Positions 1 to 35,827 of a DNA stretch of 35,827 nt are shown here, one piece after another; the first letter of the stretch is position 1, and every line of letters begins with the position of its first letter. Source of the DNA: Candidatus Colicola caccequi (GTDB taxonomy: Bacteria; Bacteroidota; Bacteroidia; Bacteroidales; Paludibacteraceae); contig JAGHTR010000066.1 in the NCBI GenBank assembly GCA_018065205.1, positions 1-35,827 on the forward strand, given 5' to 3'. Below the pieces are notes generated by a model that had not been told where the DNA came from, made no database searches, and saw nothing but the letters and a program-made list of their open reading frames with translations. Made by a program: the position numbers and the translations under genes.

Positions 1-177
1 AATAACCTGGTATTGGCGTCGTCCGCTATCTCGGCCAAAGTATTAGAGCGTGCCCAAATGTCTGCCGATGTTGTTTCTCCTAACTTGATTCGCACAGGCT
101 TGGCATCCGTGATTATCGGCTTGCTCTTACCACTACTCGTACTCTTGCTCTTGTGCTTCCGCAAGGAGATATTATGA
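1..177 (+). CDS. C-terminal fragment of a membrane protein (5' end outside window)
   Basis: Frame 1 reads NNLVLASSAISAKVLERAQMSADVVSPNLIRTGLASVIIGLLLPLLVLLLLCFRKEIL* with a hydrophobic C-terminal helix; stop at 175-177. Confidence 0.6.
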   Translation, partial: NNLVLASSAISAKVLERAQMSADVVSPNLIRTGLASVIIGLLLPLLVLLLLCFRKEIL

Positions 178-205
178 TGTATAACTAATTACCGATGTAA
201 AAAGC

Positions 206-242
206 AATGCGACTTCCGAAAGGAAATCGCATTCTTTTTTTT
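206..242. terminator. Bidirectional intrinsic terminator
   Basis: AATGCGACTTCC-GAAA-GGAAATCGCATT hairpin (206-233) followed by T-run on + strand and TTTTT on - strand; lies between convergent units. Confidence 0.8.
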
Positions 243-243
243 G

Positions 244-318
244 TGGTCCCTCTTGGGCTTGAACCAAGGACCCCCTGATTATGAGTCAGGTGCTACTAAC
301 CAACTGAGCTAAGAGACC
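244..318 (-). tRNA. tRNA with CAU anticodon (tRNA-Ile2 likely, elongator tRNA-Met possible)
   Basis: Reverse complement GGTCTCTTAGCTCAGTTGGTTAGTAGCACCTGACTCATAATCAGGGGGTCCTTGGTTCAAGCCCAAGAGGGACCA folds as cloverleaf; anticodon loop CTCATAA. C4-G69 pair favours the TilS substrate Ile2. Confidence 0.9.
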
Positions 319-344
319 CCGACGCGTAACGTGCGTCAAACGTA

Positions 345-1946
345 TTATTCTGCCTGCTTGGACGTCATGTTATTCAACAGACGTTCAGCTTGCTCTTTAG
401 TAATCATCTTTTGTTCCGGAGTAAGAGTAGGCATTAGTAATACCGTACCTTCCTCTAAGTCATTCGGCGAAGCCATGACGTCGCGGTTAGCGAGGTAGAT
501 ATATACCCAACAATCGGTGTTGTCATAGAAACGACGGGCTAAACGACTTAGCGTTACACCTTCTTCAACCGTTACTTCTTCGGCATCCTTAAGCATGTTA
601 TTCATCTCCTGTTCGCTGATTTGTGCGAATTGGTTCTGAATGTTATCAAAGTCAGCACGGCTCATCATGTGAACTTCAACACGACGGTTAGGTCCGTAAG
701 AACCACGATCGCGCCCCTCTAAGATACCACGACCGATTGGCATCAAACGATTCTTATCAATGCCGTATTGTGTATTCAATTCCTTAGCTACGTTATTAGC
801 ACGACGGGCACTAAGAGCCTTGTTATATGCACTGGTGTTGGTGTTGTCGCAATAACCAATGATAACGGCACACTCATCGTTGTTCTCACGTTGCATACGT
901 GAACCAACTTGATGAACGGTAACTAAACCGGCAGGAGTGATGTCATGTTTGTCATTCTTGAAGTAAATGAAGTAATCCGGCTCTTGAGCCTCCACTTCGT
1001 GGATAACTTGGTTGATAACTTGGTTAAGAACAACGGTATCTTTGTGAATGATAATAACCGTATCTTTGCCTGGTGTTGCAGGAATAACCTCTTGAGGCTG
1101 CTGCTTAGGCGCTACGCGAGACTCGTGGCACATATTGCGAATATGAGAGTGCTTCTCGGCATCAATCTTATAACGTAAAATAGCTTCACAATCAAAAATA
1201 CCATCGTTGTTGTTACCTAAAATACGGCCATCTACCTTGTCATTGGCAAAGTAGTTGTACACTGCTTTAATACCAACGGATACGCTACGAGATACGTTGA
1301 ACTCAAACTCAGCACCACCAAAGAACACACCGACGCATTTGTAACTGTTCATCTTGTCAGGGGTTTGCGTGGCTGTGGTGTATTTGTTAGCATCATCTAC
1401 CCAAATACGTGTTCCGTCGGCAAGTGTCTTATAGTCGCCAGCGGGGAATTGAATTTCATTCTTCCACCACGCAGCACCACCACCGAGCAAGAGGTTGAGC
1501 GCAAACAATTTGTACTTGTTTTGAGGACGCCAGCAGTTGAAGATATCAAATGTGATATATCCACTTGCTTGGTGCATCATACCTTTAAGCAACTTCTCTG
1601 CATCCTTGTCGCTTTTGCCGAAAACAGCATGTTGGCGGAATTGATATTGCAAGGCCAGACCCCAAGTGCTATTGAAGTGATATTCAACACCCAAACCTAC
1701 AGTTGGGGCGTAAACAGCATGCTTCTGCTCACTGGTGAAGTCTCCGTCAAAGACGTTAAAACCGCCGGTAAGGAATAAACTAACGCGAGTAATCGAGTCT
1801 GATACGCTTTCTTGTGGTTTAAAAGGGTGAATACCTTTAACCTCGGATTGTTCCTCTGTCTCCACCTCATTTGAATTAGCGGGAGCCGCCATAACCAAAG
1901 AGAATGAAAGGGCTGCGACAGATGCTAAAAATAATTTCTTAAACAT
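345..1946 (-). CDS. OmpA family outer membrane protein (beta-barrel + OmpA C-terminal domain + LysM-like tail)
   Basis: 533 aa; signal peptide; OmpA-like region (YFIYFKNDKHDITPAGL...GYCDNTNTSAYNKALSARRANNVAKEL...GRGILEGRDRGSYGPNRRVEVHM) and C-terminal LysM-like segment. Confidence 0.85.
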   Translation of the reverse strand: MFKKLFLASVAALSFSLVMAAPANSNEVETEEQSEVKGIHPFKPQESVSDSITRVSLFLTGGFNVFDGDFTSEQKHAVYAPTVGLGVEYHFNSTWGLALQYQFRQHAVFGKSDKDAEKLLKGMMHQASGYITFDIFNCWRPQNKYKLFALNLLLGGGAAWWKNEIQFPAGDYKTLADGTRIWVDDANKYTTATQTPDKMNSYKCVGVFFGGAEFEFNVSRSVSVGIKAVYNYFANDKVDGRILGNNNDGIFDCEAILRYKIDAEKHSHIRNMCHESRVAPKQQPQEVIPATPGKDTVIIIHKDTVVLNQVINQVIHEVEAQEPDYFIYFKNDKHDITPAGLVTVHQVGSRMQRENNDECAVIIGYCDNTNTSAYNKALSARRANNVAKELNTQYGIDKNRLMPIGRGILEGRDRGSYGPNRRVEVHMMSRADFDNIQNQFAQISEQEMNNMLKDAEEVTVEEGVTLSRLARRFYDNTDCWVYIYLANRDVMASPNDLEEGTVLLMPTLTPEQKMITKEQAERLLNNMTSKQAE

Positions 1947-1989
1947 AGTATTGTTAGGATAGATTAGTCAATAATTCAAAATCAGCGTG

Positions 1990-2021
1990 CAAAGGTACAC
2001 ATTTTTTTTGGAATAAACAAA
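1990..2021 (-). promoter_or_regulatory. Bacteroidetes-type promoter for OmpA-like gene
   Basis: Minus-strand TACCTTTG (1990-1997) and TTTG (2018-2021), spacing 20. Confidence 0.7.
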
Positions 2022-2057
2022 TTTTTTTATAAAAAAATGTAAATTTCATGGAAAATC

Positions 2058-2089
2058 CTTGCATATATGGCTTCTTTTTAGTATCTTTG
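2058..2089 (+). promoter_or_regulatory. Bacteroidetes-type promoter for pta operon
   Basis: CTTG (2058-2061) N20 TATCTTTG (2082-2089). Confidence 0.65.
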
Positions 2090-2128
2090 CACAAATATTA
2101 TGCCAAAAGTGGTTAAATTAAGAAGGTT

Positions 2129-3127
2129 ATGACAATTTTAGAAAAAATGAGTGAACGCGCGCGCAAAAATCTGCAGCGTATTGTACTTCCAGAGGGTGAC
2201 GAGCCGCGTACTTTAGAGGCTGCAAATATATTGCTTAAAGAACGTTTGGCTAAGCTGATACTGATTGGTGATAAGGCAACTATTGAAAAGATGACTGCCG
2301 AGAATGGGTATGACTATATTCGTGAAGCAACCATTTTTGATCCGGCTACCGAACCTAAAATGATGGAGTATGCTCACTTGCTTTACGAACTGCGTAAGGC
2401 TAAAGGTATGACGGAAGAGGAGGCGATAAAGAAAGCCCAAGACCCTTTGTACTTGGGGTGTTTGATGATAAAGAACGGAGATGCTGACGGCGAATTGGCG
2501 GGTGCGCGCGGAACGACGGCTGATACGATTCGACCTGCTTTCCAGATTCTCAAAACAAAACCTAATTGCAAAATCGTAAGTGGTGCTTTCCTTATGTTTA
2601 CCCCTGCTAACCAATTGGGGGAGGATGGGTTCTTGGTTTTTGCAGACTGTGCTGTTAATCCGTGCCCAAATGCCGAAGAATTGGCGCAAATAGCTATATC
2701 TACAGCCGAGACTGCTCGCAGTTTGGCACAAATAGAGCCACGCGTAGCTATGCTGTCTTTCTCAACGAAGGGATCGGCCAAACATGAACTGGTGGACAAA
2801 GTGACCGAAGCAACGCGTTTGGCTAAAGAAATGGACCCCAATCTAATCATAGATGGTGAGTTGCAAGCGGATGCTGCATTGGTGGAGAGTGTCGGACTTA
2901 AAAAGGCTCCCGGAAGTAGTGTTGCCGGTAAGGCTAATGTGCTTGTTTTCCCGGATTTACAAGCTGGCAATATAGGATATAAATTGGTGGAACGTTTCTC
3001 GGGCGCTGATGCTGTGGGACCTATTTTGCAAGGTATAGCTGCTCCGGTGAATGACCTGAGTCGTGGTTGTAAGGTACAAGATATTGTACAAATGGTAATC
3101 ATTACTGCCAATCAAGCGATAGGGTGA
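2129..3127 (+). CDS. pta: Phosphate acetyltransferase
   Basis: 332 aa; RIVLPEGDEPRTLEAA start, GSSVAGKANVLVFPDLQAGNIGYKLVERF and GPILQG motifs; followed by ackA. Confidence 0.95.
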   Translation: MTILEKMSERARKNLQRIVLPEGDEPRTLEAANILLKERLAKLILIGDKATIEKMTAENGYDYIREATIFDPATEPKMMEYAHLLYELRKAKGMTEEEAIKKAQDPLYLGCLMIKNGDADGELAGARGTTADTIRPAFQILKTKPNCKIVSGAFLMFTPANQLGEDGFLVFADCAVNPCPNAEELAQIAISTAETARSLAQIEPRVAMLSFSTKGSAKHELVDKVTEATRLAKEMDPNLIIDGELQADAALVESVGLKKAPGSSVAGKANVLVFPDLQAGNIGYKLVERFSGADAVGPILQGIAAPVNDLSRGCKVQDIVQMVIITANQAIG

Positions 3128-3158
3128 GAATTAATTAGTAGACAAACAATAAGATAAT

Positions 3159-4352
3159 ATGAAGATATTAGTTTTGAACTGTGGTAGTTCGTCCATTAAG
3201 TACGCTTTGTACAATATGGATAATCGCACTGTGATGACATCCGGTGGCGCAGAGCGCGTTGGGTTGCCGGATGCGTTTGTAAAAGTGAAGATGCCTGATG
3301 GTGAGAAGAAAAAAATCATGCATGACATTCCTGAACATACTGAAGGTGTTAAGTTCATTTTCTCTTTACTCACCGATCCTGAGATAGGTGTTATCAAATC
3401 TCTCAAGGAGATTGATGCTGTGGGGCATCGTATGGTGCATGGCGGAGAAAAATTCCAGCAGAGTGTGCGCATTGATGAAGAGGTTCTTAAAGCATTTGAG
3501 GCTGTCAGTGACTTGGCTCCGTTGCATAATCCCGCCAATATGAAGGGAATAAAAGCGGTGTCTGAACTGATGCCCGGATTACCACAAGTAGGTGTGTTTG
3601 ATACGGCTTTCCATCAAACGATGCCGGATTATGCATATATGTACGCATTGCCCTACGATGTCTATAAAAAATATGGTGTACGCCGTTATGGTTTCCATGG
3701 TACATCTCATCGCTATGTGTCCCATCGTGTTTGCGAGATTCTTGGGGTGCCTTTTGATCAGCAGCGTATCATCACATGCCATATTGGCAATGGCGCTTCC
3801 TTGGCTGCAATCAAGAATGGTAAGTGTATGGATACCAGTATGGGCTTAACTCCACTTGAGGGTGTGATGATGGGCACTCGTGCCGGTGATGTAGATGGTG
3901 GGGCTATTACATACTTGATGAAGAAAATGCAAATGACTCCGGACCAAATGTCGAATTTCCTCAACAAGGATGGTGGTGTGGCCGGTATTGCTACGGTAGG
4001 TTCGGATATGCGTGATGTGGAGGCTGCTTGCAAAGATGGTGATGACCGAGCTCGTTTAGCCATTGAGATGTACTCGTATCGTATAAAAAAATACATCGGC
4101 GCTTATGCTGCTGCAATGGGGGGAGTAGATATTATCGTATTTACTGCCGGAGTAGGTGAAAATCAACCGGGATTGCGTCGTCGAATGTGCGAAGGATTAG
4201 AGTTCTTAGGTGTTAAGATTGACGAGAATGTAAATGCCACATTGCGTGGTGAGGAGAAGGTAATATCTGCCACGGATAGCAAAGTAAAAGTCGTGGTCGT
4301 ACCTACAGATGAAGAATTAATGATTGCATTAGACACACAAGCTTTATTATAA
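3159..4352 (+). CDS. ackA: Acetate kinase
   Basis: 397 aa; MKILVLNCGSSSIKY, GHRMVHGGEKF, FDTAFHQTMP, GFHGTSHRYVS, HIGNGASLAAI motifs. Confidence 0.97.
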   Translation: MKILVLNCGSSSIKYALYNMDNRTVMTSGGAERVGLPDAFVKVKMPDGEKKKIMHDIPEHTEGVKFIFSLLTDPEIGVIKSLKEIDAVGHRMVHGGEKFQQSVRIDEEVLKAFEAVSDLAPLHNPANMKGIKAVSELMPGLPQVGVFDTAFHQTMPDYAYMYALPYDVYKKYGVRRYGFHGTSHRYVSHRVCEILGVPFDQQRIITCHIGNGASLAAIKNGKCMDTSMGLTPLEGVMMGTRAGDVDGGAITYLMKKMQMTPDQMSNFLNKDGGVAGIATVGSDMRDVEAACKDGDDRARLAIEMYSYRIKKYIGAYAAAMGGVDIIVFTAGVGENQPGLRRRMCEGLEFLGVKIDENVNATLRGEEKVISATDSKVKVVVVPTDEELMIALDTQALL

Positions 4353-6011
4353 ATGAAACCAATTATTTATCAATTATTTCTCCGTACTTTTACCAACTAC
4401 AATCCTACTCGTAAACGGAACGGAAGCCGTGAAGAAAATGGTTGTGGTAAATTTAAGGACTTCACAGTCAAGGCTCTCAAGGCTATTTATGATTTAGGCG
4501 CTACTCATATATGGTTCACCGGTGTGATTCGCCATGCTACGGCGGAATACAATACCCCTTCCATTACGAAAGGTAAAGCCGGCTCGCCTTATGCTATTAC
4601 CGACTACTACGATGTGGATCCGGACTTGGCGGTAGATACCGCTAAACGTATGGAGGAATTTGAACAACTGATTAGTCGTACCCACAAGGCTGGATTACAA
4701 GTCATTATTGACTTCGTTCCTAACCATGTGAGCCGCGAATATAAATCCATCTGCAAGCCAAAGAACGTAAAGGATTTAGGTCAGACGGACCATCCAGAAT
4801 GGGCTTTCTCACCACTCAATAACTTCTACTATTTGCCCGGAGAGAAATTCGCCCCGCAGTTTGCTATGGAGGACTACGAAGAATTCCCCGCTAAAGTGAC
4901 GGGTAACGACTGTTTTTCGGCACATCCCACTAAAGACGACTGGTATGAGACCGTTAAACTGAACTATGGAGTACACTATTTGGGTGGCAGAGAAAAACAA
5001 TTCAATCCCATTCCTGATACGTGGAAGAAAATGCAAGATATTTTGCGTTTTTGGGCAAGTAAAGGCGTGGATGCGTTCCGTGTTGACATGGCGGAAATGG
5101 TGCCGGTTGAGTTCTGGAGTTGGGTCATTCCATTTATTCATAAACACTTCCCCAGGGTGCAATTCATTGCCGAATGCTATAATCCACAATTATATCACCC
5201 CTATTTGGAAGCAGGCTTTGATTACTTGTACGATAAAGTGGGTATGTATGAATATTTGCGTGGCGTAACCAGTAAGAATTGGCCAGCTGAAGGTATTACC
5301 AACCAGTGGCAGGCTGTGGAGGATATTCGTGAACGGATGTTGTATTTTTTGGAAAACCATGACGAACAACGTTTGGCTTCTGGTTTTTATTGCGGTCGTG
5401 GAATGTGCGCTGAGCCGGCAATGATAGTGGCGGCTACATTAGGCACCAATCCAGTCATGGTATATGCCGGACAGGAATTGGGTGAAACCGGCATGGATTG
5501 CGAAGGCTTCTCGGGAATGGATGGCCGCAGTAGTATATTTGATTATTGGGGAATTAAGTCTTTGCAGGCTTGGACTAATAATGGAAAATTTGATGGAAAG
5601 TTGCTTAATGATGAGCAAAAAGCCTTGCGCGCTTTTTATCAAAAACTGCTTACTACAGCTAGAGAGAATATTGCTATTCAGCAAGGTAAGATGTTTGATC
5701 TTGAATATGCTCAGGGTGAAGGTTTTAATCGTCACGAACAGTATGCTTATTTGCGTAAGCAGGATAATGAACTATTGCTTATTGTTCTTAACTTTGACGA
5801 CCGTAAGGTAGATTTGAAGGTGAATATCCCTCAAGCTGCGTTAGACTATCTTAAGCAAGAACCAATCAAAGATGGTTCCGCAGTGGATTTGTTAACGGAT
5901 GCCAAGTATAAGAATTTTGCATTTAGTGTAGAGGAACCGGTACGGATATCCTTGGAGCCTTGGAAGGGTATCATTCTATCTATCAAGGATGGTAAGAAAA
6001 GAAAACGTTGA
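4353..6011 (+). CDS. Alpha-amylase family (GH13-like) glycoside hydrolase
   Basis: 552 aa; DFVPNHVSR, GVDAFRVDMAE (nucleophile), FIAECYNP (acid/base), FLENHDEQR motifs; ATG directly abuts the ackA stop. Confidence 0.9.
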   Translation: MKPIIYQLFLRTFTNYNPTRKRNGSREENGCGKFKDFTVKALKAIYDLGATHIWFTGVIRHATAEYNTPSITKGKAGSPYAITDYYDVDPDLAVDTAKRMEEFEQLISRTHKAGLQVIIDFVPNHVSREYKSICKPKNVKDLGQTDHPEWAFSPLNNFYYLPGEKFAPQFAMEDYEEFPAKVTGNDCFSAHPTKDDWYETVKLNYGVHYLGGREKQFNPIPDTWKKMQDILRFWASKGVDAFRVDMAEMVPVEFWSWVIPFIHKHFPRVQFIAECYNPQLYHPYLEAGFDYLYDKVGMYEYLRGVTSKNWPAEGITNQWQAVEDIRERMLYFLENHDEQRLASGFYCGRGMCAEPAMIVAATLGTNPVMVYAGQELGETGMDCEGFSGMDGRSSIFDYWGIKSLQAWTNNGKFDGKLLNDEQKALRAFYQKLLTTARENIAIQQGKMFDLEYAQGEGFNRHEQYAYLRKQDNELLLIVLNFDDRKVDLKVNIPQAALDYLKQEPIKDGSAVDLLTDAKYKNFAFSVEEPVRISLEPWKGIILSIKDGKKRKR

Positions 6012-6973
6012 TGTTTGAACAAATTAAAGCATATTGTCGTTTGTTGCGTTGGCCTAATCTGATTATGCTCCTTATCGTGGTATGGGTGATGGAGCAGTGG
6101 GTTGCAGTCCCTGTGCTGAACGCCTGTCAGTTCGGTGTGCAATTACCTTGGTGGTGTGTGATGTTGATGATGCTATCTGTTACCTTTATTGCTGCGGGGG
6201 GATATGTGATTAACGACTATTTTGATATCAAGATTGACCGTATCAATAAACCTGATCAACTCATTGTAACACAATCCGTTACTAAGGATGCTGCGATGCA
6301 TTGTCATCAACTGCTCACTATTCTTGGTGCTGCAATGGGCTTGGTGGTGGCTTGGTGGTGCCGAAGTTGGGGTATCGGATTGACGATGATTCTGGTTCCT
6401 GGATTATTGTGGTTCTATTCCAGTAGTTATAAACGCCAGTTTATTATTGGCAATGTAATTGTGGCATTCTTGGCTGCTATGCCGTCGTTGGTTGTAGCAA
6501 TGGCCAATGTGGGATACTTGCAGCGTCGTTATGGCGATATCTTAGTTTTCTCTCCGGTTAACCAAGATCTCTATGTTTGGTTGGGTGGTTTTGGATTATT
6601 TGCTTTCCTCACAACGCTCATGCGTGAAATGATGAAGGATATGCAGGATCAACAGGGTGACCGTGAATTAGAATGCCATACCTTACCGGTGCGCTTTGGC
6701 GACTGGGCCACTAAGTGGGTTGTTACCATTATCGGAAGCATAACCCTTGGTTTGTTAGCATGGATAGGTTTTGATTTAGTTCCATATGAGCATACATGGA
6801 ATACATTAAGTTCACGGTACATAGCCTTTGGTATTATGACTCCGTTAGTATGTAGTTTGTGGCTGATGTGGGCCGCTAAGATTCCTTCGGACTATCGGTC
6901 GGCACAAGGTGTGATGAAGTTTGTGATGTTGATGGGTGTGCTTTACGGTTTTGTTATTTCTAACTCATTATGA
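6008..6973 (+). CDS. UbiA-family prenyltransferase
   Basis: 321 aa membrane protein; NDYFDIKIDRINKPDQ and second Asp-rich region DMQDQQGDRE; overlaps upstream stop by 4 nt. Confidence 0.88.
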   Translation: MMFEQIKAYCRLLRWPNLIMLLIVVWVMEQWVAVPVLNACQFGVQLPWWCVMLMMLSVTFIAAGGYVINDYFDIKIDRINKPDQLIVTQSVTKDAAMHCHQLLTILGAAMGLVVAWWCRSWGIGLTMILVPGLLWFYSSSYKRQFIIGNVIVAFLAAMPSLVVAMANVGYLQRRYGDILVFSPVNQDLYVWLGGFGLFAFLTTLMREMMKDMQDQQGDRELECHTLPVRFGDWATKWVVTIIGSITLGLLAWIGFDLVPYEHTWNTLSSRYIAFGIMTPLVCSLWLMWAAKIPSDYRSAQGVMKFVMLMGVLYGFVISNSL

Positions 6974-7536
6974 GAATTATCTTAGGTAGTCAGTCTCCAA
7001 GACGTCGTGAATTGATGGCAGGATTAGATATCCCATTTAAGACTATTACCATTGATGCGGATGAACATTATCCATCCTCGCTTCAAGGTGGCGATATACC
7101 TATCTACATTGCGTGCAACAAGGCGCGTGCATACGCGAGACCATTGGACTCGGACGAATTGCTGATTACGGCCGATACAATAGTGTGGCTGAATGGACAA
7201 GTACTAGGTAAACCTAAAGATGAATTAGATGCTTGCCGAATGTTGCGTATGCTGAGTGGTCAGACTCATCAGGTCTATACCGGAGTATGTTTTATGACCC
7301 AACAAGGCATAGTGGCTAAGTTTGTGGATAAAACCGATGTGACCTTTAAGCCGCTTACCGATGACGAGATAACTAACTACGTGGCAACCTACCATCCCTT
7401 AGATAAGGCCGGTGCTTATGGCGTGCAAGAATGGATAGGGTATGTTGCCGTAACACAGTTGAGTGGATCGTATTTTAACGTAATGGGGTTGCCTATTCAT
7501 CGCGTATATGCTACGCTTAAGGAATTAGGCTACTAG
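6970..7536 (+). CDS. maf: Maf-like nucleotide pyrophosphatase
   Basis: 188 aa; LGSQSPRRRELM, ADTIVWLNGQVLGKP, YTGV motifs. Confidence 0.93.
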   Translation: MRIILGSQSPRRRELMAGLDIPFKTITIDADEHYPSSLQGGDIPIYIACNKARAYARPLDSDELLITADTIVWLNGQVLGKPKDELDACRMLRMLSGQTHQVYTGVCFMTQQGIVAKFVDKTDVTFKPLTDDEITNYVATYHPLDKAGAYGVQEWIGYVAVTQLSGSYFNVMGLPIHRVYATLKELGY

Positions 7537-7539
7537 TTT

Positions 7540-8532
7540 TCACTGCAATCGATTGATACTATAATCTAACAAGGATAGTAAACTATTCTTGGCAGATGCC
7601 TCGTGGAAGATACTCAGGGCATCAATGGCTTGTTGTTTGTGTTGCTGCATTTGTTGGTACGCATAGCGAATGCCATCATATCGTAGCACAAAAGATTTAA
7701 TTTCTTGTTCAGCCTCAAAGGTATCAATATGTGGCTCTTTATGATATAAGTCCTCTGCTATCTGCTGAATCGCTTGACACTCTTCGCGAGAAGCTCGCTT
7801 GAGAGCAATGAGTAGTGGCAAGGTTGCTTTACCATCGCGGATATCTCCCATAGTAGGTTTGCCTATCTCATCCGAATCGGAATAATCCAAGATATCGTCT
7901 TTGATTTGGAAACACATACCTAAATGATGTCCAAACTCCCGTAATGCGGAGGCTTGCCGCATAGTGGAACCGGAAGATTCTGCTCCTGCTTCCATACAGG
8001 CGGCAAAAAGGCAAGCTGTTTTTTGCTCAATGACCCGGTAATATTGCTCTTCAGATATCCACATTGTGGCATTGGAATGCAATTGCAGTAGTTCGCCAGA
8101 AGACAAAGATACTCCCATTTCGGCGACAATATTTGTGATGCGAGCATTGCGTACATTAGCGATAAGTTGCATCACTCGTGCCAATAGAAAGTCGCCCACC
8201 AAAATAGCAATTTTATTGGTCCAACGTACATGTACAGCCTCATGCCCCCGACGAGTAATACTTGAGTCAACCACATCATCATGGATAAGGGACGCGGTAT
8301 GTAATAACTCCAAAGCTACAGCCGAGTCAATTGTTTTATCTGTAATGCCTCGGCATAACTTAGCCGATAATAGCACTAGTTGTGGACGCAGCTGTTTTCC
8401 ACGCTTAACAAGCAAGTATTGCAGCACATCTTTGAGTACAGGCTGATCGCACTGCAGGGCCTGCTCAAAAGAGTGCTCAAAGACATGGAAATCTTGTTTA
8501 ATAGGAGCGAGTATATCTTGTGGATTCACCAT
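7540..8532 (-). CDS. Polyprenyl synthetase family protein
   Basis: 330 aa; LIHDDVVD first and IKDDILDY second Asp-rich motifs, GKQLRP. Confidence 0.93.
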   Translation of the reverse strand: MVNPQDILAPIKQDFHVFEHSFEQALQCDQPVLKDVLQYLLVKRGKQLRPQLVLLSAKLCRGITDKTIDSAVALELLHTASLIHDDVVDSSITRRGHEAVHVRWTNKIAILVGDFLLARVMQLIANVRNARITNIVAEMGVSLSSGELLQLHSNATMWISEEQYYRVIEQKTACLFAACMEAGAESSGSTMRQASALREFGHHLGMCFQIKDDILDYSDSDEIGKPTMGDIRDGKATLPLLIALKRASREECQAIQQIAEDLYHKEPHIDTFEAEQEIKSFVLRYDGIRYAYQQMQQHKQQAIDALSIFHEASAKNSLLSLLDYSINRLQ

Positions 8533-8538
8533 ATTCAG

Positions 8539-9471
8539 TTAGTTATTATCTGTCTGCAAAAAATTAATGATTACTAGAGAGGCCATCGCTTCAACTATAG
8601 GAAGAGCTCGAAGAGCAATACAAGCATCATGCCGACCATTATAGCATTGTGTAATGGAGGATGCCGGTTTGAAAGCGCAACGAAACGAGATAGGTAATCC
8701 ATTGGTAATCCCCCCCTCTATACCACCGGAAGATGGACAAGGTATTTCACTATGGGCATAGAGGTCACTTCCGTGTTTAGACATATCGAAGCCTGTTCCA
8801 TATTCAAACCCTTTGCAACCATTGATGCTTAGCATCGCTGCGGCTAAGTGACTTTGTAACTTGTCAAAGATAGGTTCTCCTATTCCCGCTTTAACTCCTG
8901 TAATGATACATTGTACAATACCACCGATGCTATCACCTGCTTTTTGTGTGGCAGCCAATAGCGATTCAAAGCATTCACTGCGTGTTTCTAAACCGACTTG
9001 TATGACTTGTGCTTGGATAGTGATACCCTGCTTCTCTAGTTGCTGTTTTGCTATAGCCCCTGCTACGACACGTGAGGCGGTTTCTCGGGCAGAAGCTCGT
9101 CCTCCGCCGCGCCAGTCACGGATGCCGTACTTGACTTGATAGGTGTAATCGGCATGCCCGGGGCGATAATGATTCTTCATCCATTCATAGTCTTCCGGCC
9201 GAATATCTGTGTTGCGAATGATAAACGCGATTGGTGTACCTAATGTTACTCCATCCATTACACCGCTTAGCCACTCTACTTCATCTGCCTCGTTTTTGGC
9301 TCGCGGAGAGGTGCCGACGGCTTGTTTACCACTGCGACGGAGTATTTCGGATCTTACCAAGTCAAGATTAATATGCAACCCGGCAGGGACACCATCTAAT
9401 ACTCCACCGATAGCCTTGCCGTGCGATTCACCAAAACTTGTAAAGGTCCATTTTTCTCCAAAAAAGTTCAT
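8539..9471 (-). CDS. aroC: Chorismate synthase (compact, about 310 aa)
   Basis: Likely start MNFFGEKWTFTSFGESHG at 9471 (ORF track extends to 9492). RPGHADYTYQVKYGIRDWRGGGRASARETASRV, GIGEPIFDKL, LSINGCKGFEYGTGF, GGIEGGITNG, GRHDACIALRALPIVEAM. Confidence 0.93.
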   Translation of the reverse strand: MNFFGEKWTFTSFGESHGKAIGGVLDGVPAGLHINLDLVRSEILRRSGKQAVGTSPRAKNEADEVEWLSGVMDGVTLGTPIAFIIRNTDIRPEDYEWMKNHYRPGHADYTYQVKYGIRDWRGGGRASARETASRVVAGAIAKQQLEKQGITIQAQVIQVGLETRSECFESLLAATQKAGDSIGGIVQCIITGVKAGIGEPIFDKLQSHLAAAMLSINGCKGFEYGTGFDMSKHGSDLYAHSEIPCPSSGGIEGGITNGLPISFRCAFKPASSITQCYNGRHDACIALRALPIVEAMASLVIINFLQTDNN

Positions 9472-9489
9472 TGTGCACTTATTTTTCCG

Positions 9490-9537
9490 CAAAATTACAA
9501 ATAAATTTGCATATCTGCAAATATTTTAGTAACTTTG
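9490..9537. promoter_or_regulatory. Overlapping divergent promoters for aroC (-) and the PCMD-like gene (+)
   Basis: +: TTTG 9506-9509, N20, TAACTTTG 9530-9537. -: TTTG (CAAA 9518-9521), N20, TAATTTTG (9490-9497). Confidence 0.7.
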
Positions 9538-9577
9538 CAGCGTTTTCCGATATTATGAAGTAAAATAGCAGCGAATT

Positions 9578-10543
9578 GTGATGAAAAGAATGCAAAAGAG
9601 TATCTTAATCGTAGGATTTTTGTTAGTATCTTGTATATGCTCTCGTGCTGAACGTGTGGAGTTGATTCCGTATGGAGATATGGATTCGTGGGTGACACGA
9701 TATATCCAAGAATCAAAGATGCTTTCGGGTAAAACTGTTACTATTTATGCGATTGGTCCAACAGATACAATTTGGACGACGGCTCCCTTTGATTATACTA
9801 AGTCCGGTAATCCTTGGTCGGTTAGTAATGCATATGCTCGTGTTTTGGGCATGGATAAGGCAAGTGGTACAACTCGTCCGGAGCGCAGAGGCGATGGTTG
9901 GTGTGCTCGAATGGACTGTAAGTTAGAGGTAGTGCAGGCGCTTAAATTAGATGTAAAGGTGCAGATTGCCGGTACTATTTTTATTGGATATACATACGAG
10001 CCAGTGCCTCTTAAGGGTGTAAGTGATCCGTATAGTGTGGTTGAGATGGGACGACCTTATACCCGCCATCCCAAGGCTATTCAATTGGATTATAAGGCAA
10101 AAGTGGATGAGAGTAATGTTATCATGCGTGCTACGGGCGTCGGCATAGTTAAGAAAATGCAAGGTCGCGACTGCGCTGAAGTGTATGCCTATTTGCAGCA
10201 TCGTTGGGAAGAAAATGGTAAGGTTTATGCTACACGCGTTGCCACGGCATATGAACGTATATGGAATGATGTGCCGACTTGGCAGAATAATCATCGTATT
10301 CCATTTCGCTATGGCGATATTACACAGCAACCTAATTATAAAGATTATGAGGGGTTGAATGTGCATAACTTTAAAGCAAAAAATGCTGATGGTAAAATGG
10401 TGAAGGTGAATGAAGTAGGGTATAGTAACGATAAGCCGACACACTTAGTGTTGATGATTTCATCCGGTTGCTATCCTGCTTTTACCGGACATGATGGTAA
10501 TACTCTATGGGTAGATAATGTATCGTTAGTTTACGAAGAATAG
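9578..10543 (+). CDS. Secreted PCMD-domain-like protein (putative carbohydrate metabolism domain)
   Basis: 321 aa; signal peptide; C-terminal HLVLMISSGCYPAFTGHDGNTLWVDNVSLVY resembles PCMD family end. Confidence 0.6.
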   Translation: MMKRMQKSILIVGFLLVSCICSRAERVELIPYGDMDSWVTRYIQESKMLSGKTVTIYAIGPTDTIWTTAPFDYTKSGNPWSVSNAYARVLGMDKASGTTRPERRGDGWCARMDCKLEVVQALKLDVKVQIAGTIFIGYTYEPVPLKGVSDPYSVVEMGRPYTRHPKAIQLDYKAKVDESNVIMRATGVGIVKKMQGRDCAEVYAYLQHRWEENGKVYATRVATAYERIWNDVPTWQNNHRIPFRYGDITQQPNYKDYEGLNVHNFKAKNADGKMVKVNEVGYSNDKPTHLVLMISSGCYPAFTGHDGNTLWVDNVSLVYEE

Positions 10544-10548
10544 TCATA

Positions 10549-11715
10549 ATGGCAATGTATTGGCATGACATATCAATGTTGGATTATGGTTTGGCTGGGG
10601 CACTAGTCATTCTATTCTTGTATCAAGTGTATTTTTATGCACGTTACATTGCGGGAGTGAATAGATGGCGTCGCCGTAATGCAAAACCATTGGAGGTAAA
10701 GGATGAACAATTGCCTGGGGTATCGGTGATTGTGGCAGCTCGCAATGAGGAACAAAATTTAACAACGTTTTTGCCTGCACTCTTAGGACAGGACTATCCC
10801 AACTATGAGGTCATCGTGGTAAATGATGGTTCGGAAGATAATACAGAAGCCGTGCTTAGCGATTATACACATAAGTATAGCCATTTGCATATTACATTTG
10901 TGCCAGTTGAAGCTCGTGTCACATCTAGTAAAAAACTGGCGTTGACTTTAGCTGTCAAGGCTGCCCATAATGAGTTCCTGTTGTTCACAGATGCCGATTG
11001 TGTGCCGGAGTCCAACCAATGGATTAGAGAAATGATAGCACCAATGATAGGCGATAATGCAGAACAGCGCAAGGTGGTATTGGGGTATAGTCCATATTTC
11101 TCCGATGATAATGCTGTTAATCAAATCATACGTTACGATACCTTATTTTGTGGCTTACAATACTTAGGTATGGCATATAGCGGTCACCCATATATGGGGG
11201 TAGGACGAAACTTACTTTACCGTAAATCTATGTTTATGGAACGGAATGGTTTCTATGGTTTATTGGCTTTCCGCTCCGGCGATGACGATTTGTTTGTTAA
11301 TCGCGTAGCCACCAAACAGAATACAGTTATTGTGGCTTCGTCTAATAGCTTAAGTTGGTCCTTGCCTAAAACGACCTTTGCGGAGTGGGTTGTTCAGAAA
11401 CGTCGTCACTTAAGTGTCTCGCCATTCTATAAACCAGCTACTCGTCGTCGATTGGGATTAGAGCCTCTTACACGTGGATTGTGGTACTTGACGGTTGTGT
11501 TATGTTTTGTGCTTGGTAGCGCTTGGACGATGGCTTTGGCTTGGTTGCTGTTGGTGATTAGATTGTTAATACAAATGGGCATTATTAATAAAGCCGCTCG
11601 CCGATTTGGTGAAAAAACTTATGGGTTAGAGGTGATGTGGTATGATATATTACTGCCTGTGTTCACGGCCTTTTTGCTTTCTACCCAACCTAAGAATAGC
11701 ACCCGTTGCTGGTAA
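10549..11715 (+). CDS. Membrane GT2 family glycosyltransferase
   Basis: 388 aa; VSVIVAARNEEQNL, YEVIVVNDGSEDNT, LLFTDADCVP, SGDDDLFVNR, QKRRHLSV; TM helices at both ends. Confidence 0.9.
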   Translation: MAMYWHDISMLDYGLAGALVILFLYQVYFYARYIAGVNRWRRRNAKPLEVKDEQLPGVSVIVAARNEEQNLTTFLPALLGQDYPNYEVIVVNDGSEDNTEAVLSDYTHKYSHLHITFVPVEARVTSSKKLALTLAVKAAHNEFLLFTDADCVPESNQWIREMIAPMIGDNAEQRKVVLGYSPYFSDDNAVNQIIRYDTLFCGLQYLGMAYSGHPYMGVGRNLLYRKSMFMERNGFYGLLAFRSGDDDLFVNRVATKQNTVIVASSNSLSWSLPKTTFAEWVVQKRRHLSVSPFYKPATRRRLGLEPLTRGLWYLTVVLCFVLGSAWTMALAWLLLVIRLLIQMGIINKAARRFGEKTYGLEVMWYDILLPVFTAFLLSTQPKNSTRCW

Positions 11716-11748
11716 ACGATAATTATATTTTTAAAAGACTATATTATT

Positions 11749-12054
11749 ATGGAAGAGCAGAAATTAAACATTAATTTAACTCCCGAGATGGCGGAAGGCA
11801 TATATGCTAATTTAGCTATTATAGCCCATAGTTCGTCGGAGTTTGTGGTGGATTTTGTCCGTATGATGCCAGGACTGAAACAAGCTAACGTTAAATCACG
11901 CATTATTTTGACGCCGGAGCATGCTAAAAAATTGCTTTTTGCGCTGCAAGATAATGTGGCTAAATATGAAAAACAATTTGGTAAAATCCAAATCAATGGT
12001 ACTCCAACACCGGGTAGCACTATTCCAATGAGTTTCGGTGGCGGAGAGGCATAA
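11749..12054 (+). CDS. DUF3467 domain-containing protein
   Basis: 101 aa; MEEQKLNINLTPEMAEGIYANLAIIAHSSSEFVVDFVRMMPG..ANVKSRIILTPEHAKKLL. Confidence 0.85.
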   Translation: MEEQKLNINLTPEMAEGIYANLAIIAHSSSEFVVDFVRMMPGLKQANVKSRIILTPEHAKKLLFALQDNVAKYEKQFGKIQINGTPTPGSTIPMSFGGGEA

Positions 12055-12085
12055 GTCAATTATTAACCTATTAAATAATACAATT

Positions 12086-12961
12086 ATGAAAACATTCCCA
12101 GCCAGTCAGTTGATTATCAATGCAGATGGTTCTGCTTTTCACCTTCATTTGAAACCAGAGTTTTTGGCCGACAAGATTATTCTTGTTGGTGACCAAGACC
12201 GCGTTAATATGGTTGCTTCTTTCTTTGATGAAGGCAGTATAGAGTGCGACGTGCAAAGTCGTGAGTTCCACACCATTACCGGTAAATACAAAGGTAAACG
12301 AATCTCTTGTATCTCCACAGGTATCGGTACCGACAACTGCGATATCGTGATGAACGAGATTGATGCATTGGCTAATATTGATTTTGCTACTCGTCAAGAG
12401 AAAGCCGAGAAACGCCATTTGGAACTGATTCGTATCGGAACGTGTGGAGGTATGCAAGAGGATATCCCATTGGGCACATTCTTGGTTAGTCAAAAAAGTA
12501 TTGGTTTTGATGGTGTGTTAGCTTTCTATAAGGATCGCGATAAGATTGCAGATCTCGGTTTTGAAAAGGCTCTTGTAGACTTTATCCACTATCCGGAGAA
12601 GGCTGCTCGTCCATACGTTGTTTCTGCTAACCCTGAATTGGTAAATCGTATTGCAGGTACCGACATGATGCGTGGTTGCACTATTGCTGCTAACGGTTTC
12701 TATGGCCCACAAGGTCGTGTTTTGCGTGTAGATTTGGCTGTGCCTGATATCAATGAACGTATTACGGACTTCCGATATGAAGGTCAACGCATTACTAACT
12801 ACGAAATGGAAGGTAGTTGCATCGCCGGCTTGGCTCTACATATGGGGCATAAAGCGATGACTGTTTGCTGCGTTATTGCTCAGCGTAAAGTAGAGGCTGC
12901 CAATACCGATTACAAACCAAGAATTAAGGAATTAGTTCGTACCGTTTTGGAACGTTATTAA
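12086..12961 (+). CDS. Nucleoside phosphorylase (uridine phosphorylase-like)
   Basis: Likely start MKTFPASQLI at 12086; GDQDRVNMVA, STGIGTDNCDIVMNEI, RIGTCGGMQ, TNYEMEGSCIAGLA. Confidence 0.88.
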   Translation: MKTFPASQLIINADGSAFHLHLKPEFLADKIILVGDQDRVNMVASFFDEGSIECDVQSREFHTITGKYKGKRISCISTGIGTDNCDIVMNEIDALANIDFATRQEKAEKRHLELIRIGTCGGMQEDIPLGTFLVSQKSIGFDGVLAFYKDRDKIADLGFEKALVDFIHYPEKAARPYVVSANPELVNRIAGTDMMRGCTIAANGFYGPQGRVLRVDLAVPDINERITDFRYEGQRITNYEMEGSCIAGLALHMGHKAMTVCCVIAQRKVEAANTDYKPRIKELVRTVLERY

Positions 12962-12962
12962 T

Positions 12963-14951
12963 ATGAAACATACTATTTTTTGCTTGTTATCTGGTGTGAT
13001 GCTTCTAGCATCATGCCAGAAGCAAGCTGATTTTTCTTATTCAGTGGATCGTTTCTACGACATAGAAGTTTTGCGCTATCAAGTGCCGGGTTTTGAGCAG
13101 TTAACCTTGCCTCAAAAGACATTGGTTTATTACTTAACTGAGGCGGCTTTGCAAGGGCGAGACATATTGTTTGATCAGAATGGTCGGTATAACTTGCGTA
13201 TCCGTCGTACTTTAGAGGCTTTATATACGCAGTATCCGTATGCTAAAGATTCCGAGGAATACCAACAGCTGGAGAACTACCTCAAACGAGTTTGGTTCAG
13301 CAATGGTATTCATCATCATTATAGTTCGGATAAGTTTCTGCCGGAATTTACCCAAGAGTGGTTCGTAGAAGCCTGTGCGGCCGCACGTGTGTACTATGAC
13401 GAGGCTATTCTGCCCGTTATGTTTGATCCGACTGTTATGCCTAAACGCACCACGCAAGCTGACGGAGTGGATTTAGTGTTAGAATCAGCCGGTAATTACT
13501 ATGGTGAGGGCGTGACTCAAGCTGAAGCTGAGGTTTGGTATGATAGCCATAAGGACACATCTGACGAACCTCTTTGGATAGGTTTGAATAGTCAGTTGTG
13601 TAAGGACTCAACAGGTGCTATCTACGAGCGAGTGTACAAAGTGGGTGGTTTATATGGATCGGCTTTGGAAAAGGTTAATTACTGGTTAGAGAAAGCTCTG
13701 TCGGTAGCCGAGACGGATGAGCAACGCGAGGTTATCGCGCATCTCATTGAATTTAACCGCTCAGGAAACTTGCGCTCTTTCAATGCTTATTGTATTGCTT
13801 GGGTAAAGGATTTACAAAGTAAGGTAGATTTCGTGAATGGCTTCACGGAGACTTATACAGACCCATTAGGTATCACCGGAACGTGGGAGTCCTTGGTTAA
13901 TTTCAAGGACGAGGAAGCTACTCGCCGCACCGAGATTATTTCGGCTAATGCGCAATGGTTTGAGGACCATTCAACCACGGCTCCTATATATAAAAAGGAG
14001 GAGGTGAAAGGCGTGAGTGCCAAAGTGATTACGGCTGCTATTCTAGCCGGTGATTGCTATCCTGCAACCCCTATTGGTATCAATCTGCCCAATGCTAATT
14101 GGATTAGAAAAGCCTATGGGTCAAAATCCGTGACAATTGATAACTTAGTGCAAGCATACAATGAGTCTGCTAAAGGGAATGGCTTTAATGAGGAGTTTAT
14201 GATTGATGATGATATTCGTCAACTCTATGAACAATATGGAGCCCGTTGTGGTGACTTACATACTGATTTACATGAGTGTGTTGGGCATGGCTCCGGTAAA
14301 TTGATGCCGGGCGTAAGCAAGGATGCACTCAAGGAACATGCTTCCACGATTGAGGAAACGCGAGCAGACCTCTTTGCTTTGTATTTCTTAGGTGATGCTA
14401 AGTTGGTTGAGTTAGGACTATTGCCCAATTCGGAGGCGTATAAGGCAGCCTATTACCAACAGATAATGAATGGTTTAATGACTCAATTAGTGCGTATTGA
14501 ACCCGGCAAGGACATAGAGGAAGCACATATGCGTAATCGTCAACTCATTGCAGCATGGGTATATGATCACTGTGAAAACGGCGAGATGGCTATTGTTGAG
14601 AAGGATGGCAAGCATTATTTGCAAATCAATGACTACGAAGGTGTGCGCCGAGTGGTTGGCGATATGTTAGCAGAAATACAACGTATTACTTCTGAGGGAG
14701 ATTATCTTGCCGCAAAACAATTGGTGGAGACTTATGCCGTGAAGGTGGATCAGAGTCTGCATCAAGAGATGTTAACACGTTATGCAGCATTGAATTTGGC
14801 TCCATATAAAGGTTTTGTCAATCCTGTTTATCACGCTATTTATGATAGAAAGGGTAATATAAAGGATGTCAAAATTGATTATTCGGAGAATTATGTGGCA
14901 CAGCACTTGCGTTATAGCAATGACTATTCCAATTTGCCGGATATCAACTGA
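12963..14951 (+). CDS. M49 (dipeptidyl-peptidase III-like) lipoprotein metallopeptidase
   Basis: 662 aa; lipobox LLASC; HECVGH zinc motif and EETRADLFALYFL second motif. Confidence 0.88.
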   Translation: MKHTIFCLLSGVMLLASCQKQADFSYSVDRFYDIEVLRYQVPGFEQLTLPQKTLVYYLTEAALQGRDILFDQNGRYNLRIRRTLEALYTQYPYAKDSEEYQQLENYLKRVWFSNGIHHHYSSDKFLPEFTQEWFVEACAAARVYYDEAILPVMFDPTVMPKRTTQADGVDLVLESAGNYYGEGVTQAEAEVWYDSHKDTSDEPLWIGLNSQLCKDSTGAIYERVYKVGGLYGSALEKVNYWLEKALSVAETDEQREVIAHLIEFNRSGNLRSFNAYCIAWVKDLQSKVDFVNGFTETYTDPLGITGTWESLVNFKDEEATRRTEIISANAQWFEDHSTTAPIYKKEEVKGVSAKVITAAILAGDCYPATPIGINLPNANWIRKAYGSKSVTIDNLVQAYNESAKGNGFNEEFMIDDDIRQLYEQYGARCGDLHTDLHECVGHGSGKLMPGVSKDALKEHASTIEETRADLFALYFLGDAKLVELGLLPNSEAYKAAYYQQIMNGLMTQLVRIEPGKDIEEAHMRNRQLIAAWVYDHCENGEMAIVEKDGKHYLQINDYEGVRRVVGDMLAEIQRITSEGDYLAAKQLVETYAVKVDQSLHQEMLTRYAALNLAPYKGFVNPVYHAIYDRKGNIKDVKIDYSENYVAQHLRYSNDYSNLPDIN

Positions 14952-14954
14952 TAG

Positions 14955-16727
14955 ATGATTTCAATTGACTTACCCATATCAAAGAGTATAGCTAATCGTC
15001 GATTGATTATTCAAGCAATGCATGGTGACCCCCTAATGGAGGTCACTTGTGCTATGCCGGATGATGTGCGGCTATTACATGATGCTTTGGGGCAACTTCG
15101 CCAAGTTCAACAAGGGCAATCCATTACAATAGACTGCCATAACTGTGGCACGGCGATGCGATTCCTTACGGCTTATTGCGCACAATTAGACGGGTATGAG
15201 GTAGTGCTAACCGGAGATAACCGTATGTATGAACGCCCCATTCAACAAGAGGTGGAGGCTTTGCATCAATGTGGGGCGCAAATAATGTATATAGACAAGG
15301 ACGGTTTTCCGCCTTTGCGTATAGTGGGCACTAAGTTACTTCGTCATAAAGTAACTATCCAACGGCCATTATCTACGCAGTTTATTTCAGCACTGCTGCT
15401 GATTGGTATAGAAGTGACAACAGATGTGCAGTCTCCATATATCTCAATGACTCAACAAATGCAGAAGGGGTATGATACGATGGAACGCGATTGGTCTGCT
15501 GCTGCTTTTTGGTATGAGTACGTGGCCTTGCATGGTGGAGAAGTGTTACTGAATGAATTGCAACCGGATTCGTTGCAAGGAGATAGGGTGGTGGCCGACC
15601 TATTTCGAGCATTGGGTGTGGAGACCTATTTTATAAATGCGGGTGCGCGCATCGTGCGCGAGCACGCAACGGATAAGAGTCTTTTGCAGGTAGATTTTCG
15701 TTGCTGCCCAGATCTTTATCCGGCTGTTGCAATTACTTGTCGCCAACTGCATAAACCTTTGCAAGCAACTGGTACGGATGCATTACCTTATAAAGAATCC
15801 AATCGGTTGGAGTCTGTGGCACAATCGCTCCCTAATGCAGATCATCGCGTGGCGATGGCCTTATTAGCAGCAGATTTACCGTGTGATGATACGGATTGTA
15901 TCACCAAGTCCTATCCGCTATTTAGTCAACAACTAAATAAAATAAAGCAAATAAGTCATACCCAATCAACCTATCCGTTCACCATTGTTATTCCTCGTCG
16001 AGGCATCAATGATGATAACTTAGGTAAGAAGTATGCCTTGCGTCAATTGATTAGTGCTGCTACCACGGATTATATTTGGATGATGGACGATGATGTGCAG
16101 CCTTCGGTAGCGTCTAAATGGGATAGATTGAAGTTGTCAGGTGCAGATATGTACATATTGCCTTTGCGGATGCAAGGAGGTTCGTCTCTCATAGAACGGC
16201 TGCAGCAAGCAGAATATGCTGCAATGCAAGAACTGACGATGCAAACTGCTAAGAGGGGACGGGCTGTAATGTGCAGTGGTGCTAATTTGATTGTTAATAG
16301 AACACGGTGGTTGGAGGGCTATGAGGACTTGCATATTGAGATTCCTTCAGGTGACGATATGTTTGCCTTGGAGAGTTTTCGTCGTCGTGGCTTACGGATT
16401 GAAGTAATTGATGAACCGGATTATACAGCTACTATAACTGCCCATACGTCATTGCGTTCCTTATTGCGTCAACGTATGCGTTGGGCTGGTAAAGCACCGC
16501 ATTATACAGATGCCTACATTCTCCGTTGTGGATGTGCCGTGGTATTGGCTAATCTATGTCAATTAGTATGTCCACTGGTTGTTTTAATTAAATTCCCTGT
16601 TGAGTATTCACTCATCAAAAAAAGAGACCCGAAGGTCTCTTTTGGAGTAGCTTTGCTTTTAGAAGTTCTTTATCCGTTCTACGTATTACTTTGTTTAGTA
16701 GGCGGTTTGTTCCGTAAGCAATGGTAA
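14955..16727 (+). CDS. Fused compact EPSP synthase (AroA) + GT2 glycosyltransferase
   Basis: 590 aa single ORF. N-terminal AroA: LPISKSIANRR, NCGTAMRFLTAY, DGFPPLRI, STQFISALLL, ERDWSAAAFWYE, PYKESNRLES, DHRVAMALLAA. C-terminal GT2 (~15976-16727): FTIVIPRR, GKKYALRQLI, IWMMDDDVQP, GANLIVNRTRW, SGDDMFALESF, RQRMRWAGK plus TM helices. Confidence 0.9.
   Translation: MISIDLPISKSIANRRLIIQAMHGDPLMEVTCAMPDDVRLLHDALGQLRQVQQGQSITIDCHNCGTAMRFLTAYCAQLDGYEVVLTGDNRMYERPIQQEVEALHQCGAQIMYIDKDGFPPLRIVGTKLLRHKVTIQRPLSTQFISALLLIGIEVTTDVQSPYISMTQQMQKGYDTMERDWSAAAFWYEYVALHGGEVLLNELQPDSLQGDRVVADLFRALGVETYFINAGARIVREHATDKSLLQVDFRCCPDLYPAVAITCRQLHKPLQATGTDALPYKESNRLESVAQSLPNADHRVAMALLAADLPCDDTDCITKSYPLFSQQLNKIKQISHTQSTYPFTIVIPRRGINDDNLGKKYALRQLISAATTDYIWMMDDDVQPSVASKWDRLKLSGADMYILPLRMQGGSSLIERLQQAEYAAMQELTMQTAKRGRAVMCSGANLIVNRTRWLEGYEDLHIEIPSGDDMFALESFRRRGLRIEVIDEPDYTATITAHTSLRSLLRQRMRWAGKAPHYTDAYILRCGCAVVLANLCQLVCPLVVLIKFPVEYSLIKKRDPKVSFGVALLLEVLYPFYVLLCLVGGLFRKQW
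16617..16643 (-). terminator. Intrinsic terminator for the secG operon, inside the opposite-strand CDS
   Basis: Minus strand AAAAGAGACC-TTCG-GGTCTCTTTTTTT: perfect stem, UUCG tetraloop and 7-U tract, about 85 nt past the secG stop. Confidence 0.85.
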
Positions 16728-17075
16728 TTATTCTGCTTGATTAGCAGCTTCTTCGCTAAAATCAGCAGCGGGAGCAGTGGGTTGTGGCAGTGCTTCAGCA
16801 GCGCGCTCAACTTGCTCAGTAATAGCGCTATCTTCAGCTGTCATTTCGCGTTGACCTTGTTTAATTCCAACGGCTAAGATGCTTAAGAAAACGATGATGC
16901 CGGCTAAGGTCCAACTTGCTTTCTCAAGGAAGTCGGTTGTCTTAGGTGCACCCATTACTTGGTTACCACTGGCAAAACCTGCAGCCAAACCTCCGCCCTT
17001 GCTGTTCTGAACCAGAACCAAGAGGATAAGCAGAATAGCTGCGATTACAATAAAAACAGTAAATAGAGTGTACAT
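16728..17075 (-). CDS. secG: Preprotein translocase subunit SecG
   Basis: 115 aa; LLILLVLVQNSKGGGLAAGF..NQVMGAPKTTDFLEKASWTLA. Confidence 0.95.
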   Translation of the reverse strand: MYTLFTVFIVIAAILLILLVLVQNSKGGGLAAGFASGNQVMGAPKTTDFLEKASWTLAGIIVFLSILAVGIKQGQREMTAEDSAITEQVERAAEALPQPTAPAADFSEEAANQAE

Positions 17076-17113
17076 AGTTGTATGTTTTAATAGTTATTTT
17101 CCAAATTAGCGTG

Positions 17114-17145
17114 CAAAATTACATAAAAAATTCGATATATGCAAA
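17114..17145 (-). promoter_or_regulatory. Bacteroidetes-type promoter upstream of secG
   Basis: Minus-strand TTTG (17142-17145) N20 TAATTTTG (17114-17121). Confidence 0.65.
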
Positions 17146-17150
17146 TTTTT

Positions 17151-17654
17151 TTACCATTTTGCTACGGTATCGTTGTAAATATTCTCTGCAATTTCTGTAA
17201 TCATGGTTGCGCAGAGTTCGTCTTGTACGTCGGTCAGCAATTTATTGGCATCAAATGTTTGGAAAGCCGTATAGGTCTTTTCAAAACTTTCTTCAGGGGT
17301 CTTATTGTTGGTAAAACGAACGCGCACAGTAATGGTAAGTTTGGTCTCGCTGGCATAACTATCTGCAGCAATTGCCATTTGTGCAATATCGTAACCGGTA
17401 ATCTCTCCTTCTAGTTCCAAGTCACCATTTTTGCGCAATATCTCTAATCGTGTTTGACGAGCAAATAGGTCCCGGATTCCTTCGCTTAGATCATTACTTA
17501 GCGGAGGGTAAACCAACGCTGCCATATTGGGGAAATCGGCAATTGATATGCTATGAGTCGTGGAATAATCAATGCTGGCGCCATTGAATTTATAACTAAT
17601 GGCGCATCCGGGCATTAGGAGCAGTAAAACTATGAATGATAGTGATTTTTTCAT
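17151..17654 (-). CDS. lptE: LptE-like lipoprotein
   Basis: 167 aa; lipobox LMPGC; AISYKFNGASIDYSTTHSISIADFPNMA; position between sigma54-type regulator and secG. Confidence 0.8.
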   Translation of the reverse strand: MKKSLSFIVLLLLMPGCAISYKFNGASIDYSTTHSISIADFPNMAALVYPPLSNDLSEGIRDLFARQTRLEILRKNGDLELEGEITGYDIAQMAIAADSYASETKLTITVRVRFTNNKTPEESFEKTYTAFQTFDANKLLTDVQDELCATMITEIAENIYNDTVAKW

Positions 17655-17668
17655 TTCTACGTGGTGTA

Positions 17669-18829
17669 CTAAATCCCGTATTCTTTTATCTTACGGTATA
17701 ACGTTCTCTCTGACATACCTAACATCTTAGCCGCTTCGCGCCGATTACCCTGACTTTTTTCTAAAGCTCGAAGAGTTTGTTCCTTAGCTACTTCATCAAT
17801 GCTACTTACCTCTTCTGCATATTCCTCAGCCTCTTCCGCATCATCATAATGGTGAATGGGGGTATCTACTAAGGGTGTGCGAGGTTCTGCAGAATTACGC
17901 ATTAAATCTTGAATCTGCTGCCGCATATCGCTCATATCCCGTTTCATATCAAAAAGTATTTTGTACAGGATATCTCGCTCATTCATGAAGTTGCCTTCTT
18001 GTGTGGTTGTTTTGCCTAACACAATGGCATGTGTACCTTCGTTAACGGGCAAATACTTGCGTAGCGTATCAGCGGTAATGTCATGATTCTTTTCAATAAC
18101 ACTGATTTGCTCTGCAACGTTCTTTAGTTGACGTACATTGCCGTTCCAATAATAACTCTTGAGCAATTCTGTAGCCTCATCGTTTAGTCTAACTGCAGGC
18201 ATCCGATACTTGTCGCTACAATCTAAAGCGAACTTATGGAATAGCATTGGAATATCTTCTTTGCGTTCACGAAGAGCCGGTACTTTAATCTCCACGGTGT
18301 TTAGACGATAATAGAGGTCTTCCCGGAACTTGCCTTCGCGTATAGCCTGCTGCATGTCTATGTTAGTGGCCGCCACTACTCGTACGTTTGTTTTTTGTAC
18401 TGTACTGGATCCCATCCGAATAAATTCACCGGTTTCTAAAACACGCAACAGACGCACTTGAGTGGCTAAGGGTAACTCGCCCACTTCATCTAAGAATAAT
18501 GTTCCACCATTAGCTATTTCAAAATAACCTTTACGATCGGCTTTTGCATCGGTGAAGGCTCCTCTTTCATGACCGAATAATTCGCTGTCAATTGTTCCCT
18601 CAGGGATTGCTCCGCAGTTGATGGCAAAATACGGACCGTGCTTCCGTGCGCTATACGCATGAATAATTTGTGGGAAGAACTCTTTGCCGGATCCTGATTC
18701 GCCGGTTACCAATACACTCAAATCAGTCAAAGCGACTTGCACAGCCACTTCAATTGCGCGATTTAAGCGGTCGTTTTGACCAATGATGCCAAATCGCTGT
18801 TTGATGTTTTGTAACTCTTGAGATGTCAT
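17669..18829 (-). CDS. Sigma-54-interaction-domain (AAA+) Fis-family transcriptional regulator
   Basis: Start MTSQELQNIKQRFGIIG at 18829 (ORF track N-extension lies in tmRNA). Walker A GESGSGKE, ERGAFTDA, GGTLFLDEVGELP, Fis HTH REAAKMLGMSERTLYRKIKEYGI. Confidence 0.93.
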   Translation of the reverse strand: MTSQELQNIKQRFGIIGQNDRLNRAIEVAVQVALTDLSVLVTGESGSGKEFFPQIIHAYSARKHGPYFAINCGAIPEGTIDSELFGHERGAFTDAKADRKGYFEIANGGTLFLDEVGELPLATQVRLLRVLETGEFIRMGSSTVQKTNVRVVAATNIDMQQAIREGKFREDLYYRLNTVEIKVPALRERKEDIPMLFHKFALDCSDKYRMPAVRLNDEATELLKSYYWNGNVRQLKNVAEQISVIEKNHDITADTLRKYLPVNEGTHAIVLGKTTTQEGNFMNERDILYKILFDMKRDMSDMRQQIQDLMRNSAEPRTPLVDTPIHHYDDAEEAEEYAEEVSSIDEVAKEQTLRALEKSQGNRREAAKMLGMSERTLYRKIKEYGI

Positions 18830-18831
18830 AG

Positions 18832-19221
18832 TGGAGATAGTGGGAGTCGAACCCACGTCCAAACAAGGAATCAATACGCTTTCTACATGCTTATCTTGGC
18901 CTGCATTTTCGTGCTTTAACAAGACCCAAGCCACCAATTAAAGCCTTATCTGCTAATGTCTCATTGACGCACCGCAGCTTACGTCAACCATCTTCGCAAT
19001 TTCTGCACCGCTATATCCATTCAGCCGCGAAGCCGGGCTTGGAGCGATGTCTCGTCTCCCAACCTTGTCGGGAGAAAAAAGTAATCTTACTATACTTCAG
19101 ATTAAGCAGCGAGAGCTACATTGTTGTTGCCAGTTAAACTGTTGGACCCTAAGTACGAGCGGTGTCCATGCTCGGCATGCTTACATACCTATTCTGCCTG
19201 CTGTCAAAACCAATTATCCCC
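18832..19221 (-). ncRNA. ssrA: tmRNA
   Basis: Minus strand GGGGATAATTGGTTTTGACAG 5' end and TTTGGACGTGGGTTCGACTCCCACTATCTCCA 3' end pair as acceptor (GGGGATA/TATCTCC); tag frame at 19102-19131 encodes GNNNVALAA*. Confidence 0.96.
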
Positions 19222-19253
19222 AAATGTAGACCTCGCTAGGTCTAATAAGGTGC

Positions 19254-19291
19254 AAAAGAGCATTTGTGAGTAAACTCGCAGATGCTCTTTT
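19254..19291 (-). terminator. Intrinsic terminator between tRNA-Arg and ssrA
   Basis: AAAAGAGCAT..TGTGAG-TAAA-CTCGCA..ATGCTCTTTT long hairpin, T-rich on both sides. Confidence 0.75.
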
Positions 19292-19302
19292 TTCGTTTTT
19301 TG

Positions 19303-19376
19303 TGATCCATGCAGGATTCAAACCTGCAACCCCCACATCCGTAGTGTGGTACTCTATTCAGTTGAGCTAATGGACC
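19303..19376 (-). tRNA. tRNA-Arg (anticodon ACG)
   Basis: Reverse complement GGTCCATTAGCTCAACTGAATAGAGTACCACACTACGGATGTGGGGGTTGCAGGTTTGAATCCTGCATGGATCA; anticodon loop CTACGGA. Confidence 0.93.
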
Positions 19377-19407
19377 TCTATTTTGAGTTTTTTCCCAAAA
19401 GCGACTG

Positions 19408-19439
19408 CAAAAGTACAGTTTTTTTTTGATATGAGCAAA
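19408..19439 (-). promoter_or_regulatory. Bacteroidetes-type promoter for tRNA-Arg
   Basis: Minus-strand TTTG (19436-19439) N20 TACTTTTG (19408-19415). Confidence 0.7.
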
Positions 19440-19455
19440 TTTATTTGCATTTTTT

Positions 19456-19486
19456 TTTGTTTTTTGCCATTTTTTTTGTAATTTTG
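19456..19486 (+). promoter_or_regulatory. Bacteroidetes-type promoter for the vWA-like lipoprotein
   Basis: TTTG (19456-19459) N19 TAATTTTG (19479-19486). Confidence 0.65.
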
Positions 19487-19505
19487 CAGCCAAATTTAAT
19501 AATTT

Positions 19506-20681
19506 ATGCGAAAAATATCTGTTTTGAGTCTAATTTTACCATTGGTTGTTTTGCCATCTTGTAAAATTCATGAGTCATTCTCCCGTGCCGATTTAATAGG
19601 TTTTAGTGCAGATGTTCAGCCTAGTTACCATGTGGAGGAAGGTCCGTTCAAGAATTTAGAGCCGCAAAGTGCGCCGTATGACTTGTTGGCGAATGAAGAA
19701 GGATTTGGTGAGTTGTTGGAAGATGTCCGTACCGGTGATAATACGACGTTGTACTATGCTACAGATGTGGCAATTGATCGTATCAAGTATGTCCGTACTA
19801 AGGTGGCGAAACGTGACCCGGAGACCTTATACTACATATTTGTTATATCTGATGGTTTGGATAATGCGTCTGTTAGTGTGTCGCATAACCATCGTCAGAC
19901 CACTTTTATTTCTCGTCCTGAGCAGTATAGAAAACGTATTGCACGTCGATTGAAGAATGTGATGGGCGTAGGCAAGGATTGGAATATGTTGACCGTTTAC
20001 CCGATGGTACTTCGTGGTGATGATTTAGAGCGTGTGCGTAAGGACAATAAAATGTCGGAGCAGGATTTTGATGCATATCTAAGTGAGCAGTTTGATTGCC
20101 TGCGTTATAGTTCGGATGGTGAAGCACCTAAAGTAAATATAAGCACGGACTTTGATGATATTTACACGGAATTGGAGGATGATTTCCGTCACTCTAAGTA
20201 TGAATTCCGTGTATCTAAGGACTTTGTAGGCAAGTTGATCCGTATGACATTAACCTCTTCTAATGGCGATGAAGCTAAGATTGAAGGTGTGCTTAAACGT
20301 TGTGGTGTTAATAAGTATAAGTTGGATAATCTGACGTTGACTAACCTTACTTCTCGCTTTACGGATACGCGCTATTGCAACAAAAAAGGTACCTATCTAA
20401 AGTCTATAGAGACGGATAGCAAGATGAGTAACGTTTATTTCCGCTTACGAGACTTGCGTTTGCCCTCGTCAAAGGCCTTTTTTAATCCGGTTGATGCTGT
20501 TCAATCTTATCAAAATGGACGAGTTTGGCAGACCAATACCGAGTACACCAGAAACGCTACAATACACCCCAATACCTACTGCATCTTTTTGTTAGACGCA
20601 AGTACGTCCATGGGCAAAGATCTGGAGGCGGCCAAGGAGCATATTAAGCGAGTGGTAAGTATGATTAATGCGCCATTCTAA
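19506..20681 (+). CDS. Lipoprotein with apparently circularly permuted vWA domain
   Basis: 391 aa; lipobox VLPSC; N-terminal ADLIGFSADV, GDNTTLYYATDVAIDRI, YIFVISDGLDNAS; C-terminal YCIFLLDASTSMGKDLEAAKEHIKRVV (DxSxS MIDAS motif). Confidence 0.8.
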   Translation: MRKISVLSLILPLVVLPSCKIHESFSRADLIGFSADVQPSYHVEEGPFKNLEPQSAPYDLLANEEGFGELLEDVRTGDNTTLYYATDVAIDRIKYVRTKVAKRDPETLYYIFVISDGLDNASVSVSHNHRQTTFISRPEQYRKRIARRLKNVMGVGKDWNMLTVYPMVLRGDDLERVRKDNKMSEQDFDAYLSEQFDCLRYSSDGEAPKVNISTDFDDIYTELEDDFRHSKYEFRVSKDFVGKLIRMTLTSSNGDEAKIEGVLKRCGVNKYKLDNLTLTNLTSRFTDTRYCNKKGTYLKSIETDSKMSNVYFRLRDLRLPSSKAFFNPVDAVQSYQNGRVWQTNTEYTRNATIHPNTYCIFLLDASTSMGKDLEAAKEHIKRVVSMINAPF

Positions 20682-20687
20682 CGAACG

Positions 20688-21515
20688 ATGATTAAACGTT
20701 TGTGGTTTCGGATAATGTCCATGATATGGCATCGTCTGTCAGCGTGGAATACAGGGGGCGAAGGGATACATTCGCCTCGTCTGTTTTATTTGGTGCGGCA
20801 TATACTCTATGATACCAATCGCTTGTATGCATGGGAGGATATAGAGCGGCGCCGAGAGGCTATGTTGCGTGCCCCGAAATTGGTGCATATAGAGGATTAT
20901 GGCACCGGAATCAATCGCGAGGAATTAGTGTCACATATTGCTAAAAAAAGTGTGATGAGGGCCTCTGATGCTCAGCGATTAAGTAGGGTGCTTAATTATA
21001 TGAGTGGAACAGAGTATGTGCCAGAAAGGCGACGCCCGTTGCGTATTGTTGAGTTGGGAACCAGTTTGGGTCTTACTACGGCGTATTTGGCTTCGGTGAA
21101 TAGTGCAAATGAAGTAGTTACGTTTGAGGGGAGTGCCGAAGTAGGTATGATGGCGGAATTGAATTGGCAAAAATTAGGCCTGCAGCGGATTCGTTTGATA
21201 AGGGGGAATATAGATGAGACTTTGCCTAAGTATATCACTCAGCTGAGCAAACAAGGTGAGACGATAGACTTTGTGCTTATGGATGCCAATCACACCGGAG
21301 AGGCTACCTTGCGTTATTGGGATATGTTGCGACCGTTGCTGAATGGCGATAGTATGGTTGTATTAGATGATATACGCTATAGTAGGGATATGTACATGGC
21401 GTGGAAACAAATAGGACAGGATGACCGGGTGACATCTACTTTGGATTTGGGACAAATGGGTGTGGTGTTGGTTTATCCTCCGTTGATTAAGCGCCACTAC
21501 CGTTTACGTATGTAG
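20688..21515 (+). CDS. Class I SAM-dependent methyltransferase (O-methyltransferase-like)
   Basis: 275 aa; RIVELGTSLGLTTAYLA, VVTFEGSAEV, IDFVLMDANHTGEATLRYW, MVVLDDIRYSRDMYMAW. Confidence 0.85.
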   Translation: MIKRLWFRIMSMIWHRLSAWNTGGEGIHSPRLFYLVRHILYDTNRLYAWEDIERRREAMLRAPKLVHIEDYGTGINREELVSHIAKKSVMRASDAQRLSRVLNYMSGTEYVPERRRPLRIVELGTSLGLTTAYLASVNSANEVVTFEGSAEVGMMAELNWQKLGLQRIRLIRGNIDETLPKYITQLSKQGETIDFVLMDANHTGEATLRYWDMLRPLLNGDSMVVLDDIRYSRDMYMAWKQIGQDDRVTSTLDLGQMGVVLVYPPLIKRHYRLRM

Positions 21516-21536
21516 AATCGTCCGGTGATGTATCGC

Positions 21537-21591
21537 TAATCACATACTAATCACATATTAATCACATATTAATCACATACTAATCACATAC
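21537..21591 (+). repeat. Five tandem 11-bp repeats, unit TAATCACATAY
   Basis: TAATCACATAC TAATCACATAT TAATCACATAT TAATCACATAC TAATCACATAC read directly. Confidence 0.97.
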
Positions 21592-21626
21592 TAAGAACCT
21601 TGTGTGGATAAACTGAAAGGAGTGCG

Positions 21627-22169
21627 ATGATGATTTATACTAAAACAGGAGATAAAGGCTATACCAGTTTGGCGAATGGCAAGCGTGTTTCTAAGTGTAC
21701 GGGCCTATTGGAGGCTTATGGTACGGCGGACGAACTAAATGCCCAAATGGGAATGTTGCGCTGCAAGGTGCAAGCTTTGCACATGGATGCGTTGGATGCT
21801 GATTTAGAGTGGATGCAGAATAAATTATTCAATTTAGGTGCTTCGTTAGCTTGCGCTCCCGGAGAATGGATTACGGAGAAGGATGTGTTGCATATTGAAT
21901 CGTTAATCGATCAAATGGAGGCCGAATTGCCATGTTTGAAAGGGTTTATTTTGCCTGCCGGAAACGAAGCCATGTGTCAAGCACATATATGTCGTACGGT
22001 GGCGAGAAGGTTGGAACGATATATGCTCAAAGTTCGTCAAAAAAAGAATGAAAGTGGCGTTTGGAAGCAAGAGTGCATTTTTGTGAATAGATTAAGCGAT
22101 TTTTTGTTTGTAGTCGCCAAAAAAATCGCAAAAAATGAGGGTTTTGAGATGTTTTTTTGGAAAAAGTGA
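21627..22169 (+). CDS. Cob(I)yrinic acid a,c-diamide / cob(I)alamin adenosyltransferase (PduO type)
   Basis: 180 aa; IYTKTGDKGYTSLANGKRVSK, EAYGTADELNAQMG, FILPAGNEAMCQAHICRTVARRLER, VNRLSDFLFVVAK. Confidence 0.93.
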   Translation: MMIYTKTGDKGYTSLANGKRVSKCTGLLEAYGTADELNAQMGMLRCKVQALHMDALDADLEWMQNKLFNLGASLACAPGEWITEKDVLHIESLIDQMEAELPCLKGFILPAGNEAMCQAHICRTVARRLERYMLKVRQKKNESGVWKQECIFVNRLSDFLFVVAKKIAKNEGFEMFFWKK

Positions 22170-22176
22170 AAAAAAA

Positions 22177-22208
22177 TTTGCATGTTTAGATTATTTTTTG
22201 TACTTTTG
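22177..22208 (+). promoter_or_regulatory. Bacteroidetes-type promoter upstream of DUF2795 gene/T9SS genes
   Basis: TTTG (22177-22180) N20 TACTTTTG (22201-22208). Confidence 0.7.
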
Positions 22209-22252
22209 CACGCTAATTTCGATAAGAAGTACCTAAAATCTATATAAAAACT

Positions 22253-22474
22253 ATGTATTGGACACTTGAATTAGCATCGAAACTGGAAGATGCTCCTTGG
22301 CCTGCAACTAAGGAAGAATTGTTGGATTATGCCAACCGTACGGGGGCTCCTATGGAGGTTATTGAGAACTTGCAGGAGATTGAGGATGAGGATGAAGTTT
22401 ACGAGTGCATAGAGGATTTATGGCCGGATTATCCGACGGAGGACGATTTCTTCTTCAACGAAGAGGAATACTAA
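22253..22474 (+). CDS. DUF2795 domain-containing protein
   Basis: 73 aa; WPATKEELLDYANRTGAPMEVIENLQEIEDEDEVYECIEDLWPDYP. Confidence 0.88.
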   Translation: MYWTLELASKLEDAPWPATKEELLDYANRTGAPMEVIENLQEIEDEDEVYECIEDLWPDYPTEDDFFFNEEEY

Positions 22475-22483
22475 TATAGGAAA

Positions 22484-23467
22484 ATGAAACAGGCAAGATG
22501 GATTGCATTGATAATACTGTTGGTTGTTGTGGCTTCTACTCGGGCGCAAACGGATCCGCAGTTAGGTCAATACATGCACTTGCAACAGACGTATAATCCC
22601 GCAGCGGCGGGTGATGGCGACTTAATGCGCGTAGCGGGCATGCACCGCATGCAATTCACGGGCATAAGTAACTTTCCGATGACTACTTACTTTACGTTTT
22701 GTTCGCCATTCGTCATTAACAATACGAAACATGCTGCCGGAGTTCGGTTCTTAAACGATATGTACGGACTGTTCTCAAACCAGTCGTTCCACGTCCAATA
22801 TGCTTATCGCCATAAGATTGGTAACGGGTATTTGAGCGCTGGTGTTGATTTGGGATTTGTCAATATGAGTTTTAAGACCGACAGTATTAATCTTGCTCAA
22901 GTTGCTGCAGAAGTGGGTGAAGGTGGTTTTTTTAGTGAAAACGATCCTGCTATTCCTAAGGGAAGCGGCGAGAAGGGAAGCAATGGGATGACGTTTGATA
23001 TGGGCTTGGGCTTGTACTATAGCGCTCCTACTTGGTGGGCCGGCATCAGTTATAGTCACTTAACCAGACCTAAGGTGGAGTGGAGTGATTTGTCGGAGAT
23101 AACGTTAGTGGGCACGTTGTATATAGCAGGTGGATATAACTGGAAATTGAAATATGCTCCTCAATGGGTGTTAAAACCAAGCCTTATGGTGATGACTGAT
23201 TTTGTGAACTGGGATGTTAACCTCACCATGTTGGCAGAGTGGAAAGAACGAGTTAGGTTTGGATTGGGGTATCGAATTGCAGGTAGTGTGAATGTGTTGT
23301 TAGGGGTGGATATTGTTAGTGGATTGCAATTGGGATATACATTTGAATTGCCGGCAAATAAATTGATTCGTGCAACATATGGTTCTCACGAGATTTATTT
23401 GGCCTACGGATTTAATATATTGAAACCGAAACGAACCAATAAGTACAAGAGTGTTCGATACTTATAG
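22484..23467 (+). CDS. PorP/SprF family type IX secretion system membrane protein
   Basis: 327 aa; signal peptide; QTDPQLGQYMHLQQTYNPAAAG; upstream of gldKLMN. Confidence 0.92.
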   Translation: MKQARWIALIILLVVVASTRAQTDPQLGQYMHLQQTYNPAAAGDGDLMRVAGMHRMQFTGISNFPMTTYFTFCSPFVINNTKHAAGVRFLNDMYGLFSNQSFHVQYAYRHKIGNGYLSAGVDLGFVNMSFKTDSINLAQVAAEVGEGGFFSENDPAIPKGSGEKGSNGMTFDMGLGLYYSAPTWWAGISYSHLTRPKVEWSDLSEITLVGTLYIAGGYNWKLKYAPQWVLKPSLMVMTDFVNWDVNLTMLAEWKERVRFGLGYRIAGSVNVLLGVDIVSGLQLGYTFELPANKLIRATYGSHEIYLAYGFNILKPKRTNKYKSVRYL

Positions 23468-23507
23468 GGACGTCAAAATAACGCAAACAAGACATAAATC
23501 AAACAAT

Positions 23508-24854
23508 ATGAAAGTCGTTAAATTTCTTTCAGTAGCAGCTTTGGCATTGATGCTGGCTGCATGTAACGGCCCTGCAGGAGAACTGGTGGGTGCTCAGAAA
23601 AACACAGATTTTAAGGAAGCCAATCCTTTCGGAATGGTGTTTATCAAAAAAGGCTCTTTTATGATGGGCGAAAATACGCAGTCTGCTATTTTCCATCAGC
23701 CGGACAATACCTTTATGGCAACGGTGGAGGCCTTCTGGATGGACGAAACAGAAATCACGAACAACGAGTATAAACAGTTTGTGTTCTGGGTTCGTGACTC
23801 TATTGCTTACACCCATTTGATTGAAGCCGGCTTGACCGACTATGCTATCCAACCTCGTAACGAGGAGTTTGATGAAGAGAATTATGCCATCAACTGGAAG
23901 AAGAAAATTCCTTGGACAAGTAAAGAGGAAGAAATTCGGGAAGCTTTAGAACCTATGTTTTATGCGGATGGTACCTTGCGTACGATTTCTATGTTTTACA
24001 ACTATTCATGGATGAACTACGACCAAGCTCAATTGCCTCAGAATAAGTTTGATGTGGCTAAGGGACGTTATCCGGAAAATGCGACCTCTCGTGTTGACTC
24101 TTTCTGGGTAGATGAGAACGGCTGGATTCAGGATAGTACCATCATTCGTCCGCTTCGCGAGCCAAAGGATTTGTTGACCAACAAGATTATCAATGTTTAT
24201 CCGGATACAATGGTTTGGATTCGTGATTTCCAATTCGCGTATAACGAGCCTATGTTGCACGGTTATTTCTCATATGCCGGTTATGCTGAATATCCTGTAG
24301 TAGGTGTTACTTGGGAGCAAGCTCACGCTTTCTGCCACTGGCGTACTAATTATTTCCGTAGTGCTAATAAAGAAGTTTCTCAATACTACCGTTTACCGAC
24401 CGAGTCTGAGTGGGAATACGCTGCTCGTGGTGGACGTAAGATGGCTATGTATCCTTGGGGTGGCAATTATGCTCGCGATGCCAAGGGTTGCTTCTTAGCT
24501 AACTTTAAGCCTTACCGTGGTTCATATAACGATGATACCGGATCTATGACGATGCGTGTAGCTCAATTCCGTCCAAACGACTTTGGTTTGTTTGATATGG
24601 CAGGTAACGTGGCAGAATGGACCTCTTCCAGTTTTAATGCAAGTTCTAATACTTACATTAGTGATATCAACCCGGACTTCCAATATATGGCTCGTAAGGA
24701 CGATAGCGATATGTTGAAGAAGAAAGTGATCCGTGGTGGTAGTTGGAAAGACATTTCTTATTATATGCAATGTGGCGTTCGTACGTACGAGTACCAATAC
24801 GAGAGCCGTCCATACATTGGATTCCGTTGCGTTCGTTCCTATATAGGAGACTAA
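23508..24854 (+). CDS. gldK: T9SS lipoprotein GldK/PorK (SUMF1/FGE-like)
   Basis: Likely start MKVVKFLSVAALALMLAAC at 23508; FVIIKKGSFMMG-like, EITNNEYKQFV, RLPTESEWEYAARGG, GNVAEWTSSSF, GFRCVRSY. Confidence 0.93.
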   Translation: MKVVKFLSVAALALMLAACNGPAGELVGAQKNTDFKEANPFGMVFIKKGSFMMGENTQSAIFHQPDNTFMATVEAFWMDETEITNNEYKQFVFWVRDSIAYTHLIEAGLTDYAIQPRNEEFDEENYAINWKKKIPWTSKEEEIREALEPMFYADGTLRTISMFYNYSWMNYDQAQLPQNKFDVAKGRYPENATSRVDSFWVDENGWIQDSTIIRPLREPKDLLTNKIINVYPDTMVWIRDFQFAYNEPMLHGYFSYAGYAEYPVVGVTWEQAHAFCHWRTNYFRSANKEVSQYYRLPTESEWEYAARGGRKMAMYPWGGNYARDAKGCFLANFKPYRGSYNDDTGSMTMRVAQFRPNDFGLFDMAGNVAEWTSSSFNASSNTYISDINPDFQYMARKDDSDMLKKKVIRGGSWKDISYYMQCGVRTYEYQYESRPYIGFRCVRSYIGD

Positions 24855-24895
24855 TCTAAAATCAAATACTTGGTAAAAACAAAAAACTAACTAAT

Positions 24896-25849
24896 ATGGC
24901 AACTGTACAAAATCAAAATGCTTATTCAAGCTGGTATGAGTCTTTCGAAGGAAAGCAAGAAGGTAAATTCATGACGTGGTATCACTCCTACAAAGGAAAG
25001 AACGTTGTTAATATCGTTTATTCGTTAGGAGCATCTGTCGTTATTATTGGTGCGTTGTTTAAGATCATGCACTTCCCCGGAGCAGGTCCTGTGCTGATGT
25101 GCGGTATGATTACCGAGGCAATCTTGTTTATGATTGGTGTATTAGAGTCTCCTCACGAGGAATTCCACTGGGGTAACGTGTTCCCACAATTGATAGAATA
25201 TGGTTCTCCTGACGAGCGCGTTGCTCGTTCCAAGGAGCAACTTGGTATGGCTCCTCAAGTAGGAGGCAATGCCGGTGAGGCTCCGAAAGCAGGTGTTTCT
25301 CCACTTAGCGATGCTGAACTAAATGCATTGAAAGGTTCTTTAAATGATTTGGCTAAGACTGCCGGACAACTCTCTGAGTTAGGTAAATTGGCTACTTCTA
25401 CCAATAAGTTAGGCGAGAAAATGGATGCTGCCAGCGAAGCTGCTGCTAAATATGCAGAGAGCGCTAATGCTTTGGGTGACAAGGCTGCTTCTCTGAATGC
25501 TGCTTATACCACGATTGCTACGGACCTGCAGCAAGTAGCTACCGGCACGAAGGCTTATGAGAAAGAAGTTGGTGCTATGGGTCAAAAGTTGGCTTCGTTA
25601 AATTCCGTTTACGAGTTGCAATTAGCTGCTGTACAAGGTCAAGTGGAGGCTTATAAGGCTCAGGCTAACGCTGTAGCTGCCGCTACCAAGAATGTTGAGG
25701 CTGTCGGTGCTGACTTCCAAAAGATGCAAACTCTGGCTGCAGAATCACTCAAGAGTCAAGAGGCTTACGATGCAGCTCAAAAGAAATTAGCTCAACAAGT
25801 AGCTGATTTGAATAAGATTTATGGTAATATGTTAAATGCACTTGCATAA
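24896..25849 (+). CDS. gldL: T9SS inner membrane protein GldL/PorL
   Basis: 317 aa; two TM helices, KIMHFPGAGPVLMCGMITEAILF, coiled-coil C-terminus. Confidence 0.92.
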   Translation: MATVQNQNAYSSWYESFEGKQEGKFMTWYHSYKGKNVVNIVYSLGASVVIIGALFKIMHFPGAGPVLMCGMITEAILFMIGVLESPHEEFHWGNVFPQLIEYGSPDERVARSKEQLGMAPQVGGNAGEAPKAGVSPLSDAELNALKGSLNDLAKTAGQLSELGKLATSTNKLGEKMDAASEAAAKYAESANALGDKAASLNAAYTTIATDLQQVATGTKAYEKEVGAMGQKLASLNSVYELQLAAVQGQVEAYKAQANAVAAATKNVEAVGADFQKMQTLAAESLKSQEAYDAAQKKLAQQVADLNKIYGNMLNALA

Positions 25850-25904
25850 GGCATTGCATCAATCTAAGTAATACTTTCAACTATTAACTTTAAAATCTAA
25901 AGAA

Positions 25905-27506
25905 ATGGGTGGAGCAAAAAACTGTCCGGAAACCCCGAGACAAAAAATGATTGGTATGATGTACTTGGTGTTGACCGCCATGTTGGCCTTGAATGTAAGT
26001 GCCGATATCATTAACGGTTTCACTAAACTGCGTCATTCTATGGAATCTTCTATTAAATCAACGGACGCTCGTACCGAAGATATAATGAAGATTTTCGAGG
26101 CTGCCTACAGCAAGGACGAAGGTGGCAGAAAGAAATATGGTGATTGGTGGATTATCGCTCAGACTAACAAAAAGATGAGTGATGACTTATATGATTACCT
26201 GGAGCATTTTAAATTGGATATTGTTAATATGGTGGATGGTGAGAACTACACCACGATGCCGGACGATATCAAGAATGGCTCTGAAACCAATAAACCTCAC
26301 CAATACGCGTTAAATATGAAGGACGCGAGCGGGCGTACGAACGCGGAGGAACTGCGCGCTCGTATGGACCTCTATCGTCAGTATATGTCCTCTGCCGATT
26401 CCGAGTGTCTCCAAAATAAGATGAAGGATGCTGCTTTCGCACATGAATGGGAGCAGAAAACAGCCATGGTGAATTCTTTGTTCTCTACCGGAACGGTTAC
26501 TAACCAAGAGGGTGAGACTATTCCTTGGGAGCAGTCTATCTTCGAGGAGATGCCTGCCGGTGCCGTTTTGGCATTGCTGACTAAGTATCAGAACGATATC
26601 CGTATGGTGGAGAATGACTTCTTGAATTTCTTTTACAAATCTGCCGGATCTTCTGACTTCGTGATTAACTCCGTACAGGCATTAATCTTGCCGGATAATG
26701 GTGAGTACATCATGCAAGGCGGTCACTATCGCGCACGCATCGTTTCGGCTGCTGTGGATACAACTAACCTGCCTATGGTGTATATCAATGGTAATGAATA
26801 CCCTGATGGTGTGTATGATTTGGTAGCAAACCAAATTGGTCAACACACCTATACCGGTTATATGCTGATGCCGGGTGATACAACTCACTATAACTTCAAG
26901 GGTCAATACACCGTTGGTGCTCCTTCTGCATCTATCTCCAATATCGATATGAACACAATCTATACCGGATATGAGAATAAGTTTAATATCTCCGTCCCCG
27001 GTATGGGTGGTGATAAGATTAAAGTATCGGCTACCGGAGCTACCGTTACTCAAAAGAATGGTTTGTATATCATTCTGCCTAGCGAGAGCAGCAAGACTGT
27101 TAAGATTTCTGTTCATGCTGAAGTAGATGGACGTACTGTTCTGATGGGTGCTAATGACTATAAGGTTAAACCGCTGCCTAAACCAAGTGCTTTCTTGCTA
27201 TCCGGTGCAGACACCTACGATGGTACCGAGCGTATTGGTATTAAGGCATTGAAGAGTGGTGATGCCCATCTGGAGGCAAGTTATGGCCCGGATGGTGTAT
27301 TGGATTTGCCTTTTACTATTGTTAGTTTCGAGATTTATGCCGGAGGTCGCTATCTGAAGGCACAAGGTAATAAGTTCAGCCGTGATATGATGACGGCTAT
27401 TGGTAAACTGCGTAGTGGTGATGTGCTCAATATCATGACTATTAAGTATCGTGAACCAAGTGGTAAGGTTAATACATTGCCGAACTTGACATTAGGTCTT
27501 AAATAA
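25905..27506 (+). CDS. gldM: T9SS protein GldM/PorM
   Basis: 533 aa; GGAKNCPETPRQKMIGMMYLVLTAMLALNVSADIINGF. Confidence 0.95.
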   Translation: MGGAKNCPETPRQKMIGMMYLVLTAMLALNVSADIINGFTKLRHSMESSIKSTDARTEDIMKIFEAAYSKDEGGRKKYGDWWIIAQTNKKMSDDLYDYLEHFKLDIVNMVDGENYTTMPDDIKNGSETNKPHQYALNMKDASGRTNAEELRARMDLYRQYMSSADSECLQNKMKDAAFAHEWEQKTAMVNSLFSTGTVTNQEGETIPWEQSIFEEMPAGAVLALLTKYQNDIRMVENDFLNFFYKSAGSSDFVINSVQALILPDNGEYIMQGGHYRARIVSAAVDTTNLPMVYINGNEYPDGVYDLVANQIGQHTYTGYMLMPGDTTHYNFKGQYTVGAPSASISNIDMNTIYTGYENKFNISVPGMGGDKIKVSATGATVTQKNGLYIILPSESSKTVKISVHAEVDGRTVLMGANDYKVKPLPKPSAFLLSGADTYDGTERIGIKALKSGDAHLEASYGPDGVLDLPFTIVSFEIYAGGRYLKAQGNKFSRDMMTAIGKLRSGDVLNIMTIKYREPSGKVNTLPNLTLGLK

Positions 27507-27528
27507 TAGAAATACAAAACCAAGTGAT

Positions 27529-28452
27529 ATGAAAAAAATTAGTGCATTAGTGCTTTTGTTGAGTTTGGCTTTTATTAGCGCTCAAGCACAGCATCCGATT
27601 AATTCGTTCTTCGCTCCCGATGGTACTGTTCGTTTGGAGACGCAAGAGTTGACAGAAGCAGCAGATTCTGTGGTTACTATTCAACATCGTACTGAAGATG
27701 TAGTTTGGCGTCGTGATATCTATCGTATCATTGATATGCGTCAAAAACAGAACTACCAGTTGTATTTCCCCGTTGAGCCGGATGATCCGACGTACATGAG
27801 TCTTTATCGCTTAATCGTGGATGCCGTTCAAAATGGAATGACTATCTTCCGTCGTAGCGAGCGTGTGCTTAAACCCGTTCTGTCGATGGAGAATATTGTG
27901 CCTCGTAACGAAATTAAGGACCAATTTATGGTAGGTGGTATCGGTGAATTAGATCGTGAGGATGAGACATCTTATGTCCTCAATTACGATAGTATTGCTG
28001 ATACGTTCTCTTTCCAACCCTATAACTACAACACCTATGTGCGTAACCAACTTAAGTATTTGCTGTATGAAGTGATCTTCTTTGATAAATCAACTTCTCG
28101 TATGTACCGCAAAATCGTAGCCTTAGCTCCGCTACAACCGGACCAGGCATCGGGTGATGAAGAAAGCCCTGCTGAGTTTATGCGTACGTCGGTTAAGTTC
28201 TGGGTTCTGTATGACCAATTACGTCCCTACTTGGCTTCGCATTACCTGATTCCAAGCCAAAACGAGGCTAAGCGTGTAACGTTTGAGGAGTTCTTCGAAA
28301 AGCGTTTGTTCTCGTCTTACATCGTAGGTGAAGGTAATATCTACAATCGTATGATTTTGGATTATTGCCTCACAGAAAAAGATGCTAAGCAAGAGCAAGA
28401 TCGTATCGAATACGAACTGTTGACATTTGAGCAAGACCTCTGGGAATATTAA
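27529..28452 (+). CDS. gldN: T9SS protein GldN/PorN
   Basis: 307 aa; VVWRRDIYRIIDMRQKQNYQLYFP; follows gldM. Confidence 0.93.
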   Translation: MKKISALVLLLSLAFISAQAQHPINSFFAPDGTVRLETQELTEAADSVVTIQHRTEDVVWRRDIYRIIDMRQKQNYQLYFPVEPDDPTYMSLYRLIVDAVQNGMTIFRRSERVLKPVLSMENIVPRNEIKDQFMVGGIGELDREDETSYVLNYDSIADTFSFQPYNYNTYVRNQLKYLLYEVIFFDKSTSRMYRKIVALAPLQPDQASGDEESPAEFMRTSVKFWVLYDQLRPYLASHYLIPSQNEAKRVTFEEFFEKRLFSSYIVGEGNIYNRMILDYCLTEKDAKQEQDRIEYELLTFEQDLWEY

Positions 28453-28460
28453 TATTTATA

Positions 28461-28488
28461 GCAGGCAGGTCACGGACCTGCCTGCTTT
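28461..28488 (+). terminator. Intrinsic terminator after gldN (short T tract)
   Basis: GCAGGCAGGTC-ACG-GACCTGCCTGC perfect 11-bp stem followed by TTTGT. Confidence 0.65.
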
Positions 28489-28515
28489 GTCATACTAACG
28501 GCTCAGGTTATCATC

Positions 28516-29373
28516 GTGAAACATCGGTTTTTTAATATGTATCTCACCACCACCATCAGTATTTCGCTGGTGTTGTTTATGGTGGGTTTGGAAGCGGTGC
28601 TACTGCTATCTGCTCATCAAATACTAAAGCAGGTTAAGCAGAGTGTGACCGTTACGGTTGTATTGACCGAAAAAGCTTCTGAAACCGAGGTAACTCGGTT
28701 GCAGGACTTGTTGGAGACCGCACCTTACTGCCATGATGTAACCTTCGTGTCATCAGAACAGGCATTGCAGGAGCATATAACGCGTTTAGGAGAGGATCCG
28801 CAGAAGTTCTTGGGATACAACCCATTGAGCGCTTCGTTTGAGATGCACCTGAATGCATCCTATGCTCAAAAAGATAGTATAGAAGCGATTGCCGAACAAT
28901 TGGAGCAACTGCCATATATCGATAAGATTGAGCATCCACAGGAAGTGATAAGGATGTTAGACCTGCATGTGGGACAGTTCTCGGTGGTGCTATTGGCGAT
29001 TGCGTTGGTGCTACTATTTATATCGGTGGCTTTGATTGTTAATACGGTGCGTTTGCATGTGTATAGCAAGCGTTTCCTGATTAATACGATGCGTCTGGTA
29101 GGTGCTACCTCTTGGGTGATTCGTGCGCCTTTCGTACGCCGTAATGTGTTGATGGGCTTTGAGGCAGGATTAATTGCTATTGCCGTATTGGCCGGAGCGG
29201 TCTTCTATGCCCATGAACGATTAGGCGTATGGTTATTCGAACTCAATATGGTGAATATTGGTTTTGTGGTGCTATTGGTACTGTTGGGCGGACAGGTAAT
29301 CACTTTTATTGCATCGATGATTGCTACGGGCAAGTATATACGTATGAAAACAGATAAGATGTATGAAATATAA
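28516..29373 (+). CDS. ftsX: Cell division protein FtsX family permease
   Basis: 285 aa, GTG start; four TM topology; NTVRLHVYSKRFLINTMRLVGAT. Confidence 0.9.
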   Translation: MKHRFFNMYLTTTISISLVLFMVGLEAVLLLSAHQILKQVKQSVTVTVVLTEKASETEVTRLQDLLETAPYCHDVTFVSSEQALQEHITRLGEDPQKFLGYNPLSASFEMHLNASYAQKDSIEAIAEQLEQLPYIDKIEHPQEVIRMLDLHVGQFSVVLLAIALVLLFISVALIVNTVRLHVYSKRFLINTMRLVGATSWVIRAPFVRRNVLMGFEAGLIAIAVLAGAVFYAHERLGVWLFELNMVNIGFVVLLVLLGGQVITFIASMIATGKYIRMKTDKMYEI

Positions 29374-29572
29374 TTTAGATAAGATTAACTTGATTTTAAT
29401 TGCCATTTCCATTGTAGTCATTATAGTCGGACTATGTTTAATGGGAGGTGAACCCAGTGGTGAACAGTATAACCCGGATATTTTCTCAACGCGTCGCATC
29501 ACGGTAGGTCCAATGATTTCATTGGCAGGGTTTGTATTAATGATTTTTGCTATCTTATTTAAGAAGAAATGA
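29363..29572 (+). CDS. DUF3098 domain-containing protein
   Basis: 69 aa; LIAISIVVIIVGLCLMGG..YNPDIFSTRRITVGPMISLAGFVLMIFAIL. Confidence 0.85.
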   Translation: MKYNLDKINLILIAISIVVIIVGLCLMGGEPSGEQYNPDIFSTRRITVGPMISLAGFVLMIFAILFKKK

Positions 29573-30372
29573 GTTGGTTTCAAGCACTTATACTTGGTAT
29601 CATCCAAGGATTAACAGAGTTTCTTCCTGTGTCCTCGTCAGGTCACCTTACCATTGGTCAAACGCTCTTAGGCGTTGAGTTCGCAGATGGAGATATGCTA
29701 TTTTTTGATGTGCTCGTACATGCTGCTACGGTATGCTCAACGCTGTTGGTGTTGTGGAAGGAAGTGGCGTGGATAATGAAAGGTACGTTTACTACACCCG
29801 CATGGAACGCCGAGAAACAGTATGCCGGTAAGATTATCCTATCGATGGTTCCTGTTTTTATTGTAGGTATGTTTTTTAAGGACCAAGTGGAGGCCATCTT
29901 CGGTCACGGCATCGTCGTAGTTGGTGTATGCTTGATACTGACCGCTTGTTTACTCACTTTTGCCCATTACGCTAAGCCTCGTACCAAAGAACAGATTGGC
30001 TGGTGGGATAGTTTGATTATAGGTATCGGACAAGCGTGTGCGGTACTGCCCGGACTCAGCCGCAGTGGAACGACGATTGCTACCGGACTGATTTTAGGTA
30101 ATAAGAAAGAACAAGTGGCGCAGTTCTCCTTTCTTATGGTCCTTGTGCCTATCCTGGGAGAGACGTTCCTCAATATATTGGATATCCTGCAAGGCGAAGT
30201 GGTAACGGGCCTCACATGGACGGTGATGTTGGTGGGGTTTGTGAGTGCCTTTGTGGTAGGCGCAGCCGCTTGTAAATGGATGATAGCCATTGTGAAACGA
30301 CAAAAACTAATCTATTTCGCGATATATTGCTTACTGATGGGTGGGTTTGCATTGTGTTATGGACTTTGTTGA
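29569..30372 (+). CDS. uppP: Undecaprenyl-diphosphate phosphatase
   Basis: 267 aa; GIIQGLTEFLPVSSSGHL, LPGLSRSGTTIATGL. Confidence 0.95.
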   Translation: MSWFQALILGIIQGLTEFLPVSSSGHLTIGQTLLGVEFADGDMLFFDVLVHAATVCSTLLVLWKEVAWIMKGTFTTPAWNAEKQYAGKIILSMVPVFIVGMFFKDQVEAIFGHGIVVVGVCLILTACLLTFAHYAKPRTKEQIGWWDSLIIGIGQACAVLPGLSRSGTTIATGLILGNKKEQVAQFSFLMVLVPILGETFLNILDILQGEVVTGLTWTVMLVGFVSAFVVGAAACKWMIAIVKRQKLIYFAIYCLLMGGFALCYGLC

Positions 30373-31048
30373 GGGGGAAATAATCGGTTTTGATAAACCA
30401 TATCGTTGGACATCCTTTGATGTGGTGGGTAAGTCGCGGTGGCTGTTGTGCCATAAGTTAGGCACTAAGAAACTGAAGGTCGGTCATACCGGCACCTTGG
30501 ATCCGTTAGCCACCGGTGTCGTAGTTGTTTGTACCGGCAAGAAAACTAAACTCATTGATGCTCTTCAGCAGCATATCAAGGAATATGTGGCTACCCTACA
30601 ATTAGGTGCTACAACGCCCAGTTATGACTTGGAAAAGCCCATTGACCGGACCTATCCGACCAATCATATAACGCGCGAGTTAATCGACCAAGTCATTCCT
30701 ACTTTCTTGGGCGAACAATGGCAAGTTCCACCAATCTTCTCGGCCGTTAAGGTGGATGGTAAGCGGGCGTATGAACTGGCGCGAAAAGGGCAGGAAGTGG
30801 AACTCAAACCTAAGTTGCTCAAGATAGATGAGATAGAGGTGCTATCCTTTGATCCGGCTTTGATGCAACTACAGATACGCGTGGTATGCTCCAAAGGAAC
30901 GTATATACGCGCTTTGGCTCGAGATATAGGCGAACGATTAGATAGTGGTGCCCATCTGATTGCGTTGCGTCGCATACGGGTAGGGGATATACGAGTGGAG
31001 GACTGCATCAGTTTTGAACAGTTTGAACAAATCATTAATCAGCAATAA
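30359..31048 (+). CDS. truB: tRNA pseudouridine(55) synthase
   Basis: Likely start MDFVEGEIIGFDKPYRWTS at 30359; KVGHTGTLDPLATGVVVVCTGKKTK, KGTYIRALARDIG. Confidence 0.95.
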   Translation: MDFVEGEIIGFDKPYRWTSFDVVGKSRWLLCHKLGTKKLKVGHTGTLDPLATGVVVVCTGKKTKLIDALQQHIKEYVATLQLGATTPSYDLEKPIDRTYPTNHITRELIDQVIPTFLGEQWQVPPIFSAVKVDGKRAYELARKGQEVELKPKLLKIDEIEVLSFDPALMQLQIRVVCSKGTYIRALARDIGERLDSGAHLIALRRIRVGDIRVEDCISFEQFEQIINQQ

Positions 31049-31063
31049 TAAAAAAATATCTAT

Positions 31064-32191
31064 ATGAATCATTTTGACCAATACAACATGAAGCTTAGTC
31101 AGTTCAAGTTCCGTCTGCCGGAAGAACTGATTGCCCAGTATCCTAGTCCTTATCGTGAAGATGCACGTTTGATGGTGCTGCATAGAAAAAGTGGCGAGAT
31201 TGAGCATAAATTAGTGCGTGATATGGTTGCTTACTTTGGTGAAGGCGATGTGTTTGTTTTCAATGATACTAAGGTGTTCCCCGCTCGTTTGTATGCCAAG
31301 AAAGAGAAGACGATGGCCAACATCGAGATTTTCTTGCTGCGCGAGTTGAACCATAACCTGCGTTACTGGGATGTGTTAGTGGATCCCGCTCGTAAGATTC
31401 GTATTGGTAATAAACTGTTCTTGGACGAAGATACAACTATCGTGGGTGAGGTGATCGATAATACTACCTCTCGCGGACGTACCATCCGTTTCCTTACGGA
31501 CTACGATAACTCTGAGTTCAAACAGTATTTGTATAGTTTAGGTAACATGCCATTGCCTAAGTATATCCGTCGTCCGATGGAAGAGGATACCAAGGTAGAG
31601 TTTGAAAAGGTCTTTCCCGATATGACGGTAGACGAGTTGGATGAGGAACGTTACCAAACCGTCTTTGCCGATAAGATAGGTGCCGTAGCTGCTCCTGCTG
31701 CCGGCTTGCACTTCTCCAAGCAGTTGCTTAAACGCTTAGAGATAGTAGGTGCTGAAATCGAGTTCGTCACTTCGCACATGTCGTTAGGTAATTTCCGCGC
31801 GATTGATGTGGAGGACCTCACTAAGCATAAGATGGAATCGGAGCAGTTTATGATTCCTCAAAAGACAGCAGACGCTATTACTAAGGCACATTCTAACCAA
31901 ACACGTGTTTGTGCCGTCGGCACCGAGGTCATGCGGGCAATGGAGCACGTGGCAGGCATAGATGGTCAGATTAAACCATACGATGGTTGGACCAATAAGT
32001 TCATCTTCCCGCCGTATGACTTCACGGTAGCCAATGCTTTCTTTGTTAATTTCTACTTCCCACAATCGCCCCAACTGCTGATGGTGGCTGCTTTTGGTGG
32101 ATTTGAGAACACCATGCGGGCTTATAATGAAGCCGTTGAGCAAGGCTATCGCTTTGGCGATTATGGTGATGCTATGCTCATTGTGGACTAA
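31064..32191 (+). CDS. queA: tRNA preQ1(34) S-adenosylmethionine ribosyltransferase-isomerase
   Basis: 375 aa (or start MKLSQFKF at 31088); [44 protein letters not shown]. Confidence 0.94.
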
Positions 32192-32856
32192 TGAATGTGC
32201 AGATAGAGGACAGCTGGAAACAAGTACTGCAACCGGAGTTTGATAAGCCGTACTTTGATATACTCACTTCTTTTGTGCGACGTGAGTATGCTACTAAGCA
32301 GTGTTTTCCTCCGGGTAACCTCATCTTCAATGCCTTTAACTCGTGCCCTTTTGACAGGGTGCGGGTTGTTATTATAGGTCAGGATCCCTATCACGATGTA
32401 GGACAGGCGCACGGACTATGTTTCTCGGTGAATGAAGGCATAACTATCCCGCCTTCGTTGGAGAATATCTATAAGGAATTGCACCGCGACTTAGGGCTGC
32501 CAATCCCCTCTTCCGGTAACCTGCAGCATTGGGCGGATCAAGGGGTGCTGCTACTCAATGCCACCCTTACCGTGGAAGCCCATCATCCCGGTAGTCATCA
32601 GAATAAAGGCTGGGAGGAACTGACCGATGCTGCTATCCAGGCTCTTAATACGCAGCGAGAACATATTGTTTATATGCTATGGGGCAGTTATGCTCAGCGT
32701 AAAGGGCAGTTCATAGACCGCCGTAAGAACCTCGTTCTAACCGCTCCGCACCCCAGTCCCCTTAGTGCCTATCGCGGCTTCATCGGATGCGGGCATTTCT
32801 CGGCGGCAAATGATTACCTCATCAAACACGGACAATCTCCGATTGTTTGGCTATAA
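32191..32856 (+). CDS. ung: Uracil-DNA glycosylase
   Basis: 221 aa; [62 protein letters not shown] overlap with queA. Confidence 0.97.
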
Positions 32857-32866
32857 TCCTAATGAT

Positions 32867-35176
32867 ATGAAACGACTCCTACTCATAGATGCTTATGCGA
32901 TGATTTATCGCGCGTACTACGCATTCATCCGCGTGCCACGCATGAACTCCAAAGGCGAGAACACCAGTGCTATTTATGGCTTTGTGACTACTTTAGAGGA
33001 CCTCTTGCGTAAACTTAAACCGACGCATGTGGGAGTGGCTTTTGACCCTCATGGACCTACCTTCCGGCATGAGGCTTTTGAGGCGTATAAGGCGCAGCGC
33101 GAAGAGACTCCTGAGGACATCCGTCGGGCGGTGCCAATCATCAAGGATATCCTATCTGCCATGAATATTCCTGCCTTGGAGGTGCAAGGCTTTGAGGCAG
33201 ATGATGTGGTAGGTACATTAGCCGGTAAGGCGGAGCAGGCAGGATTTGAGGTCTTTATGGCGACGCCTGATAAGGACTATGGCCAGTTAGTTACGGAGCA
33301 TGTGCTGCAATACCGTCCACGGCATACCGGTGGTTTTGAACAATTGGGTCCTAAGGAAGTATGCGATAAGTATGGTATTGAGCATACCAAGCAGGTCATT
33401 GACTTATTAGGACTGATGGGTGATGCCAGCGATAATATACCCGGATGCAAAGGGGTAGGCGAGAAGACTGCCGTCAGTCTCATTCAGCAGTTTGGCAGCA
33501 TAGAAGAGTTACTGACTCGCACCAATGAACTCAAGGGTGCGCTGAAGGATAAAGTGGAGAGTCAGGCGGAAGCCATCCGCTTCTCTAAGTTCTTGGCTAC
33601 CATCCGCACCGATGTGCCGATTGACTTGGATGAGACGGCGCTGACTATCCACGAGAAAGACTGGTCTCGTTTGGCTCCTATCTACCAGCAGTTAGAGTTC
33701 AATTCGCTTATCAAGGGGGCTGTCTCTTCTGCTCCTGCTGTAGCCAAAACCTCCAAATCAACGTCCAAACCGGCTGAGGCTACGTTGGACTTGTTTGCCG
33801 ACATTGAATCCCCTGCAACCACGATGCAACCGGATGCTCCTTCTTATGACACGATAGAGAACCGCCTGTGCGCTTATCTGCTGAATCCGGAGGTGTCGTT
33901 CAATCCTCATATTGAACCGGATTGGAAGGCACTCAAGGCCGATGCTGCTTTGTGGAATTTATATAACGAAGTGGAACTGCCGCTGGTACAAGTATTGCGC
34001 AATATGGAGCAAGCCGGCGTGCGATTTGATGTGGATATACTGCGTGAGGCAGAGGTGGAATTAGGCAATGAACTCAATGCCTTAGAGCAAGAGATATATG
34101 CGTTATCACAAGAGCCTTTTAATATCAATTCGCCTTCTCAGGTGGGTGAGGTGCTGTTTGATAAGATGCATTTGGACGATAAGGCGAAGCGAGGCAAGAC
34201 CGGCAAGTACTCCACGTCCGAGGAAGTGTTGCAGGCGCTTAAAGAGAAACATCCTATTGTAGGTAAGATATTGGATTATCGCGAACTCAAGAAACTCATC
34301 TCTACGTATATATCCACGTTGCCGTCCTATATCAATCCTCAAACGGGTAAGATCCATACTACGTATAATCAGACGGTGACGGCTACGGGACGTCTGTCCT
34401 CATCCAATCCTAACCTACAGAACCTGCCTATACGTTCCGAACGGGGTCAGTTGATACGTCGAGCCGTCATTGCGGACGAAGGCTGTATGATAGTGAGTGC
34501 CGATTACTCGCAAATCGAGTTGCGACTGATGGCGCACATGTCCCAAGATGAACATTTATTATCGGCTTTCCGTAAAGGTCAGGATGTTCATGCTGCTACA
34601 GCGGCTAAGATATTCCATAAAGCCATTGAGGACGTGACTAAAGAGGAACGCCGCCGTGCTAAGACGGCTAATTTTGGTATCATCTATGGCATATCGGCAT
34701 TCGGTTTGGCGCAACAATTAGATTGCCCCCGCAGCGAAGCAAAGGCACTGATTGATGGGTACTTTGAGGCATTCCCTAAGGTGATTGATTTTATTGAAAA
34801 ACAAAAGACTTTTGCTCGTGAGAAAGGCTATGTAGAGACCCTCTTTGGACGCAAACGCTACCTGCCGGATATCCTTAGCCATAACTCGGTGGTGCGCAGT
34901 TTTGCGGAGCGTAATGCGGTGAATGCACCTATCCAGGGCACGGCTGCCGATATCATCAAGATGGCGATGGTCAATATCGCTAAACGACTCCAATCGGAGG
35001 GACTGCAGGCACAGATGATTATGCAGGTGCATGACGAGTTGAATTTCAATGTCCCTCAGTCCGAAGTGGATACAGTCCGTGCTATTGTAGTGGATGAAAT
35101 GCAGAATGTAGTCCATCTGTCCGTCCCGCTCATCGCCGAATGTGGCATTGGGCATAACTGGCTTGAGGCTCATTAA
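32867..35176 (+). CDS. polA: DNA polymerase I lacking a recognisable 3'-5' exonuclease domain
   Basis: Likely start MKRLLLIDAYAMIYRAYYA at 32867, 769 aa; 5' nuclease motifs (GFEADDVVGTLA, TPDKDYGQLV, GDASDNIPGCKGVGEKTA) and pol motifs (TATGRLSSSNPNLQNLPIR, VSADYSQIELRLMAH, RRRAKTANFGIIYGISAFGLA, MQVHDEL). Confidence 0.95.
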   Translation: MKRLLLIDAYAMIYRAYYAFIRVPRMNSKGENTSAIYGFVTTLEDLLRKLKPTHVGVAFDPHGPTFRHEAFEAYKAQREETPEDIRRAVPIIKDILSAMNIPALEVQGFEADDVVGTLAGKAEQAGFEVFMATPDKDYGQLVTEHVLQYRPRHTGGFEQLGPKEVCDKYGIEHTKQVIDLLGLMGDASDNIPGCKGVGEKTAVSLIQQFGSIEELLTRTNELKGALKDKVESQAEAIRFSKFLATIRTDVPIDLDETALTIHEKDWSRLAPIYQQLEFNSLIKGAVSSAPAVAKTSKSTSKPAEATLDLFADIESPATTMQPDAPSYDTIENRLCAYLLNPEVSFNPHIEPDWKALKADAALWNLYNEVELPLVQVLRNMEQAGVRFDVDILREAEVELGNELNALEQEIYALSQEPFNINSPSQVGEVLFDKMHLDDKAKRGKTGKYSTSEEVLQALKEKHPIVGKILDYRELKKLISTYISTLPSYINPQTGKIHTTYNQTVTATGRLSSSNPNLQNLPIRSERGQLIRRAVIADEGCMIVSADYSQIELRLMAHMSQDEHLLSAFRKGQDVHAATAAKIFHKAIEDVTKEERRRAKTANFGIIYGISAFGLAQQLDCPRSEAKALIDGYFEAFPKVIDFIEKQKTFAREKGYVETLFGRKRYLPDILSHNSVVRSFAERNAVNAPIQGTAADIIKMAMVNIAKRLQSEGLQAQMIMQVHDELNFNVPQSEVDTVRAIVVDEMQNVVHLSVPLIAECGIGHNWLEAH

Positions 35177-35189
35177 ATGAATTTGTATT

Positions 35190-35438
35190 AATATTTCCGC
35201 ACAGCGGTGGAAATCTATAATGGTGAACATGGCCGTATGTGTAACGGCAATCAACCCGGGCGAACTTGCCGCTCCGACGAAGTGCGTCTAAAGTTCGTGA
35301 CCATTTCGGGACCACATGCAGCTAGCGGAAGCCCCACCTAACCCCCGCCCAAACCGGCCAAAATCCTTGCTTTTCGTGGGCTTTGTGTTAGGCTTAGAAG
35401 ATCAAAAATGGCAATTTCTACCCGAAGTTGTCATTTTT
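35190..35438 (+). ncRNA. Candidate structured ncRNA (possibly 6S-like), boundaries approximate
   Basis: Intergenic GC-rich block after polA with long-range pairings (GGTG/CACC, TGGC/GCTA, GTATGTG/CACATGC; GGCAA/TTGCC; ACGAA/TTCGT; CCTAAC/GTTAGG) ending in a terminator. GGTGAACATG...GCGGAAGCC resembles the E. coli 6S segment GGTGAGCATG...GAGAAGCC. No convincing ORF. Confidence 0.4.
35404..35438 (+). terminator. Intrinsic terminator-like hairpin
   Basis: AAAAATGGCAA ... TTGTCATTTTT 11-bp stem (one G-U) with T-run. Confidence 0.7.
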
Positions 35439-35663
35439 ATTTGCATATATGCAAAAAAAATGTGTAATTCGGCACTCCCTTGCTCGTAAACTCGCAATTC
35501 CTCCGAATGGTAGTCCTCACCTTTATTAAAATGCGCAAGTAAAGAGCAAAAAGGCAGAAGCCTCATATTGTCTATTTTGTGATAGTCTATTGTGAGTAAA
35601 CTCCCATATCCTACCTTAAAATATACAACAATAAGATTAAAATCTTATTTTTTGCTCTTAATA

Positions 35664-35695
35664 TTTGCGCATTCCAAATTTTTGTTGTATATTTG
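35664..35695 (+). promoter_or_regulatory. Bacteroidetes-type promoter for the terminal lipoprotein gene
   Basis: TTTG (35664-35667) N20 TATATTTG (35688-35695). Confidence 0.7.
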
Positions 35696-35731
35696 CAGCG
35701 CAAAAGGAATCTGAGTACTGAAAACTAAACA

Positions 35732-35827
35732 ATGAAAAAAGTATTTCTTTACATAAGTGTACTGCTATTCGTGGCATGTAAGGACTACAATCCTGTCGAA
35801 AGAACAGATAAACCATATTGTCCCCAA
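35732..35827 (+). CDS. N-terminal fragment of a lipoprotein (3' end outside window)
   Basis: MKKVFLYISVLLFVACKDYNPVERTDKPYCP...; signal peptide with lipobox LFVAC; promoter upstream. Confidence 0.7.
   Translation, partial: MKKVFLYISVLLFVACKDYNPVERTDKPYCPQ

Follow-up and report, generated by a model that had tools for sequence, protein, structure and literature searches.

How did an enzyme of the shikimate pathway come to share one reading frame with a membrane glycosyltransferase, and does the shared chain act as a single functional unit? The locus lies in a 35,827-nucleotide stretch of DNA from Candidatus Colicola caccequi, referred to in its entirety as the window. Positions 14955-16727 of the forward strand form a single ATG-started ORF of 590 codons (590 aa) with zero internal stops. 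An initial annotation had read this ORF as an EPSP synthase (AroA) joined to a membrane GT2 glycosyltransferase, and the single frame, the Pfam matches, and the conservation of the architecture across species bear this out; the motifs quoted there were located at 14979-15917 for AroA and 16086-16484 for the GT. The domain search proposed in that annotation returned EPSP_synthase (PF00275, E = 2.1e-41) in three stretches, of which residues 45-169 were the best, at 142.4 bits against a curated cut-off of 22.8, and the GT2-clan model Glyco_tranf_2_3 (PF13641, E = 3e-9) over residues 357-511, at 37.7 bits against a cut-off of 27. PF00535 fell marginally under its cut-off (23.2 versus 23.3 bits) because matching was limited to profile positions 61-92.

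The AlphaFold2 model, also proposed initially and built here from an alignment of 56 sequences (the window protein and related ones), covered all 590 residues with a mean pLDDT of 93.8 and a pTM of 0.66, and linker residues 331-340 had a pLDDT of about 72. Foldseek searches with this model gave EPSP synthases as the top matches (E = 1.9e-22), and a PDB sequence search with the fusion protein likewise returned EPSP synthases. Two hydrophobic, predicted transmembrane (TM) segments were present, both C-terminal (residues 525-547 and 565-586; 16527-16712, + strand).

Whether the two genes had been joined by an assembly or sequencing artefact had to be considered, given that fused and split states are interconvertible by single frameshifts and that frame breaks were seen in a few MAGs (L086, L090, and L058). 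However, the same 590-aa ORF was found at 85-86% identity in the closest species (G017/L031, G427, and L032, the last being 'Candidatus Colicola equi'), and the fusion was carried by dozens of independently assembled MAGs, two neighbours of exactly 590 aa among them. With the loci drawn from different species and from separate MAG assemblies, the pattern cannot be put down to an assembly error; the conservation rules it out, and we regard an artefactual join of any kind as next to impossible. The initial annotation had linked the existence of relatives with two separate genes to an assembly error in this genome. Relatives of that kind do occur, yet others share the conserved fusion, and the fusion in the window is genuine; split versus fused is a true polymorphism within this gut-dwelling Bacteroidales genus.

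Neither half of the protein is full-length. The EPSP synthase domain (residues 1-335; 14955-15959, +), identified by PF00275 and Foldseek, is trimmed, as core lengths indicate. Between the SKS and KSYP motifs, the window core measured 309 residues, compared with 368-373 in nine outgroup Bacteroidales AroAs; across the genus, the core ranged from 274 to 372 residues (median 309), and it was reduced to about 275 in a ruminant subclade. Relative to E. coli and the outgroups, the stretch following SPYISMT was missing, as was the alpha-beta-beta stretch that the outgroups carry between KESNR and DHR, and the ruminant subclade additionally lacked most of the RLMER-to-TSQ stretch.

When the active site was examined by alignment, the S3P/PEP-binding K, S, and R were found in SKSIANR (14979-14999; E. 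coli K22, S23, and R27), followed on the same strand (+) by NCGTAMR (15141-15161; N94, G96, T97, and R100), KESNR (15792-15806; K340, E341, and R344), with the alpha-beta-beta gap directly after it, DHRVAM (15840-15857; H385 and R386), and ITKSYP (15900-15917; K411), where the catalytic core ends. The window matched E. coli K22, S23, R27, G96, T97, R100, R124, Q171, Y200, D313, K340, E341, R344, H385, R386, and K411, and these 16 positions varied little or not at all across 79 genus members. E. coli S170 was replaced by T, and the columns of S197 and N336 were mismatched in the alignment used. The most trimmed form (L039) still matched EPSP synthases, and its model had a mean pLDDT of 86.2. 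The AroA half scored 157.4 bits against the TIGR01356 equivalog cut-off of 287.25, which is an annotation threshold and not a biochemical definition; a miss is expected because the protein has large deletions. Sequence, fold, and active-site residues place this half in the EPSP synthase family, and the corresponding activity is predicted.

The GT half (residues 341-590; 15975-16724, +) is a miniaturised GT2 domain with no N-terminal TM helix, in which strand beta1 almost abuts the GKK helix. Alignment with the full-length relatives L097, L099, L145, L148, L149, and L151, which possess the N-terminal segment and the whole of beta1-alphaA-beta2-alphaB-beta3, placed the deletion junction at FTIVIPRRGINDDNLGKK (15978-16031, +), where the GT-A elements alphaA-beta2-alphaB-beta3 are gone. 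The N-terminal hydrophobic segment of four full-length relatives was also missing from the window protein, and the complete nucleotide-binding half of the GT-A fold (beta1-alphaA-beta2-alphaB-beta3) was not found in its GT domain. Most genus members have beta1 (FTIVIPRRG) joined directly to INDDNLGKK. Intermediate GT forms occurred in L088, L077, L100, and L007/L062, and L025 (G011) is fused yet keeps a beta2-like stretch, IDDHSEDN. The part of the GT-A fold from alphaA to beta3 normally binds the nucleotide base, and the donor chemistry of the trimmed domain is uncertain given the loss of the usual beta2 uridine-binding region. The motifs that remain lie on the + strand: the DxD-type metal/nucleotide motif DDDV (16086-16097), the GT2 acidic motif SGDDM (16347-16361), and RQRMRW, the QxxRW motif of membrane GT2 enzymes (16467-16484). 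Across the genus, DxD was found in 79/82, SGDD in 82/82, and QRxRW in 82/82 sequences. By sequence, this half is a GT2 homologue, a designation that stops short of claiming full GT2 function.

Short repeats were observed within the genes of two relatives. In L138 (G014), in-frame repeats lie inside both AroA and the GT (3659-3724 and 7067-7846), each unit consisting of GGACG, a short hairpin, and CTATA/T, with stems that differ; the pattern applied to the window's genome (G000) detected no copy of this hairpin repeat. In L051, in-frame 16-nt units surround TCCTACAGCG (6680-6737 and 7109-7179). The hairpin units of L138 and the 16-nt units of L051 resemble palindromic elements that have inserted into reading frames. 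A TCCCTTCCCTTCAGGG-type repeat also occurs twice within the AroA part of L051 (6180-6213 and 6457-6490), translated in frame.

Comparison of the window with L031 and L032 (dS 0.73-0.99) gave dN/dS values of 0.09-0.10 for AroA and 0.084-0.086 for the GT; the domains in other species pairs were in agreement (0.08-0.25). Purifying selection acts strongly on both halves. For the 19-codon linker between them (15918-15974, +), the same comparison gave a near-neutral value of 0.68, which is rough owing to the shortness of the segment. The spacing from KSYP to GKK ranged from 22 to 75 aa; 18 further fused genes among the 48 share with the window the lack of any in-frame ATG, GTG, or TTG in this interval, which leaves their GTs without a separate canonical start. 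These values bear on the idea that the GT half is a mere membrane anchor or scaffold for AroA and has lost its glycosyltransferase role. The missing first TM helix and the missing alphaA-beta2-alphaB-beta3 elements would fit such a loss; however, nearly every genus member carries DxD, SGDD, and QRxRW, constraint extends over the whole domain (dN/dS of about 0.085 against the nearest species), and the trimmed GT also exists unfused, where anchoring of AroA is impossible. We therefore consider it quite improbable that the GT only anchors.

The survey of related Bacteroidales suggested by the initial annotation yielded 88 non-redundant loci (85 from the genus and three outgroup GTs). The genes were fused in 48 of the 88, a majority (48/78) of the loci where both were seen together; in 26 they were adjacent but split, in 4 they lay kilobases apart, and in 10 only one of the two was visible. 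Split pairs were almost always in the -1 frame, mostly overlapping, with the GT frame overlapping or closely trailing the aroA stop; an exception was G016 (L003), in which one in-frame TAA separates the AroA and GT halves. In L088/L142 and L094-L096, aroA and the GT gene were 3.5-4.7 kb apart, and in G014/L138 about 2.9 kb apart, with other genes intervening; the GT was already short in all these separated loci. In G085 and L145, from a sister genus within the same family, a 397-aa AroA was followed, after a gap of one base, by a full-length 373-aa GT2. Among the matches listed from a 393-genome sample of the order, fused ones came from genus members only.

On a tree of 75 concatenated AroA and GT rows, the fused label required nine changes, or at least five when only starred branches were counted; the tree was a quick build with no outgroup, and it does not polarise gain versus loss of the fusion. 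A topology forcing all fused rows together was rejected (AU p = 1e-52), which rules out a single origin of the fusion without reversal. We infer that full-length tandem genes came first and that trimming and fusion arose later. The initial interpretation was right that this is a genuine AroA-GT2 fusion, that it probably tethers AroA to the membrane, and that a neutral fusion is plausible, but it overlooked the trimming of both domains evident from core lengths and alignment, the loss from the GT of its N-terminal TM helix and of alphaA-beta2-alphaB-beta3 (unfused relatives included), the old gene neighbourhood, and the repeated switching between fused and split states.

In the window, an M49 peptidase gene (12963-14951, +) ends 3 bases before the fusion ORF, and a convergent secG (16728-17075, -) abuts its stop codon; both neighbours are syntenic in relatives. 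The gene for the next pathway enzyme after AroA, chorismate synthase (aroC; 8539-9492, -), lies in the same neighbourhood. The host genome is 94% complete (1.71 Mb), and no second EPSP synthase match was found there. Genes aroB and aroE were found on other contigs and a type II dehydroquinase on contig C181; together with aroC, these finds rule out a missing shikimate pathway. The shikimate kinase gene aroK was not found in this MAG; it is present in nearly all genus relatives, G017 included, and its absence is likely a MAG gap. Since the fused AroA is the sole one found and the pathway is near-complete, it would most simply be the working EPSP synthase of the organism. A search for plasmid homologues of the fusion gave no match. 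In G068, a 1.4-Mb genome of unstated completeness, aroA was present and the GT was not detectable.

Three further features of the window were recorded. A second membrane GT2, full-length at 388 aa, is encoded at 10549-11715, a few genes upstream of the fusion. Match lengths of the AroC at 8539-9492 were slightly shorter in the genus than in several Bacteroidales, so AroA and the GT may not be the only proteins to have become mildly shorter. The TTG-started frame of a sigma-54-type regulator (17669-18937, -) apparently begins in a tRNA-like T-arm near 18860, and its true start is likely the methionine of MTSQELQN.

The best explanation, to which we assign a probability of about 0.7, is that neighbouring genes were trimmed, came to overlap, and were repeatedly fused, giving a bifunctional product with independent chemistries. 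The starting point would have been a full-length aroA and a full-length membrane GT2 gene, long-standing neighbours in tandem. Progressive trimming would then have stripped the GT of its N-terminal TM helix, the GT-A nucleotide-binding sheet of one edge, and AroA of peripheral helix and strand elements; the frames would have come to overlap, mostly in -1, and single indels or stop losses would have joined the genes several times. Loss of the GT N-terminal TM helix would be the permissive step, and was presumably needed for fusion, because AroA would otherwise be placed in front of a membrane-crossing helix. In the resulting chain, AroA would work in the cytosol as a normal EPSP synthase while the C-terminal TM helices of the GT anchor it to the membrane, and the GT may still act on some membrane or lipid-linked acceptor. 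From the predicted TM segments, a membrane tether of AroA is likely, and the two chemistries are probably independent.

A different possibility is functional coupling, in which a shikimate-pathway product is either used by the GT at the membrane or regulates it there, and AroA is tethered for channelling or stoichiometry. Fusion has recurred and is the majority state, adjacency extends to the sister genus, and aroC is nearby, all of which would suit such coupling; on the other hand, the linker is near-neutral and variable in length, the genes are split or kilobases apart in many species, and one 1.4-Mb genome has aroA with no detectable GT. Moreover, no known substrate is common to the two families: EPSP synthase takes S3P/PEP and GT2 takes NDP-sugar. 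Obligatory coupling in particular is disfavoured by such a linker, by the number of split relatives, and by the genome with no detectable GT; channelling is unlikely, and coupling as a whole appears to us an unlikely reading. Slightly less likely again is a reading of the fusion as one functional unit, with a minimal EPSP synthase kept at the membrane and coupled to a half-length GT-A domain that, devoid of the canonical uridine-binding strands, has been repurposed for a new donor, for regulation, or for anchoring. Under the preferred reading of trimmed and repeatedly joined neighbours, a neutral gene fusion is plausible. As a counterpoint, adjacency has been kept over large divergence and fusion is recurrent, which leaves room for a benefit; fixed stoichiometry, for example, could be one.

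In the genus, two classic folds form a natural deletion series that selection has apparently preserved: EPSP synthase, whose cores range between roughly 370 and 275 residues, and GT2, which is missing half of its nucleotide-binding sheet. Recurrent fusion of unrelated neighbouring enzymes also cautions against reading functional links from gene fusions. EPSP synthase is the target of glyphosate, and the fusion may represent a membrane-tethered form of it.

The open-access papers searched, an incomplete collection, contained no account of an AroA-GT2 fusion; the locus combines known families in an undescribed pairing, both unusually trimmed. Multidomain EPSP synthases are rare in bacteria and usually have two domains (PMC9394408). 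The models for AroA-Cmk (EPSP synthase/cytidylate kinase, NF008816) and TyrA-AroA (prephenate dehydrogenase/EPSP synthase, NF011381), two-domain bacterial proteins like the fusion, matched the AroA half far under their curated cut-offs (94 versus 943 and 41 versus 902 bits), and the Pfam output for the fusion ORF contained no cytidylate kinase or prephenate dehydrogenase domain. The partner is a soluble enzyme in both of those proteins, whereas in the window it is a membrane GT2. The pentafunctional fungal AROM protein, found through sequence and fold searches, also holds an EPSP synthase in a multidomain chain, but its partners are other shikimate enzymes, with no GT and no membrane part. The AroA half has the fold and active-site residues of E. 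coli-type EPSP synthases (1G6S; V. cholerae 3NVS) and is about 90 residues shorter (335 versus 426-427), lacking secondary-structure elements in each of the two halves of that fold. Membrane GT2 enzymes with QxxRW, such as hyaluronan synthase and chitin synthase, share DxD, SGDD, QxxRW, and C-terminal TM helices with the window GT, and the L039 model matched Chlorella virus hyaluronan synthase; unlike these enzymes, the window GT has no N-terminal TM helix and no alphaA-beta2-alphaB-beta3, and spans only about 250 aa. Its closest homologues are the full-length Bacteroidales GT2 proteins of 356-373 aa (L097, L099, and L145), which have SGDDMFLL and QRxRW in common with it but, in contrast to the window GT, are unfused and carry the N-terminal TM helix and a complete GT-A fold.

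Follow-up and report, generated by a model that had tools for sequence, protein, structure and literature searches.

The vWA domains of integrins, complement factor B and pilus adhesins depend on the position of the strand that bears the DxSxS motif. Natural circular permutation of a domain of the nucleotide-fold type has been described for the circularly permuted GTPases (cpRAS; PMC2430557), an analogous event in another superfamily; in that case it is the GTPase that is described as permuted and not its associated vWA domain. In the relevant passages of papers that combine permutation with vWA terms, the permuted domain is likewise another one or the term occurs in a reference, and no earlier description of a permuted vWA domain was recognised in the open-licence literature searched, the remainder of which was assessed from titles and abstracts, so that a report may exist elsewhere. 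The window analysed here, a 35,827-nucleotide stretch of DNA from the gut bacterium Candidatus Colicola caccequi (Bacteroidales, Paludibacteraceae; contig JAGHTR010000066.1), contains a gene whose product is very probably a lipoprotein anchored in the membrane and bearing a vWA (MIDAS) domain that has undergone natural circular permutation. The protein would still fold into one vWA domain with one metal site and would be likely to bind ligands in the envelope in a metal-dependent manner. We consider it fairly probable that this is the first natural permutation of the vWA/MIDAS fold to be described, and that it became fixed a single time in the Bacteroidales and then entered both lipoproteins and large multi-domain envelope proteins, some of the genomes still having normal-order sisters alongside it.

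The standard order of vWA segments is not found in the window protein, which runs from strand 2 to the last helix of the vWA domain, continues through a beta-rich domain and ends with strand 1 and helix 1, the DxSxS motif lying in its last 36 residues (Table 1). The first-pass annotation had placed ADLIGF soon after the lipobox and the DxSxS segment within the last ~35 residues, and both placements hold: ADLIGF begins nine residues past the lipobox cysteine, the DxSxS segment is the protein end, and all of the strings quoted in that annotation are present in the open reading frame. The beta-rich region that it set between the two halves also exists, with a size of about 125 residues instead of the ~200 proposed, the surplus being the end of the vWA core.

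Table 1. Features of the permuted-vWA gene and its product in the window.
Feature	Coordinates	Strand	Evidence
Permuted-vWA lipoprotein gene, 391 aa	19506..20681	+	single intact ORF; homologues at 95, 53, 44, 36% identity; dN/dS 0.03 vs 95% relative
Signal peptide with lipobox LPSC; lipidation predicted at Cys19	19506..19562	+	sequence; same-place LSSC/FTSC/FASC in relatives
vWA N-half, strand 2 (ADLIGF) to last helix, residues 28-231	19587..20198	+	canonical-profile A5 positions 171-284 match 19701-20060; rotated-profile positions 127-332 cover residues about 24-254
MIDAS Thr80, in loop GDNTTLYYATD	19743..19745	+	Thr in 32/33 permuted members
MIDAS Asp116 of DG strand, in YIFVISDGLDN (D116-G117)	19851..19853	+	Asp in 33/33
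Beta-rich domain, residues 232-355	20199..20570	+	three-piece alignment with normal-order sisters
vWA C-half, strand 1 and helix 1, residues 356-391 (NTYCIFLLDASTSMGKDLEAAKEHIKRVVSMINAPF), D364/S366/S368	20571..20678	+	Pfam VWA profile positions 3-32; D/S/S in 33, 31, 32 of 33

The lipobox, recognised by eye at residues 16–19, is missed by the strict lipobox pattern because the Pro at position −2 is off consensus; the cysteine itself is present, as it is at the same place in relatives. A surface-export signal of the K-(D/E)2 type behind this cysteine is known for Bacteroidetes lipoproteins, having been defined in species other than this one (PMC5080379). No such signal stands behind the cysteine of the window protein, where the sequence reads CKIHESF, which suggests that the protein may face the periplasm; some multi-domain permuted relatives read CKKDDDE or CKKEEGE at this place, and several relatives with such K-(D/E)2-like signals may be surface adhesins. 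The homologues at 95% identity come from metagenome-assembled genomes of Candidatus Colicola equi and of a horse-faeces Paludibacteraceae bacterium, and the dN/dS measured against them shows that the gene is under purifying selection. Type IX secretion genes (porP, a gldK-like gene with an FGE-sulfatase domain, gldL, gldM and gldN) lie downstream, at 22484–28452. Flanking genes are common only to near-identical relatives and are not conserved in the others; the proximity of the type IX secretion genes is therefore probably coincidental, and a function deduced from the neighbourhood was rejected. A tmRNA (tag GNNNVALAA) and a tRNA-Arg are located just upstream of the gene on the minus strand (18831–19376), and a mechanically called ORF (17669–18937) overlaps the tmRNA, probably because its TTG start makes it over-long.

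A search for homologues in the Bacteroidales, which the first-pass annotation had proposed, drew on genomes from the genus, from the order and from one additional family together with one scan of named genomes, and identified 33 distinct proteins that share the permuted order of the window protein. These comprise stand-alone proteins of about 375–490 aa, including the window protein, and proteins of about 560–1130 aa whose permuted unit is attached to FGE-sulfatase, fn3, Big_2, Lcl_C or other stretches. The stand-alone forms terminate 23–38 residues after the start of the DxSxS segment, the length expected if the break falls where helix 1 ends. Matches outside the order align mainly with the vWA core, and no relative was found in the viral contigs scanned. 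In two proteins of one genome (L005 and L010, G057), an FGE-sulfatase (SUMF1-like) domain is fused to the permuted vWA unit; a domain of this type also occurs in the window's GldK-like gene. One permuted protein (L047, G858) has lost the MIDAS serines, its C-terminal motif reading VLDGDLDP, and in another genome (L061, G892) two short frames match both ends of a permuted protein while the middle is absent, probably as a pseudogene remnant.

The residues that mark membership of the vWA family (DxSxS, Thr and Asp) are present, distributed over its N-terminal and C-terminal parts in the window protein. Across the 33 permuted proteins, the five MIDAS positions are conserved in 33 (Asp), 31 (Ser), 32 (Ser), 32 (Thr) and 33 (Asp) members, a pattern by which a metal site shared by both protein ends is strongly implied. 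Retention of the order in 33 homologues, together with native-order matches to Pfam VWA that fall on the expected out-of-order parts of the profile, places the arrangement beyond chance. The first-pass annotation had itself raised the reading that the N-terminal half and the C-terminal strand and helix are remnants of two domains, the second of them truncated or decaying, and the occurrence of broken relatives (the L061 remnant and L047) could be taken to favour it. It is nonetheless very improbable, and was rejected: the same complementary split recurs in 33 proteins that form one clade and have nearly invariant MIDAS residues, the window gene has a dN/dS of 0.03, and profile comparisons revealed neither a second DxSxS in the N-half nor a TDG segment past the C-half in any permuted member. 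The halves are complementary in every permuted member, the N-half lacking its own DxSxS strand and helix and the C-half lacking all else, and a truncated second domain is excluded on this account.

In twelve related proteins (L019, L020, L021, L023, L040, L041, L060, L062, L063, L065, L070 and the distant L024) these pieces stand in the order usual for vWA domains, and both orders can be found within one genome, as in G377 (L011 and L030 permuted, L041 normal) and G025 (L056 permuted, L065 and L070 normal). These sisters share the beta-domain and vWA pieces of the window protein but differ from it in layout: the beta domain begins the unit, a complete vWA domain follows, and a beta-domain hairpin with the consensus CYVP..GKVxWT ends it. 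The hairpin that counts as the first of the beta domain thus lies C-terminal of the vWA domain and the remainder N-terminal of it, whereas in the permuted proteins the hairpin directly precedes the remainder. Most normal-order proteins extend further at the C-terminus, in a part that looks by eye like an outer-membrane beta-barrel, without confirmation by Pfam. Two normal-order relatives (L022 and L033, in G052 and G210) have matches split over two frames, with stop codons inside the matches in G052, and are possible pseudogenes or sequence errors.

A native-order profile of the permuted proteins matched 11 of the 12 normal-order proteins as two long pieces in reversed order, and the twelfth, L024, which is distant, as two weak reversed pieces only (15.9 and 20.2 bits). 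The rotated profile, a kind of search that the first-pass annotation had suggested, gave a single colinear match to each of the 12, and the total score was higher (e.g., 184.5 vs 173.5 bits). In the reciprocal search, a normal-order profile matched the permuted proteins as positions 141–344 followed by 6–136, almost without gaps; at the join of the old ends, positions 344–346 run into 3–6 with gaps of about 0–12 nt in the best cases, and the new break point lies near positions 136–142. Homologues thus exist in both cyclic orders, the old ends are joined without loss, and there is one new break point. As judged from the profiles, these mirror-image matches are the defining signature of circular permutation at the level of a two-domain unit: the unit of beta domain and vWA domain is rotated as a whole relative to the sisters, so that the former termini meet within the beta domain and the new ones lie between helix 1 and strand 2 of the vWA domain. 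The presence of normal-order sisters in the same bacterial group therefore indicates a real natural permutation and no misreading. An artefact of gene order or assembly was rejected as having a negligible probability: most of the genomes, including that of the window, are fragmented draft metagenome assemblies, but the same order occurs in open frames in many independent assemblies and genera.

The claim of the first-pass annotation that joining the C-terminus to the N-terminus rebuilds a vWA domain is borne out not only by these sisters but also by known profiles and solved structures, matches to both of which increase on rotation. In native order, the window protein scored 13.7 bits with Pfam VWA (PF00092, cut-off 23.8 bits), its C-terminal strand and helix matching profile positions 3–32; after rotation it scored 21.7 bits with VWA (cut-off 23.8) and 23.1 bits with VWA_2 (PF13519, cut-off 27), narrowly short of either threshold. 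The VWA or VWA_2 score rose on rotation in every case tested, the VWA score from 20.7 to 37.7 bits for L010, from 20.2 to 33.6 for L014 and from 17.5 to 28.5 for L004, and rotated L003, L004, L010, L014, L017 and L032 pass at least one of the two cut-offs. Taken alone, either half usually falls short of the cut-off, and for this reason the permuted class tends to escape ordinary profile searches; searched singly, the window protein gave nothing useful in NCBIfam and no match in the PDB with phmmer. A rotated profile of 12 vWA parts matched 46 PDB sequences at E-values up to 0.1, almost every one an established vWA protein (complement factor B, C2, integrin alpha-X and alpha-M, collagen VI and proximal thread matrix protein 1 are among them), compared with two matches for a native-order profile of 14 members, the two profiles differing somewhat in membership; proximal thread matrix protein was matched by the latter as out-of-order pieces. 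When the profile was a core one derived from normal-order proteins only, rotation gained 36–46 bits in the multi-domain clade and about 0–7 bits in the subclade of the window protein, which carries an insertion in the strand-2 region, and a scan of cut points with this profile peaked broadly at the rotations that reunite the halves in the multi-domain clade and was nearly flat in the window's subclade. An AlphaFold model of the window protein, made from three sequences (the protein itself and its two 95% relatives), had a pLDDT of 33 and was set aside as a guide to the fold and its packing.

In a tree of the rotated units, permuted and normal forms are separated on one branch, and in a tree with normal-order outgroups, two of which have long branches, the permuted clade receives a support of 96/90 and one change is needed. 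All permuted members fall in one clade with normal-order outgroups, and by this phylogeny the permutation is a single derived event in the Bacteroidales. The ancestor would have had the order beta domain followed by vWA domain, with one more beta-domain hairpin behind the latter, and one Bacteroidales lineage would then have re-cut the unit by fusing the old ends inside the beta domain and opening new ends between helix 1 and strand 2. Circular permutations of this kind usually arise when a unit is duplicated and then trimmed, and we infer this origin for the permuted vWA unit; no duplication intermediate was found among the relatives.

In the permuted protein, the C-terminal strand and helix would fill the central position of the sheet beside the N-terminal half to give one vWA domain, one Mg2+ or Mn2+ ion would be held jointly by the C-terminal D364, S366 and S368 and the N-half residues T80 and D116, and the beta domain would be an insert that closes the chain. 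Sequence does not distinguish this packing from an intermolecular one, in which the C-terminal strand and helix complete the vWA domain of a neighbouring molecule and the MIDAS forms only in an oligomer, and the beta domain parts the halves by about 125 residues. Such a domain swap is nevertheless improbable: the ends of ordinary vWA domains are near each other, and in one relative (L032, a 307-aa frame) the beta domain is absent and the last vWA helix leads into SALVMLVLDCSGS through a short linker of about 10 residues, which suits packing within one chain. With VWA_2, L032 scored 40.1 bits in one stretch when rotated vs 30.2 bits in two pieces in native order, and its lack of a beta domain means that the permuted vWA domain exists as a unit of its own. 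L032 is the single protein of this kind seen, from a genome that is 68% complete, and the one further genome from that family yielded no additional case. By analogy with other vWA adhesins, the protein would most likely bind a protein or another ligand at the cell envelope in a metal-dependent way, an activity to which we give about even chances.

Permuted proteins and normal-order sisters existing side by side offer a natural experiment on how the vWA domain folds, which chain ends it tolerates and how signals of force or ligand travel from the MIDAS to the termini. With the domains described by Pfam VWA and VWA_2, the permuted proteins share the DxSxS, Thr and DG residues of the MIDAS, and when rotated they match these profiles and the vWA chains of the PDB; in contrast to those domains, their first strand and helix come last and a beta domain links the old end of the vWA domain to them. 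PilB of Streptococcus sanguinis (PMC8179133) offers a functional model, in that a MIDAS-bearing vWA module is attached to another envelope module, but it is a type IV pilin with the vWA domain in normal order and an unrelated partner module.
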